A stretch of DNA of 64,000 bases from Roseibacillus persicicus (GTDB taxonomy: Bacteria; Verrucomicrobiota; Verrucomicrobiia; Verrucomicrobiales; Akkermansiaceae): positions 62,001 to 126,000 of the forward strand of contig NZ_BMXI01000011.1 in the NCBI RefSeq assembly GCF_014651675.1, given 5' to 3'. The notes below the pieces were generated by a model, which searched no databases, was not told where the DNA came from, and saw only the letters and a list, made by a program, of their open reading frames with translations. The position numbers were made by a program, and so were the translations under genes. Of this stretch, positions 1 through 64,000 are shown piece after piece (the first letter of the stretch is position 1; each line of letters opens with the position of its first letter).

Positions 1-1
1 C

Positions 2-931
2 AATTTCGAGGTCGTGGAGGCCATGATGATTGTCGACAAGGAAAGCGAGTTTGGCGATGTGAAGGTTGGGAAAGGGGAATTGCTCAACCTGACGGCGGCT
101 CAGGCTACCACCGTTTTCGAAGGGAAGCCTCTTTTGGCCAAAGGCATCGCGACCTCAGTGGAAGACCTTCTAATTCAGGAAGGGATGGAGGGAGCGGAAG
201 TGGTGGTTGCCGCAATGACTGGTTTCGAGAAATTCGCCTATTGGATTGGGACGGTCGGTGCGGTGTTGATTCTAATTGGGCTGGGTGCTGGTTACCTGGA
301 GATGAAAACGCCGGGCTTTGGGGTCGGAGCGATTATTGCCATCGTCGCATTCTCGACCTTCTTCTTTGGGAACTATGTGGCGGGAAATCTTGCAGGGTAT
401 GAGACTGCGGCCATTTTTGTAGTGGGGATCATCTTTATTCTACTTGATATCTTCTTATTCCCGGGAACCTTCGTTCTAGGGCTTACGGGGGTGGCCATGG
501 TCTTGGGGTCTCTTTTGTTTTCCATGGTGGATCGCTTTTCCTGGCAGGATTGGGGTGATGGCGATATCGGGCTCTGGAAAGCGATTTCCGGCCCGTCAAC
601 CGCTCTGGCGATCGGCCTATTGGGCTCAATCGTTCTCTTTGCGCTTTTGATGCGCTTCCTTCCCAATGTGGGCTTCTTGAATCGCTACCTCTTGCCCGCC
701 GCGGTCGAAGGGGGCACGGGAAAACTCGCTGACGAAAGAGGTGCCGAATCGCGCGTCGGCTGGACCGGAGTTGCTAGTACTGACCTGCGCCCGTCCGGAA
801 AGGCTGTATTCCAAGAGAAGACGCTCGATGTCACTGCTGAGAATCATTTTGTCGCTGCCGGAGCCCCGCTTCGCATTATTAGCGAAAATGGGATGCGGAT
901 TGTGGTCAAAGAAATCGACCCAGTCGCTTAG
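2..931 (+). CDS. NfeD-family membrane protein, 5' end outside window
   Basis: C-terminal part of a long-form NfeD protein. The frame is open to the first base, so the gene starts upstream; the GTG at 14 and ATG at 23 are internal. The first ~60 residues look like the tail of the ClpP-class serine protease domain (ending around 'KGELLNLTAAQA'). Four or so hydrophobic helices follow (roughly residues 75-220), then a soluble C-terminal domain of about 70 residues that fits the NfeD OB-fold. Long NfeD proteins are linked to membrane quality control and usually pair with a stomatin-like protein; no such partner is visible here. The active-site residues of the protease domain lie outside the window and cannot be checked. 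Confidence 0.85.
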   Translation, partial: NFEVVEAMMIVDKESEFGDVKVGKGELLNLTAAQATTVFEGKPLLAKGIATSVEDLLIQEGMEGAEVVVAAMTGFEKFAYWIGTVGAVLILIGLGAGYLEMKTPGFGVGAIIAIVAFSTFFFGNYVAGNLAGYETAAIFVVGIIFILLDIFLFPGTFVLGLTGVAMVLGSLLFSMVDRFSWQDWGDGDIGLWKAISGPSTALAIGLLGSIVLFALLMRFLPNVGFLNRYLLPAAVEGGTGKLADERGAESRVGWTGVASTDLRPSGKAVFQEKTLDVTAENHFVAAGAPLRIISENGMRIVVKEIDPVA

Positions 932-1298
932 GCTAAGGGGAGCTTTTTCCAGTTTGTCTGGTTTCCCGAAGACAAAACGCGTCTATAGGGAAATTTTTTT
1001 AAGGTTAGGTTGAGATTCCGCCTCAAACTATAGATTGCATTTTGCAAAATCGGGGCGTTTTGACCGTGCGATTTGAGACATGGTGAGCCAGATTGTCTCA
1101 TTTTTTTTCAAGGTATTTTCAACAAACTTTGAAAAATAGTCCTGAAATCGTGATAGAACCGTTGGTTTTGTCAGTAATTAGAATAATTCTAATTCCAAAC
1201 TTGCGGATGGAATAGAATTTGCAAAGATAACGGCAACACAAAAACTGAAATGTCAAAGTACAGTGGAATAAAGTGTGAGGCAGCGAGTCTTACCCCAT
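932..1298. other. intergenic leader region before the sigma factor gene
   Basis: There is no convincing gene in these ~370 bases. The region is AT-rich compared with its surroundings, with T-runs near 988 and 1105. It carries a 19-bp perfect palindrome (1176-1194, listed separately). I could not assign a clear -35/-10 pair, although the sigma gene promoter must lie here. Confidence 0.6.
1176..1194. promoter_or_regulatory. 19-bp perfect palindrome, PerR/Fur-like 7-1-7 operator candidate
   Basis: AATTAGAATAATTCTAATT is a perfect inverted repeat around one central base. Its core TTAGAAT-A-ATTCTAA has the 7-1-7 layout of Fur-superfamily boxes and differs from the PerR consensus TTATAAT-N-ATTATAA only by one symmetric substitution per arm. 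It lies about 105 bp upstream of the sigma factor ATG, a position suited to promoter control. The binding protein is an inference; no fur or perR gene is in the window. Confidence 0.45.
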
Positions 1299-2177
1299 AT
1301 GAACGATGACTTTTCTCGCAGAACCATAGATCACATGTCCAACTACGATTCAGATAGCAGCTTGCGAGTTTACATGCGCGAGATTTCGAAAACGCCTTTG
1401 CTAACCCCCGAAGAGGAGGTCGAATTGGCTGAGCGCATCAAGAAGGGTGACAAAGCAGCCCGGACCCACATGATCAAGGCCAACCTTCGATTGGTGGTCA
1501 AGATCGCCCAGGATTATTCCGGCTACGGCTTGCCACTTTCCGACCTCATTTCCGAGGGCAACATCGGCCTTATGAAAGCCGTGGAGCGCTTCGACCCGAA
1601 CAAGGGCGGAAAATTGAGCACCTACGGATCGTGGTGGATTAAGCAGTCAATCAAGCGTGCTTTGGCCAACCAGTCGAAGACGATCCGTCTCCCTGTCCAC
1701 ATGGTTGATAAGATTGCCCGCATGCGTCGCATCTCGTCCATGTTGGGTGAGTCTCTGGGCCGCGAACCGACTGACGAAGAGTTGGGCGAAGAGTTGGGCT
1801 TGCCTCGCCAGAAGCTAGCCGCCCTCAAGCGCGCTTCCCAGCGTCCGACCTCTCTTGACGAACCGTTTGGTGACGAAGAGCGCGGCAGCTATAGTGAAGT
1901 CATCGGCGACGAGCGTGCGGTAAATCCTTTCGATGCTCTCGCAGACAAGAACATGCATGGTCACTTGGATGACCTGCTGGAGGTCCTCGATGAGCGCGAG
2001 TCGAAGATCATCGATGCCCGCTTTGGTCTCAATGGTCGCACCCCCATGACTTTGGAAGAAGTGGGACGTGAGTTCGGGGTGACCCGCGAGCGCATTCGCC
2101 AGCTGCAGAACGTCGCGCTCAACAAGATGCGCCGGGCTCTCAGCAAAAAGGAAGCTCCGCTTCCGAAAGCGGTCTAA
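1299..2177 (+). CDS. RNA polymerase primary-type sigma-70 factor (RpoD/SigA group)
   Basis: Directs RNA polymerase to -35/-10 promoters. The protein is about 292 residues, with sigma regions 1.2 to 4 and no long region 1.1: region 1.2/2 from 'LRVYMREI' through the DLISEGNIGLMKAVERFDP core-binding segment and the GGKLSTYGSWWIKQSI -10/melting segment, region 3, and the region 4 helix-turn-helix 'VTRERIRQLQ' near the C-terminus. The short form resembles group 1/2 sigma factors of Verrucomicrobia. The start is uncertain: GTG 1275, ATG 1299 and ATG 1335 are in frame and none has a good Shine-Dalgarno sequence; family similarity begins just after 1335. It is followed by a strong terminator, so it is monocistronic. 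Whether it is the sole housekeeping sigma or an RpoS-like alternative cannot be decided here. Confidence 0.93.
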   Translation: MNDDFSRRTIDHMSNYDSDSSLRVYMREISKTPLLTPEEEVELAERIKKGDKAARTHMIKANLRLVVKIAQDYSGYGLPLSDLISEGNIGLMKAVERFDPNKGGKLSTYGSWWIKQSIKRALANQSKTIRLPVHMVDKIARMRRISSMLGESLGREPTDEELGEELGLPRQKLAALKRASQRPTSLDEPFGDEERGSYSEVIGDERAVNPFDALADKNMHGHLDDLLEVLDERESKIIDARFGLNGRTPMTLEEVGREFGVTRERIRQLQNVALNKMRRALSKKEAPLPKAV

Positions 2178-2203
2178 GGCTTCGAGCTAACGATATTATT
2201 TAC

Positions 2204-2240
2204 CTAAAAAGGGCGGTCTTCTGACCGCTCTTTTTTTGTT
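2204..2240 (+). terminator. Rho-independent terminator after the sigma factor gene
   Basis: GGGCGGTC-TTCT-GACCGCTC forms a stem of 8 pairs (one G-T) with a 4-base loop, flanked by an A-run and followed by TTTTTTT. It starts 27 bases after the sigma gene stop codon. Confidence 0.9.
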
Positions 2241-2304
2241 TTCAATAATCAGAAGAAAAACTGCCGCAATTGTGGTTTGGCGTTCTCTTTGCTAAGTGTG
2301 GGCA

Positions 2305-3765
2305 ATGCTGAAATGTCATGAAATGCAAGCTCTGGAGGAGAAGGCTTTTGCTGCTGGAGCAACTCCGGAACAGTTGATGGAAAAGGTTGGCCTTCGAATG
2401 GCCCGCTTGATTCTCGAGGACGTTTTGCAGCCCGGGACCGTGATGGTGTTTCTGGGAAAAGGGCACAATGCAGGAGACGCTTTAGTCGTAGCCCGGCATT
2501 TGCAAGGGGCGGGGTGGACGGTTCGAATTCGACAAGGCTACCCTGCGGCAGAGATGGCGGAGTTGAGTCAGCGGAAATTGTCGGAATTGAAGGAGCAGCC
2601 GGAGCCAGTCCTGCGCCCGGGACCTCTCCTGCTGTTGGATGGATTGGTGGGCATTGGAGCTTCGGGAAAATTGCGCTCTCCCCTGGGTGAATTGGCGGAC
2701 GAGATGAATTCGTTGCGAGCGTCCCATGGAGCTGAAACGATCGCAATGGACCTTCCATCTGGATTGAATGCGGATGTTGGTAGCGGAGGGCATGTGATTG
2801 CCGACCAAACGTTCACGGTAGGGGTTCCGAAGCGGGGACTGGTTGCAGACACCGCGACTCCGTTTGTAGGTCGGCTCAGTCTCATTCCGGTCGAAGAGCT
2901 TCCGCTGCCTAAGAAAACGGATTCGCTAACGACCGGGCAGTCGGTGAATGAGCTCTTGCCGCCGCGGGCCTTTGGCTATCACAAGGGACAGGCTGGACGG
3001 GTGAGCATTGTGGCTGGTTCTCCCGGAATGTGGGGGGCGGCGGTACTTTGTGCGCAGGGCGCCTTGCGGGGAGGGGCTGGGATGGTGACTCTTTATGCGA
3101 AAAGTGAGGCGGCTCCGATACTGCAGCCTTTGCTCGATCCTGAGGTGATGCTGAAAACTCTTCCGGAAGACTGGTCGACGATTGGGGGAGATGCCATCGT
3201 CATTGGACCGGGGCTGGGAACGAGCAAGAGTTCGAGGGAAATGCTTTTCAAAGTTCTAACAGAACGAAAATGCCCGGTGGTTCTTGATGCCGATGGGCTC
3301 AATTTGATTGCGGCGGCTGGGCGCTTTGATTGCTTGGGAAAGGGCGTTCTGCTGACTCCCCACCCGGGGGAAATGGCGCGGCTGAATTCCAGTCACGGCA
3401 CGCGGGCGGAAAGAGTGAGGGCACTTGCGGAGCAGAGTGGATCGACGGTTTTATTCAAGGGCTCCCGCACGGTCGTAACCGAACCGGGGGCGAAGCTGCA
3501 CTACAACACCACCGGGCATCCCGCGATGGCAACAGGGGGGCAGGGGGACACTTTGTCGGGGGTGTTGGGAGCTCTGTTAGCGGGAGGTCTCTCGCCGTTG
3601 GAGGCTGGGCGAGTAGGAGCGTGGGCTTGTGGTCGCGCGGCCGAGATTGCTTTGAGCGAGGGAGAAAGTGAACAATCCCTGACGCCGACAAGAATCAGCG
3701 AATATTTAGGAAAGGCCTTTCGGTCGGCTCGCATTCGCAGTCGTCTTTGCCTCGAGAACGATTAG
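2305..3765 (+). CDS. nnrD: Bifunctional NAD(P)HX epimerase / ADP-dependent NAD(P)HX dehydratase
   Basis: Repairs hydrated NADH and NADPH: the N-terminal YjeF/NnrE domain (about 1-210) interconverts R and S epimers, and the C-terminal ribokinase-like NnrD domain (about 225-480) dehydrates them using ADP. Visible motifs are GKGHNAGDA (epimerase phosphate loop), the FGYHKGQAGRV...GSPGMWGAA opening of the dehydratase, LDADGLN, LTPHPGEMARL, and ATGGQGDTLSGVLGALLAGG (nucleotide site). Length of ~486 residues is normal for the fusion. ATG 2305 is preferred over GTG 2296 because the family begins at the 'KCHEMQALEEKAF' helix. The 3' end overlaps the convergent crtO-like gene by 60 bp. Confidence 0.95.
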   Translation: MLKCHEMQALEEKAFAAGATPEQLMEKVGLRMARLILEDVLQPGTVMVFLGKGHNAGDALVVARHLQGAGWTVRIRQGYPAAEMAELSQRKLSELKEQPEPVLRPGPLLLLDGLVGIGASGKLRSPLGELADEMNSLRASHGAETIAMDLPSGLNADVGSGGHVIADQTFTVGVPKRGLVADTATPFVGRLSLIPVEELPLPKKTDSLTTGQSVNELLPPRAFGYHKGQAGRVSIVAGSPGMWGAAVLCAQGALRGGAGMVTLYAKSEAAPILQPLLDPEVMLKTLPEDWSTIGGDAIVIGPGLGTSKSSREMLFKVLTERKCPVVLDADGLNLIAAAGRFDCLGKGVLLTPHPGEMARLNSSHGTRAERVRALAEQSGSTVLFKGSRTVVTEPGAKLHYNTTGHPAMATGGQGDTLSGVLGALLAGGLSPLEAGRVGAWACGRAAEIALSEGESEQSLTPTRISEYLGKAFRSARIRSRLCLEND

Positions 3766-4224
3766 CAATTTTCCCAACCGGGCCCGAGTGTGTCTTTGCG
3801 AGATGATGCAGGGGAGGTTGGCAAGGAGGGCGTAGCCGATGATGATGAGATTGGCGGGGAAGGGGTTCCAGATTACGAAAAGCGAAATAACAATCGTCTG
3901 GACCCAATGTGAAAATTCACCCCGACAGGTTTCCACTTGAAACTGCCGGAGGTAGTCGGGGTCGCGGGACTTGAGGCTTCCTTTCGCAAATCCCGCGAAC
4001 CAACTGGCTCCGTCGGGGAGGCGGTCTTTCCACAAGCGAACCTGGAAAACTTTCTCGTAGAGGCTTCCCCCGCGTTCCCAAGCTCTGGTTCGATAGAGAA
4101 AGGAGTTGGGGCTGAAAAGTGACGAAGGCAGAGCCGTGGACCACCAGGCTAACAAGAGATGGGTGCAGGGGATGCCGATGATATTGAGAAGGGCAATCCA
4201 AAGGGGCGGAAGCTCAACTAACAT
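3706..4224 (-). CDS. crtO: CrtO-like glycosyl-carotenoate acyltransferase
   Basis: A membrane protein of 172 residues resembling staphylococcal CrtO, which esterifies the sugar of glycosyl-4,4'-diaponeurosporenoate with a fatty acid, the last step of staphyloxanthin synthesis. Supporting segments are the N-terminal hydrophobic helix, 'KDRLPDGASWFAGF...KSRDP', an 'ETCRGEFSHW' motif, and a C-terminal helical pair ending 'ALLANLPCIISQR'; length matches the family (~165). ATG 4224 is chosen because AAGGA lies just upstream and it overlaps the crtQ stop by 11 bp, which suggests coupling. A longer start at 4254 exists. The acyl group and sugar cannot be told from sequence. Confidence 0.85.
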   Translation of the reverse strand: MLVELPPLWIALLNIIGIPCTHLLLAWWSTALPSSLFSPNSFLYRTRAWERGGSLYEKVFQVRLWKDRLPDGASWFAGFAKGSLKSRDPDYLRQFQVETCRGEFSHWVQTIVISLFVIWNPFPANLIIIGYALLANLPCIISQRHTRARLGKLLIVLEAKTTANASRPKGLS

Positions 4225-5317
4225 CGCGTCCTTTCCAATTGGTTTGGGTGCCACGTTTCTTCTCCCACAGTGCGGTGAAGAAGAGTGCCTGATAGAAGAT
4301 GAGTCCGACCGGAAAGAAGAAAGCGTTCAGCGGAGAAAAGCGCCCCACCTGCCGGAATGCCCAGCCACACTGCAGGGCGAAGATTGAATAGGCGGCGGCG
4401 GTGAGACCGAGAAAGAGAGGGCTTGCGCTCGGGGTGAAGACGGCCACCAGCAGGCTGACGAGAATGGTCATTCCTGCGGTGAGCCACAGCGAGATGAGCA
4501 CGAGGGCCCGGGGATGGGCTTGCTTGGCTCCGGAGGTGAACCCCTTTTTCCAGCTCTGCCAGAGATTGGGGAGCCCTCCACTGAACATGCGCATGGCAAT
4601 CACGCCGCGTCCCAGATAGCAGTTCCGCGCAATGCCGACCTGATGAAGGTGTTCAGCGAGGTGAAAGTTCTCCAGAATCTGGTTCCGCACTTTTTTGTGT
4701 CCGTCGATTTGTTTGTAGTTATCAGCCGAAATCAAAAGGCACTGTCCAAAGAGGGCGGAGTTGTTTCGTGAAGACGCCGGAAGGCCGAAGGCGTTGGAAC
4801 CTGCCACCATGATGAGATTGAAGAAGGCTGAGAGTTCTTCCGTGGGGCTTTGGATGTGGTGATAGGGACAGATGGACGAGACGGCGCAGTCTTCGTGAGC
4901 CAGTGGGGGAATGAATTCGTATCCGCCGGGTTCGAACCAAGTGTCGGCATCCATGAAGAGCAACCAGTCTCCGGTGGCGGCCTCGGCTCCAGTTTGGCAG
5001 GCCCAGGGCTTTCCCTTCCAGTCGTCCGGCAGGGGGGCGGGCGCGACCACTTTTGCGCCTCGTTCTCGCGCAATCGCGGCGGTGGCGTCGGTGGAACCAT
5101 CATCGACCACGATGATTTCGTGAGGTTGGGTTTTGCCCGCTAACAGCGAATCCAGTAGCTTGGGGAGATTGTCTTCCTCGTCCCTTGCCGGGATGATGAC
5201 CGAGATTCGAGCAGGCTTTTCGCGCGGAGTTTTTTCGCTCAAAAATCTTGGGCGACCCAAGACGAGCCAGAGGGCAGGGCAGAGGAGAAGGGCGATGATG
5301 GGGGCGACAGCGAGCAT
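4214..5317 (-). CDS. crtQ: CrtQ-like carotenoate glycosyltransferase (GT2)
   Basis: Family 2 glycosyltransferase of 367 residues, most like 4,4'-diaponeurosporenoate glycosyltransferase CrtQ, which attaches a sugar to the carotenoid carboxylate. An N-terminal membrane helix (1-20) precedes the GT-A domain: SVIIPARDEEDNLPKLLDSL, the VVDDGSTDAT nucleotide site, DWKGKPWACQTG, and the metal-binding MDADTWF. Three or four C-terminal hydrophobic helices (about 270-350) anchor it. It lies between crtP (25-bp gap) and crtO (11-bp overlap) on the same strand, so the three genes form an operon in pathway order. The sugar donor is unknown; glucose in staphylococci and xylose in Rubritalea carotenoids are both possible. 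Confidence 0.9.
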   Translation of the reverse strand: MLAVAPIIALLLCPALWLVLGRPRFLSEKTPREKPARISVIIPARDEEDNLPKLLDSLLAGKTQPHEIIVVDDGSTDATAAIARERGAKVVAPAPLPDDWKGKPWACQTGAEAATGDWLLFMDADTWFEPGGYEFIPPLAHEDCAVSSICPYHHIQSPTEELSAFFNLIMVAGSNAFGLPASSRNNSALFGQCLLISADNYKQIDGHKKVRNQILENFHLAEHLHQVGIARNCYLGRGVIAMRMFSGGLPNLWQSWKKGFTSGAKQAHPRALVLISLWLTAGMTILVSLLVAVFTPSASPLFLGLTAAAYSIFALQCGWAFRQVGRFSPLNAFFFPVGLIFYQALFFTALWEKKRGTQTNWKGRDVS

Positions 5318-5341
5318 GGCGGAAGGGGCTGGCTCGCGCGG

Positions 5342-6841
5342 CTAGGCCCTGGAATGGTGGGCGATGATGCGGTCGGCTACCTTTTGCCCGGAAAGCACGA
5401 CCATGGGCATGCCGCCTCCGGGATTGATGCTCCCTCCGCAGAAGTAGAGGTTTTTGTATTTGGTGCTGGTCTTCGGGGCCTTGAATCCGCGGTTGAGTTT
5501 CCAGTCGCTCACCACCCCGTAGATGGAGCCTTTGTTAGAGCGATACATGCGCTCGATATCGACCGGAGTTAAGAGGTCCTCGGTGACGATGTGCTTGCGG
5601 AGGTCGGGGGTGCAGACTCGTTCCATTTTGTCCAAAACCCGCTCGCGCAGAGCAAGGTAGTCATCGTGGGTGATGCTTCCGTCGTCACTCAGTGGTGGGA
5701 TGTGGGGCAGGATCTTGATGTTGTCGCAACCCGCCGGCGCTTTGCTTGGATCGGTGCGGGTTGGGGCCACGACGTAGAGGGTGGGGTCGTCAGGGAGTTG
5801 GCCTTTTTCAAAGACGGTGCGGAAGTGCTTATGCTGATTCTGCGAGAAAATGAAATTGTGGTGGGCGAGCTCGGGGTAGACTCGGTCGGTGCCGAGGTGG
5901 ATGACGAGTCCCGAGCAAGCGGGCTTGAACTTGTCGAGCTTGCGAATGAATTTCTGCGGCTCGCCCAACAGCTTTTCATAGGTCGGGACGACCTCCATAT
6001 TGCTGACCACGATGTCGAAGGGGTGCGCGCTGCCATCGGCCAGTGCGATTCCGTTCACGGCTTTGCCATCGCGGGTGATGGCGGTGACATCGGCGCTCAG
6101 GTGAACCTTGATGCCCATTTCCTCCATCAACTTGGTGAGCCCTTCGGCCAACTTATACATTCCACCCCGCACATACCAGAGACCGTAGTCGAACTGGATG
6201 ATGGGCATCATGTTCATATAGCCCGGGGCGGCGAGGGCGGAGGAGCCGACGTATTTGATGAAATACTCGAAGATGCTTCGCATCGCGGGATCGCTGATGC
6301 GCTGCGTGATGGCCTCGGACATGGTCGGGCGGTAGTCGATGTCCCTTCCAATCTTCCCGAGCCCATAGTGACGAAGAAACTCCCAAAGGCCGTCGAGTCC
6401 TTCCTTGAGGTAGCCAGAGTCGAGTACTTCGTATTGCTCGCGGGCGTAGTCGAGAAAGCCCTGCAGTTCCTTCCAATGCTGTTCGGGGTCACCGGGAAGC
6501 TTGTCGAGTTCGCGCCGCATGAGGTCCTTTTCCTCAAAGAGGTCGAGGACCAGTCCGTCTTCGAAAAAGTTGCGCCAGTGGGGAGTCACGGAGTCGAGTT
6601 GCACGTAATCCTCCATCTTTTTCCCCGCGCGCTTGAAGAGGTCTTCGAAGATGGCGGGCAGGGTGAAGATGGATGGGCCGAGGTCGAAGGTGAAGCCGTC
6701 TTGCTCGAGCACGTTGAGCTTGCCACCCATCTGCGGGTTCTTCTCGAAGACCTCCACCTCATATCCTTCCGCCCGCAGGGAGATTGCGGCGGACATTCCT
6801 CCAAGACCGGCACCAATGACCGCCACACGAGAAGCTTGCAT
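5342..6841 (-). CDS. crtP: CrtP-like diapocarotenoid terminal oxidase
   Basis: FAD-dependent amine-oxidase-fold protein of 499 residues. It matches CrtP (4,4'-diaponeurosporene oxidase) better than the desaturase CrtN: the dinucleotide motif VAVIGAGLGGMSAAI at residue 4, FDLGPSIFTLP, HWRNFFEDG, FIKYVGSSALAAPGYMNM, 'SNMEVVPTYEKLL', LAHHNF, YRSNKGSIYGVVSDWK and the C-terminal GGSINPGGGMPMVVLSGQ all have CrtP counterparts. It would oxidise a terminal methyl of the C30 carotenoid to the aldehyde. ATG 6841 is chosen because it leaves only two residues before the FAD-binding strand; the upstream extension to 6934 would run into the divergent aldH gene. It heads the crtP-crtQ-crtO operon. Confidence 0.92.
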   Translation of the reverse strand: MQASRVAVIGAGLGGMSAAISLRAEGYEVEVFEKNPQMGGKLNVLEQDGFTFDLGPSIFTLPAIFEDLFKRAGKKMEDYVQLDSVTPHWRNFFEDGLVLDLFEEKDLMRRELDKLPGDPEQHWKELQGFLDYAREQYEVLDSGYLKEGLDGLWEFLRHYGLGKIGRDIDYRPTMSEAITQRISDPAMRSIFEYFIKYVGSSALAAPGYMNMMPIIQFDYGLWYVRGGMYKLAEGLTKLMEEMGIKVHLSADVTAITRDGKAVNGIALADGSAHPFDIVVSNMEVVPTYEKLLGEPQKFIRKLDKFKPACSGLVIHLGTDRVYPELAHHNFIFSQNQHKHFRTVFEKGQLPDDPTLYVVAPTRTDPSKAPAGCDNIKILPHIPPLSDDGSITHDDYLALRERVLDKMERVCTPDLRKHIVTEDLLTPVDIERMYRSNKGSIYGVVSDWKLNRGFKAPKTSTKYKNLYFCGGSINPGGGMPMVVLSGQKVADRIIAHHSRA

Positions 6842-6917
6842 GGGGTGATGGTTTGCTTGGAATAACCCCTTGTCAACGAATAGCCCGCCCTTAGTTTGCG
6901 GTAACCCCTCCCGACTG

Positions 6918-8285
6918 ATGAACGAAACACCCACGGCCCGACTCGAGCAACTCCTGGAAAGTCAAAAAACCTTCTTCGATTCGGGGAAGACACGGGACCT
7001 CGAGGCTCGTTTGGAGGCTTTGGAACGCTTCGAGAAGGCTCTGGAGGCGCGGCAGGAGGAGATCCTGGAAGCATTGGCGAAAGACCTAGGCAAGCCCACT
7101 TTGGAGGCCTTTCTCTCGGAATATTACTTTTTGCTACAAGAGGTTCGTTTGGTGCGGAAGTCCCTGAAGCGGTGGCTGCGACCCCGTCGGGTGAGCAGTC
7201 CGTTCTATTTCTGGCCCTGTCGAAATGAGGTTCGCTTGGAGCCCCACGGGCGGGTGTTGATTATTTCTCCCTGGAACTATCCCGTGCAGCTGGCCCTAGC
7301 CCCCTTGTTGGGGGCGGTGGCGGCAGGCAACACGGTCATCCTCAAGCCCTCCGAAGAGACTCCCGCTTCGGCAGCCTTGTTAGAAAAGCTGCTCGGGGAC
7401 TGTTTTCCTCCCGAGTGGGTGACGGTGGTTCAAGGGGGGGCGCAGTTCACCTCTTCTCTTTTGGAACACCGGTTTGATTTCCTGTTCTTCACCGGGAGCA
7501 CGCGGGTCGGAAAGATTGTGGCGGAAAAGGCCGCCAGTCAGCTCACCCCTCATGTTCTCGAACTGGGAGGGAAGTGCCCGTGTGTGGTCGACGCATCGGC
7601 TGACTTGGAGGTGGCGGCCAAGCGAATCCTTATCGGGAAACTATTCAATGCCGGCCAGACTTGCTTCGCGCCGGACTTTGTCGCGGTGGAAGCGGGAGTG
7701 AAGGATGAATTGGTGAAGGCCTTGCAGACCGTTTTGCAGGAGCATCCTTGGGAGCAGGAGATGGGGACAATTGTGAATTCGAAGCACTATCAGCGACTGA
7801 AAAATCTTTGCCGGGAAAGCGATTTGAGAAAAGGGGAGGATGATGAAGACGCTCTCCATCTCGCCCCAAGAATCGCAGCCAGCACCACTTGGGATGATGA
7901 GGTGATGGAGGAGGAAATCTTTGGTCCCATCCTGCCCGTCGTCGCTTACGAGACCAAGGATGAGCTGTTTGCGCAGTTATCGAAACGCCCCGAACCGCTC
8001 GCGCTCTATTGTTTTTCGCGAGAAGAGGAGTTCGTCGAGCTTTTGACTACACGGGTTTCATCGGGAGGAGTTTGTATCAACGATGTGGGGAAGCATGCGA
8101 TGAACCTAAAAGCTCCTTTTGGCGGAAAGGGGGAGAGCGGGTATGGGCACTATCGGGGGAAAGACAGTGTGCGGGCGTTTAGTTACGAAAGGACCTATAC
8201 CAAGCGTTACTTTATCAACGACCCGTTCGAATCCCTCCCTCCGCGCGCCAAGCAGACGGAGCTATTGCGAAAGTGGATGAAGTAG
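6918..8285 (+). CDS. aldH: Aldehyde dehydrogenase, probable diaponeurosporenal dehydrogenase
   Basis: NAD(P)-dependent aldehyde dehydrogenase of 455 residues in the class 3-like group, which includes the enzyme that oxidises 4,4'-diaponeurosporenal to the acid. Motifs: SPWNYPVQLALAPLLGAVAAGN and KPSEETPAS (cofactor), FFTGSTRVGK, ELGGKCPCVV (catalytic Glu), NAGQTCFAPDF (catalytic Cys), EEIFGPILPV and a C-terminal membrane-prone tail typical of class 3 enzymes. ATG 6918 is chosen over 6870. It is transcribed divergently from crtP across 76 bp, and position between crtP and the other crt genes supplies the pathway assignment; the fold alone would not. Confidence 0.88.
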   Translation: MNETPTARLEQLLESQKTFFDSGKTRDLEARLEALERFEKALEARQEEILEALAKDLGKPTLEAFLSEYYFLLQEVRLVRKSLKRWLRPRRVSSPFYFWPCRNEVRLEPHGRVLIISPWNYPVQLALAPLLGAVAAGNTVILKPSEETPASAALLEKLLGDCFPPEWVTVVQGGAQFTSSLLEHRFDFLFFTGSTRVGKIVAEKAASQLTPHVLELGGKCPCVVDASADLEVAAKRILIGKLFNAGQTCFAPDFVAVEAGVKDELVKALQTVLQEHPWEQEMGTIVNSKHYQRLKNLCRESDLRKGEDDEDALHLAPRIAASTTWDDEVMEEEIFGPILPVVAYETKDELFAQLSKRPEPLALYCFSREEEFVELLTTRVSSGGVCINDVGKHAMNLKAPFGGKGESGYGHYRGKDSVRAFSYERTYTKRYFINDPFESLPPRAKQTELLRKWMK

Positions 8286-8304
8286 CTGCCGAGCTTCTTT
8301 TACT

Positions 8305-8892
8305 TCAATGCGCCAGCTTGCCGTATTCTGAATTGGGATCGAGCTTGCGGCAGAGGGTGAGGAGTTCCTCGGAGCCGGCGACCTTTTCCTCGCGAAAGGC
8401 ATGGGCAGCATAGTAGAGAATGGCTTGGCGTTCACCCTTGGTGAGCTTGCCACCCGCTTTCGCGGCGGGCACGAGAGCCTGAAAGTCTGCCACCGAAGTG
8501 TCGCGAACTCCAAAACGCTTGGGGATGCGATAATAGGCAATAGCGCGAACCATGCGCACGCGGGCATCGGTGGGGGAGGCTAAGACGGCCTCCTCCATCA
8601 GCTTTCGCCCGCGCTTGAGAAAGGACAGCTTGGTGGGGCCCCACTTCCCAAACTTGGCCCGCAAAGCGCAGGCGCTGCCCAAAAAGGCTTTGGCCAGAGA
8701 ATCCTTGGGATTAGATGCAAGCTGTTGTTCGAACTTGTCGATCTGCAGGTCGATCGTCTTCACATCTCCCTGAAGACAGACATCGTGCCACGCGCGATAT
8801 TTGCCCAAGTCCTCGGCGGTGGCCTCAGCAGGGAGGCTACCCATGGCGAGTGAAAAGGTGAGAAAGAGGATGCCCAAGAATCGTCGATTCAT
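8305..8892 (-). CDS. Exported helical (TPR-like) protein in the carotenoid cluster, function unknown
   Basis: 195 residues with an N-terminal signal peptide (hydrophobic stretch 5-18, probable cleavage after 'PAEATA'). The rest is alpha-helical: paired helices such as 'FEQQLASNPKDSLAKAFLGSA' and 'LMEEAVLASPTDARVRMVRA' look like degenerate tetratricopeptide repeats. No catalytic motif is visible. It starts 9 bp after the crtN stop on the same strand, so the two are probably cotranscribed, and it converges on aldH with a 19-bp gap. I know no such protein in the staphylococcal pathway; a scaffolding or carotenoid-handling role is only a guess. Confidence 0.75.
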   Translation of the reverse strand: MNRRFLGILFLTFSLAMGSLPAEATAEDLGKYRAWHDVCLQGDVKTIDLQIDKFEQQLASNPKDSLAKAFLGSACALRAKFGKWGPTKLSFLKRGRKLMEEAVLASPTDARVRMVRAIAYYRIPKRFGVRDTSVADFQALVPAAKAGGKLTKGERQAILYYAAHAFREEKVAGSEELLTLCRKLDPNSEYGKLAH

Positions 8893-8901
8893 GGGAGCAA
8901 G

Positions 8902-10434
8902 TTAAGCCGCCGCCGTAGTGGACGCAAGGAGCTCAGTCGAAAAATCAACCCGTTCGCGCTCAATTCCATTGGATTCGTCGATGAGGTTGGCGGAAATCCG
9001 CGCGCTCTCGAAGATGGTTGGGAGACCGCTGCCGGGGTGGGTTCCTCCGCCAACCAAGTAGATATTCTCGAAGCCCTGGAGCTTGTTGCGCGGGCGCAAA
9101 TAGAGCATCTGGTCGATGGTGTGGGCAAAGTTGAAAGTGGCTCCCATGAAGATGTCGGCCTCTTCCCAATTGGTCGGGGTGATGCAGCGTTCCTCCACGA
9201 TGTGGTCTCGCAGATCCTTCATGCCGGTCTTGGCGATGACGCGGTCGAGGACTTTCTCACGATACTCTTTGCGCAGCTCGTCGGTCCATTGATCGCCGTG
9301 GCGATTGTTGATGGTGGGGATGAGCATGTAGAGTTGCGAGTGCCCTTCCGGGGCGACCGTCTTGTCGTTGATGCTGGAGTTCCGCACGTAGACCGACATG
9401 TCGTCGGAGATGAGTTTCTGACTCTGGATATCGCTCACGTTGCGGCCGTAGTCGTCAGCGAAGATGATGTGGTGATGCGGCTCCTCTTCGTAGATTTTAT
9501 CCAGCCCGAGATAGAGCATGTAGGTGGAACAGGAGAATTTCTTCTTCGCGAGGGTCTCCGCTTCGACCTTTTTCTTTCCAAAAATCATGGAGCGGGCGTG
9601 GGCGTAGTCGGCATTGACTACGAGGTCGTCGCACTCGATTTTCTCGCCGTCGGCGAGAACCACTTTGCTGACTTTATCCCCTTTGTATTCAAAGGAGGCG
9701 ACTTCGGCATTCAGTCTGAGGGTTCCTCCTTCTTCTTGAAAGATGTCGGCCATCACCTCGGACATTTTGGAAAGTCCGCCTTCGACGTGATAGATCCCGT
9801 AGGCATACTCGATGTAGGAGAGAATGCTAAAGAGGCCCGGGCAGCTCCAGGGAGACATGCCGAGATACTTGGCTTGGAAGGTGAAGGCTAGCTTGAGCCT
9901 CTCATCATCGAAGTATTCACCCAGCACGTCCATCACCGACTTGGGAGTGGCGACGTAGGGAAAGGCCTTGAGCAGGTGGGGGGCGAGGAGGGTAGAGAAC
10001 TTGTGGTAGGGCTTGAGCAAACAGGGGAAAATCGCTTCCAGCTTGGTGGCGTGCTCGCGCATGAAACGGCGATAATTTTCCGCCTCGCCGGGAAAGGATT
10101 TCTCGATGTTGGCGATCATCGTTTCCTGGTTCGAGCTCGTATCCAAGGACACCCCATTCCAAGTGAGAGTGGTCATGGGATCGAGCTTTTGAAAGTTGAT
10201 GTGGTCGTCGGCCTTGCGTCCAATTTCGGCAAAGATTTCGTCGAGGGTGAACTTCTGGTGCAGGAAAGTCGGGCCGGTATCGAAGCGATAATCGCCAGCG
10301 ATTAAGGGCGCGTTTCGGCCTCCCACGATGCCCGCCTTTTCAAGGAGAGTGACCTCGTAACCGCGGTGGGCCAACAACATGCCACTGACGAGTCCGCCTG
10401 GCCCAGCTCCTACAATCACAATCTTCTTCCTCAT
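8902..10434 (-). CDS. crtN: CrtN-like dehydrosqualene/squalene desaturase
   Basis: FAD-dependent carotenoid desaturase of 510 residues. The N-terminus KIVIVGAGPGGLVSGMLLA is the FAD-binding loop; FDTGPTFLHQ, FQAKYLGMSPWSCPGLFSI, IYHVEGGLSKMSE, NADYAHA, STYMLYLGLDKIYEE, HHHIIFADDYGRNVSDI and the C-terminal GGGTHPGSGLPTIFESAR match CrtN/CrtI desaturases and differ from the CrtP signature of the paralogue at 5342-6841. Substrate by family is dehydrosqualene (staphylococci) or squalene (proposed for Planctomycetes-type C30 pathways). No crtM or hpnCDE gene is in the window, so the precursor comes from elsewhere. It leads a two-gene unit with the TPR-like gene; its promoter must lie in 10435-10659, where I found no clear motif. 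Confidence 0.9.
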   Translation of the reverse strand: MRKKIVIVGAGPGGLVSGMLLAHRGYEVTLLEKAGIVGGRNAPLIAGDYRFDTGPTFLHQKFTLDEIFAEIGRKADDHINFQKLDPMTTLTWNGVSLDTSSNQETMIANIEKSFPGEAENYRRFMREHATKLEAIFPCLLKPYHKFSTLLAPHLLKAFPYVATPKSVMDVLGEYFDDERLKLAFTFQAKYLGMSPWSCPGLFSILSYIEYAYGIYHVEGGLSKMSEVMADIFQEEGGTLRLNAEVASFEYKGDKVSKVVLADGEKIECDDLVVNADYAHARSMIFGKKKVEAETLAKKKFSCSTYMLYLGLDKIYEEEPHHHIIFADDYGRNVSDIQSQKLISDDMSVYVRNSSINDKTVAPEGHSQLYMLIPTINNRHGDQWTDELRKEYREKVLDRVIAKTGMKDLRDHIVEERCITPTNWEEADIFMGATFNFAHTIDQMLYLRPRNKLQGFENIYLVGGGTHPGSGLPTIFESARISANLIDESNGIERERVDFSTELLASTTAAA

Positions 10435-10659
10435 TCCGCTTTGACCCTATCTTTTGCTAGATTCAGAAATTTGCAAATAAAGAGACGAAGAATCAATCAG
10501 CTACGCCAACCTGGCGGAGGTAAAGAGAGGGCCACTTTGGGTCTGAGGATGGGTGGAAGCCTTGTCGCTGGGGAGTTGGGGCCGTTGTGCGACTTTGGCT
10601 CCCGCTTGGTCAGGCTGGAGAAAGGCGTGGTGTCATTCCGCGTGATTGCGAAGCGTGCT

Positions 10660-13593
10660 CTACTTCAGCGTGCGCAAAAACTCCAAGAGGTGCTCGAGGT
10701 CCTGGGGAGGAATGACTCCTTCAAAGGAAGGCATCGAGGGCTCGTAGCCGGGGGCGATCTCGGCGGTGGGGTTGAGAATGGACTCGCGCAGCTTAGCCAC
10801 GTCGAGACGGCCGGCCACTCCATTGAGAGGTGGGCCTGTTAGTTTCTGACCATCTAGGGCGTGGCATCCGCTACATGCGTATTGGGTGAAGAGAGGTTTG
10901 CCGACAGCCGCGTCTCCTTTGTCGAGCTTCTTGGCATCACGCTCCGCATCCTCCAGAGCCTTCAGGTCGCGACTGGATGCTTCCGGAAGGTGATGGGGGC
11001 GGGTATAGAGGTGAATGGGGAAGTTCGTGGTGTCGGAAGTGATATTGAGTTGCAGGTCGAAGACATCCGAGCGGCGCAGGTTGACGTCGAAGTCCATCTC
11101 GAACTGTTGGCGGTCGCTGGAAGGGGCAAACTTGCTGGCCGTGATCAAGTGTTCGCCGGGCTTGTTGTTCCAGAGGTAGTGACCGGAACCGTAGTTGGGA
11201 GTTCGGTGGACATTGAAGAGGCGAAGAAGAGGGTTGCCGGGAATGATGCTTTCTTTGGCGGTGAAAGGGCGATTGAAGCGGACCGCAATGGATTGGCTTT
11301 CAACGGCGAGGTTTTTCGGGGTCGGGAAGGGCTGGGTCTGCTCGATGGAGGCAAAGCCCACGAATTCCGGGGTGGTGGGCTTGTATCCCGAGATGCCGAG
11401 GCCGGTGACGTAGAGGCGTCCGGATTGGGGATGGCTCGCTCCATTGAGGGCGGGGAAGTCCAGTTGCAAAGGCAGCTGCCAGGAAAAGGGGAGGCCTCTC
11501 TCGGGAGTCTCGATGGCAAAAAGTCTTCCGTTCCAAGAGACCTGTAGAAAGGTGTTCGCGAGATCGGGAAAGGCTTGGGAGGAGGTGGTGCAGAAGCCGG
11601 CGGCCGAGCGGTTGGCCTGATAGGGATACCAGAGCAGGGGCTCGACAACTGATTTGGCTTTTCGGAAATTTGTGGGCTCGAAGCCGAGGTAGGGGGTGCC
11701 CTTGGCGAGGAGATGGAGGGGGGTGCTGGGGATGAAGTGGCCTTGCTGGTCGGAGGCGAAGACCGTGCCGTCATTTCGCAAGCCGACAAAAGGCAAACGA
11801 AGGCCATCAGCCAGCACGGTAGCCTTCATTCCGTCTGCGGTGATGTGCAAGATGGTGCCACGGTGAGCCGAGAGCTCGTCCTCGATTCCCTTCGCGCCGA
11901 TGTTGGTGATGCCGCCTTTTGCCAGATAGAAAGAGCCATCTGCACCAACCGCAAGGGAGGTGGCGTAGTCGCGGGTGTGAATGGTCTGTAGGAAAGCGTC
12001 GGAGGCATTGCGAAAGATGTCGAAGTGGCCATCATTGTTCGAGTCCATCAACTGGGTAATTTGATCGCGACCGAGGGTGTAGACTTTGCCGTCGGCACTC
12101 ACCTCGATGGCCATGGGTTCGAAGATGCCGGTTGCCACCCGGGTCCAGGCGGGTTCGTCGCTTTCGATGTCTTTGATTTGCCAAACGTCACCATCCAAGG
12201 TCAACACCAGCGCGGTGCCGTCAGCTTGAAACGCGATGTCAACCGAGCGAATGGGACGACCGGAATTCGGAAAAGTCTGGTTGCGAACGGTGAAGGGACC
12301 ATCGGCCTTGGCCTGGGGATTTTTGACCCGGAAGGTCTCGGGAAAGATAGGCTCCGGTTTGGCGGGTTCTGGAAATTCAGCAGCGGAAGGGTGGACCTGA
12401 CCATCTGCGGAGTAGAAAATCGCGACCCCCGAATGGCCAGTGCTAAACCCGGGCTCGCGCTGACGGTCCACGAAGTTTTCGAAAATGTGCTTTTGGCTGG
12501 CAGAGACTTGTTCGCGGTAGAGTCGACCTCCGATGGTGTAGTTGAGGATTGGTCGTTTGCCGGAGAGCGTGATTCCTTCCCAGCGTCCGGTTGCAGAGGG
12601 GCCCACGGGAAGGTCGCTGTCGATGAGGGTGGTCTGGCGAGTATCCTTGATTTGTTCCTTGTAGTAAGGATTCTTGGGAAAGGTGAGAAGGACCTCACCT
12701 TTCAACCGCGGGGCTTTGCTTGCTTTGGCTTTCTTGTCGGGAAAAGAGACTGATGCCATGGAGTCATAGCTGATGGGGGACCTGCCGGTGGGCGCTTTCC
12801 AGACCACGACCCAGCGGAGCAGATCGGGGTCGAAGCAGGCCCAGAGATTGTCGTGATGAAGAGGAACCAGGACCCCGCGCCTGACAAGATGGGTTTCGCC
12901 TTCGTGGGTGAAGACCAATGCCGAGCGAAGAAAGGGTGTCTCGTTTTCGAGGAACTCTCCTTTCGGAAGGAGGGAGGCTTGGTTCTTGGCTTCCGCGTCT
13001 TGAACCAGTTCGAACCAGTTCAGTCGGATGCAGTCCTTGCTCCCATCCGCCTTGACCGGAGCAGCAAAGCCAATGGCATCGATAGCTTTAAAATTAAGTA
13101 TTTTGGCTTGTTTTCCCAAGGTGACTTTCTTCGGGTCCAGTTCGAACCAGTCTTCCGAGTGAAGGGGGAGGAATTGGTCGTTCCAGTCGCGCGCAGTGGC
13201 TACGGACTTCTTCTGGGCATACCATCTGCCGCCAGAACGAATCGAAAGATGCAAAGTCGATTTGCCGAAATTCTTGGTGTTGAGCCGGCAGACCCAATCG
13301 GGCGCCGAGAGGTCCGTCACCTCCTTGAAAGGGAAGGCCATGAGCACGGGGCCGGGGCAAAGGCCGTTCCAGAGATAGTGCGGGTCGTTGGGAATCTCCG
13401 GATGATAGGACAGCTTGATTTGGCTTTCGCCGGGACCGAGGCGCTCGAAGCCGAGGAAGGGCGAGGTGAGGTCTTCCTTGACTGCCGGGATGTGGGCTTC
13501 GACTTCCTTGAAGTCTTCGCGGAAGAGGAGTTCTTCACCAAAGAGAAAGGTGGTCGGAAGGACCAGGGCGAAAAGGAAAGACAGGGATTTCAT
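10660..13593 (-). CDS. Secreted beta-propeller protein with C-terminal cytochrome c domain
   Basis: 977 residues with a signal peptide ('MKSLSFLFALVLPTTFLFGEE'). The N-terminal ~400 residues form one or two domains I cannot name, followed by a propeller-like region (about 430-720) with repeats such as 'VDIAFQADGTALVLTLDGDVWQI', 'IEVSADGKVYTLGRDQI' and a Ca-site-like 'DSNNDGHFD'. At the C-terminus lies one haem c motif CSGCH (C907, C910, H911) within a ~90-residue cytochrome domain ending 'HLLEFLRTLK'. Such propeller-cytochrome proteins are abundant in Planctomycetes and Verrucomicrobia and are thought to be periplasmic or surface dehydrogenases of sugars or polysaccharides. ATG 13593 is chosen because it begins the signal peptide. 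A terminator upstream separates it from the sugar genes. Confidence 0.85.
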   Translation of the reverse strand: MKSLSFLFALVLPTTFLFGEELLFREDFKEVEAHIPAVKEDLTSPFLGFERLGPGESQIKLSYHPEIPNDPHYLWNGLCPGPVLMAFPFKEVTDLSAPDWVCRLNTKNFGKSTLHLSIRSGGRWYAQKKSVATARDWNDQFLPLHSEDWFELDPKKVTLGKQAKILNFKAIDAIGFAAPVKADGSKDCIRLNWFELVQDAEAKNQASLLPKGEFLENETPFLRSALVFTHEGETHLVRRGVLVPLHHDNLWACFDPDLLRWVVVWKAPTGRSPISYDSMASVSFPDKKAKASKAPRLKGEVLLTFPKNPYYKEQIKDTRQTTLIDSDLPVGPSATGRWEGITLSGKRPILNYTIGGRLYREQVSASQKHIFENFVDRQREPGFSTGHSGVAIFYSADGQVHPSAAEFPEPAKPEPIFPETFRVKNPQAKADGPFTVRNQTFPNSGRPIRSVDIAFQADGTALVLTLDGDVWQIKDIESDEPAWTRVATGIFEPMAIEVSADGKVYTLGRDQITQLMDSNNDGHFDIFRNASDAFLQTIHTRDYATSLAVGADGSFYLAKGGITNIGAKGIEDELSAHRGTILHITADGMKATVLADGLRLPFVGLRNDGTVFASDQQGHFIPSTPLHLLAKGTPYLGFEPTNFRKAKSVVEPLLWYPYQANRSAAGFCTTSSQAFPDLANTFLQVSWNGRLFAIETPERGLPFSWQLPLQLDFPALNGASHPQSGRLYVTGLGISGYKPTTPEFVGFASIEQTQPFPTPKNLAVESQSIAVRFNRPFTAKESIIPGNPLLRLFNVHRTPNYGSGHYLWNNKPGEHLITASKFAPSSDRQQFEMDFDVNLRRSDVFDLQLNITSDTTNFPIHLYTRPHHLPEASSRDLKALEDAERDAKKLDKGDAAVGKPLFTQYACSGCHALDGQKLTGPPLNGVAGRLDVAKLRESILNPTAEIAPGYEPSMPSFEGVIPPQDLEHLLEFLRTLK

Positions 13594-13639
13594 CGGTTGT
13601 TCTATACGCTGCAGAGTGGACGGGTTACTCAAAAGATTG

Positions 13640-13675
13640 AAAAAGAGCCGCAGGACGAATCCTGCGGCTCTGGGA
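13640..13675 (-). terminator. Rho-independent terminator of the minus-strand uronate operon
   Basis: On the minus strand GAGCCGCAGGA-TTCG-TCCTGCGGCTC is an 11-bp perfect stem with a TTCG tetraloop, followed by TTTTT. It ends the eda-TIM barrel-Gfo/Idh transcript and insulates the propeller-cytochrome gene. Confidence 0.92.
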
Positions 13676-13686
13676 AAAGAAAGGGA

Positions 13687-14823
13687 CTAGGACTCGACCT
13701 TGACCCAGCGTTCCTCGTTGTGAGAGGTCCAGCTGAGTTCCGCGAGCTGCACTCCTTTCGCGCCTTCGCGCAGAGTCCAGCGGAAGGGCTCGTCGCAGAC
13801 CACGTGCTTGAGGAAGAGTTCCCATTGGGCCTTGAAGGCGTTGTCACATTCCCCGGGAGAAACCTCTTCCCAGCCATCGTAGTAATCGATGGGGCTGTCG
13901 ACGTCAGGGTTCCAGACGGGGACGGGGGTGTTCTCCATGGACTGGGCCCAGCACTTACGGAGACCGACGATGGCGGAGCCTTTGGTTCCATCGACTTGCA
14001 TGACCAGAAGGTCGTCGCGACGCACGCGCACGTTCCAAGAAGAGTTGAACTGACAGAAGACGCCGGTGTCGGTCTTGAACATGGCGTAGGCGGAGTCGTC
14101 CGCGGTGCACTTGTAGGGTTGGCCCTGCTCGTCGATGCGCTCGGGGATGTGGGTGGCCGCGTGCGTCATCACGCTGGTGATTTCGCCGAAGAGGTTGGCC
14201 ACGACGTACTGCCAGTGACAGTGCATGTCGATGATGATGCCGCCGCCATCTTCGTTCCGGTAGTTCCAGGAGGGGCGCTGGGGGGGACGATTGTCGTCAT
14301 GACCGGTGAAGACCCAGTAACCGAACTCGCCACGCACGCTGAGGATGTCTCCGAAGAAGCCTTCCTCCTTCAGTTTTTGAAATGCCACGATGCCTGGGAG
14401 CCAGAGCTTGTCCTGCACGGTGCCATTTTTGACACCGGCCTTTTCCGCCACTTCCGCGATAGCGAGAGCTTTGTCGTACTCGGTGGCAGTGGGCTTTTCG
14501 CAGTAGACGTGCTTGCCGGCGGCGATGGCTTTTTCGAGAAAAGGAATGCGATAAGGAGTGCCGGATGCGTCGAAAAAGATCTCGTTGTAGTCATCGGCCA
14601 GAGCGGCATCGAGGTCGTCGGTGTAGCGCTCGACGCCGTATTTTTCGGCGAGGGCTTTCACTTTCTCGAGATTGCGACCCGTGAGGATGGGGTCGGGCAT
14701 GATGGTCTCGCCGTTGCACTCGACGCCGCCCTGTTCGCGAATCGCGAGAATGGAGCGCACAAGGTGCTGATTGGTGCCCATGCGTCCGGTGACGCCGTTC
14801 ATGATGATGCCGATTTTTTTCAT
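13687..14823 (-). CDS. Gfo/Idh/MocA-family oxidoreductase
   Basis: 378 residues. The N-terminal Rossmann domain has a GVTGRMGTNQHLV nucleotide-binding loop and the family's CEKPTA motif (Lys of 'EKP' is catalytic in relatives). The C-terminal alpha/beta domain contains 'GGGIIIDMHCHWQYV', the usual GG..D..H active-site region. The family oxidises or reduces sugar hydroxyls with NAD(P). It is last in a three-gene operon with a TIM-barrel isomerase and KDPG aldolase and faces a GH88-like hydrolase, so an uronate or deoxy-sugar derivative is a reasonable substrate guess; the sequence does not say which. Confidence 0.88.
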   Translation of the reverse strand: MKKIGIIMNGVTGRMGTNQHLVRSILAIREQGGVECNGETIMPDPILTGRNLEKVKALAEKYGVERYTDDLDAALADDYNEIFFDASGTPYRIPFLEKAIAAGKHVYCEKPTATEYDKALAIAEVAEKAGVKNGTVQDKLWLPGIVAFQKLKEEGFFGDILSVRGEFGYWVFTGHDDNRPPQRPSWNYRNEDGGGIIIDMHCHWQYVVANLFGEITSVMTHAATHIPERIDEQGQPYKCTADDSAYAMFKTDTGVFCQFNSSWNVRVRRDDLLVMQVDGTKGSAIVGLRKCWAQSMENTPVPVWNPDVDSPIDYYDGWEEVSPGECDNAFKAQWELFLKHVVCDEPFRWTLREGAKGVQLAELSWTSHNEERWVKVES

Positions 14824-14866
14824 TGGAGTTTGTTAGATTGGTTGGGTGTGGAGGGGTGGGTGGGTC

Positions 14867-15688
14867 CTATTTGTAGATTTCGTCGTAGGATTTGAGAATG
14901 TGGTCGAGGAATTCGTGTTGGTCCTTCTGCCACCATTCGGCGGAGAAGATCTCGATTTCGCGCAGGCCTTGGAAGCCGTTGTCTTGCACGACCCATTGGT
15001 CGACTTCGGAAAGGTTGCAGCAGCCTTCGCCCATCACGCCGCGGTCTAACAGCATGTCGGCAGGTTCGGCCTTGTAGTCGCAGATGTGGTAGGAGCCCAG
15101 CCAGCCATTGTCAGCGCAGCGCTTCAGTTCGCTCTCCAGCTCGTGGTCCCACCAGACGTGATAGACATCGACGGCGACCTTGAGATTAGGTGCAGCGATT
15201 TCCTCGCAAAGATCATTGGCGGCCTTCAGGGTCGGGATGGCGCTGCGATTTCCGCAGTAGCAGGGATGAAGGGGTTCGATGAGCAACTCGATGCCCAGCT
15301 TGGCCGCTTCTCCGACGATGGCTCCGATGCCGTCGCGAATCTGATTGCGATTGGTCAGGGGGGATTGGCCCACGGTGGCACCGCAGACGAGCACGACCGA
15401 GGGCATGCCGAGTTCCGCCGCGTCCTGCAGCCACTTGCGATTGGTCGCGAGGTGCTCCTGACGGGTGGCCTCCTCAATGGCAGTGAAAAACCCGCCGCGC
15501 ACGTAGGAAACGGGAGTGAGACCGGTTGCGGTGTAGTGCTCGCGAACCTTTTTTAAATCGCAGTCTTCCACCGTTTCACGCCAGATGGAGATCCCGCCAA
15601 TCTCGCGCTTGGCAAAGTTTTCGATGCACTCGGTAATGCTCCAAGGCTTGGTGGTGAAGGTGTGAAGGGCGACGTCCTGATAGCTCAT
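14867..15688 (-). CDS. Sugar phosphate isomerase/epimerase-type TIM-barrel protein
   Basis: 273 residues of the xylose-isomerase-like TIM-barrel superfamily (AP endonuclease 2 fold). Candidate metal ligands are the Glu of 'LLIEPLHP', the Asp of 'VAVDVYHVWWD', the His of 'SYHICD' and the C-terminal Glu of 'REIEIFS', the usual Glu-Asp-His-Glu set. It sits between eda (25-bp gap) and the Gfo/Idh gene (43-bp gap). Members isomerise or epimerise sugars or keto-sugars. No KduI-type isomerase is present in the locus, so it could carry out that missing step, which is speculation. Confidence 0.85.
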   Translation of the reverse strand: MSYQDVALHTFTTKPWSITECIENFAKREIGGISIWRETVEDCDLKKVREHYTATGLTPVSYVRGGFFTAIEEATRQEHLATNRKWLQDAAELGMPSVVLVCGATVGQSPLTNRNQIRDGIGAIVGEAAKLGIELLIEPLHPCYCGNRSAIPTLKAANDLCEEIAAPNLKVAVDVYHVWWDHELESELKRCADNGWLGSYHICDYKAEPADMLLDRGVMGEGCCNLSEVDQWVVQDNGFQGLREIEIFSAEWWQKDQHEFLDHILKSYDEIYK

Positions 15689-15713
15689 AGTGGTTGGTTG
15701 TTAGAGGAGGGTT

Positions 15714-16337
15714 TCAGTGGGAGCTTTCGGCGATAGCCTTGATGGCTTCTTCGGTGCGTTTGGTGATCTCCGCCCAATTTCCTTCCGCCATCAGTTTGGC
15801 ATCGACGAACCAGGAACCACCGATGGCCGCGACCTCGGGGAGGGCGGCGTAGGACGGTGCTTTTTCCAAAGTAATGCCGCCAGTTGGGATGAACTTGATG
15901 CCGGTGTGGCCGTAGGGGCCGATGAGCGCCTTGAGCATGGAGGCACCGCCGAGGGGCTCTGCGGGAAAGAACTTGAGGGTTTGCAGCCCGAGCTCGCGTG
16001 CGGTCTCGATGTCCGTCGGATTGGCAACTCCGGCAAAGATTGGCAGGTCCGCCTTTTGCGTGGCCTCGATGACCTTGGGGTTGAGACCGGGGGAGACGGC
16101 ATACTGGCACCCGAGGTCGACGAGTTTTGGCACGATCCCGGCATCAAGCACGGTGCCTGCCCCCAACTTAATCTGGGGATACTTCTCGCTGAGCAGCTTG
16201 ATGGCATCGAGTGCGCAATCTGTCCGAAGAGTCAGTTCGATAGTGTCCAAGCCTCCCGCAAGGAGTGCTTCGGCAAGAGGTTCGGCGTGAGCGAGATTCT
16301 TGAGGACGACGACTGGGACTAAGCGAGTAGCAAACAT
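15714..16337 (-). CDS. eda: KDPG/KHG aldolase (2-dehydro-3-deoxy-6-phosphogluconate aldolase)
   Basis: Class I aldolase of 207 residues that cleaves KDPG to pyruvate and glyceraldehyde-3-phosphate. The family landmarks are present: 'LVPVVVLKNLAHAEPLAEALLAGGLDTIELTLRT' with the acid/base Glu, LGAGTV, 'SPGLNP', the Schiff-base lysine in 'LQTLKFFPAEPLGG', and the phosphate-binding 'IPTGGI' and 'AIGGSWFV'. First gene of the minus-strand operon; an operator-like inverted repeat lies 25-58 bp upstream of its ATG. Together with the KDG kinase at 19387 it completes the lower uronate pathway. Confidence 0.94.
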   Translation of the reverse strand: MFATRLVPVVVLKNLAHAEPLAEALLAGGLDTIELTLRTDCALDAIKLLSEKYPQIKLGAGTVLDAGIVPKLVDLGCQYAVSPGLNPKVIEATQKADLPIFAGVANPTDIETARELGLQTLKFFPAEPLGGASMLKALIGPYGHTGIKFIPTGGITLEKAPSYAALPEVAAIGGSWFVDAKLMAEGNWAEITKRTEEAIKAIAESSH

Positions 16338-16361
16338 GGACTTGTAGGAGAGATGAAACAG

Positions 16362-16395
16362 CCTATTTTTTTTCTTTCAACAGAAAAAATAGGGT
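16362..16395. promoter_or_regulatory. Operator-like inverted repeat upstream of eda
   Basis: CCTATTTTTTTTCT and AGAAAAAATAGG face each other across six bases. The right arm (AGAAAAAATAGGGT, 16382-16395) recurs in altered form at 16537 and inverted at 16614. This position, just before eda and across from the XRE-cupin regulator, is what an autoregulated divergent operator would occupy. The assignment to that regulator is inference. Confidence 0.5.
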
Positions 16396-16534
16396 AAAAA
16401 TGGTTTTTGAGGGTCATTTTGGTGGGGCAGGTAGAACGGTTTCGATGGCGTGTCTGAATTCGACCAAGGAAAAGCTGTTGCCGGGTGTGGCTCGTTTTCG
16501 GTTTGAATCGGGTAAGAGGGCTGCTGCGGCTGCT

Positions 16535-16550
16535 ATAAAAAATAGGGAAT
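16535..16550 (+). promoter_or_regulatory. Second copy of the AAAAAATAGGG word
   Basis: ATAAAAAATAGGGAAT contains the same AAAAAATAGGG core (16537-16547) as the repeat next to eda. It lies 90 bp before the XRE-cupin start. It could be a further regulator half-site; a chance AT-rich match cannot be excluded for a single copy. Confidence 0.4.
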
Positions 16551-16613
16551 CGACGAGAGGCGTTTTCGGTGGCTGATAAAACTTCTGCCGTTTTTTCTTG
16601 AGAGCTGATTGTA

Positions 16614-16627
16614 ACCCTGTTTTTTCT
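16614..16627 (-). promoter_or_regulatory. Third, inverted copy of the operator word next to the regulator start
   Basis: ACCCTGTTTTTTCT is the reverse complement of AGAAAAAACAGGGT, one base different from the copy at 16382-16395. It ends 10 bp before the regulator ATG, where binding would block transcription or translation start of the regulator operon. Confidence 0.45.
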
Positions 16628-16637
16628 TTCTGTAGAA

Positions 16638-17177
16638 ATGTCTGATGCTCCCATCAATGCCTTGGATTTCTCGGTGGTTCGAGAACTTCGCAAGCAATCT
16701 GGTCTAACCTTGGAAGGATTGTCTGAGAAATCAGGCTTGTCCATCTCCGTCCTCTCGAAGCTGGAACGCAACCAGAACCTGATGGAGATGGAGACTCTTT
16801 TCAAGTTGGCGCGTGCTTTCAATCTCGCGGCATCGGACCTGTTGTCGCTCGCTGAATCCGCATCGGCCCATCTGAAGAACGCTGAGGAATATGAATCGGG
16901 TCCCTTTCACTTTGAGAAAGTCTCCTATCAAGGCATCGATTGTTTTTATGCAACCGCCAATGAGGGACAGTCCTTGAAGCATCCGGAAGCTCACGGAGAT
17001 GAGCTGGAGATTTGTTGGGTGCGAAAGGGGATGGTGCGGGTTGAGTTTCCGCATGAGCAGCATGTGTTGGCGGCCGGTCAATCGGTCAAGTTTGACGCGG
17101 TGTTGGAGCATTCCTACCACGTGTTGGAGAATAGCGAGTTGGTGATCATCCACCTGCTTAAAGAACAAAGATTTTAA
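16638..17177 (+). CDS. XRE-family regulator with C-terminal cupin domain
   Basis: 179 residues: an N-terminal XRE helix-turn-helix (about 14-70, 'LRKQSGLTLEGLSEKSGLS') and a cupin barrel (about 95-175, with 'HPEAHGDELEICWVRKGMVRVEF' and 'VLEHSYHVLEN') expected to sense a small ligand. This architecture is typical of local regulators of sugar or amino-acid catabolism. It is the first gene of the plus-strand uronate operon, divergent from eda, with repeated operator-like words in the 300 bp between. Probably autoregulatory and responsive to an uronate intermediate; the ligand is not known. Confidence 0.9.
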   Translation: MSDAPINALDFSVVRELRKQSGLTLEGLSEKSGLSISVLSKLERNQNLMEMETLFKLARAFNLAASDLLSLAESASAHLKNAEEYESGPFHFEKVSYQGIDCFYATANEGQSLKHPEAHGDELEICWVRKGMVRVEFPHEQHVLAAGQSVKFDAVLEHSYHVLENSELVIIHLLKEQRF

Positions 17178-17207
17178 AGACACCCCTTTAACCACAGAAA
17201 CAAATTT

Positions 17208-18593
17208 ATGATTGATACAAGCAAGGCCCCGCAGTTGGCCGATCTGAAACCAGCGCTGGAAAAGACTTTTGAACTCGCGAAACAAAAGATCACTTCCATC
17301 GATACCAACTACGACGAGGGGAAGGGTTCTCCTGTCTTCACTGATGGTGGAAAATACACGACGCGGGGATGGACCGAGTGGACGGAGGGCTTCCGCTACG
17401 GAATCGCTATCTTGCACTTCGACGCTACAGGCGATGAGTCATCCTTGGAATCCGGGCGCAAGCATACGGTGGAGCGCATGGCTTCCCACGTTTCGCACAT
17501 CGGGGTCCACGACCACGGATTCAATAATCTTTCGACCTACGGCAACTTGCGTCGTTTGATGCTGGAAGGCCGCATTGAGAACAACGAGTGGGAGAAAAAT
17601 TTCTACGAACTGGCGATTAAGGTTTCGGGTGCGGTGCAGGCTGCCCGCTGGTCGGAGCGCCAGGGCGGAGGGTTCATTCACTCCTTCAATGGTCCCCACT
17701 CACTCTTCGTCGATACCATTCGTTCCTGCCGCATTTTGATGGAGTCTCATCGTCTCGGGCACTGCCTGATGGCGGAAGGGGACAAGCCGATTTCGTTGCT
17801 TGAGCGGGCGCTTCAGCATATTGAGTCCACGGCCTTGTTCTCCGTTTTCTATGGCGAAGGACGGGATTCCTACGACACTCCGGATGTCCGCGGTCGCACG
17901 ACGCATGAGGCCATTTTCAACATGAAGGACGGTGCTTATCGCTGTCCCAATTCGCAGCAGGGCTACACTGGTTTTTCCACTTGGACGCGTGGGTTGGCAT
18001 GGGCTTGTTGTGGATTCCCGGAAGAACTCGAATTGCTCGAGCAGTTGAGCGATGAGGAGTTGGCGCCTCTGGGTGGTCGGGATAAATGGGAAGCTCTCCT
18101 CTTGAAAGGGGCCAAGGCTACCGCTGACTTTTTCCTGCAACACACTCCTACCGACGGTATTTGCTACTGGGACACCGGTGCACCTAATTTGCACAAGCTG
18201 GGGGACTATCTCGACCGTCCGGCTGAGCCCTTCAATGACTACGAGCCAGTTGATTCCACTGCCTCCGCGATTGCAGTTCAGGGGCTGTTTCGACTTGCTC
18301 GATATCTCGAAGCCAAAGGAGAAACCGAAGAGGCCGAGCGCTATGAGAAGGCGGCCTTGGTCACGGCGCAGAGCCTCTTCAGCGACAACTACCTCTCCAC
18401 GGACCCCAATCATCAGGGACTGCTTTTGCACTCCATCTACCACAATCCCAACGGGTGGGATACCAAGCCTGCGGGCTCGAAAATTGCGGCGGGGGAATCG
18501 AGCATGTGGGGCGACTACCACCTCATGGAGCTGGCGGTCTACCTGCAACGTCTCATTGAGAAGAAGCCTTATCTCACCTTCTGGACCAAGTAG
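17208..18593 (+). CDS. GH88-like unsaturated uronyl hydrolase
   Basis: 461 residues with the alpha/alpha-barrel pattern of family 88 glycoside hydrolases, which hydrate the 4,5-double bond of unsaturated uronic acids left by polysaccharide lyases and so release a keto-uronate. The two essential Asp of characterised enzymes appear retained: D102 in 'VHDHGF' and D169 in 'LFVDTIRS'. Further family segments are 'GFSTWTRGLAWACCGF', 'CYWDTGAPN', 'PVDSTASAIAVQGLF' and 'SSMWGDYHLMEL'. No signal peptide, so it acts on imported oligosaccharides or disaccharides. It is longer than typical (~380), and a divergent subfamily is likely. Starts 30 bp after the regulator. Confidence 0.85.
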   Translation: MIDTSKAPQLADLKPALEKTFELAKQKITSIDTNYDEGKGSPVFTDGGKYTTRGWTEWTEGFRYGIAILHFDATGDESSLESGRKHTVERMASHVSHIGVHDHGFNNLSTYGNLRRLMLEGRIENNEWEKNFYELAIKVSGAVQAARWSERQGGGFIHSFNGPHSLFVDTIRSCRILMESHRLGHCLMAEGDKPISLLERALQHIESTALFSVFYGEGRDSYDTPDVRGRTTHEAIFNMKDGAYRCPNSQQGYTGFSTWTRGLAWACCGFPEELELLEQLSDEELAPLGGRDKWEALLLKGAKATADFFLQHTPTDGICYWDTGAPNLHKLGDYLDRPAEPFNDYEPVDSTASAIAVQGLFRLARYLEAKGETEEAERYEKAALVTAQSLFSDNYLSTDPNHQGLLLHSIYHNPNGWDTKPAGSKIAAGESSMWGDYHLMELAVYLQRLIEKKPYLTFWTK

Positions 18594-18602
18594 AACAAAG
18601 AG

Positions 18603-19373
18603 ATGAAAGTTGCTTTTGTTACGGGAGGTTCCCGGGGGATTGGTTTCGGGTGTGCGGAGTTTTTAGCCCGGGCGGGTTACACCGTCGCGATCAACGGTAT
18701 GCGTCCGGTGGAGCAGGTGACTGCGGTCTTGGATGCGCTCAAGGCAGCCGGTGCCCCCAAGGTTGTATATTGCCAGGGTGACGTGGGTGATGAAGAGGCC
18801 CGGGGTCGCATCATCGCCCAGTTGAAGGAGGAATGTGGGCAGCTCAATGTCCTTGTGAACAACGCGGGCGTCGCGCCTGCCGAGCGCAAGGATGTGCTGG
18901 AGACGAGCCAAGAGTCCTATGAGCGGGTGATGAAAATCAATTGCGAAGGGCCTTACTTCCTGACCCAAGCGGTGGCCAATTGGATGGTCGAGCAGAAGCA
19001 GGCGGATGAAAACTTCGAGGCGAGCATCATCAATGTGAATTCGATCTCGGCCACCGTGGTTTCGGTGAATCGTGGTGAGTATTGTGTCTCCAAAGCTGGC
19101 CTCGCAATGGTGACCCAGCTTTTCGCGGCTCGCCTGGGAGAGTTTAATATTCCAGTCTACGAGGTTCGACCTGGTGTCACGAAGACCGACATGACCGCCG
19201 GGGTGACGGAGAAGTATGACAAGCTGATTGCGGACGGACTCTGTGTGACTCCTCGCTGGGGTTATCCCGAGGATATCGGCAAGGCGGTCGTCGCTTTGGC
19301 TGAAGGAGGATTTCTTTATTCAACCGGTCAGGTCATTATGATTGATGGCGGGCTAACGATACCACGACTTTAA
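18603..19373 (+). CDS. KduD/DehR-like short-chain dehydrogenase (SDR)
   Basis: 256-residue classical SDR. It has the TGGSRGIGFG cofactor loop near the N-terminus, NNAG, and catalytic Y160-x-x-x-K164 in 'YCVSKAG'. By context it reduces a 4-deoxy-5-keto-hexosulose uronate to 2-keto-3-deoxygluconate, the role of KduD in pectin and DehR/A1-R in alginate pathways. It lies 9 bp after the GH88 gene and 13 bp before the KDG kinase. SDR specificity cannot be read directly, so the substrate is an inference from neighbours. Confidence 0.87.
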   Translation: MKVAFVTGGSRGIGFGCAEFLARAGYTVAINGMRPVEQVTAVLDALKAAGAPKVVYCQGDVGDEEARGRIIAQLKEECGQLNVLVNNAGVAPAERKDVLETSQESYERVMKINCEGPYFLTQAVANWMVEQKQADENFEASIINVNSISATVVSVNRGEYCVSKAGLAMVTQLFAARLGEFNIPVYEVRPGVTKTDMTAGVTEKYDKLIADGLCVTPRWGYPEDIGKAVVALAEGGFLYSTGQVIMIDGGLTIPRL

Positions 19374-19386
19374 ATAAATTAGGATT

Positions 19387-20496
19387 ATGAGTTTAACGAT
19401 TAAGAGTGCCGATGAGTGTGCCTATGACTGCGTGTCCTTGGGCGAAGTGATGCTTCGTCTTGACCCGGGTGACGGGCGAATTCACACCACCCGACAGTTC
19501 ACTGCTTGGGAAGGTGGCGGGGAATACAATGTCTCGCGGGGGCTGCGCCGTTGCTTCGGGCTGCGGACTGCGATCGTCACTGCCTTTGCGGACAATCCGG
19601 TGGGCCGTTTGGTTGAGGACCTGATTCTCCAAGGTGGCTTGGATACCCGCTTCATCCAATGGCAAAAGTATGATGGCATTGGCCGCGAGGTTCGCAATGG
19701 GCTGAACTTTACCGAAAGAGGATTCGGGGTTCGGGGCGCGGTGGGCTGTAGTGACCGTGGTCATACTGCCGTCAGTCAATTGAAGCCTGGAGACATCGAT
19801 TGGAATGAGCTCTTTGGCCGCTTGGGATCGCGTTGGTTCCACACCGGAGGAATTTTTGCCGCGCTGTCGGAAAGCACTCCCGAGGTCGCCATCGAGGCCG
19901 TGAAGGTGGCGAAGGAAAATGGCACCATGGTGAGCTATGACCTCAACTATCGTCCCTCGCTATGGAAGTCCTTTGGCGGTCTGGAGCGTTGCCGGGAAGT
20001 CAATCGCGAGATTGCGCAGTACGTCGATGTGATGATTGGCAACGAAGAAGACTTCACGGCCTGTCTCGGCTTCGAGGTTGAGGGCGTGGACGAGAATATC
20101 AGTGAGCTCCCGGAGGATTCGTTCAAGCGCATGATTGGACAAGCGGTGAAGGAGTTCCCGAACTTCAAAGTCACCGCCACCACCCTTCGGGGAGCCAAGA
20201 CCGCGTCGCTGAACGACTGGTCGGCTCTGGTTTGGCACGATGGTGAGTTCTATCAGCCCAAGCGCGATTTCGTGGGGGAGAATATCCTCGAGATTTTCGA
20301 CCGCGTCGGTGGAGGAGATAGCTTCGCGAGTGGCCTGATCTATGGCTTCTTGAAATTCAACGATCCGCTGGAAGCCGTGAGCTATGGCTGTGCCCACGGC
20401 GCGCTGGCGATGACCACTCCCGGCGATACCACCATGGCCAGCCTCTCCGAAGTTGAGAAGCTTGTCTGCGGTGGAGGAGCCCGAGTTGACCGCTAG
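19387..20496 (+). CDS. kdgK: PfkB-family 2-keto-3-deoxygluconate kinase
   Basis: 369 residues of the ribokinase/PfkB fold: 'LGEVMLRLDPGDGRI' and 'GGGEYNVSRGLRRCFG' (sugar site), 'SYDLNYRPSLW' and the C-terminal 'FDRVGGGDSFASGLIYG' with the catalytic Asp. The 'N-x-x-R-G-L-R/C-F-G' layout is as in KDG kinases. It phosphorylates KDG to KDPG for the adjacent aldolase. AGGA lies four bases before the ATG. Last gene of the plus-strand operon; its stop overlaps by 4 bp the convergent lyase-like gene. Confidence 0.9.
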   Translation: MSLTIKSADECAYDCVSLGEVMLRLDPGDGRIHTTRQFTAWEGGGEYNVSRGLRRCFGLRTAIVTAFADNPVGRLVEDLILQGGLDTRFIQWQKYDGIGREVRNGLNFTERGFGVRGAVGCSDRGHTAVSQLKPGDIDWNELFGRLGSRWFHTGGIFAALSESTPEVAIEAVKVAKENGTMVSYDLNYRPSLWKSFGGLERCREVNREIAQYVDVMIGNEEDFTACLGFEVEGVDENISELPEDSFKRMIGQAVKEFPNFKVTATTLRGAKTASLNDWSALVWHDGEFYQPKRDFVGENILEIFDRVGGGDSFASGLIYGFLKFNDPLEAVSYGCAHGALAMTTPGDTTMASLSEVEKLVCGGGARVDR

Positions 20497-23400
20497 TTGC
20501 TGCTTTCCTCGATTCTGAAGAAATCAGATTCGCTCTCTCGCGAGGCGGCTGGAATCAAAAATCGAGTGGGGTTTCCGCTCTCGTCATTGGTAGTCGAGAC
20601 CCCGCTGACTTCCTCAAAAGGGAGGTCAAGGTCGTTCGATGAGGTGACGATCCGTCCTGCGGTGCCATCCTTGACGTCGATGAAAAAGTTGTCGGCAGAA
20701 AAGCCTGTTTTTAAAATCTCGAGTCCCGCTTGGGCTGTGTCTTCGAAGATGCCGACAACCGCAGTATTGTAGTCGGTATAGGTGTTGTAGGTGCCTTGGA
20801 ACCAGAGCGCGTGACGGTCATAGTCGTGGTTCTCCGCGACGATGGGACGAAGGTTGTCTTCATGTGAGTTGGCGGTGATTGCTTCCCAGGAAAAGGTCTC
20901 GCCGCCGTCGTTGGTGATACCTCGATAGATCTCATAGCGCTCGGTCGGATTGAGGTTCGCGTTGTTGAGGTCCAGATCCGCGGGGGCTTCGTGATTGGAT
21001 GAAATGTAGACAACATTGGGGTTCTCCGGGTCAATGGACATTCCTCCGCCGTAAGAGCGTTCAGCGGAATAGAGGGGGCGTCCACCTTGGGCGATGAGCT
21101 TCTTGTTCCACTGACTTCCATCCCAAGTGGCGTAGTAGTAATAGATTCGATCATCGCGGAACCCAGAAGTGCCGGTGACGTTGAAAACTTTCACCTGAAA
21201 GGCGCAGACCGGGTTGCCGTTCGGCTGATAGGTGATGTCCCAAGTCCAACCTCTTCCGCCGGGCAAATAGTCATCCTGGTCTTCGCCATTGGCGTAGGGT
21301 TCGTTGCGATATTGATAGACGACGGTGCCGCGCTCGGGGCCGGTGGTGTCGGCTTGGTCGCCATCGTGGTCAATCGGATCGCCGGCCGCCAAGTCCGCAA
21401 AAGTTTTGAGCAGGGTGCCGTCACTCTGATTGAAATCTCCATCTTCAAAAAAGAGGTGGTAGATGGAATTGTTCTCATTCCGGGGATGTCCGTCGGTGTA
21501 GATGAGGTCGATTCGGCTGCCGTCTTTGGAAGTGTATTTTGGATAAGGGCGGCTGCCGCCAGTCCCGGTGTCGATGAAGTGAATCCCTTCGCTCCAACTG
21601 GTTCCGTTGTTGTCGGAATAGCTCAATGTGGGATTGAACTGGATGCAGCGGAAAAAGTTATAGATGCGGTCGGATTCCTCGCTGAGGCGAAAGACGTTGG
21701 CATATGTGACCGGGTTGGAGCCTGCGGGGTTGAAGGATTGTTCCGGTCCCCAGTCCTGAAGGCTAGCGGGTTCCGTCACGAGCGAGGTGCGCGAGTAGAA
21801 GAGGGTGTTTGTGTTGTGCTTCGCGTAGACTGCGAGCAAGCGATTGTCGGGCAGAACCGTGATCACGGGGTCGTTGTGGTCATCTTGTTCCTGAGATGCG
21901 GCAGTGCTCACGATGGACTCGCTGGAGGTTCCGGTGGCAGGATCGTATTGAGTGATACCATAGCGCCCATCAGAGAGGACGTAGCCGGTGTAGAGTTTGC
22001 CGAGGTGCCAGATGGCGCGTTCCTCGGAAAACCAGCTCCAGACTCCATCAGGAGCGACCGTGATCTGGGGAGCGACCGGCATCGGGTCGTTGGAGTCATT
22101 GGGGTCCGTCTGATTGGCCACCTCAAAGCTATCGGAAAGTCCATCGCCATCAGAATCAGCGAGCAAGGGATTGGTCTGGTGCGTGAAGATTTCCACATCG
22201 TCGTTCAAGCCGTCTCCATCAGTGTCCGCCAGAAGGGGATTGGTCTGGTGGATGTCGACCTCGTCGTTGTTGGTCAGGTTGTCCCCATCGTTGTCGGCTG
22301 TCCCGTCCAGATTGGTTTCCGCGTAGGATAGGCCATCATACCAAGTGCGTTGACCGTCGCCGGGCACGTCATCGATGTAGGCGAAAATTTGGCCTGATGA
22401 GTCAGCGCGCGTGTAACCAAGATTCAGTTGGTAGAACGAGCGATTGTCCTCGGAGAGAAGAACCGGCGCATTGATGAAGAGCAGGGAGGAATCGAAGCCT
22501 GCAAGATTCTCGCCGCCGAGCTGGGCTCCGCCTGTGGAAAGGGAATCAGCCTGGAGTCCTGCCGCGAACCTCCAGTTCTGGCTGGTATCGACTGCCCAGT
22601 AGTGGGCGTTGACTTCATAGATGGCACCCGGGGTGAGGCCTCTCAAAGCGGTCCGGAGCACGGGGGCGTCGGCGGCTGGGGCGGCAGCGAGCACGGTGGA
22701 GTCGTTGGCGAACCCAGTGCGGAGTTTCCAATTGGAAGGAAGGGTGGCACTGGAAGCGTCAGAATCGTAGTCTTCCGGATTGCTTGGACTCGCGGTGAGG
22801 TTCATTTCTGTTCCATCAGCCAGAGTGGTGTTGAGCTCGGGGTCGGCATCGAGATAGGTTAAGGAGGGCTCGGAAACCGCCTGATATCCCACCCCGTCGA
22901 ACCAAGTTCGGTTGACCGAACTCTGATTCGCGAGGTCGTCCACATAGACCGAAAGAGTTCCGTCGGTGGAGGTGACTTGGCCGAGGAGAACTTGATAGAG
23001 TGACCGATTGCCTTCTGCTGTCTCAACCGAACCGCTGAAGTAGCCTCCGTTTTCGATGGCGGGGTCGCTATCGGTCGCGGTCGTCAGCGGACCAGGGTTC
23101 AGGTCGGAGCCGCCCGCATTGTCGGTCAAATAGCTGGAGGTGGCGAAGCTGGAGGTGGTTGTGTGGGCACTGTTGTAGCCATCGAGTTCTCCGTCAAGGT
23201 TCTCCAGCCCGGCACGCAGTCTCCAGTTCGCGCCGGTTGCCCCCCAGAAGTAGACATAGACGTTGTAAGTCGTTCCCGCTTCGAGCCCTGTAACGGTGGT
23301 GCGGAGGCGGGGACAGTCTTCTGCTCCGGAGTCGTTGGAGGCAAAGATCGTGCTCTCGTTGGCAAAGCTGCGCAGGTTCCAGAGACCGTCAGCGTTGTTG

Positions 23401-23582
23401 AGCGTGGAGCTGTAGTGTGTTTCATCCTGCAGCGCGCTTCCATCGGCGAGGGTGGTGTTGCTTGAGGGATCCGCGTCGACGTAAGTGATCTGTCCATGGG
23501 CCAGCGAAGCGCCTAGAAACAAGAGCGAGAGGCCTGGGAGAGGGCCGAAGATTTTGGAAAACGAATCAGGTTCTGAGGACAT
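20493..23582 (-). CDS. Secreted multidomain BNR_4 / ulvan-lyase-like propeller protein
   Basis: 1029 residues. A signal peptide ('LSLLFLGASLAHGQ') is followed by two tandem ~200-residue domains with the same opening ('YVDADPSSNTTLADGS' near 31 and 'YLDADPELNTTLADGT' near 241), then Ca-binding thrombospondin-3-type repeats (about 427-497, 'DTDGDGLNDD', 'DSDGDGLSDS'), a seven-bladed BNR_4-type propeller (about 500-970) and a C-terminal ~50-residue segment. In the propeller H569 ('DDHNDP') and H589 ('YAKHN') are 20 residues apart, followed by 'TYANVF', 'YNFFR' and 'DGHPR' (H699), resembling the active site of PL24/PL25 ulvan lyases. ATG 23582 is preferred (23594 and 23711 also possible). Converges on kdgK; likely the extracellular depolymerase of the locus. 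A non-lyase carbohydrate-binding propeller is the alternative. Confidence 0.8.
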   Translation of the reverse strand: MSSEPDSFSKIFGPLPGLSLLFLGASLAHGQITYVDADPSSNTTLADGSALQDETHYSSTLNNADGLWNLRSFANESTIFASNDSGAEDCPRLRTTVTGLEAGTTYNVYVYFWGATGANWRLRAGLENLDGELDGYNSAHTTTSSFATSSYLTDNAGGSDLNPGPLTTATDSDPAIENGGYFSGSVETAEGNRSLYQVLLGQVTSTDGTLSVYVDDLANQSSVNRTWFDGVGYQAVSEPSLTYLDADPELNTTLADGTEMNLTASPSNPEDYDSDASSATLPSNWKLRTGFANDSTVLAAAPAADAPVLRTALRGLTPGAIYEVNAHYWAVDTSQNWRFAAGLQADSLSTGGAQLGGENLAGFDSSLLFINAPVLLSEDNRSFYQLNLGYTRADSSGQIFAYIDDVPGDGQRTWYDGLSYAETNLDGTADNDGDNLTNNDEVDIHQTNPLLADTDGDGLNDDVEIFTHQTNPLLADSDGDGLSDSFEVANQTDPNDSNDPMPVAPQITVAPDGVWSWFSEERAIWHLGKLYTGYVLSDGRYGITQYDPATGTSSESIVSTAASQEQDDHNDPVITVLPDNRLLAVYAKHNTNTLFYSRTSLVTEPASLQDWGPEQSFNPAGSNPVTYANVFRLSEESDRIYNFFRCIQFNPTLSYSDNNGTSWSEGIHFIDTGTGGSRPYPKYTSKDGSRIDLIYTDGHPRNENNSIYHLFFEDGDFNQSDGTLLKTFADLAAGDPIDHDGDQADTTGPERGTVVYQYRNEPYANGEDQDDYLPGGRGWTWDITYQPNGNPVCAFQVKVFNVTGTSGFRDDRIYYYYATWDGSQWNKKLIAQGGRPLYSAERSYGGGMSIDPENPNVVYISSNHEAPADLDLNNANLNPTERYEIYRGITNDGGETFSWEAITANSHEDNLRPIVAENHDYDRHALWFQGTYNTYTDYNTAVVGIFEDTAQAGLEILKTGFSADNFFIDVKDGTAGRIVTSSNDLDLPFEEVSGVSTTNDESGNPTRFLIPAASRESESDFFRIEESSN

Positions 23583-23715
23583 CGCCTCGAGCATTCCTTT
23601 GTTGGCTAGTACTTGTCGAGATGCCAGTAGATGTCTTTTCGTGAGACAACTTTCTCGCTTGGCCAAGTTGCTTGAGACCTTCTCTTGTAAAAAGTTCGTT
23701 CGGGCGAGCAAGAGC

Positions 23716-24351
23716 CTATGAAATGCTGCAGACCTCCAGCAGATCTTTGGGCTCGTCCAGCATGTAGGTCGGATTTTGACGGAGAAGGGCGTCGCGTGAA
23801 TTGAAGCCCCAGGTTGCAGCTGCGACGTGGATGCCCGCCTTTTGTGACGCTCTCACGTCGCGAGTCTCGTCGCCGATGTAGAGCATCTTGGAGCGTTCTA
23901 GCGAAAAGGTTTTCTCGATAGCGCGGAGGTGCTTGTGCTTGCCGGATAGCTTCGAAGTGCTGGAGATGAAGGTGAAGAGATCGCGCAGCCCTTTGGCCTC
24001 GAGAAAGGCCTCCACGTTCTCGGTGGAATTGGAAGTGAGGATCCCGAAGCAGGTGCAGTGTTCCCGCAGCTTGGGCAAGAGCTCTTCCATCCCATCGTTG
24101 AGGGAAAGGGTGGTGATGTCGGCCCGTAAAGCCTTGCGACCTTTTGCCAGCAAAGAAGGGACCCGAAGCTTGGAAACTCCGAGATGCTTCAGCAGTTCTT
24201 TGAGCTCGAAGTCTTGCAGGGCGGGAATCTCGTCCATCGTAATGGGACGCAGGGAGTAGTTCTCGGCCAAGTCGTTATATACATCCACCGCCGCAGCAAG
24301 GGTGTCGGCGAGAGTGCCATCGAAGTCGAAAATAAGAGCAGGGTAACGCAC
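23716..24351 (-). CDS. HAD-superfamily phosphatase (phosphoglycolate phosphatase-like)
   Basis: About 211 residues. HAD motif I is FDFDGTLAD, motif II 'GILTSNS', motif III the Lys of 'LSGKHKHL', motif IV 'MLYIGDETRDVRAS'. The helical cap between motifs I and II is of the Gph/PPase type. GTG 24351 is proposed as start because it lies 5 residues before motif I and 13 bp after the tsaD stop; the longer ATG 24450 would overlap tsaD by 86 bp. Third gene of an M48 peptidase-tsaD-HAD run. Natural substrate unknown. Confidence 0.87.
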   Translation of the reverse strand: MRYPALIFDFDGTLADTLAAAVDVYNDLAENYSLRPITMDEIPALQDFELKELLKHLGVSKLRVPSLLAKGRKALRADITTLSLNDGMEELLPKLREHCTCFGILTSNSTENVEAFLEAKGLRDLFTFISSTSKLSGKHKHLRAIEKTFSLERSKMLYIGDETRDVRASQKAGIHVAAATWGFNSRDALLRQNPTYMLDEPKDLLEVCSIS

Positions 24352-24364
24352 GGCGAGAGAGTTG

Positions 24365-25375
24365 TTAGGCGAGTTTGAGATTGGGATCGATGTCGGTCGA
24401 GAGAGAAGAAGTCTGCCCCGCGCGCAGGCGGTGATAGGCGGCAAAGGCAATCATGGCAGCGTTGTCGGTGGAGAGACTGGGCGGACTGGACCGAAAGGTC
24501 AGGCCTTCTTCGTGACAGGCTGCAGAAAGTTGTTCGCGCAAGGTCGCATTGCAGGAGACACCTCCCGAAAGAGTGACTAAGGAAAGCTTCTCCCGGCGGG
24601 CGGCGCGCAGTGCCTTGGCGATGAGGACCTCGAAGACCGCGGCTTGGAAGGAGGCGCAAAGGTCGGGAAGGCGTTCGCGGGGATTGGGGAGCTTTTTGAG
24701 GGTGTAGAGGACGGAGGTCTTTAACCCTGAAAAGGAAAAGTCGAGGTTGTTCTCGTTGAGCATCGAGCGGGGAAAGTCGAAGGCGGTGGGGTCTCCGGTC
24801 TTGGCCAGCTTTTCGATTTCGGGGCCACCGGGATAGGGCAGCTCGAGCATCTTAGCGACTTTGTCGAAGGCTTCTCCTGCCGCGTCGTCGAGGGTTTGTC
24901 CCAAGAGTTGGTAGTCGCCCACCAACCGAACCCGAATGAGGAGAGTGTGACCGCCGGAGACGATGAGGGCGAGGTGGGGAGGGATTTGTTCCTCGCCTAC
25001 GAAGGGACTGAGCAGGTGGCCCTCCATGTGATTGACCGAGAGAAAGGGCTTTTTCGCAGCAAGCGCCAGTCCCTTGGCAAAGGAGTGCCCGACGGTGAGG
25101 GAGGAAGCCAAGCCGGGGCCTCCCGTGGCAGCAAAGGCGTCAATTTCCTGAGCGCCCAAGCCGGCCTTTTCCAGGGCTTCGGCGACCAAGGGGCTGATAC
25201 GCTGGGTATGGTTGCGCGAGGCGAGCTCGGGAACCACGCCACCGAGGTCTTTGTGGAGCTCGATTTGAGAAGAAATGAGAGAGGCGAGAAGGCCGTTGTT
25301 GTCTGAACTACTAGATTTCCCGTAGATGGCGACTGCGGTTTCGTCGCAGGATGATTCGATGGCGAGGAGAGGCAT
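24365..25375 (-). CDS. tsaD: tRNA N6-threonylcarbamoyladenosine transferase TsaD
   Basis: Catalytic subunit for t6A37 on ANN-decoding tRNAs, working with TsaB, TsaC and TsaE (none here). 336 residues, standard length. The ASKHA/Kae1 fold is shown by 'LAIESSCDETAVAIY', 'HKDLGGVVPELASRNH', the metal-binding 'NHMEGH', 'LIVSGGHTLL', 'DDAAGEAFDKVAKML' with 'PYPGGPEIEKLA', and the C-terminal 'SGGVSCNATLRE' and 'STDNAAMIA'. Lies 9 bp downstream of the M48 peptidase gene on the same strand. Confidence 0.97.
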   Translation of the reverse strand: MPLLAIESSCDETAVAIYGKSSSSDNNGLLASLISSQIELHKDLGGVVPELASRNHTQRISPLVAEALEKAGLGAQEIDAFAATGGPGLASSLTVGHSFAKGLALAAKKPFLSVNHMEGHLLSPFVGEEQIPPHLALIVSGGHTLLIRVRLVGDYQLLGQTLDDAAGEAFDKVAKMLELPYPGGPEIEKLAKTGDPTAFDFPRSMLNENNLDFSFSGLKTSVLYTLKKLPNPRERLPDLCASFQAAVFEVLIAKALRAARREKLSLVTLSGGVSCNATLREQLSAACHEEGLTFRSSPPSLSTDNAAMIAFAAYHRLRAGQTSSLSTDIDPNLKLA

Positions 25376-25384
25376 CAGGGAGGG

Positions 25385-26152
25385 TTAGTTGCGGTATTCC
25401 TTCTGAGCGACGGGGAGGAATTCGCGCAAAGCGGCAATGCGGGTTTCGTTGAGGGGGTGGGTGCGGAGGAACTCGGCGCCCTGACTGCCGTTGGCATTGT
25501 TGTAGGCCGCAAAGCGTTGCCACATGGCGACCGCCTCGTTGGGATCGTAGCCTGCGCGGGCCATGAAGAGGGTGCCGATGCGATCGGCTTCCAGCTCCTG
25601 GGAGCGGGAGAAGGTCAGGCCGAAGGCAATGTTGCCCGCGCTGCCGAGTAGCTGGGTGGCAGACTCCGCGCTTTCGCCCCCGATGATGCTTCCCAAGACC
25701 GCTGCGCCCAGACCGATGCCGGTCTGATTCTTGATACGGGCATCCGCGTGATTGGAGGTCACGTGCGCAATTTCGTGGGCCAGGACCGTGGCGAGGCCCG
25801 CGTCGTTTTGGGTGATTTGGAAAAGCCCCGAATTGACGCCCACTTTTCCGCCGGGAAGGGCGAAGGCATTGGGGGTGGAGTCTTCAAAGACCACGAACTC
25901 CCATTGGGCGTTGGGCAGGTTGATGACTTGGGTCAATCGACTGGCCACCCGATTGACCTGGCTGCGGTAGGTCGCATTGGTGGAAAGGCGCTTGGAGGCC
26001 TTCATCTGTTTGAAGGCTTGCGCGCCTTGTGTCACGAGAGTGGGTGAAGAGGGGCGGATAGCAACCGAACCATTAGGCCCCAAGGCGCTGGGAGCGGCAC
26101 AGGACAGGATCGCGAGGGGAAGGGCAAGGGGGAGATAACGCCGGAAAATCAT
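25385..26152 (-). CDS. M48-family zinc metallopeptidase lipoprotein
   Basis: 255 residues. The N-terminus ends in a lipobox-like 'AILSC', so Cys18 is probably lipidated. The zinc site is H126-E127-x-x-H130 in 'LAHEIAH', with the third ligand Glu in 'SQELEADRIG'. Similar to LoiP/YcaL and the peptidase part of BepA, which act in outer-membrane and periplasmic protein quality control. No TPR domain follows, unlike BepA. First gene of the operon with tsaD and the HAD phosphatase. Confidence 0.92.
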   Translation of the reverse strand: MIFRRYLPLALPLAILSCAAPSALGPNGSVAIRPSSPTLVTQGAQAFKQMKASKRLSTNATYRSQVNRVASRLTQVINLPNAQWEFVVFEDSTPNAFALPGGKVGVNSGLFQITQNDAGLATVLAHEIAHVTSNHADARIKNQTGIGLGAAVLGSIIGGESAESATQLLGSAGNIAFGLTFSRSQELEADRIGTLFMARAGYDPNEAVAMWQRFAAYNNANGSQGAEFLRTHPLNETRIAALREFLPVAQKEYRN

Positions 26153-26214
26153 ACCGGCAGTGTGCGAGCAGGGGGTGGCACTGTCAATTTTTGGGAACGG
26201 CTTTTTGGCTGCGA

Positions 26215-28431
26215 CTACTTGGCAATTTCGCGGCGAACACCGTCGATAATCTCCGAGGCCGCGGCGAAGCTAGCAACCTTTTCACCATCTTTTAAAAGCA
26301 CCCCGGCCGAGCCTCCCAAGGGGGAAAGTTCCCGTAGCGAATCGCCTTCGATAGTGACTGCGACGCAATCGAATTCGGCCGTCGCCAGAGGGTTCATCAA
26401 GGTCGCTTTCTCATTGGAAGCCGCGTCTTTGGAAAGGACCAGGACGTAACCATCGAAGTTGTTGATTGCGGCATAGAGGTAGTCGGTGTGGACCACTGGC
26501 AAGAACTTCAGGCTACTGGTCAGGTAGGGAGTGATCTCTTCCAGGACTGGCGCGAGTTTGGTGTGTTCGAATCCCAGGGAGGCCATTCGAGTGAGGACTC
26601 CGTAGGCGGTGCCCCATAGAGATGGACCGAAGATCATGGACTCGCCATGGCTTGGGAAGGTGAGAACTTGCTCGTCGACAGCTCTTTCCAGCAGTCGGTG
26701 TTTTTCGTTGGTAAACTCTTCTAACAGAATGGTGGAAAGCTGGCTCGCGGTTTGCAGGAGATCGGGATTCCAGCTGACCCGATACCATTCCAGAAGGGCG
26801 TCGATAGTCAGGGCGTAATCGGATCCGAAGCCGGGCACCGCTCGATTTCCCTCTTGGCTGGGAATGCGCAGGAGGTGTCCGTCTTCCTGTTGAAAGCGGG
26901 TCAGGATCTCGTTCCCCAGACTCTCGACCGCGGCCAAAGTAGCGGGAGAGGGATTGGAGGACTGAGCGCGCGACAGGGCGGTGAGGAGGCGGGCCTTGGT
27001 GGTTAGAACGGACGTGCCTTCGACAAGGGTGCCATCGCTGGCTTGGAGAATTTCGTTGCGGCGAGCGAGGATTTTATCTTTGGCGCTGGCGAGAAGGGCC
27101 TCGGCTTCTTCCGGGCTGCGGTCGGTGGCCCGGGCGAGTTCTTCGCCGAATTTTTTGAGTCCCAGAGTATTGCGTCGGAAGAACTTTCGGGACGGGTCGT
27201 CGGGATTGGGCACATTGCCGAGGGCCCGTAGTTGGAAGGCGGACTTGGCGATTGCCAGTTCATCTTCGCTTAGGATTTTGGAAAGCTCGTCGATACTCCA
27301 GACATAGCCGAGGTCCTCGGTTTCGCCGGGGCGCACGGCGTAGTTTGAGAGGGGACGGTTGGCCAAGGCGTCGAGGAGATCCCGCACCGCGCGTTCGGTC
27401 GCCGGGGTCTGTGGGCTGCTGGTCATGGCCGATAGCATTTCCGCTTGGGTTTCGAGCTTTTTGCTCAAGGCGGGAATCGCAAAGGTGCGGCTGCTTCGGC
27501 GAACGAAGAAGTAGTTGTCAAGGGGATCGCGAATGGCTGATTGAACGAGGAGTTTGATGGAGTCTCGGGTCGCTTCGGTGGCAGTTTCTCTCAGGCGGGG
27601 AGGGCAGGCCGGATGGTGGGCGATGCGAGCCAAGGTCGTAATCAAATGCCCGGGCGGAATGCCCCCGGTATTGTCGAAGGCTTGATTGAGATTATCGTAG
27701 AGATCACAAAGGGACTGGGCCGCGAGGAAGAGCTCCGAAAGGGTGGCCTGGCTCGCTTGTTCTTCCGCTTCCTCGGTTAAGGTCAATGCCTTGTCGATTC
27801 GATCAAGACGCCCATCATTGTCGTAGCGGCTGTTCTCGATCACGTAGCGGTTGGACTTCTCCCGGATGGCTTGCACCGTGTTCTGGGCATTGCGAAATCC
27901 TAAAAGAAAGTCGTCTCCGCTTCTGGCGTTGATCGGAATCCAAGCGACCGGGTTGCCCTCGTGGCTGAGCCAGAGGAGGTAGGGGAATGAGATGGGGTCC
28001 CGGCGCTCGTTGGAGAGAAGGTAGCAAGCGAGCGTGAGCGAAGGGTCGCTTTCAGAATCAGCGAGAGCAGGCAAATAGTCCTCGTTGATCTCCTGACCGA
28101 ACTTGCTTTCCAATTGGGTGAGCAGAGATTGGGAAAGGGGGTGGACGGTGGAGCCCACGAAGACGAAAATCATCTTTTGCGAGTCGTGGGCTTGTTCGAG
28201 GATGTCGGTGGACCAGGGTTGCCAATTGATCTTGGACGTCGCCTGTTTGCGCAGAAAACTGGTGGGCTCGGTCGCGAGACCGTTGCGGCTCAGCTCGGGG
28301 ACCTTGATGGGTGCGGTTTCGAAGAATTCAGTATTCTCAGGTTCTTCGACGACCTCGGCTTTGTCATTCTCCTTGCAAGCTGATAGACCGATCAAAAGAG
28401 CTATCGAAGGGAGAACAAGGGGAAATTTCAC
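26215..28431 (-). CDS. DUF255/YyaL-like lipoprotein: degenerate thioredoxin domain plus helical barrel
   Basis: 738 residues from GTG 28431, chosen because it opens a lipoprotein signal peptide (lipobox 'LSAC', Cys19); the longer frame to 28596 would cross the divergent ParA start. Residues ~60-190 resemble the thioredoxin-like domain of the Spermatogenesis-associated protein 20/YyaL family ('INWQPWS', 'KMIFVFVGSTVHPLSQSL'), but the usual CxxC is replaced, so redox activity is unlikely. The rest is a (alpha/alpha)6-type helical region ('EDGHLLRIP', 'GFGSDYALTIDALLEWYRV', 'DEQVLTFPSHGESMIFGPS'). The biochemical role of the family is not established. Confidence 0.75.
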   Translation of the reverse strand: MKFPLVLPSIALLIGLSACKENDKAEVVEEPENTEFFETAPIKVPELSRNGLATEPTSFLRKQATSKINWQPWSTDILEQAHDSQKMIFVFVGSTVHPLSQSLLTQLESKFGQEINEDYLPALADSESDPSLTLACYLLSNERRDPISFPYLLWLSHEGNPVAWIPINARSGDDFLLGFRNAQNTVQAIREKSNRYVIENSRYDNDGRLDRIDKALTLTEEAEEQASQATLSELFLAAQSLCDLYDNLNQAFDNTGGIPPGHLITTLARIAHHPACPPRLRETATEATRDSIKLLVQSAIRDPLDNYFFVRRSSRTFAIPALSKKLETQAEMLSAMTSSPQTPATERAVRDLLDALANRPLSNYAVRPGETEDLGYVWSIDELSKILSEDELAIAKSAFQLRALGNVPNPDDPSRKFFRRNTLGLKKFGEELARATDRSPEEAEALLASAKDKILARRNEILQASDGTLVEGTSVLTTKARLLTALSRAQSSNPSPATLAAVESLGNEILTRFQQEDGHLLRIPSQEGNRAVPGFGSDYALTIDALLEWYRVSWNPDLLQTASQLSTILLEEFTNEKHRLLERAVDEQVLTFPSHGESMIFGPSLWGTAYGVLTRMASLGFEHTKLAPVLEEITPYLTSSLKFLPVVHTDYLYAAINNFDGYVLVLSKDAASNEKATLMNPLATAEFDCVAVTIEGDSLRELSPLGGSAGVLLKDGEKVASFAAASEIIDGVRREIAK

Positions 28432-28534
28432 CCTTCTTTGATGACAACTCAGCTCAGGAATGTCAACGGCATCCCGTTGCCCAAGAAAATGCTTTTTAGA
28501 TAGGCCCGGCTGCACAAGTATTCCGTCTAACGAA

Positions 28535-29314
28535 GTGATTACGATAGCTGTATCGAGCCAAAAAGGGGGAGTCGGGAAAACGACCCTCTGCATCAATCTT
28601 GCGCACTCTTTTGCCCGAAACGGGCGAAAGACCTTGTTGGTGGATGCCGATCCCCAGGGGTCGGTCGGGCTGTCTTTGACCCGGCAGTCCCGTGTCCTGC
28701 CCGGGTTCTATGATTTGATGGCTGATCCGGTCTACCCCATCGATCGGTTGATTGTGCCTACCCGGCTGGAGACCCTGAGTTTGGTCGCGGCGGGGCAAAC
28801 CAGCGACTATGAGCTGGGCGGAGGGGAGATGGGTGTCACCCTCCATCGGGTTCGCGAGTTTCTACGCAGTGTGGAGGGCAAGGGCTATGAGGTCTGTATC
28901 GTCGATACCGCGGCTGGTCTCTTTGGCGCGACTGCGGATGTCTTGTCTGCTTCTTCGGCGGTTATCATTCCGCAGCAGGCCGAGCCGCTGGGTATTCGAT
29001 CCGTGCCAAAGCTGATGTCGGTTCTTGCCCGCATGAGGGTGGTCAATCCCGAGTTGTCGGTTTTGGGCCTTTTGCTGACCATGATGCAGCCGGGCTTGGC
29101 TGAGAGTCGCGAGGCTGCTCAGTCCTTGAAGGACATTCTTCCTTCGGAGCTCCTCTTTCAAACCATGATTCCCCGGGATGATCTTTTCATTCGAGCTAGT
29201 GCCCGGGGGCTCCCGGTGGGCGCGATGGAGAACGGAGCGGGAGCGATGGCGGTCTTCGATCGAGTCCGAATGGAGGTGGAGGCTAAGCTAACCGCGATGG
29301 CGCAGAGAAAATGA
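28535..29314 (+). CDS. ParA/MinD-family deviant Walker ATPase
   Basis: 259 residues from GTG 28535, which places the first strand directly before the P-loop. Deviant Walker A KGGVGKTT with the signature first Lys, switch I/A' '[13 protein letters not shown]', and Walker B 'CIVDTAAG'. No N-terminal helix-turn-helix and no ParB gene adjacent, so it is an orphan ParA. Such proteins position plasmids, chemotaxis arrays, carboxysomes or flagella on nucleoid or membrane; no C-terminal MinD-type amphipathic membrane helix is obvious. Its stop codon overlaps by 4 bp the start of the Roadblock-like gene, implying coupled translation and probably a shared function. Confidence 0.9.
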
Positions 29315-30354
29315 GCGATTCGATTTCAGCTTGGGTGGATAAGGACGAGATGCGGCGCTTGGCCGAGTCTCTCTTGAGCCGTCCTTTCGGGCACGAGTTG
29401 GACCGCCTTGAGGTCGATTTTGGCAGTCAGTTCGAGGGCTTTGCCCGCGAGGTGCAGGCCGAGCCTACCCGGGGATCCGCACCAGTGGCTCCTACGGCCT
29501 TGCCACCTGCTCCGGCAGCCTCGCCCGTAGAGACGACTTCCCAAGCTGCTGTTCAACCCGCTTCCGCGCGACCCGTCTTCTCTGAGGCAGAGGTGCCGGC
29601 GGCCTCGCCCAAGGAGGAAGTGCAGGCGGCTCCGAGTTCGCCAGCGGTGGAGGCGTCGTCGACAAATCCTTCGCCGTCCGTGATGCGGTCTGCGGTCCAG
29701 TTTTTGAAAAAAGCTCAGGCGGAAGGTCGGGCCGGGGGAGTGATTCGAAGTGCCCGTCCCACCCCACCGCCATCCGTTTCTCCGGACGCCGGTGATGAGG
29801 CGGTGAGTGTTTCCTCTCCACCCGTTCAGGAAGCCCGGCCGATTCATTCTCCCTTCCGGCGGGTGAGCGACATCGAGAGTAAGGTCGAGGAGGCCCAGGA
29901 GCCCATAGCCGCGCCTTCCCACCCTCCGATCTCGGTCAATAAGCTCAAGCGTCCTCCTGCACCCTCGGGTGACGACCCGATTTTGGCCCGGGTGATTCAA
30001 TTTGGCAAATGGCTGAAGGGGCCGGTGGGAGTCCGTAACTTTTTCGTTTCTAACAGCGAGGGCAAAATTTTGATCGACGAGCTGTCCAACCCGAAATTGA
30101 TCCAAGTGGCCCGCTCGCTGGCAGGGGCTTCCGGCTCCGGTTCGTCCGGGGAGTCTGAGCTAGGGAGTCTGCATGTCCGTATTGGTGAAGACTCGATTCT
30201 GGAGGTCGTTCCGACGCCCTCGCAGTTTGGTATTTTGATCCTTGGTCTGGTGGTTGAGCATCCGCTGCCCGAGGATCTGATTCACGAGATCCGAAAAGGC
30301 CTCGAGGAGGTGGCGAATGCTCGGCTGATTCGAAGCGCGGCCCGCCGTTCTTGA
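29311..30354 (+). CDS. Roadblock/LC7-like protein with long Pro/Ala-rich linker, ParA partner candidate
   Basis: 347 residues. A short N-terminal helical segment (1-55, '[15 protein letters not shown]') is followed by a ~170-residue linker rich in Ala, Pro, Ser and Glu, presumably disordered. The C-terminal ~125 residues ('[21 protein letters not shown]...[15 protein letters not shown]...[19 protein letters not shown]') have the alpha-beta-beta-alpha-beta-beta-beta pattern of Roadblock/LC7 domains. These dimerise and regulate small GTPases such as MglA. No MglA-type GTPase is seen; instead it overlaps a ParA ATPase by 4 bp. The assignment is by pattern and should be tested by profile search. 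Confidence 0.65.
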
Positions 30355-30684
30355 GCCGCTGGTCTCGGGCGAGGTGAATGGCGCTACTGACTTTTCCCGG
30401 AGAGCTAGCGAACTTCGATTGAAGGGGGGCTCAAAACGAGCGTGGCAAATTTTGATAGCGAAAAGTCGGAATATTTATAACTTGATTGATTTCCATTAAA
30501 TTGCAGAAAGTGTTGTTTTGTTGGATGTTAATGTGTCATAAATGTCTATGTCAGTGAGCGTTGCCGCTGGCGTGCAGACTAGGATGAATCGAGGGTTCTC
30601 TTGCTTTTGCCAGTTTTCAAACCTTAGGGGAAGAGAATGGGGATAGGCGGGGCGACTTGGTTTTTCTCAAATCTGAAACCCAAC
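30355..30684. other. intergenic region, no gene recognised
   Basis: About 330 bases with an AT-rich stretch around 30460-30560. An upstream ATG at 30637 is in frame with the next gene but would precede its signal peptide. I see no RNA gene, clear terminator or strong promoter pair. Confidence 0.5.
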
Positions 30685-31212
30685 ATGACCATGCAAAATC
30701 AAGTATCGCATATGATAGCTATTGTGGCTGCCCTTTCTCTGGGTTCTTCAGGGAGTTGGGGGCAGGAAGGCCGGCAGTTGAGCCGGGAGGAACTCTTGGC
30801 GGCCCGGGCGGCTTCTGAAGCTCGTCAGGCCAAGTTGAAGCCCAGCGTGCCCAAGGAAAATAAATCGCATCCCACCCAATCCGGAATCCTGGACCGCTCG
30901 ACCATCATCGTCAGCGAGCGCCATTGGACCTGTGTGCCAAAAGGCGCCGTGTTGTATGCCGCACCCGAGCACAAGAATCGGCTCGGGGCAGAGTCGAAAG
31001 GGACGTATCTCGATTTCAACCGGTTCATCGAGCGCAATCGTGGTTGGTTGGTGACCTATGGAGTTTCACTGCAGCAGGCTCGGGGAAAGTCTCCCATCTC
31101 GGAGGACACTCGGAAGAGCTTTGCCACGTGTGGACGGACCGTTATCTCAGTTTTCAGGGGGGGGCCGATCTCGACCCGGCCCTATCAAGAGGAAGAGGTA
31201 GTCGTTAAATAG
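30685..31212 (+). CDS. Secreted protein of unknown function
   Basis: About 175 residues. The N-terminus has a signal-peptide-like stretch ('IAIVAALSLGSSGSWG'), then a charged helical segment ('SREELLAARAASEARQAKL') and a C-terminal region with 'VPKGAVLYAAPEHKNRL' and 'YLDFNRFIERNRGWLVTY', which might be a small SH3-like or all-beta domain. ATG 30685 is chosen; 30691 and 30712 are also possible. It is 19 bp upstream of another secreted protein, and both read in the same direction as the ParA/Roadblock pair. I do not recognise the family. Confidence 0.65.
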   Translation: MTMQNQVSHMIAIVAALSLGSSGSWGQEGRQLSREELLAARAASEARQAKLKPSVPKENKSHPTQSGILDRSTIIVSERHWTCVPKGAVLYAAPEHKNRLGAESKGTYLDFNRFIERNRGWLVTYGVSLQQARGKSPISEDTRKSFATCGRTVISVFRGGPISTRPYQEEEVVVK

Positions 31213-31231
31213 TCGGAACAGGAACAACACT

Positions 31232-32458
31232 ATGAAAACGAATTGCTTTCGCCTGGTTGCGGGCGGATTTCTCCTGGTTATTCCCGGGTATCTGGGAGCT
31301 CAAGCCGGATACACCAATGTCATTGAGATGGTTGAGCTCAGCACGGACGACAACCCGCCCTTGATTTGGCGGATGCCAGGCACCGTGCCGAGCCAAGGCT
31401 ACGATCATCTCATTGGCGAACCCGTGCCAGAAGGGGGCGCGGTCTTCATTCTGTCAACGATTCAATCCCAGCCTTCTTTTATGGATTGGTATCTCGATCA
31501 AGTTGCGGTCGGGACCTATCTTCCCCGGGCGGAAGTGACGGTGCGAACGCATGATACGGAGTCGACGACGCTCCGAGTGCGTGCGGATCGTCCGATTGAG
31601 TTGGAGGTGACTGTGAGCGGTCTTTTCGAGGAAGGTTCGCTTGAGATCGACCCCTCGGCGGTGCAGTTGGCGGCGCGCGAGGTTCGGCTTCAGCGCTTTT
31701 CCGAAGCGTACCCCGAGCACTCCAATTCTTTACCGGGCAACGAAGTTAGCAGTCCGGCTCATACCGAATTGTCTCTCGTGGGGAATGGGACCTTTCCTTT
31801 GGATGCCGGCGACTTGACCTTCTACTCTACCTTGAGCCCCGACAGGCCGGAAAAGGCGAGAGGGGAAGAGCACTTTGTGGTTCGCTCTCTGGCAGATGCT
31901 GGTTTTGCAGGGGCCGCCCTTGAGGAAGTCGCGGTTCAGGTGTGGCCGGTTTGGGGGTGTAAGATGGAGGGAATGGAGGACCCAACCTTCCTGCCCTACG
32001 AGTTCACTGGAAGTCTGGGCCAACAGGTGGCGCGGCCGGAGGAACCGGTGTATCCAGAGGAGGACTACGCGGGGGCGCCGGACAAGGTGACCTATCAAGG
32101 GGCACCTCCGGAGATCACTTTCTCTTGGTATGATCTTTATCCCTCGACGACTGTCGGAATCATCATCAACGATGCGGCCAAACCGTATCCCTGGGGTGGA
32201 AGTTGGGTTGGTGGAACGAGCAAGGTTTTCAACGAAGACAGTTGCCACGACTACTCGATTACCGTGACCGACTGGGGTGAAATCTTCTCCGGCCCGGGAC
32301 GATATGCGATCTGGATGGTGACCTACACCCCGGGGATCGGTTGGGAAGTCGGAGGGCAGTATGACTCCAACGGCAACCTCACTCAGGGGGGATGGGTGGT
32401 GCCAATTGCCCGTTCAGCCATCGGGGTGAGGGCCTCGATTATGAGCCTTAATGAATGA
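31232..32458 (+). CDS. Secreted protein of unknown function, beta-rich
   Basis: 408 residues with a signal peptide ('LVAGGFLLVIPGYLGAQA'). The first third ('VTVRTHDTESTTLRVRADRPIELEVTVSGLF') looks like immunoglobulin-like beta sandwiches; later parts are rich in Tyr, Trp, Pro and Gly ('SWYDLYPSTTVGIIIND', 'YPWGGSWVGGTS'). Two Cys (one in 'VWGCKM', one in 'EDSCHDY') could pair. No enzymatic motif seen. Probably cotranscribed with the gene before it; converges with a 4-bp gap on the next gene. Confidence 0.65.
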   Translation: MKTNCFRLVAGGFLLVIPGYLGAQAGYTNVIEMVELSTDDNPPLIWRMPGTVPSQGYDHLIGEPVPEGGAVFILSTIQSQPSFMDWYLDQVAVGTYLPRAEVTVRTHDTESTTLRVRADRPIELEVTVSGLFEEGSLEIDPSAVQLAAREVRLQRFSEAYPEHSNSLPGNEVSSPAHTELSLVGNGTFPLDAGDLTFYSTLSPDRPEKARGEEHFVVRSLADAGFAGAALEEVAVQVWPVWGCKMEGMEDPTFLPYEFTGSLGQQVARPEEPVYPEEDYAGAPDKVTYQGAPPEITFSWYDLYPSTTVGIIINDAAKPYPWGGSWVGGTSKVFNEDSCHDYSITVTDWGEIFSGPGRYAIWMVTYTPGIGWEVGGQYDSNGNLTQGGWVVPIARSAIGVRASIMSLNE

Positions 32459-32462
32459 AGGA

Positions 32463-33344
32463 TTACTTCTCTTCTCCCAGAAACTCGCTGAGCTTCACCT
32501 TCAAGAGCTCCCGGCGGGTGGACGGCTTCTTGGTGAGGCGTTGGAAGCGCTCGTCTTCGAAGAGAGCTTGAAAGTCGTAATCTTTACAGAGTTTCCTCAA
32601 GTCATCTCCGGTTAGGGTCACCGCGTTGATCTCCGGGATCTTGAAGACTTCTTTGTTCTCCTCAGTCTGCAGGGCTTTCGCGAGGTCGGCTTTGTCTCCC
32701 GAGATGATGATGAGCTTTGCGAGATTCAAGCGGGCGCGGTAGTCCGAGGTATTCAGCAGATCGATTTTCTCCTGCCAGGTGGCAATGGGGGAGTCGTCGA
32801 GCCATTGCTTGGCTTGCACGATGAGCGGGGTCTCACCAGCCTTTTCCGCCCCCTCGTTGACATAAGTCTGGAGGTGCTCCAGTTCTGCCGCGGTGCCAAA
32901 GTAGCGGAGGGCTGTCATCGCTCCGTAGAGGGCAACGACTCCGAGAAAGAGCCCGAAAATGGGGGCGAGTGGGTTGCGGCTGGTCTTACCTCCTTTGCTC
33001 TCTCCACCGGAGTCGCTGGCAGGCTTCTGTTTCTTCTTGGGCTTGGACTTTCCTGAAATAACCCCGAGGAAAAGTTGGATGAGAACGAGCGCCATGAGAG
33101 CACAAAGTCCACCGGCCAGCAGAGGCATCCAGCCGGCCGCTTCGGGAATAAACTGTTCGATGTAAGGAGGCGACTGGAGGAAGCCGAAAAGGAAGGCAGC
33201 TGCTGCGATCGTCAGGCTAATTAGCATGACAATGGTCTTGATGATGCCCTTGATGATGGAGACGAGGGCGAAGGCGAGCACGATGGCCACCATCGCAATA
33301 GTCAATGCCGTCTGGTCGAGCGGGATCTTGTCGAGAAAGTCCAT
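32463..33344 (-). CDS. CvpA-like integral membrane protein
   Basis: 293 residues. Hydrophobic helices at about 13-32, 35-55, 70-95 and 125-145, separated by a Lys/Ser-rich loop ('KSKPKKKQKPASDSGG'), recall the CvpA/colicin V production family. The C-terminal ~130 residues are soluble and helical ('EEKIDLLNTSDYRAR'-like segments and 'DDLRKLCKDYDFQALFEDERFQRL'), which is longer than in CvpA. ATG 33344 is preferred over 33389. The exact function is unknown. Confidence 0.7.
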   Translation of the reverse strand: MDFLDKIPLDQTALTIAMVAIVLAFALVSIIKGIIKTIVMLISLTIAAAAFLFGFLQSPPYIEQFIPEAAGWMPLLAGGLCALMALVLIQLFLGVISGKSKPKKKQKPASDSGGESKGGKTSRNPLAPIFGLFLGVVALYGAMTALRYFGTAAELEHLQTYVNEGAEKAGETPLIVQAKQWLDDSPIATWQEKIDLLNTSDYRARLNLAKLIIISGDKADLAKALQTEENKEVFKIPEINAVTLTGDDLRKLCKDYDFQALFEDERFQRLTKKPSTRRELLKVKLSEFLGEEK

Positions 33345-33425
33345 GGCAAAAAGCTTATCCGGATTTTCGCAGAGCGAAACCCGAAACAACGTCCTTGGAA
33401 ATCGAACTGGAGACCGAAAGGCTGG

Positions 33426-34514
33426 TCACGCGATCCCGCACTGGGCCCGCTGGCGCAGGAGGTGGTCCAGAACGACCAGGTTGGTCATGGCTTCCACAAT
33501 CGGAACGGCCCGGGGAAGGACGCAGGGGTCGTGGCGACCTTTGCCCTTGAGCTCGGTCTCTTCCTTGGCGGAGGAGACGGTTTCCTGCGAGGTCATGATC
33601 GTCGCGACGGGCTTGAAGGCGGTGCGGAAGACGATGTTTTCGCCATTGGTGATGCCGCCCTGCACTCCACCGGAGTTGTTGGAGCGGGTGCGCACGCGTT
33701 CGCCGTCCATGTAGAAGGGGTCATTGTGCTCGCGGCCGGTGAGGTAGGTGCCGGCAAAGCCCGAGCCCACCTCGAAGCCTTTGGTCGCAGGCAGCGACAT
33801 CATGGCCTTGGCCAAGTCCGCCTCCATGCGGTCGAAGACCGGAGCGCCCAGTCCCGCCGGGCAGTTGCGCACGACGGCTTCCACGACGCCGCCGATGGAG
33901 TTGCCGTCCTTGCGGGTGGCCTTGATGAGTTCGATCATTTCCTCAACCATCGCGGGATCGCCGGTGCGGACGATGTTGGACTCGATCATTTCCGAGGTCA
34001 CCGTCTCGGGATCGACATTGGCCTGCAAGTCTTTCACACGCGAGACCCAGGCAAGGGTCTCCAGTCCGGGCGCGAGGACTTTGAGAACTTCTTTCGCTAC
34101 TGCCGCTGCCGCCACGCGGCCAATGGTTTCGCGGGCCGAGGAGCGACCTCCGCCGTTGGGATTGCGGCGACCGAATTTGGCGTCGTAGGTGTAGTCCGCG
34201 TGGGAGGGACGGTATTTCACCGCCATTTCGTCGTAAGCTCCCGGACGCTGGTCCTTGTTTCGGACGTGGATGGAAATCGGGGTGCCCAAGGTAAAGCCCT
34301 CGTGAATGCCAGAGAGAATCTCGCAAGAGTCCGCCTCGTTACGGGGCGTCACGATCTCCGACTGGCCCGGGCGCCGACGGTCGAGTTCGTGCTGAATCAT
34401 CTCCTGAGTGACCGCGATCCCGGGAGGGCAGCCATCAATGATCACGCCAACCCCTCCGCCATGAGATTCGCCGAAAGTCGTAATTCTAAAAAGGGTTCCG
34501 AAAGTATTGCCCAC
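33426..34514 (-). CDS. aroC: Chorismate synthase
   Basis: Converts EPSP to chorismate with reduced FMN, the last shikimate step. 362 residues. Family signatures are clear: [18 protein letters not shown] at the N-terminus, [52 protein letters not shown], and the C-terminal [15 protein letters not shown] with '[18 protein letters not shown]'. Single gene in this orientation, divergent from the beta-lactamase-like gene. Confidence 0.98.
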
Positions 34515-34680
34515 GGGCAGACCCTAACGAAATCTCTTCCTTTGGAGAAAGGACATTTCTTAGCAAAGTTCGTGTGCGGATAGTCTGTCGACCAAGAGGT
34601 TGAGGGTGATCCCTCGCATTTGAATGGTCATGGGCAGCCCAGTGTTCCATTCTGGCGCTTCCCGGTTATCAACACTGTTT

Positions 34681-43983: not shown

Positions 43984-45825
43984 ATGCATCCTGATGTCGC
44001 GAAACTCGTAGAGGCGGGTCGATTAACCGAAGAAGTTGGAAACCGTTTGAATGAGTTAGCTCCCGGGTCCTTTTGCCTGCACAAAAGCTGGGGCGCTGGC
44101 AAAGTAGAAAGCTGGGATTTATTTGGGGGGAAGGTCACGATTGATTTTGAGCGTGAGCGTGAGCCGCAGACCATGGGCTTGAAGCTGGCCCTTTCCAAAA
44201 CCGAGCCCCTTGCCGATGATGATTTCCGCGCCGAGCGGGTCGCCAAACTGGGCGAGCTCCGCGATTTGGCCGCCAACGACCCTGCTGAACTTATTGTGCG
44301 AATGTTGCAGAGTCACGGGGGAACCTTGAAGCCAGATGCGGTTGATAAGGAACTCTGCGGGACCATCATCCCCGAAGAAGATTATAAGAAGTGGTGGGAC
44401 AAAGCCAAAAAGATTGCTCGCGAGGGTGGTCGGGTGGTTGTTCCTTCCAAGCGCACCGAGCCTCTCATCCTGCGTGATGAAAACATGAGCCCTCTCGAGT
44501 CGTTGGTCGGAGAATTCCGCGAAGCCCGGGACTTGAAAACCAAGATTGGAGTTCTCGATTCGCTGAAGAACGAAACCGACGGACTGAAAGCTGACCCTGA
44601 GGTATTGCAGGAGCTCGCGAAGGAAATCGATGAAGCCGTGAAGAAGGGGATTCGTCTCCATCTGGGGCAAGCGCTCGACCTTCTTGCCTGCCGTGATGAG
44701 CTCTTTACCGCAGTTGAAGGTGCCGAGCTGGCCGACGGTTCACTGCGCATTCCCGATGCCCTTGGTCTGGCCGATGGTGATGTTGCGTCCCAGGTCACCT
44801 CTTTGGCCGCTGCTCGTCAGCGCCGCATCTATGAAGCTTTTCCTGCTGCTTATGGCGACGATTGGATCAAGAAGTTGATGGGAGTTTTCGAAAAAGTCGG
44901 AACTCGCGGGGTCAACGAAATCGCCAAAATGCTTTTGGCTGAAGACCAGTTTGAACCATTGCTGAAGCACATTAAGAAGGGGATCTCCCTCCGCACCTTG
45001 AGTGGCGAGGCCCTGATGTGGATCTGCCGCGAGCGGAATGGCAACGCGGCAAAGGTCTTTTCGACGGAAGTTGGTTTCGCAATGCTTTCCGTAATCGAGG
45101 CTGGAGCCGTCGACGATGGTCCTCGCAAGGGCACTCGTTTGCAGAACCTTTTGATGGACGACAAGAAGCTCATCCCCGACCTCTTGAAAGACATCGACCT
45201 CAACGAGGCCCGCAACTTTGCCCGCAAGCTTTTGCAAAGCCCGGCTCTTGCTGAGTTGGATCGCAAGTCTCTGATGGCACGCGTCATCAAGGCTCACCCC
45301 GAGACCCAGGATTTGGTCACCGGCGCGGTGAAGGAAGAGAAGGATGAATCTCTCGTGGTTTCTTGGGAGAGTCTCAAGAAGCGCAAGGAAGAGTTCGCCG
45401 ACCTCGTCAACAATCAGATTCCGCAGAACCTCAAGGACAAGAAGCTGGCTGCTTCCTACGGTGACTTGCGTGAGAACTTCGAGTATCACGCCGCCAAGCA
45501 GAAGGAAGCTGTTCTCAATCACCAGCGCACGCAGATGGAGAAGGAGCTCGAGAACGCACAAGGCACCGACTTCGCGAAGCCTGACACTTCAGCCGTGACG
45601 ATCGGAACCATCGTGACTCTCGAGAAAGATGGAGACGAGAAGACCTACACCATTCTGGGAGCATGGGACAGTGTCCCGGAGGAAAACATTGTCTCTTATC
45701 TCTCCGAGGTTGGCCGGGTTCTCATCGGCAAGAAGGTCGGCGAACAAGTCGACGTGAAAGACCTGGAAACCGAAGTGATGGAGACTCGCGTAATCAAGTC
45801 CATCGAGGCCTATAACAAAGGTTAG
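43984..45825 (+). CDS. Large GreA/GreB-family transcription elongation factor-like protein
   Basis: 613 residues, four times normal GreA. The first ~60 residues ('GSFCLHKSWGAGKVESWDLFGGKVTIDF') form a small beta domain reminiscent of CarD/RapA Tudor modules; residues ~100-450 are helical and unassigned. The C-terminal ~170 residues are GreA-like: coiled coil with 'YGDLRENFEYHAAKQKEA', retaining the two tip acidic residues D494 and E497 that support RNA cleavage in GreA, and the FKBP-like domain ('AVTIGTIVTLEKDGDEKTYTILGAWD'). ATG 43984 is preferred over 43948. Similar long proteins are known from Verrucomicrobia, where their role is not settled. Confidence 0.85.
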   Translation: MHPDVAKLVEAGRLTEEVGNRLNELAPGSFCLHKSWGAGKVESWDLFGGKVTIDFEREREPQTMGLKLALSKTEPLADDDFRAERVAKLGELRDLAANDPAELIVRMLQSHGGTLKPDAVDKELCGTIIPEEDYKKWWDKAKKIAREGGRVVVPSKRTEPLILRDENMSPLESLVGEFREARDLKTKIGVLDSLKNETDGLKADPEVLQELAKEIDEAVKKGIRLHLGQALDLLACRDELFTAVEGAELADGSLRIPDALGLADGDVASQVTSLAAARQRRIYEAFPAAYGDDWIKKLMGVFEKVGTRGVNEIAKMLLAEDQFEPLLKHIKKGISLRTLSGEALMWICRERNGNAAKVFSTEVGFAMLSVIEAGAVDDGPRKGTRLQNLLMDDKKLIPDLLKDIDLNEARNFARKLLQSPALAELDRKSLMARVIKAHPETQDLVTGAVKEEKDESLVVSWESLKKRKEEFADLVNNQIPQNLKDKKLAASYGDLRENFEYHAAKQKEAVLNHQRTQMEKELENAQGTDFAKPDTSAVTIGTIVTLEKDGDEKTYTILGAWDSVPEENIVSYLSEVGRVLIGKKVGEQVDVKDLETEVMETRVIKSIEAYNKG

Positions 45826-47157
<1,332 letters not shown>

Positions 47158-47182
47158 CTCGCGCCTACCAACAACTTTTCAA

Positions 47183-47216
47183 AAACCCCGTGGGCTTCGG
47201 CTCCCGGGGTTTTTTA
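47183..47216 (+). terminator. Rho-independent terminator after eno
   Basis: AACCCCG-T-GGGC-TTCG-GCTC-C-CGGGGTT makes a stem of about 12 pairs with one mismatch and a TTCG loop, preceded by A-run and followed by TTTTTT. It begins 26 bp after the eno stop. Confidence 0.93.
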
Positions 47217-47395
47217 TGTCCTTTGATGTGTTTGCTTTTTGACCGAAGGCGCCTCGTCCCGAGTTCTTGGCGCGCGGATTACAAATCGGAAGGGCAAATG
47301 TAATGTTATCGATGCGGGGGCTTCGTTTTACTTGAGGCCGACTCCAAGCCGCAGTTGGCGGGAGACAGACCAAACCGAGTGAGAAAAGCCTTAAG

Positions 47396-47770
47396 TTGAT
47401 ACCCGCAGAAAAAGTTAAGTTCAGAACATCATCCGGCGAGAATACTGGTTCATTGCTGTGCCCCTCTTGCCGCAAGCCGCTTCCTTTTGTAGGGCGCGCG
47501 GAAATCAGGAGGCACCCGATCGCCGAGAAACTGAATGAATTGTCCTTTGTGATAACGGGGTGGTGGACCGCTTTCGTCGCTTTGACCTTTGTCGCTTCGC
47601 TCATCTTTCTGGATGGGGCAATGGTCGGGCGGGGTCTCGGCTGGATGCTGGTTCTTCTGCCATTCATGCCCGAGTTCGTGATCGCATTGGTCGTGAGATG
47701 TTTCCCTCAGCATCGGGTAACCCGTTGTCCGTATTGTCGATATTCGGCATCCCAGTATCTAGGCCGTTAA
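47396..47770 (+). CDS. Small zinc-ribbon membrane protein, function unknown
   Basis: 124 residues from a TTG codon. Two CxxC knuckles (CPSC near 22 and CPYC near 112) bracket two hydrophobic helices (about 52-72 and 80-100), so the two halves could form a zinc ribbon on the cytoplasmic side. The start is uncertain as no ATG is available and no good Shine-Dalgarno is seen. Context (eno terminator upstream, HD gene downstream) gives no functional hint. Confidence 0.55.
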   Translation: MIPAEKVKFRTSSGENTGSLLCPSCRKPLPFVGRAEIRRHPIAEKLNELSFVITGWWTAFVALTFVASLIFLDGAMVGRGLGWMLVLLPFMPEFVIALVVRCFPQHRVTRCPYCRYSASQYLGR

Positions 47771-47858
47771 AGTCAGCTGGACTGAAAGGATAGAGCTGAT
47801 CTGGAATGCCCTTGGCGTGAGCCGGCCGCCACGTTTAACCTCTGGTGCGGAAGAATCG

Positions 47859-48290
47859 ATGAACGAGATGGAACGGGAAGCGCTTGTCAAACTAGCCGAA
47901 GAAATAGCCACGAAAGCTCATGACGGACAGTTTCGGCGAGGAGGGATTATTCCATATATCGAGCACCCTCGAGCAGTGGTGGAGCGGGTAGCGGGAGACC
48001 ACGAGGCGGAGGTGGTTGCCTGGCTCCATGATGTCATTGAGGATACCAGCGAATCGGCGGAATCCTTGATCGAGGCCGGGGTTCCAGAATACCTGGTCGC
48101 GGAAGTGGTTCTGTTGACGAAGACGCGCGAAGCCGTCTACGACCAATATCTGGAGCGCATAGCTGCATCGCCCATTGCCTGCCGCGTCAAGATTGCGGAT
48201 ATGCTCTCCAATTTGGCTGACCATCCCACGCGGAAGCAAATTCGCAAGTATGCCAGGGGCTTGCTAAGGCTCACTCGGGATTCTTCCTGA
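47859..48290 (+). CDS. Small HD-domain phosphohydrolase (RelA/SpoT hydrolase-like fold)
   Basis: 143 residues. Probable metal ligands are H21 ('KAHDGQFRRGG'), H36 ('YIEHPRAV'), H57-D58 in 'AWLHDVIEDT', and the later Asp in 'VKIADMLSNLADHP'. This is the HD layout of the pppGpp hydrolase domain and of single-domain MESH1-like enzymes, but the synthetase part is absent. Substrate unproven. ATG 47859 is favoured over GTG 47817. Confidence 0.85.
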   Translation: MNEMEREALVKLAEEIATKAHDGQFRRGGIIPYIEHPRAVVERVAGDHEAEVVAWLHDVIEDTSESAESLIEAGVPEYLVAEVVLLTKTREAVYDQYLERIAASPIACRVKIADMLSNLADHPTRKQIRKYARGLLRLTRDSS

Positions 48291-48309
48291 AAGGAATTGG
48301 CGGGGAGGT

Positions 48310-48918
48310 CTACTTGCGAAGTCGACAGCCATTGAGGAACAGGTTCACTGTCTCCGTGACGATTCTGCGGCATTCCGCTTTGGTGGGGCTCGGAGCGATA
48401 TTGGTCACGACGGGCCAGAAGGCGAATTCGAAGATCATGGCTGAAAAGCAACGGCCAGCTTCCTTGGGGTTCTCGAGTTCGAGTGCTCCGTGTTGTTTGG
48501 CTTGTTCCAGCCAACGGCCAAGGCCGGTATCGCCCAGACGAATGGTAGCAAAGACGTCGTCGGCTAGCTCGGGTGAGCGCATGCGAGCGGGGAGAGTGAC
48601 ACGAATCATGGTGAGAAAGTCCTTTGAGGTCACCAGGTCGATTTGCTTCTTGGCTAGTTCGGTCAATTGATCTTCCACACTGCGCTCGGGATCAAAGGCC
48701 ATCTCGGTAGCACGGCTCACGGATTCGCAGACTTGCTCTGAAATGGTTCGGAAGAGGGCCTCCTTGTTTTCGAAGTGGTTGTAAATTGTGCGCTTGGAGA
48801 CTTGGGCGCGGGCCGCGATCTCATTCATGGTGGCAGCGGAGAAACCGGCTGCGTTGAACTCGTGGATAGCGGCCTGGATGATAGCCAGGCGCTTTCTTTC
48901 ACTCATGGTAAGTGCCAT
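48310..48918 (-). CDS. TetR/AcrR-family repressor of the adjacent RND pump
   Basis: 202 residues. N-terminal helix-turn-helix (about 10-55, 'IIQAAIHEFNAAGFSAATMNEIAARAQVSKRTIYNHFENKEALF') is of the TetR type; the helical C-terminal ligand domain is unassigned. Transcribed away from the efflux operon across 121 bp holding a perfect 20-bp inverted repeat, the classic arrangement for an AcrR-like repressor. ATG 48918 or 48906. Confidence 0.93.
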   Translation of the reverse strand: MALTMSERKRLAIIQAAIHEFNAAGFSAATMNEIAARAQVSKRTIYNHFENKEALFRTISEQVCESVSRATEMAFDPERSVEDQLTELAKKQIDLVTSKDFLTMIRVTLPARMRSPELADDVFATIRLGDTGLGRWLEQAKQHGALELENPKEAGRCFSAMIFEFAFWPVVTNIAPSPTKAECRRIVTETVNLFLNGCRLRK

Positions 48919-48953
48919 GGCAGAGATCTAACCGAATAAGCGATTTTTGTAAA

Positions 48954-48994
48954 AGTAAACTTTCCGGTTTACTTTTTCCGGATCGGAAGTAAAC
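48954..48994. promoter_or_regulatory. TetR-type operator: AGTAAAC palindrome plus a third half-site
   Basis: AGTAAAC-TTTCCG-GTTTACT (48954-48973) is a perfect 7-6-7 inverted repeat, and a further direct AGTAAAC occurs at 48988-48994. The site sits between the divergent TetR and efflux genes, 36 bp from the repressor start and 46-67 bp from the pump operon start, where one dimer could control both. Confidence 0.75.
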
Positions 48995-49039
48995 CAATGG
49001 GTGTAGTTTTTCGGGTGGCCGAACGAACCCTTCGATTCC

Positions 49040-50464
49040 ATGTTTTTTCCTCTTATCAGCATTTCAAGCATCCAAGCCTTTGATGGTGCAGCGGTCCGGG
49101 TTGGAGTCCTGGCAGGTATTCTGGCCCTTGTGTCCTGTGCCACGGTCGGTCCGGACTATCAGCAGCCGGAGGCGGACTTGCCTGACAGTTATCGGTGGGA
49201 GAGCAGTAAGAACGGTCGCTCGTCAGCGCAACGCGATGGTTGGTGGCAGGTCTTCAACGATGCCCAGCTGAATACCCTGATCACCCAGGTGCGGAGTAAT
49301 AATCACGATCTGAAGGCTGGTCTGAAGAGGCTGGAGCAAGCGCGCAGTGTCATCGGAATCAGTCGGGCGGCGGGACTTCCACAAGTGGGGGGCGCACCCG
49401 GGGTTTCCCGCCAAAGGACATCCGGGCAGGTGACTGGGGGAGGCAGTGCCTTCAACACCTATTCAGCACCTTTGACCCTTGATTGGGAGGTTGATCTCTT
49501 CGGGCGGATTCGTCGCCAGGTGGAAGCTGCAGTCAGCGACGCGCAAGGCAGTGAGGAGGACCTGAACGCGCTTTTACTTTCTTTGGAGACCGAGGCTGCT
49601 TCCCGCTATTTCACCTTGCGGGCATTGGACGAGGAAATCGAAATTGTCAGCCAAGGGGTGAAGAGCCGGCAGGATTCGTTGAAGCTGGTGAAGGACCGTC
49701 ACGAGTTGGGGGCGGTGAGCGAGTTGGATGTGGCTCAGGCGAGCAACTTGTTGGCATCAAGTGAAGCAGATTTGGAAGGCTTGAAGCGGGAACGTTCTGC
49801 GCAAGAGGCATCGCTTGCGGTCCTAACTGGTAGACCCGCCACCACCTTTCGGGTTCCCCCTGCTCCTTTGCGTGGGACGCCGCCATCAGTGCCTGGGGGA
49901 GTTCCTTCCGAGCTATTACGGGCTCGTCCAGACATTCGGCGGGCGGAGCGAGCTCTGGCTGCGGAGAACGCACGGGTGGGAGTCGCGGTAGCTGCCTTCT
50001 ATCCGTCACTGAGCCTGAGTGGCAACCTGGGTTTGCAGTCTTCGGATATCGAGAATTTGTTCAGCAAGGGTGCCCGCTATTGGAGTATCAGCCCGCAGGT
50101 CTATCTTCCAATTCTTCAGGGAGGGCGCAACGAAGCGGCCTTAGCCGGAGCGCAGGCCCGATATGAGGAGGTTCTCGAAAATTATCAACAAACCGTTTTG
50201 GAGGCTTTGGCGGAAGTGGAAACGTCACTGGCTGCCCGCAAATTTTATTTGAGTCAATCGGCTGCCTTGGATCGAGCGGTAGTTGCGGCGGAGAAGGCTA
50301 GCGAGATCGCCGATGCGCAATACGAAGGAGGCATCTCCAACTACCTCAGCGTATTGGATGCCGAACGAACTTCGCTGGACGCCCGACGTCAGCAAGCGGT
50401 TCTACGAGGGGTTCATTTCGGCAATACAATCACTCTCATTCGCTCTCTCGGTGGCCGCTGGTAG
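49040..50464 (+). CDS. Outer-membrane efflux lipoprotein (NodT/OprM family)
   Basis: 474 residues, TolC-like. The N-terminus ends in 'LVSCATVGPDYQQPE', so Cys33 is the probable lipid attachment and the 'VGPDY..P' motif is typical of the NodT family. Two OEP repeats follow: 'WWQVFNDAQLNTLITQVRSNNHDLKAG' to ~230 and 'ARPDIRRAERALAAENARVGVAVAAFYPSLSLSG' to ~460. First gene of the operon; 48 bp before the adaptor gene. Confidence 0.92.
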   Translation: MFFPLISISSIQAFDGAAVRVGVLAGILALVSCATVGPDYQQPEADLPDSYRWESSKNGRSSAQRDGWWQVFNDAQLNTLITQVRSNNHDLKAGLKRLEQARSVIGISRAAGLPQVGGAPGVSRQRTSGQVTGGGSAFNTYSAPLTLDWEVDLFGRIRRQVEAAVSDAQGSEEDLNALLLSLETEAASRYFTLRALDEEIEIVSQGVKSRQDSLKLVKDRHELGAVSELDVAQASNLLASSEADLEGLKRERSAQEASLAVLTGRPATTFRVPPAPLRGTPPSVPGGVPSELLRARPDIRRAERALAAENARVGVAVAAFYPSLSLSGNLGLQSSDIENLFSKGARYWSISPQVYLPILQGGRNEAALAGAQARYEEVLENYQQTVLEALAEVETSLAARKFYLSQSAALDRAVVAAEKASEIADAQYEGGISNYLSVLDAERTSLDARRQQAVLRGVHFGNTITLIRSLGGRW

Positions 50465-50511
50465 TTGGCCGACGTTCTCCCATTTCAATCACATATTAGT
50501 AAGCTCATTTC

Positions 50512-51675
50512 ATGAAATCACAGTTCCTCATTCCCACTCTAATCGTATTAGGTCTAGCGTCTTGTCAGGATAAGGACGAGTCAGCGCAAGCTCCACCCGC
50601 CCGGCCTCCGGCCTTGGTGAAGTTTGTCCATCCCGTGCAGAAAGAGATTGTTGCCTGGGATGAATACACGGGGCGCATCGAAGCGGTGCGCGAAGTAGAA
50701 GTTCGTTCACGGGTGGGCGGTTTGCTGGAATCCATCAACTTTACCGACGGGCAGTTGGTCAAAGAAGGGGATCTGCTTTTCACCATCGACAAAGAGCCTT
50801 TTGAAGCTGAACTGGCAGCGGCGAAGGCTGATCTGGCTCAGGCTGAGACCGAGCGTGACCTTGCAAAATCCAACTACGAACGCGGCCAAGCTTTACTGAA
50901 GAGAAATGCGATTGCGAAAGAGGATGTCGAGGTTCGCGAGGGTGACTTTGCTGGTGCGGAAGCGAGAGTCCTCTCGCAGCGGGCGCGGGTTCGGATTGCA
51001 CAGTTGAATCTGAATTACACTGAAGTTCGGGCTCCCATCACCGGCCGGATTGCTGACCGTTTTGTTTCCGCAGGGAACTTGATCAGCGGAGGTTCCGCGC
51101 AGTCGACTTTGCTGACCTCCATCGTTTCGGTGGATCCCATATACTGTCGCATCGAGGCGGACGAGGCGTCGGTCCTGAAATACATGCGCTTGAACCAGCA
51201 GGGCAAGCGGGAGTCGGCGCGGGAGGGCGGCGTGGAGGTTGAAATGGGGTTGGGCGACGATGAAGGGTATCCCCGGCGAGGGCGCATCGACTTCGTGAAC
51301 AACACCTTTGACCCTGCTACTGCAACCATGCGGGCGCGTGCGATTTTCGATAACGATGATGGCTTTCTTACCCCAGGAATGTTCGCCCGCGTGCGCCTGC
51401 CGGGTCGGGGTGAGTTTCGGGCGACTTTGGTTCCCGAGATTGCCATCCAGACTCAGCAAAGCTTCACCTCCATTCTCACCGTGGGGGAGAACGATGTCGT
51501 GGAGGTTGTGCCCGTGACCTTGGGGCCTTTGCAAGGCGACATGCGCGTGGTGGAGGAAGAGCTGCCAGCGGACACCCGCGTCATCGTTTCGGGGCTGACC
51601 TCCGCCTTTCCCGGCTCAACTGTGAATCCTCAACCCCTGCAGGAGAAAGAGCCGGAGTCCTCCCCATCCGAGTAA
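50512..51675 (+). CDS. RND efflux periplasmic adaptor lipoprotein (MFP, AcrA/MexA family)
   Basis: 387 residues with lipobox 'GLASC' (Cys18). Order: beta-barrel strand 'YTGRIEAVREVEVRSRVGGLLESINFTDGQLVKEGDLLFTIDKEPF' (lipoyl half), the alpha hairpin (about 95-165), second lipoyl half 'VRAPITGRIADRFVSAGNLI', the barrel 'VDPIYCRIEADEASVLKYM' and membrane-proximal domain. Bridges the inner RND pump and the outer-membrane protein. Lies 34 bp before the pump gene. Confidence 0.94.
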   Translation: MKSQFLIPTLIVLGLASCQDKDESAQAPPARPPALVKFVHPVQKEIVAWDEYTGRIEAVREVEVRSRVGGLLESINFTDGQLVKEGDLLFTIDKEPFEAELAAAKADLAQAETERDLAKSNYERGQALLKRNAIAKEDVEVREGDFAGAEARVLSQRARVRIAQLNLNYTEVRAPITGRIADRFVSAGNLISGGSAQSTLLTSIVSVDPIYCRIEADEASVLKYMRLNQQGKRESAREGGVEVEMGLGDDEGYPRRGRIDFVNNTFDPATATMRARAIFDNDDGFLTPGMFARVRLPGRGEFRATLVPEIAIQTQQSFTSILTVGENDVVEVVPVTLGPLQGDMRVVEEELPADTRVIVSGLTSAFPGSTVNPQPLQEKEPESSPSE

Positions 51676-51709
51676 ACCGAGCCTCACCCGCGAACCCCAT
51701 TTTCCAGCC

Positions 51710-54700
51710 ATGAAGTTACCTCAATTTTTCATCACCCGGCCCATCTTTGCGATGGTGGTCTCCATCGTCATTATGATCGTGGGAGGCATCTCCTACTTTG
51801 GCTTGCCGGTCGCGCAATATCCCGAGATCGCGCCGCCCACTATTCAGGTCACCGCCTCCTATCCGGGGGCCAGTCCCGATATTCTGGCCGACACGGTGGC
51901 GACGCCGTTGGAGCAAGAGATCAATGGGGTGGAGAACATGCTCTACATGACCTCGCAAAGCACCAGTAACGGCGCGGTCACCATCACTGTCACCTTTGCG
52001 CAAGGCACGGATGTTGATCAGGCGCAGGTCCTGGTGCAAAACCGGGTGGCACGTGCGGAACCCAAGCTGCCCGAGATTGTGCGGCTGACCGGCGTGGTGA
52101 CTGAGAAAGCGAGTCCCGACCTCTTGCTGGTGGCTCACTTGCGCTCCCATGATGGTTCCCTCGATCAGCTCTTCGTCGGCAACTACGCCTTCCTGCGGGT
52201 GCGGGATGAACTCCTGCGCTTGAAAGGGGTGGGCAATGTCACCGTCTTTGGCGCCGCCGAATACAGCATGCGGGTCTGGTTGGATCCGCAAAAGTTGGCC
52301 TCACGTCAATTGACCACCAGCGATGTGCTGAGTGCGGTCGGGGAGCAAAACGTCCAGGTCGCGGCCGGAACGATTGGGCAGCAGCCCATGGAGGGAGGCA
52401 ATGCCTTTCAGATGAGCGTGTTGGCGCAAGGTCGCCTGAAAACGGCCGAGGAGTTTGGCGAAATTGTTGTCAAAACCGGCGAGCGCGGACAGATCGTGCA
52501 CCTGAAGGATGTCGCTCGCATCGAGCTGGGCTCGCAGGATTACAGTCGCGAAAGTTATCTCGACGGAAAGCCCGCCATCGGTATCGGCATCACGCAAAAG
52601 CCCGGCTCCAACGCCTTGGAGACTGCCCAAGAGGTGGAGGATACCTTGAATCGATTGTCAAAGGATTTTCCCGCCGGGCTGGAGCACACCATTGTCTACA
52701 ATCCGACCATCTTCGTGGAGGAGTCCATCAACTCGGTCTATCACACCTTGATCGAGGCCATTTTCCTCGTGGTGATCGTGGTTCTGGTTTTCCTGCAAAA
52801 CTGGCGGGCGTCCTTGATTCCTTTGCTCGCCATTCCGGTTTCTTTGATTGGAGCGCTGGGGGTGATGGCTGGACTTGGGTTTTCGCTTAATAACCTCACT
52901 CTCTTCGGACTCGTGCTCGCGATCGGAATCGTGGTGGATGATGCCATCGTGGTGGTGGAAGGGGTGGAGCGCCACCTGGAGGAGGGCGATAGTCCCCTCG
53001 AGGCGACCCGCAAAGCGATGTTGGAGGTCAGTGGCGCGCTGGTGGCGATTGCGCTGGTTCTCAGTGCGGTCTTTATCCCCACCGCCTTTATCTCGGGGAT
53101 TTCCGGTCAGTTCTACAAGCAGTTCGCCATCACCATCGCGGCGGCCACCATGATTTCGGCTTTTGTGTCCCTGACGCTCAGTCCGGCAATGTGTGCCCTT
53201 TTGTTGAAAAGCCCCGAGGCCAAGAAGGATTGGTTTCAGCGCATCATCGATTTCCTCTTTGGATGGTTCTTCCGCCTCTTTAATAAGATGTTTGGATTCT
53301 TGTCCCGGGGATACGGTGGCTTTGTGCGCCGCATCACGCGCTTGGCTTTTGTCTTTGTCCTTCTCTATGTCGGGCTGCTGGTTTTGGGTGGAGGAATCTT
53401 TAAGAAAGTGCCCGGCGGCTTCATCCCGCAGCAGGATCAGGGCTACTTGATTTTGTCGGTGCAGTTGCCGGAGTCCGCCTCCCTGTCCCGTACCCGCGAA
53501 GTCATGATCGAAGCCGCCGAATTGGCGCGGGGAATCGATGGCATTGAGCATACGGTGGAAATTGTCGGTTTCTCGGGGGCGACCCGGACGATTGCTTCCA
53601 ATTCCGGCGCGGTCTTCGTGATTTTGAACTCCTTTGAGGAACGATCGGAAAGCGGCCGGACCTCCGATGCCATTGCCGCCGAGTTGCAAATGACTCTGGC
53701 TTCCCTGACGGACTCCACCAACGTGGTCATCAGCCCGCCGCCAGTGTCGGGGATTGGAACGGGCGGGGGATTCAAGCTCATGCTGCAGGATCGCAGCGGC
53801 GGAACCTATGATGATTTGCAAAAGGTGACCCGCGAGTTGGTGGGAAAAGCCAATCAGGAACCTTCCATCGCCTTTGCCTACACCACCTTCAGTGCCAGCA
53901 CGCCGCAATACTATGCCGACATTGATCGGGAGAAGGCGCAGACCTTGAAGGTGCCGATGTCCAATATCTTCCAGACGCTGCAGACCTTCTTGGGCTCCTC
54001 CTATGTCAACGACTTCAACCAATTCGGGCGCACCTATCGGGTGATTGCCCAGGCGGAAGGGGACTACCGGGATGAGGCTAGCGACGTCCGGCTTCTCAGC
54101 ACCCGCAGCACGACGGGGGAAATCGTGCCCCTGGGCTCTCTCTTGAAGATGGAACGGGCCACGGGACCGGACCGGGTGGTGCGCCACAATCTCTACCCCT
54201 CCGCCGAGGTGGCAGGAATCGCTTTGCCGGGCTATAGCTCGGGACAAACGCTCGATGCCATGGAGCGTCTCGCTGCCGACCTGCCCGCGGGCTATGGCTT
54301 CGAGTGGGTGGACCTCTCTTATCAAGAGCGGAGCGCGGGAAATACCGCCGGACTGGTCTTCGCGCTCGCGGTGGTCTTCGTTTTCCTGCTGCTGGCGGCT
54401 CAATATGAGAGCTGGGGTTTGCCGATGTCGGTCATCCTCATCGTTCCCATGTGTCTGGTCGGTGGAATCGCAGGGGTGATGCTGCGGGGGATGGACAATA
54501 ACATCCTCACCCAAATCGGTTTTGTCGTCCTGATCGGATTGGCTGCCAAAAATGCTATCCTGATTGTCGAGTTCGCCCGACAACAGGAAGACGAGGGAAA
54601 AGACCGCTTCGAAGCGGCGGTGGAGGCCTGCAAATTACGGCTGCGACCTATTCTGATGACCTCGCTGGCCTTCATTCTCGGGGTGGTGCCACTTGTCATC

Positions 54701-54883
54701 GCACATGGACCGGGCTTTGAGATGCGTCAGGCGCTGGGAACCACCGTGTTTTCGGGCATGTTGGCGGTGACCTTCTTTGGTCTCATTTTTACTCCAGTCT
54801 TTTACGTGCTGATTCGTGGCTTCGGAGCCCGCAAGCGGGAAAAAGCGCTGAAAGGGGAGCCGGATTCGGTTTTGGAAGGCTAG
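51710..54883 (+). CDS. RND multidrug efflux pump, HAE1 family (AcrB/MexB-like)
   Basis: 1057 residues, full-length proton-driven trimeric pump. N-terminal 'FFITRPIFAMVVSIVIMIVGGISYFGLPVAQYPEIAPP' is the HAE1 hallmark. Twelve membrane helices in two sets of six; the proton-relay Asp pair is in 'IGIVVDDAIVVVEGVERHLEE' and the matching Lys/Asn region in 'GLAAKNAILIVEFARQ'. Porter and docking loops lie between TM1-2 and TM7-8. Last gene of the operon, followed by a terminator. Substrates cannot be predicted. Confidence 0.97.
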   Translation: MKLPQFFITRPIFAMVVSIVIMIVGGISYFGLPVAQYPEIAPPTIQVTASYPGASPDILADTVATPLEQEINGVENMLYMTSQSTSNGAVTITVTFAQGTDVDQAQVLVQNRVARAEPKLPEIVRLTGVVTEKASPDLLLVAHLRSHDGSLDQLFVGNYAFLRVRDELLRLKGVGNVTVFGAAEYSMRVWLDPQKLASRQLTTSDVLSAVGEQNVQVAAGTIGQQPMEGGNAFQMSVLAQGRLKTAEEFGEIVVKTGERGQIVHLKDVARIELGSQDYSRESYLDGKPAIGIGITQKPGSNALETAQEVEDTLNRLSKDFPAGLEHTIVYNPTIFVEESINSVYHTLIEAIFLVVIVVLVFLQNWRASLIPLLAIPVSLIGALGVMAGLGFSLNNLTLFGLVLAIGIVVDDAIVVVEGVERHLEEGDSPLEATRKAMLEVSGALVAIALVLSAVFIPTAFISGISGQFYKQFAITIAAATMISAFVSLTLSPAMCALLLKSPEAKKDWFQRIIDFLFGWFFRLFNKMFGFLSRGYGGFVRRITRLAFVFVLLYVGLLVLGGGIFKKVPGGFIPQQDQGYLILSVQLPESASLSRTREVMIEAAELARGIDGIEHTVEIVGFSGATRTIASNSGAVFVILNSFEERSESGRTSDAIAAELQMTLASLTDSTNVVISPPPVSGIGTGGGFKLMLQDRSGGTYDDLQKVTRELVGKANQEPSIAFAYTTFSASTPQYYADIDREKAQTLKVPMSNIFQTLQTFLGSSYVNDFNQFGRTYRVIAQAEGDYRDEASDVRLLSTRSTTGEIVPLGSLLKMERATGPDRVVRHNLYPSAEVAGIALPGYSSGQTLDAMERLAADLPAGYGFEWVDLSYQERSAGNTAGLVFALAVVFVFLLLAAQYESWGLPMSVILIVPMCLVGGIAGVMLRGMDNNILTQIGFVVLIGLAAKNAILIVEFARQQEDEGKDRFEAAVEACKLRLRPILMTSLAFILGVVPLVIAHGPGFEMRQALGTTVFSGMLAVTFFGLIFTPVFYVLIRGFGARKREKALKGEPDSVLEG

Positions 54884-54901
54884 AAGTCCACTCCTGATGA
54901 T

Positions 54902-54941
54902 TAAAAAGAGCGCAGTCCTTTCGGGCTTGCGCTCTTTTTTC
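54902..54941 (+). terminator. Rho-independent terminator after the RND operon
   Basis: AAAAAGAGCGCA...TGCGCTCTTTTTT pairs 12 bases around a short imperfect loop (GTCCTTTCGGGCT), ending in a T-run. Starts 19 bp after the pump stop codon. Confidence 0.92.
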
Positions 54942-54987
54942 GTGGAGGGAGAGGAGGAAAGAGTAAAAACCCAAGATTCTCCGAGTT

Positions 54988-55019
54988 CATGAAACGTTTC
55001 ATGTTGAGACTCGGTCTCA
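54988..55019. promoter_or_regulatory. Two adjacent palindromes upstream of the act operon
   Basis: CATGAAACGTTTCATG (54988-55003) is a perfect 16-bp palindrome, and TGAGAC-TCG-GTCTCA (55005-55019) is a 6-3-6 inverted repeat directly beside it. They lie about 170-200 bp before actA. Their sequences differ from the TGTGA-type sites nearer the gene, so they may bind a second regulator. Confidence 0.5.
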
Positions 55020-55120
55020 GTGTCGCACTTTTTCTTAAAAAGCAGTTGCACGAAGTATCGATTGAGTTTTAGACCCACTCCGCAGCGCGCAAATCCTCCG
55101 GTTTTCGAGCTGTCACAGAC

Positions 55121-55165
55121 TTTGTGAAAAATTTCACAAACTGAGCTTGTGAAATTTTTCACAAG
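55121..55165. promoter_or_regulatory. Two perfect CRP/FNR-class palindromes before actA
   Basis: TTTGTGAAAAATTTCACAAA (55121-55140) and CTTGTGAAATTTTTCACAAG (55146-55165) are each perfect 9-2-9 inverted repeats containing the CRP consensus TGTGA-N6-TCACA. Their centres are 25 bp apart. The second ends 20 bp before the actA ATG, so binding would overlap or follow the promoter (repression) unless transcription starts very close to the gene. The regulator is inferred to be of the CRP/FNR superfamily; none is in the window. Confidence 0.75.
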
Positions 55166-55185
55166 CTCCTAACCTCACCTCGTCC

Positions 55186-55914
55186 ATGGCGAATTTCTTT
55201 CCTCGTTGGTCTAATTTTACACCACTCAAACTTGCGATTTGCCTTGGGGCTATCGGATTTGGAGTGACGTTCGTGTTTGCGGTCTACTCAGGGCCTCAGT
55301 CACAGCGGGTCGGATACCAACCCACCCAACCAATCCCTTACAGTCACGAGATTCACGTGAATCAATTGGGGATGGATTGTCGCTACTGTCACAGCTTCGT
55401 GGAGCACGGTTCTCAGGCCAACGTGCCGTCGGCAAATGTCTGTTGGAACTGTCATGGTCCAAACAAGGTGCAGTCGGATAATCCCAAGTTGTCTCCACTT
55501 TATGCGGCAATGGGAATCGATCAGGCGACTGGTGCTGAGATGACGCCTGTGCCTCTTGAGTGGGTTCGGGTTCACAAGGCTCCTGACTATGTTTACTTTA
55601 ATCACTCGGCGCACGTGAATCGTGGGGTGTCCTGTCAGAGTTGTCACGGTGACGTGAATAACATGAAGGTGGTTCATCACGAGGAATCGCTCACGATGGG
55701 ATGGTGTCTCGATTGTCACCGGAATCCCGAGGAGCATCTTCGTCCGATTGAGGAGGTCACCAACCTCGATTACGATGTTGAGGAATATTTGAAGGCCAAT
55801 CCCATCAAGGATGCGGAAGGTAATGCAATTGAAACCCAGACTGAATTCGGGGCATTCCTGAAAGCTCACTGGAACGTCAAGCCCAAGGAGAGCTGTGCCA
55901 CCTGTCACCGATAA
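55186..55914 (+). CDS. actA: Alternative complex III subunit ActA, pentahaem cytochrome c
   Basis: 242 residues with an N-terminal membrane anchor (about 15-36) and five CxxCH haem sites: CRYCH, CWNCH, CQSCH, CLDCH and, at the very C-terminus, CATCH. Extra His residues ('YSHEIHV', 'FNHSAHV', 'VVHHEE') would serve as distal ligands. Member of the cytochrome c7/c3-like ActA family of the quinol:electron acceptor oxidoreductase. First gene of the operon, 19 bp before actB; preceded by CRP-type sites. Confidence 0.95.
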   Translation: MANFFPRWSNFTPLKLAICLGAIGFGVTFVFAVYSGPQSQRVGYQPTQPIPYSHEIHVNQLGMDCRYCHSFVEHGSQANVPSANVCWNCHGPNKVQSDNPKLSPLYAAMGIDQATGAEMTPVPLEWVRVHKAPDYVYFNHSAHVNRGVSCQSCHGDVNNMKVVHHEESLTMGWCLDCHRNPEEHLRPIEEVTNLDYDVEEYLKANPIKDAEGNAIETQTEFGAFLKAHWNVKPKESCATCHR

Positions 55915-55932
55915 ATAGAAATTTCGTCTGAG

Positions 55933-58900
55933 ATGAGTAAACGTGTTTGGAATCATCCCGAAGTGCCTGCTGGCGAATCTGCAACGCAGGTTTGGCGTAG
56001 CCCGGGCGAGTTGGAAGGCAACCCTTTGTTTCAGGATTGGCTGGAGCGTGAGTTTCCCGAGGGAGGGGAGTTGACGAAGGAGGAGCAGGAGCTTTCCCGT
56101 CGTAATTTTGTCAAGTTGATGGGGGCTTCTTCGGCCCTTGCGGGGTTGGGACTGGCATCTTGTCGGCGTCCAGAAACCTACATCGTTCCTTATTCCAATG
56201 CGCCAGAGTGGATTATTCCCGGTAAGGCCCTTTTCTATGCCACCGCGATGCCTCGTCCAACCGGTGCGGTGCCACTATTGGTGACGTCCTACGAAGGACG
56301 TCCCACGAAGGTGGAGCCGAACACGGATCATCCTGAATCGAGCGGGACCGATGCTTTCACACAGGCTTCAATTCTCAATCTCTACGATCCATTTCGTTCA
56401 AAAGAAGTTCTTCGTCAGGGTAAGAAGGCGACTCGAGCCGAGCTTGATGCGGCCCTCAAAGATTTCAGTGCTCAAGCGGGCAAAGTTGGGTTCGTTTTCG
56501 GAGAAGACGACAGTCCGACCAGAACGCGTCTGATTGGAGAGCTCAAGAAAAAGTTCCCTGGAGCCAAGGCTTACCGTTACGAGACTCTGGAAAGCCATGC
56601 CTCTGAAGAGGTTCTGGGTGACGGGGTTAAGATGGTGGTCGATTTCGCTAAGGCGGACCGCATTCTTTCCTTTGACTGCGATTTCACTTCCTTGGACCAA
56701 GTCGGACCAGTGAAGCCCTTCTTTGACCGTCGCCAAGGCGGCTCCCACGACGGAGGCAAGCTTTATGGTCATGACCTCGACCCAAAGAAGATGAACCGTC
56801 TTTATCAGGTCGAGGCAGCTTACTCTCTCACTGGAGGAGTCGCTGACCACCGTTTGCGGACTGCACCGAGTCAGATCATCAAGGTGGCCGCTGCGATTGC
56901 AACCGCGCTCGAGGTGTCTGGTGCGAATACCAAGCTCGAAGGAGATGACGCCAAGTGGGTTGAGGAGTGCGCAAATGACCTCAAAGCTCACGCTGGCAAG
57001 TCAGTTATCCTCGCGGGCAATCGCCACTCCAAAGAGTTGCACGAGTTGGTTGCCGCAATGAATGCCAAGTTGGGCAATGTGGGAGGGGATAAGCCAGCCT
57101 CTCTGGTTCAAACCGGCAACAAGGGACTTGCTGGTCTCACTGAGTTGGCCGCGGATTTGGAATCGGGCGCGATTGAGAACCTCGTTCTTCTAACTCCATC
57201 CAATCCCGTCTACGACGCTCCGGCTGACTTCAATTTCAAGGAACTCCTCGGGAAGGCCAAGACCTCCATTCATTGGGGACTTCGCACCGATGCAACTGCT
57301 TATGCCGCAACTTGGCACGTGCCGGCTGCTCATTATCTGGAGAGCTGGGGAGATGCCAAGACTGCCAAAGGAACCCACGCGCTTTTGCAGCCGCTCATTC
57401 TTCCTCTCTATGATGGAATCGGAGAGTTGGACCTTTTGAGCGCCTTCCTCAATGGGGGAGAGTTGAAGCTGGGTGACGAGCAGACACCTTCTGCTGGCTA
57501 CGACGAGGTTCGCAAGACTTTCGAGATGGCAGCGGGTAAGGACGTTTCCGCTTGGTCGAAGGCCTTGCAGTTTGGTTTCATTGAAGCCTCTTATCCTGAA
57601 GTGGCTCTTCCTCAGGTTGCGCCCAAGCCCGGCGCTTCTCTGGAAGCTCCTGCGCCTACCAAAGACTCGTTGGACGTGATTTTCGCGGCCGATGCTTCAG
57701 TCTGGGATGGCCGATACATTGACAACTCCTGGTTGCAAGAGGCTCCAGACCCCATTTCCAAGCTGACTTGGGACAATGTGGCGTATATTTCTCCCAAAAC
57801 TGCCGATTCTTTGGGCATTTCGAAGGAACTGATTGAGCTTGAGCCAATCAATAACGTTGCTGGTATCGACGTTAAAAATGCTCCTCGACCAGAAATTGGA
57901 GAAGGGGAAAAGGCCCGGGCCTACATGATCGATGTCACTCTGGGTGAGAAAACTCTCAAGATTCCAGTTCTTGTTTCCTTCGGTCTTGCCGAAAACACCA
58001 TCGTTCTTCCGGTTGGATATGGCCAAGCTGCTGATGATGGACGCTCTGCCGCCATCAAGTTCGATAGCTCCAAGCCCACAGTTGGATTCGTGGGGTTGAA
58101 CACGGGTTTCAATGTCTATCCTCTTCGCACAAGCGATGGCTCGTTCGTTCAAGGAGGAGCGAAGGTTGGGACGAATACCGGTCGCTACAATGTTTCGCTC
58201 ACTCAAGAGCACCACGCCATGTATGGACGTGCGCTTGCCCGTGAGATTTCGACTGCTCCAGTCGAAAGCCATGGACACGAGGTTCCCTTCAAGGACCAGG
58301 TCAAGAAGGTGAGCAAGCAGGGAATGGATTCCCACATGCCGCCCAATAAGTCGATTTACAAACCAAACGACACCGAGGGTAAGCCTCTCATTTCCGATGA
58401 CCGCCACCAGTGGGCAATGGCCATCGACCTGAATACTTGCATGGGTTGCAACGCCTGTCTGGTTGCTTGTCAGTCCGAGAACAATATTCCGGTTGTTGGT
58501 AAAGAGCAGGTGGCCAAAGGCCGCGAGATGCACTGGATTCGGATGGACCGCTACTATGCCGCCGCGCCTGACGGTAACGAGGACAATCCGGAAATGATTC
58601 CTCAGCCGGTTGCTTGTGTGCAGTGCGAACTGGCTCCTTGCGAAACAGTGTGCCCGGTGAATGCAACTGTTCACAACGAAGAGGGGCTCAATGTGATGGC
58701 TTACAACCGCTGTATCGGCACTCGTTACTGCGCGAACAATTGTCCTTACAAGGCGCGCCGCTTCAATTTCTTCGATTACAACAAGCGTAATCCGTTGGTT
58801 GAGAAGAATCTTTATAAAGGTCCATGGGGTGAGAAGCAGGTTGGCGATTCCCGTCACCTGCAGCGGAACCCGAACGTGTCCGTCCGGATGCGGGGGGTGA

Positions 58901-59271
58901 TGGAGAAGTGCACCTACTGCGTGCAGCGTCTTGAAAATGCGAAAATCAAGAAGAAGCAAATCACCCGCAAGAAATCTCTCGGGATGGCTTCGACTGAGGT
59001 GAAAGTTTCAGCAGAAGATTTGCGCATCAAAGTCGATTCCGTGAAGACCGCCTGTCAGGACGCTTGTCCCGCCGGAGCGATTACCTTTGGGAACAAGCTG
59101 GACGGCAACAAGTCCGCCATGGTTCGCGCCAAGGAATCAGCACGCAACTACGACCTTTTGAACTATATCGGCACCCTGCCACGGACCAGTTACCTGGCGC
59201 GGGTGAAGAATCCTAATCCTACGATGCCCGACGCGAAGAGCGTGGGACGGGCCACCATTAACATTCACTAA
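55933..59271 (+). CDS. actB: Alternative complex III subunit ActB (molybdopterin-oxidoreductase-like plus Fe-S domain)
   Basis: 1112 residues. A twin-arginine-like segment (SRRNFVKLMGASSALAGLGL) at about 55-75 suggests Tat export. Residues ~80-780 resemble the large molybdopterin oxidoreductase fold, which in ActB lacks the cofactor. The C-terminal ~280 residues are a ferredoxin-type domain with four Fe-S clusters' Cys sets: CMGCNACLVAC (~836), CVQCELAPCETVCP (~895), CIGTRYCANNCP (~927), CTYC (~995) and CQDACP (~1041). It relays electrons from quinol in ActC to ActA/ActE haems. Confidence 0.95.
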   Translation: MSKRVWNHPEVPAGESATQVWRSPGELEGNPLFQDWLEREFPEGGELTKEEQELSRRNFVKLMGASSALAGLGLASCRRPETYIVPYSNAPEWIIPGKALFYATAMPRPTGAVPLLVTSYEGRPTKVEPNTDHPESSGTDAFTQASILNLYDPFRSKEVLRQGKKATRAELDAALKDFSAQAGKVGFVFGEDDSPTRTRLIGELKKKFPGAKAYRYETLESHASEEVLGDGVKMVVDFAKADRILSFDCDFTSLDQVGPVKPFFDRRQGGSHDGGKLYGHDLDPKKMNRLYQVEAAYSLTGGVADHRLRTAPSQIIKVAAAIATALEVSGANTKLEGDDAKWVEECANDLKAHAGKSVILAGNRHSKELHELVAAMNAKLGNVGGDKPASLVQTGNKGLAGLTELAADLESGAIENLVLLTPSNPVYDAPADFNFKELLGKAKTSIHWGLRTDATAYAATWHVPAAHYLESWGDAKTAKGTHALLQPLILPLYDGIGELDLLSAFLNGGELKLGDEQTPSAGYDEVRKTFEMAAGKDVSAWSKALQFGFIEASYPEVALPQVAPKPGASLEAPAPTKDSLDVIFAADASVWDGRYIDNSWLQEAPDPISKLTWDNVAYISPKTADSLGISKELIELEPINNVAGIDVKNAPRPEIGEGEKARAYMIDVTLGEKTLKIPVLVSFGLAENTIVLPVGYGQAADDGRSAAIKFDSSKPTVGFVGLNTGFNVYPLRTSDGSFVQGGAKVGTNTGRYNVSLTQEHHAMYGRALAREISTAPVESHGHEVPFKDQVKKVSKQGMDSHMPPNKSIYKPNDTEGKPLISDDRHQWAMAIDLNTCMGCNACLVACQSENNIPVVGKEQVAKGREMHWIRMDRYYAAAPDGNEDNPEMIPQPVACVQCELAPCETVCPVNATVHNEEGLNVMAYNRCIGTRYCANNCPYKARRFNFFDYNKRNPLVEKNLYKGPWGEKQVGDSRHLQRNPNVSVRMRGVMEKCTYCVQRLENAKIKKKQITRKKSLGMASTEVKVSAEDLRIKVDSVKTACQDACPAGAITFGNKLDGNKSAMVRAKESARNYDLLNYIGTLPRTSYLARVKNPNPTMPDAKSVGRATINIH

Positions 59272-59277
59272 TAGGGC

Positions 59278-60767
<1,490 letters not shown>

Positions 60768-60768
<1 letters not shown>

Positions 60769-61322
60769 TGAGCACTACGGTAAAACGAGTTTACGGTTAC
60801 CTGGCTGAGTTCGAGAGCGCCTCGAAACTCTACAAGGCAGCAGAAAAGGTTCGCGATGCGGGCTTCGAGAAGTGGGATTGTCACTCTTCTTATCCGATTC
60901 ATGGCCTCGATGCCGCGATGGGGATCAAGCGGTCAATTTTGCCCTATTTTGTCTTTTTTGGAGGACTAACTGGTTTCCTCACTGCTTTGACCCTCGCCTA
61001 TGTCACCCAAGTGGAAATCTATCCCACCGTGGTGCAGGGCAAGCCTGCCAACTTTTTCACAGTTCCGGCTTTCTTCCCGATTATGTTCGAGTTGACCGTT
61101 CTCTTTTCAGGATTCACCACGCTTTTTGGACTTCTGGGACTGATGCAGTTGCCACGTCTCAATCACCCTTTGTTCGCCAGTAAGCAGTTTGCCCGTGTGA
61201 CCGACGATGGATTCTTCATTTCCATCGAAGCCCGCGACCCCAAGTTTTCAGCTGAGGGAACCAAGTCTCTCCTCGCTGAGATTGGCGGAGCCAATATCGA
61301 ACTGGTCGAAGACGAAAACTAA
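60768..61322 (+). CDS. actD: Alternative complex III subunit ActD (DUF3341)
   Basis: 184 residues. Soluble N-terminus ('VYGYLAEFESASKLYKAAEKVRDAGFEKWDCHSSYPIHGLDAAMG'), then two membrane helices (about 60-82 and 100-125) and a short C-terminal cytoplasmic domain. This is the DUF3341 pattern found in every Act operon; it helps hold ActC and ActF together. Starts at the last base of actC. Confidence 0.94.
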
Positions 61323-61331
61323 GCACAAGTC

Positions 61332-61997
61332 ATGCTCAAATATTTCTTCATAGTCTATGCGTTCGTCGCCTTGGCCATCCTGGGAATCTTCGGAATCCCC
61401 GGCTCCAAGTTCGAGCGTCCTCCATTCCGTCTTTTTCCTGATATGGATGAGCAGGATAAGGTTAAGGGTCAGCAGCCCAGCGATTTCTTCGCCGATGGCA
61501 AAGGCTCCCGCCTTCCTGCACCTGGCACCGTTCCTAATTCCGGGGACAATGGCGAGTTTTCAGTGGATTTCGGTGCGGGACGCACCGGCTACTTCTACAC
61601 TGGCATCACCGAAGGTTATTACGGCACTGGGATGCCAACCGAGTTGGAACTCACTCCCGAAGCAGCTGAAGCATTTCTTGCTCGTGGTGAGGATCGTTAC
61701 GGAATCTTCTGCGCGATTTGCCACGGGGCTTCTGGAGACGGGCAAGGCACAGTGTCCAAACTGGGGCTAGCCGGAGTGCGTAACTTGCACGAGACCGGCG
61801 AAGCAGGTTTCGACCCTGCCAATTATCCGGATGGAAAAATGTTTGAAGTCATTACCCACGGCAAAGGCCAGATGGGTGCCTATGGGATGAATATTCCCGT
61901 GGAAGACCGCTGGGCGATTATTGCCTATGTGCGTGCGATGCAAGAGGCTCGCGAAGTTTCTAAAGAAGATTTGGCTCAGAAAGGGGAGGGACAGTAA
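61332..61997 (+). CDS. actE: Alternative complex III subunit ActE, monohaem cytochrome c
   Basis: 221 residues with an N-terminal hydrophobic anchor ('FFIVYAFVALAILGIFGIPG') and one haem c site CAICH (C127, C130, H131). A Met ligand is likely in 'KGQMGAYGMNIP'. Homologous to the mono-haem subunit that passes electrons to the terminal oxidase. Its stop overlaps the actF start by one base. Confidence 0.93.
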   Translation: MLKYFFIVYAFVALAILGIFGIPGSKFERPPFRLFPDMDEQDKVKGQQPSDFFADGKGSRLPAPGTVPNSGDNGEFSVDFGAGRTGYFYTGITEGYYGTGMPTELELTPEAAEAFLARGEDRYGIFCAICHGASGDGQGTVSKLGLAGVRNLHETGEAGFDPANYPDGKMFEVITHGKGQMGAYGMNIPVEDRWAIIAYVRAMQEAREVSKEDLAQKGEGQ

Positions 61998-63337
61998 TGG
62001 GACATAGAGTAACATCCGCGGATATTCCGGTTAACGGCGAGCAACTGCCGAAGAGCAAGGTTCAAATAGTGATGTTCTTCACTGGGGCTATCGCTCTATT
62101 GGGACTGATTACCAGTGCGATTTTTCTCTGGGGCAACCCCGAGAAGGCGAGCGAGCTGAAGGGCAACTATTCATTCTCTTGGCTCTTTGCCGTCTTCTAC
62201 TTTTTCACCATCGCTCTTGGTGGTTGCTTTTGGACTCTTCTTCACAATGTTTCGAACTCCGGATGGGGGACCTCTATTCGTCGTTTGATGGAGAATGTTG
62301 GATTCGTTTTCCCATTCATCTTTGTGTTTGCGATTCCTTTGCTCTTCCCAAGCGTTCAGGCCTACCTCTTCGAATGGATGACTGAGCATCGTGACGCTAT
62401 TTCCGAGGCGAGTGACAAGTCTGCACCGATTAAGGATATTCTCAACGAGCGTGGTCACCAACACGACGGTCTGCTGGCGAACAAGGCATGGTATATGAAC
62501 CTTGAGTTCTGGCATGGTCGGTTTCTCGTCTTTTTCCTCGGTCTGAGCTTCGTCATTTGGAAGCTGCGCAAGCTCTCCGTCGACCAAGACACGTGCACCT
62601 CACCGGGCACAACCCGTCTCTTCAAGGCTCGTGCCATGTCTTCATGGGGGATCGCGGTCTTTGCGGTGACCTTAACTTTCATCGCTGTCGACTGGGTGAT
62701 GGGCCTCGATTACACTTGGTTTTCCACCATGTGGGGAGTTTACGTCTTCGCTGGAAGCGCCTTGAACTCGATGGCAGTCATCGTCATTGTTAGTATCCTT
62801 CTGCGCAAAGCTGGCTATCTGAAGAAAGTGGTTGGCCCCGAGCATGACCATTTGATGGGTAAGCTCATGTTCGCCTTCACGATCTTCTGGGCTTATATTT
62901 CTTTCTCCCAGTTCTTCCTTTACTGGTATGCCAACGTTACTGAGGAGACTCGTTACTTCATTCTACGGAACACTGAGAACTGGAACATCCTGAGTTACGT
63001 GTTGGTCTTTGGCCACTTCGGTGCTCCTTTCCTTCTCCTCCTTCGTTCCGACGTGAAGAAGAAGAACATCTTCATGCTCATCATGGCGGTCTATCTCTTG
63101 GGGATGCACTTCCTGGATGTCTACCACATGATTATTCCTGAGCGTGGACCTTCCGTGGGCAACATCGTGAACCACGATCCGAAGCTCTGGATGCCCGGTG
63201 CTTGGATTGGAGACATTATTGCCTTCATCATCGTTGGATGTGGCTTCGTCTTCTTCCTTCTTCGTAATCTCACTTCGGTTTCGCTCTATCCGCACCGCGA
63301 TCCCCGCATTCTTGAATCTGCCAACGTTCACAACTAA
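61997..63337 (+). CDS. actF: Alternative complex III subunit ActF, NrfD-like membrane protein
   Basis: 446 residues with about ten membrane helices; paralogue of ActC but usually without a quinol site. Recognisable features are 'WLFAVFYFFTIALGGCFWTLLHNVSNSGWG' near the start and 'MHFLDVYHMIIPE' near 370. Followed directly by a small membrane-protein gene. Confidence 0.93.
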   Translation: MGHRVTSADIPVNGEQLPKSKVQIVMFFTGAIALLGLITSAIFLWGNPEKASELKGNYSFSWLFAVFYFFTIALGGCFWTLLHNVSNSGWGTSIRRLMENVGFVFPFIFVFAIPLLFPSVQAYLFEWMTEHRDAISEASDKSAPIKDILNERGHQHDGLLANKAWYMNLEFWHGRFLVFFLGLSFVIWKLRKLSVDQDTCTSPGTTRLFKARAMSSWGIAVFAVTLTFIAVDWVMGLDYTWFSTMWGVYVFAGSALNSMAVIVIVSILLRKAGYLKKVVGPEHDHLMGKLMFAFTIFWAYISFSQFFLYWYANVTEETRYFILRNTENWNILSYVLVFGHFGAPFLLLLRSDVKKKNIFMLIMAVYLLGMHFLDVYHMIIPERGPSVGNIVNHDPKLWMPGAWIGDIIAFIIVGCGFVFFLLRNLTSVSLYPHRDPRILESANVHN

Positions 63338-63784
63338 ATGTCCGCTACGAACGATACTCCATTAAAGCGTTTTACAGCCTTTTGGGTCGTGCTGGGAGCC
63401 TTCCTGCTCTTTGGCATCATCGCCCTGATTCTGGCTCCTTTGACCAATACTCCTGAAGTCACTGCCGCCGATGAGGCCGGTGCGACCCGCCGACTTGCAA
63501 TTCGCGAGCTGGTTGAGGAGGAGCAAGCCAAGAACCTGGCGATGGTTGAGAATGGAGACAAGATTCAAGCCCCTCCGGCTGAAATCTTTGGAAAGGTCGG
63601 GGCCCAGTTGGCTTCGATCAAGCCCCAGGCCGTGAAAGAGGATCGCTTCCGTGACCCTGCTCTCGTCGCCGAGGAAGCCCCCGCCGAACAGGAGGATGCC
63701 TCAGACGCTCCTGCTGCAACTGAAACCGCCGCGCCAGCCGAATCCGAAGCTGCGCCTGAACCTGCTGATTCTTCCGACCAATAA
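63338..63784 (+). CDS. Small single-pass membrane protein of the act-cox operon, function unknown
   Basis: 148 residues: one membrane helix near the N-terminus ('AFWVVLGAFLLFGIIALILAPL'), a short charged segment, then a ~50-residue tail rich in Ala, Glu and Pro that is probably disordered. It starts at the base after the actF stop and ends 3 bp before the oxidase gene, so it belongs to the operon. It occupies the place where ActG is found in some operons, but I see no clear ActG similarity. It may assist assembly of the Act-oxidase supercomplex. Confidence 0.7.
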   Translation: MSATNDTPLKRFTAFWVVLGAFLLFGIIALILAPLTNTPEVTAADEAGATRRLAIRELVEEEQAKNLAMVENGDKIQAPPAEIFGKVGAQLASIKPQAVKEDRFRDPALVAEEAPAEQEDASDAPAATETAAPAESEAAPEPADSSDQ

Positions 63785-63787
63785 GTC

Positions 63788-64000
63788 ATGTCTGCCACTG
63801 TCCAGAATTCCGATCCCAAGGACGCCAAGTTGCGTGCCGATATCGACCGCTCGCTGCGCCATCCCGTGATGTTTTTCTTCACGAGTGGAGCGCTCTGGCT
63901 GCTGGTCGCGGTGCTGCTCGGTTTTGCTTCATCCTTTAAAAGTCATTCACCTGATTTTCTTGGTGATGCTGCTTGGGCGACCACCGGTCGTCTCTCTCTC
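63788..64000 (+). CDS. Probable cbb3-type cytochrome c oxidase subunit I, 3' end outside window
   Basis: First 71 codons of a gene running off the window. The product begins with a soluble stretch containing 'DIDRSLRHPVMFFFTSGALWLLVAVLLGF' (first membrane helix), then 'FLGDAAWATTGRLS', like the N-terminus of CcoN-type haem-copper oxidase subunit I found next to Act operons. The haem- and copper-binding His lie outside. A different oxidase subunit cannot be fully excluded. Confidence 0.7.
   Translation, partial: MSATVQNSDPKDAKLRADIDRSLRHPVMFFFTSGALWLLVAVLLGFASSFKSHSPDFLGDAAWATTGRLSL

Follow-up and report, generated by a model that had tools for sequence, protein, structure and literature searches.

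A ParA-type ATPase gene and the adjoining gene of a Roadblock-fold protein: a candidate positioning or polarity module conserved in Verrucomicrobiales

The window, by which we mean the whole 64,000-nucleotide stretch of DNA analysed here, contains a gene for a ParA/MinD-type ATPase overlapping the gene of a second protein, in which a conserved N-terminal motif and helix are joined by a long disordered linker to a C-terminal domain with a predicted Roadblock fold. The two genes recur as neighbours across the order, and the pair can be described as a ParA that has its own partner; as a module it may be of a new class. The reading towards which we lean, if only slightly, is that the two genes form a ParA-based module for positioning or polarity, in which the N-terminal helix would engage ParA and the Roadblock domain would engage a cargo or a signal. 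ParA ATPases and Roadblock/GTPase switches are both principal means by which bacteria organise the interior of their cells, and we know of no system joining a ParA ATPase with a switch of the Roadblock/GTPase type; if the reading is true, the partners of Roadblock proteins would extend from Ras-like GTPases to ParA ATPases. The features of the locus are as follows.

28535..29314, + strand: parA, encoding a ParA/MinD-superfamily ATPase of 259 aa, with a GTG start (open reading frame, Pfam, alignment)
29311..29314, + strand: ATGA overlap of the parA stop codon and the partner start codon (open reading frames; other loci measured)
29311..30354, + strand: partner protein of 347 aa, with an N-terminal motif and helix, a disordered Pro/Ala linker and a C-terminal Roadblock-fold domain (open reading frame, relatives, AF2 model)
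29323..29376, + strand: conserved N-terminal stretch, residues 5-22, with W-V-D at 8-10 and a predicted helix at 11-22; putative ParA contact (alignment, model)
29377..29967, + strand: variable, mostly low-confidence Pro/Ala/Ser linker, residues 23-219 (alignment, model)
29674..29733, + strand: predicted helix within the linker, residues 122-141; many aligned relatives have a comparable stretch (alignment, model)
29968..30351, + strand: domain of predicted Roadblock/LC7 fold, residues 220-347, helix-strand-strand-helix-strand-strand-strand-helix (AF2, Foldseek, VIA)

The start of parA is the GTG at 28535, coinciding with the onset of the alignable sequence of its homologues (V-I-T-I-A-[VI]). 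The encoded protein belongs to the deviant Walker A family of ParA/MinD ATPases, having the motif KGGVGKT with its signature lysine and the conserved aspartates of the later motifs; QKGGVGKT, D37, D39 and D124 were invariant in all 33 aligned rows (33 of 40 ParA rows were kept). It matched AAA_31 (E 5.2e-25) and CbiA in Pfam, both over the cut-off, and several ParA/MinD-type models in NCBIfam, all below their cut-offs. The closest solved structures by sequence were segregation ParA/Soj proteins, and FleN and BcsQ were also among the ParA-like structures matched, with scores far below those of ParA/Soj. This ATPase had been called an orphan, rightly so in the sense that no ParB lies beside it and that a canonical ParA and a ParB are found elsewhere in the genome. 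The partner has no ParB_N match. The single ParB_N match of the genome is on another contig than the pair, and the canonical-looking ParA, which adjoins an mreB-like gene, sits in the next score tier (at most 108 bits), apart from the ParA of the window. A scan for consensus promoters and terminators detected no promoter-like site on the + strand upstream of parA.

The parA and partner reading frames share four nucleotides, as the preliminary description had stated, and these read ATGA. Gene overlap is frequent in the relatives: in all 16 loci measured outside f1, in other families of the order, the partner begins 20-47 nt ahead of the parA end. In f1 itself, where the measured rows were picked with the W motif, 20 of 21 starts fell in a range from 4 nt ahead of the parA end to 79 nt past it, and the other lay 14 nt ahead of it. 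When read in the other frame, the S-W-I-D codons of many overlapping loci yield the C-terminal L-[LM]-D-stop of ParA. The idea that the W motif is a mere by-product of the overlapping frames was rejected, since the motif is kept in f1 loci that do not have that overlap; hence the overlap of the frames is not, by itself, what maintains the motif.

The partner as a whole had no match to Pfam or NCBIfam at E<=5. Its full-length model (mean pLDDT 71.5, 30 sequences) contains two helices, at 11-22 and 122-141, besides the Roadblock domain, with the rest of the linker at low confidence; the underlying alignment (A7) comprised 30 of 53 rows. The disordered Pro/Ala linker of about 170 residues, recognised at the outset, corresponds to residues 51-219 (169 aa), which include 31 P and 29 A, and most of which are of low confidence in the AF2 model. 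The same preliminary description, sound as to the linker and the Roadblock-like domain, had overlooked both the linker helix and the conserved N-terminal motif. The latter, W-[IVLM]-D directly preceding the first helix, with conserved leucines at the helix end, is together with that helix the best-conserved part of the partner outside the Roadblock fold. W[IVLM][DEN] occurred within 20 codons after a start codon in 60 of the 64 partners found among the best 79 of at least 418 ParA loci, the exceptions being L130, L139, L141 and L147; this count is free of selection by motif, whereas the 53 of 53 in the aligned rows is circular, those rows having been chosen by it. At the position taken as equivalent to the basic residue of ParB, 36 of the 53 rows have K or R, and the helix is without any K or R in three. 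Hence the contact with ParA, if real, may work unlike that of ParB.

The C-terminal domain has a Roadblock fold in its predicted structure, with a modest margin over related folds. The last 128 residues were modelled by AF2 from an alignment with 46 relatives (A1; 47 of 52 domain rows used, one relative with a partly masked partner being excluded), giving a mean pLDDT of 87.8, a pTM of 0.82 and the order H-E-E-H-E-E-E-H. The leading Foldseek matches in the PDB had probability 1.00; MglB 6hjm (E 1.2e-4) and 1j3w were the best of them, and the others comprised 3t12 (MglB), Asgard Roadblocks, chains of axonemal dynein complexes and subunits of Ragulator. The top VIA-align rows were likewise MglB, Roadblock, dynein LC7 and Ragulator chains, the best being Roadblock3 9jue_B (Z 12.9, rmsd 2.8, 110 aligned), with MglB 3t12_C also high (Z 12.2, rmsd 3.0, 115 aligned); related folds followed near behind, namely a MON1A/CCZ1 chain (Z 10.4), a GAF domain (10.1) and a profilin (10.1).

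Sequence models scarcely recognised the same domain. Robl_LC7 was not matched by the window protein at E<=5, and was touched by one of 47 relatives (E 0.0055). Comparison of the partner domain with an 11-row Roadblock alignment by hhalign gave probabilities of 5.7% and 2.5%, against 0.7% for a control of the partner with ParA; that alignment (A5) consists of nine rows matching PF03259 and two additions by eye (L147 and L138), several rows being the matched fragment only. A PDB profile search with the partner returned 12 matches up to E 10, of which the best, at E 0.4, was an unrelated zinc-uptake protein, and six were dynein Roadblock chains (E 0.5-1.4). An assignment to Roadblock by sequence alone was therefore rejected, the Pfam, NCBIfam, PDB profile and hhalign results being weak or empty, and the partner is filed as Roadblock/LC7 by fold only. 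The initial proposal of a Roadblock/LC7-like domain is thus upheld by predicted structure (AF2, Foldseek, VIA) and not by sequence profile (Pfam, hhalign).

Robl_LC7 had no match in the window's genome, and was found in five of 59 genomes drawn from the phylum and in none of the eight from the same family. No MglA was detected in this genome by the Arf model, the sole model used, which a divergent small GTPase could escape; the lone Arf match over the cut-off, a 359-aa reading frame, reads as Obg by eye and was discarded as an MglA candidate. MglA-family members have been reported from some Verrucomicrobia genomes in the accessible part of PMC4316618, and the absence is therefore stated for the window's genome only. 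DUF4388 was likewise without a match in this genome at E<=1.

Conservation of the two genes as neighbours, named as a check in the preliminary description, was borne out across the order. Of 94 genomes sampled there (requested completeness >=90%), 63 had the partner domain in an alignment-based search, representing 27 of 28 genera; with a single sequence as query, the partner was found in 39 of 98 relatives. The remaining genus (g3, of the same family as the window's genome) had the domain in none of its 21 genomes of 2.2-3.5 Mb, and accounts for 21 of the 31 sampled genomes without it. A KGGVGKT reading frame adjoins the partner in 29 of 30 partner loci, the window's own included, and in the thirtieth (G014) it was shown by a separate search. 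From the side of the ATPase, this ParA was present at >=122 bits in 46 of 58 genomes, and where a genome had both this ParA and a partner match, the two were adjacent by the coordinates read in 23 of 24 cases, G060 being the exception. Across 40 loci around this ParA, 38 have a partner reading frame (one partly masked); the other two are G002, which lies at a contig end and where partner fragments were matched, and G001, a genome of the same genus as that of the window, which keeps the ParA and has no partner. The ParA of G001 is 72.6% identical to that of the window, compared with 94.9% for G002 and 88.1% for G003. Faster change of ParA after loss of the partner cannot be claimed from these values, as the Colicin_V-like neighbour of G001 has diverged too (52.5% identity to the window's, aroC being 91.4% identical). 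That Colicin_V-like gene directly follows parA in G001.

In the window's order, only the two genes, parA and partner, were seen at the locus. The neighbours that could be named by eye are housekeeping genes, and vary (hisH-, hisB-, ftsH- and aroC-like); no cargo or machine genes were recognised beside the pair in the order's loci. Hence the neighbourhood gives no hint of a cargo.

A scan with the ParA alignment extended the pair to named records, although the 79 loci considered are the best 79 of at least 418 confirmed and thus a biased sample. The labels among these best 79 of at least 418 include Akkermansiaceae, Verrucomicrobiaceae, Haloferula, Rubritalea and Prosthecobacter-labelled MAGs, as well as MAGs of Myxococcota/Polyangia, Acidobacteriota and Gemmatimonadetes; the labels are those of the records, the majority of them MAGs, in which binning errors may occur. 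The pair is carried, for example, in the records of Haloferula luteola and of Rubritalea marina. A reading frame with the partner domain lay just downstream of parA at E<=1e-3 in 64 of the 79 loci (best 79 of at least 418). The 15 without one are seven from Gemmatimonadetes, where a related ParA has no such partner; two near contig ends (L136 and L144); L111, where the partner domain is present in a broken frame; L128; and four Verrucomicrobial MAG loci (L082, L094, L097 and L109), where no partner was found beside ParA. In L128, a GAF-domain protein (2023-2874; PF01590, E 2e-14) stands behind the same kind of ParA, replacing the Roadblock partner. In four of the Gemmatimonadetes MAG loci (L143, L146, L148 and L149), the gene of the related ParA shares 4-8 nt with that of a protein of 255-281 aa, which has a lipoprotein-like start by eye and, in the two tested, no Pfam match; the pairing of a cytoplasmic ATPase with an exported protein is odd.

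Five loci labelled Byssovorax, Myxococcales or Polyangia (L129, L130, L132, L133) or Acidobacteriota (L137) have three extra genes after parA and the partner. Their products are a Roadblock-like protein of ~182 aa, one of ~417 aa whose V4R match is sub-threshold, and one of ~104 aa. The ~182-aa protein was compared with Roadblock by hhalign at 68% over 49 columns. The models of this extended operon were built from L129, L133 and L137, where matches are so by construction, L130 and L132 being independent; similarly, the occurrence of the partner domain in 11 of 11 genomes of L126, L129-L133, L137-L139, L141 and L147 is by construction. DUF4388 adjoins the pair over the Pfam cut-off in L133 and L131 and below it in L141, and Pfam found none in the L137 protein; our DUF4388 model, from L133 and L129, includes a TPR part, so that other matches to it may be TPR, and the TPR model came from L133 and L130. 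Upstream in L141 there is also a canonical Robl_LC7 protein (E 2.4e-12). The L130 row, being out of frame, spoiled one alignment (A3) and was excluded from another (A6). The pair is rare in the phylum of the Polyangia MAG L133, with the partner domain in two of 57 genomes, L133's own included.

These data suggest how the two proteins could work together, although contact between ParA and partner, an effect on the ATPase, dimerisation of the partner, cargo and positioning are all things we infer. ParA would dimerise on ATP and bind a surface, either the nucleoid or the membrane, with the partner as its dedicated adaptor and regulator. The conserved W-[IVLM]-D helix would touch the ParA dimer and tune ATP hydrolysis in the manner of ParB's N-terminal peptide, and the long flexible linker would give the partner reach. 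At the C terminus the Roadblock domain, which is probably dimeric, would carry a cargo or receive a signal, such that a Roadblock protein would here serve a ParA in place of a Ras-like GTPase; a polar or mid-cell envelope machine as the cargo would be a guess. The GAF-domain protein of L128 fits an adaptor built as peptide, linker and binding domain.

Several known systems share parts of this arrangement. PomXYZ, McdAB, ParC-ParP and PpfA-TlpT are ParA-like positioning systems, each combining a stand-alone ParA with a dedicated adaptor, and the present pair would resemble them if the conserved gene beside ParA (64 of 79 loci, the best 79 of at least 418) encodes an adaptor; to our knowledge, no Roadblock domain occurs in their adaptors. 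MglA/MglB of Myxococcus and Thermus is the likeness on the other side, since MglB chains lead the Foldseek matches of the partner's C-terminal domain and also rank high in VIA. However, the neighbouring NTPase is here a ParA/MinD ATPase rather than a Ras-like GTPase, the partner has an added motif helix and a long linker, and no MglA was found in the genome by the Arf model. The Cvn/mfp conservons of Actinomycetota, as far as the accessible parts of the sources describe them, also place a Roadblock protein and an NTPase in a conserved operon, but their NTPase is a small Ras-like GTPase, accompanied by a histidine-kinase-like protein. ParABS is approached in that ParA is nearest to Soj/ParA among solved structures, and in that the partner, like ParB, has a conserved N-terminal peptide; the accessible part of PMC12462528 describes the ParB motif as binding the ParA dimer interface and helping to trigger hydrolysis. 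The partner nevertheless has no ParB_N match, and a canonical ParA and ParB are present elsewhere in the genome. A published account also lists further cargoes of ParA-type ATPases.

The pair might instead constitute a polarity or signalling switch rather than a means of cargo transport, the Roadblock domain acting on ParA as MglB does on MglA, in the role of a nucleotide-cycle regulator, with DUF4388 and V4R-like inputs in Myxococcota and Acidobacteriota. We regard this as unlikely. MglB contacts its GTPase through the Roadblock domain itself, whereas the strongest conservation of the partner outside its fold is in the N-terminal helix; only two genes were seen in the window's order, the window's genome has no DUF4388 match, and the V4R match is below the Pfam cut-off. 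What speaks for a switch is the operon of L129, L130, L132, L133 and L137, with its second Roadblock-like, V4R-like and ~104-aa proteins (three of these loci having built the models), and DUF4388 over the Pfam cut-off beside the pair in L133 and L131. In addition, a regulatory role towards NTPases has been predicted for Roadblock proteins (Koonin and Aravind 2000, as cited in PMC4316618).

The remaining alternatives have less to recommend them. ParA could be an anti-activator or assembly factor like FlhG/FleN or BcsQ, regulating the assembly of one envelope machine with the partner as its recruiting subunit. A distribution that is wide in the order and absent from one genus would suit a dispensable machine, and the solved structures matched include FleN and BcsQ; with no machine genes beside the pair in the order's loci, and much higher scores for ParA/Soj, we consider it improbable. 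The same closeness to ParA/Soj would favour a second DNA-segregation system, with the partner as a ParB analogue and DNA as cargo, but this is distinctly improbable where the partner matches neither ParB_N nor any other Pfam or NCBIfam model at E<=5 and a canonical ParA and a ParB_N protein are already encoded in the genome. Finally, the two genes could be co-transcribed without a joint function, their adjacency being inherited and the proteins working apart, and some genomes do keep the ParA without an adjoining partner (G001 and four MAG loci). However, adjacency in records of at least three labelled phyla, together with repeated gene overlap, would be hard to keep without coupling, making this explanation very improbable.

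The two-gene positioning or polarity module with an N-terminal contact remains our preferred reading of the pair. The preliminary description had proposed a positioning or polarity module different from MglA/MglB, and this is supported in part: the pair is conserved as neighbours, and no MglA was found in the genome by the Arf model; its function is something we infer. Only tentatively would we go further, to a distinct spatial-organisation module joining a Roadblock protein to a ParA, order-wide in Verrucomicrobiales and extended in Myxococcota and Acidobacteriota by another Roadblock-like protein, a V4R-like one and, partly, DUF4388, as a polarity or positioning parallel to MglA/MglB. Among the titles and abstract openings listed, a scope outside which most subscription journals fall, no description of a ParA-Roadblock pair was found, and in PMC12288465 both terms appear in the reference list only. 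With its partner domain in 27 of 28 sampled genera, the pair offers a direct handle on the setting of position or poles in an order whose cell biology has been little studied.

Some further genes around the pair deserve mention. Between the partner and the Colicin_V-like gene of the window, at 30637-32458 on the + strand, lie genes for proteins of 191 and 408 aa, which appear exported by eye and have no Pfam match over the cut-off. In one genome, two tandem ParA-family genes lie upstream of the partner (L054, G062:C11:71223-72825). On the other side of the window's parA, at 26218-28443 on the - strand, a divergent gene encodes a 742-aa protein, lipoprotein-like by eye, with a thioredoxin-type DUF255 domain (PF03190, E 1.1e-8), and members of its family are found upstream of parA in 17 of the 40 loci.
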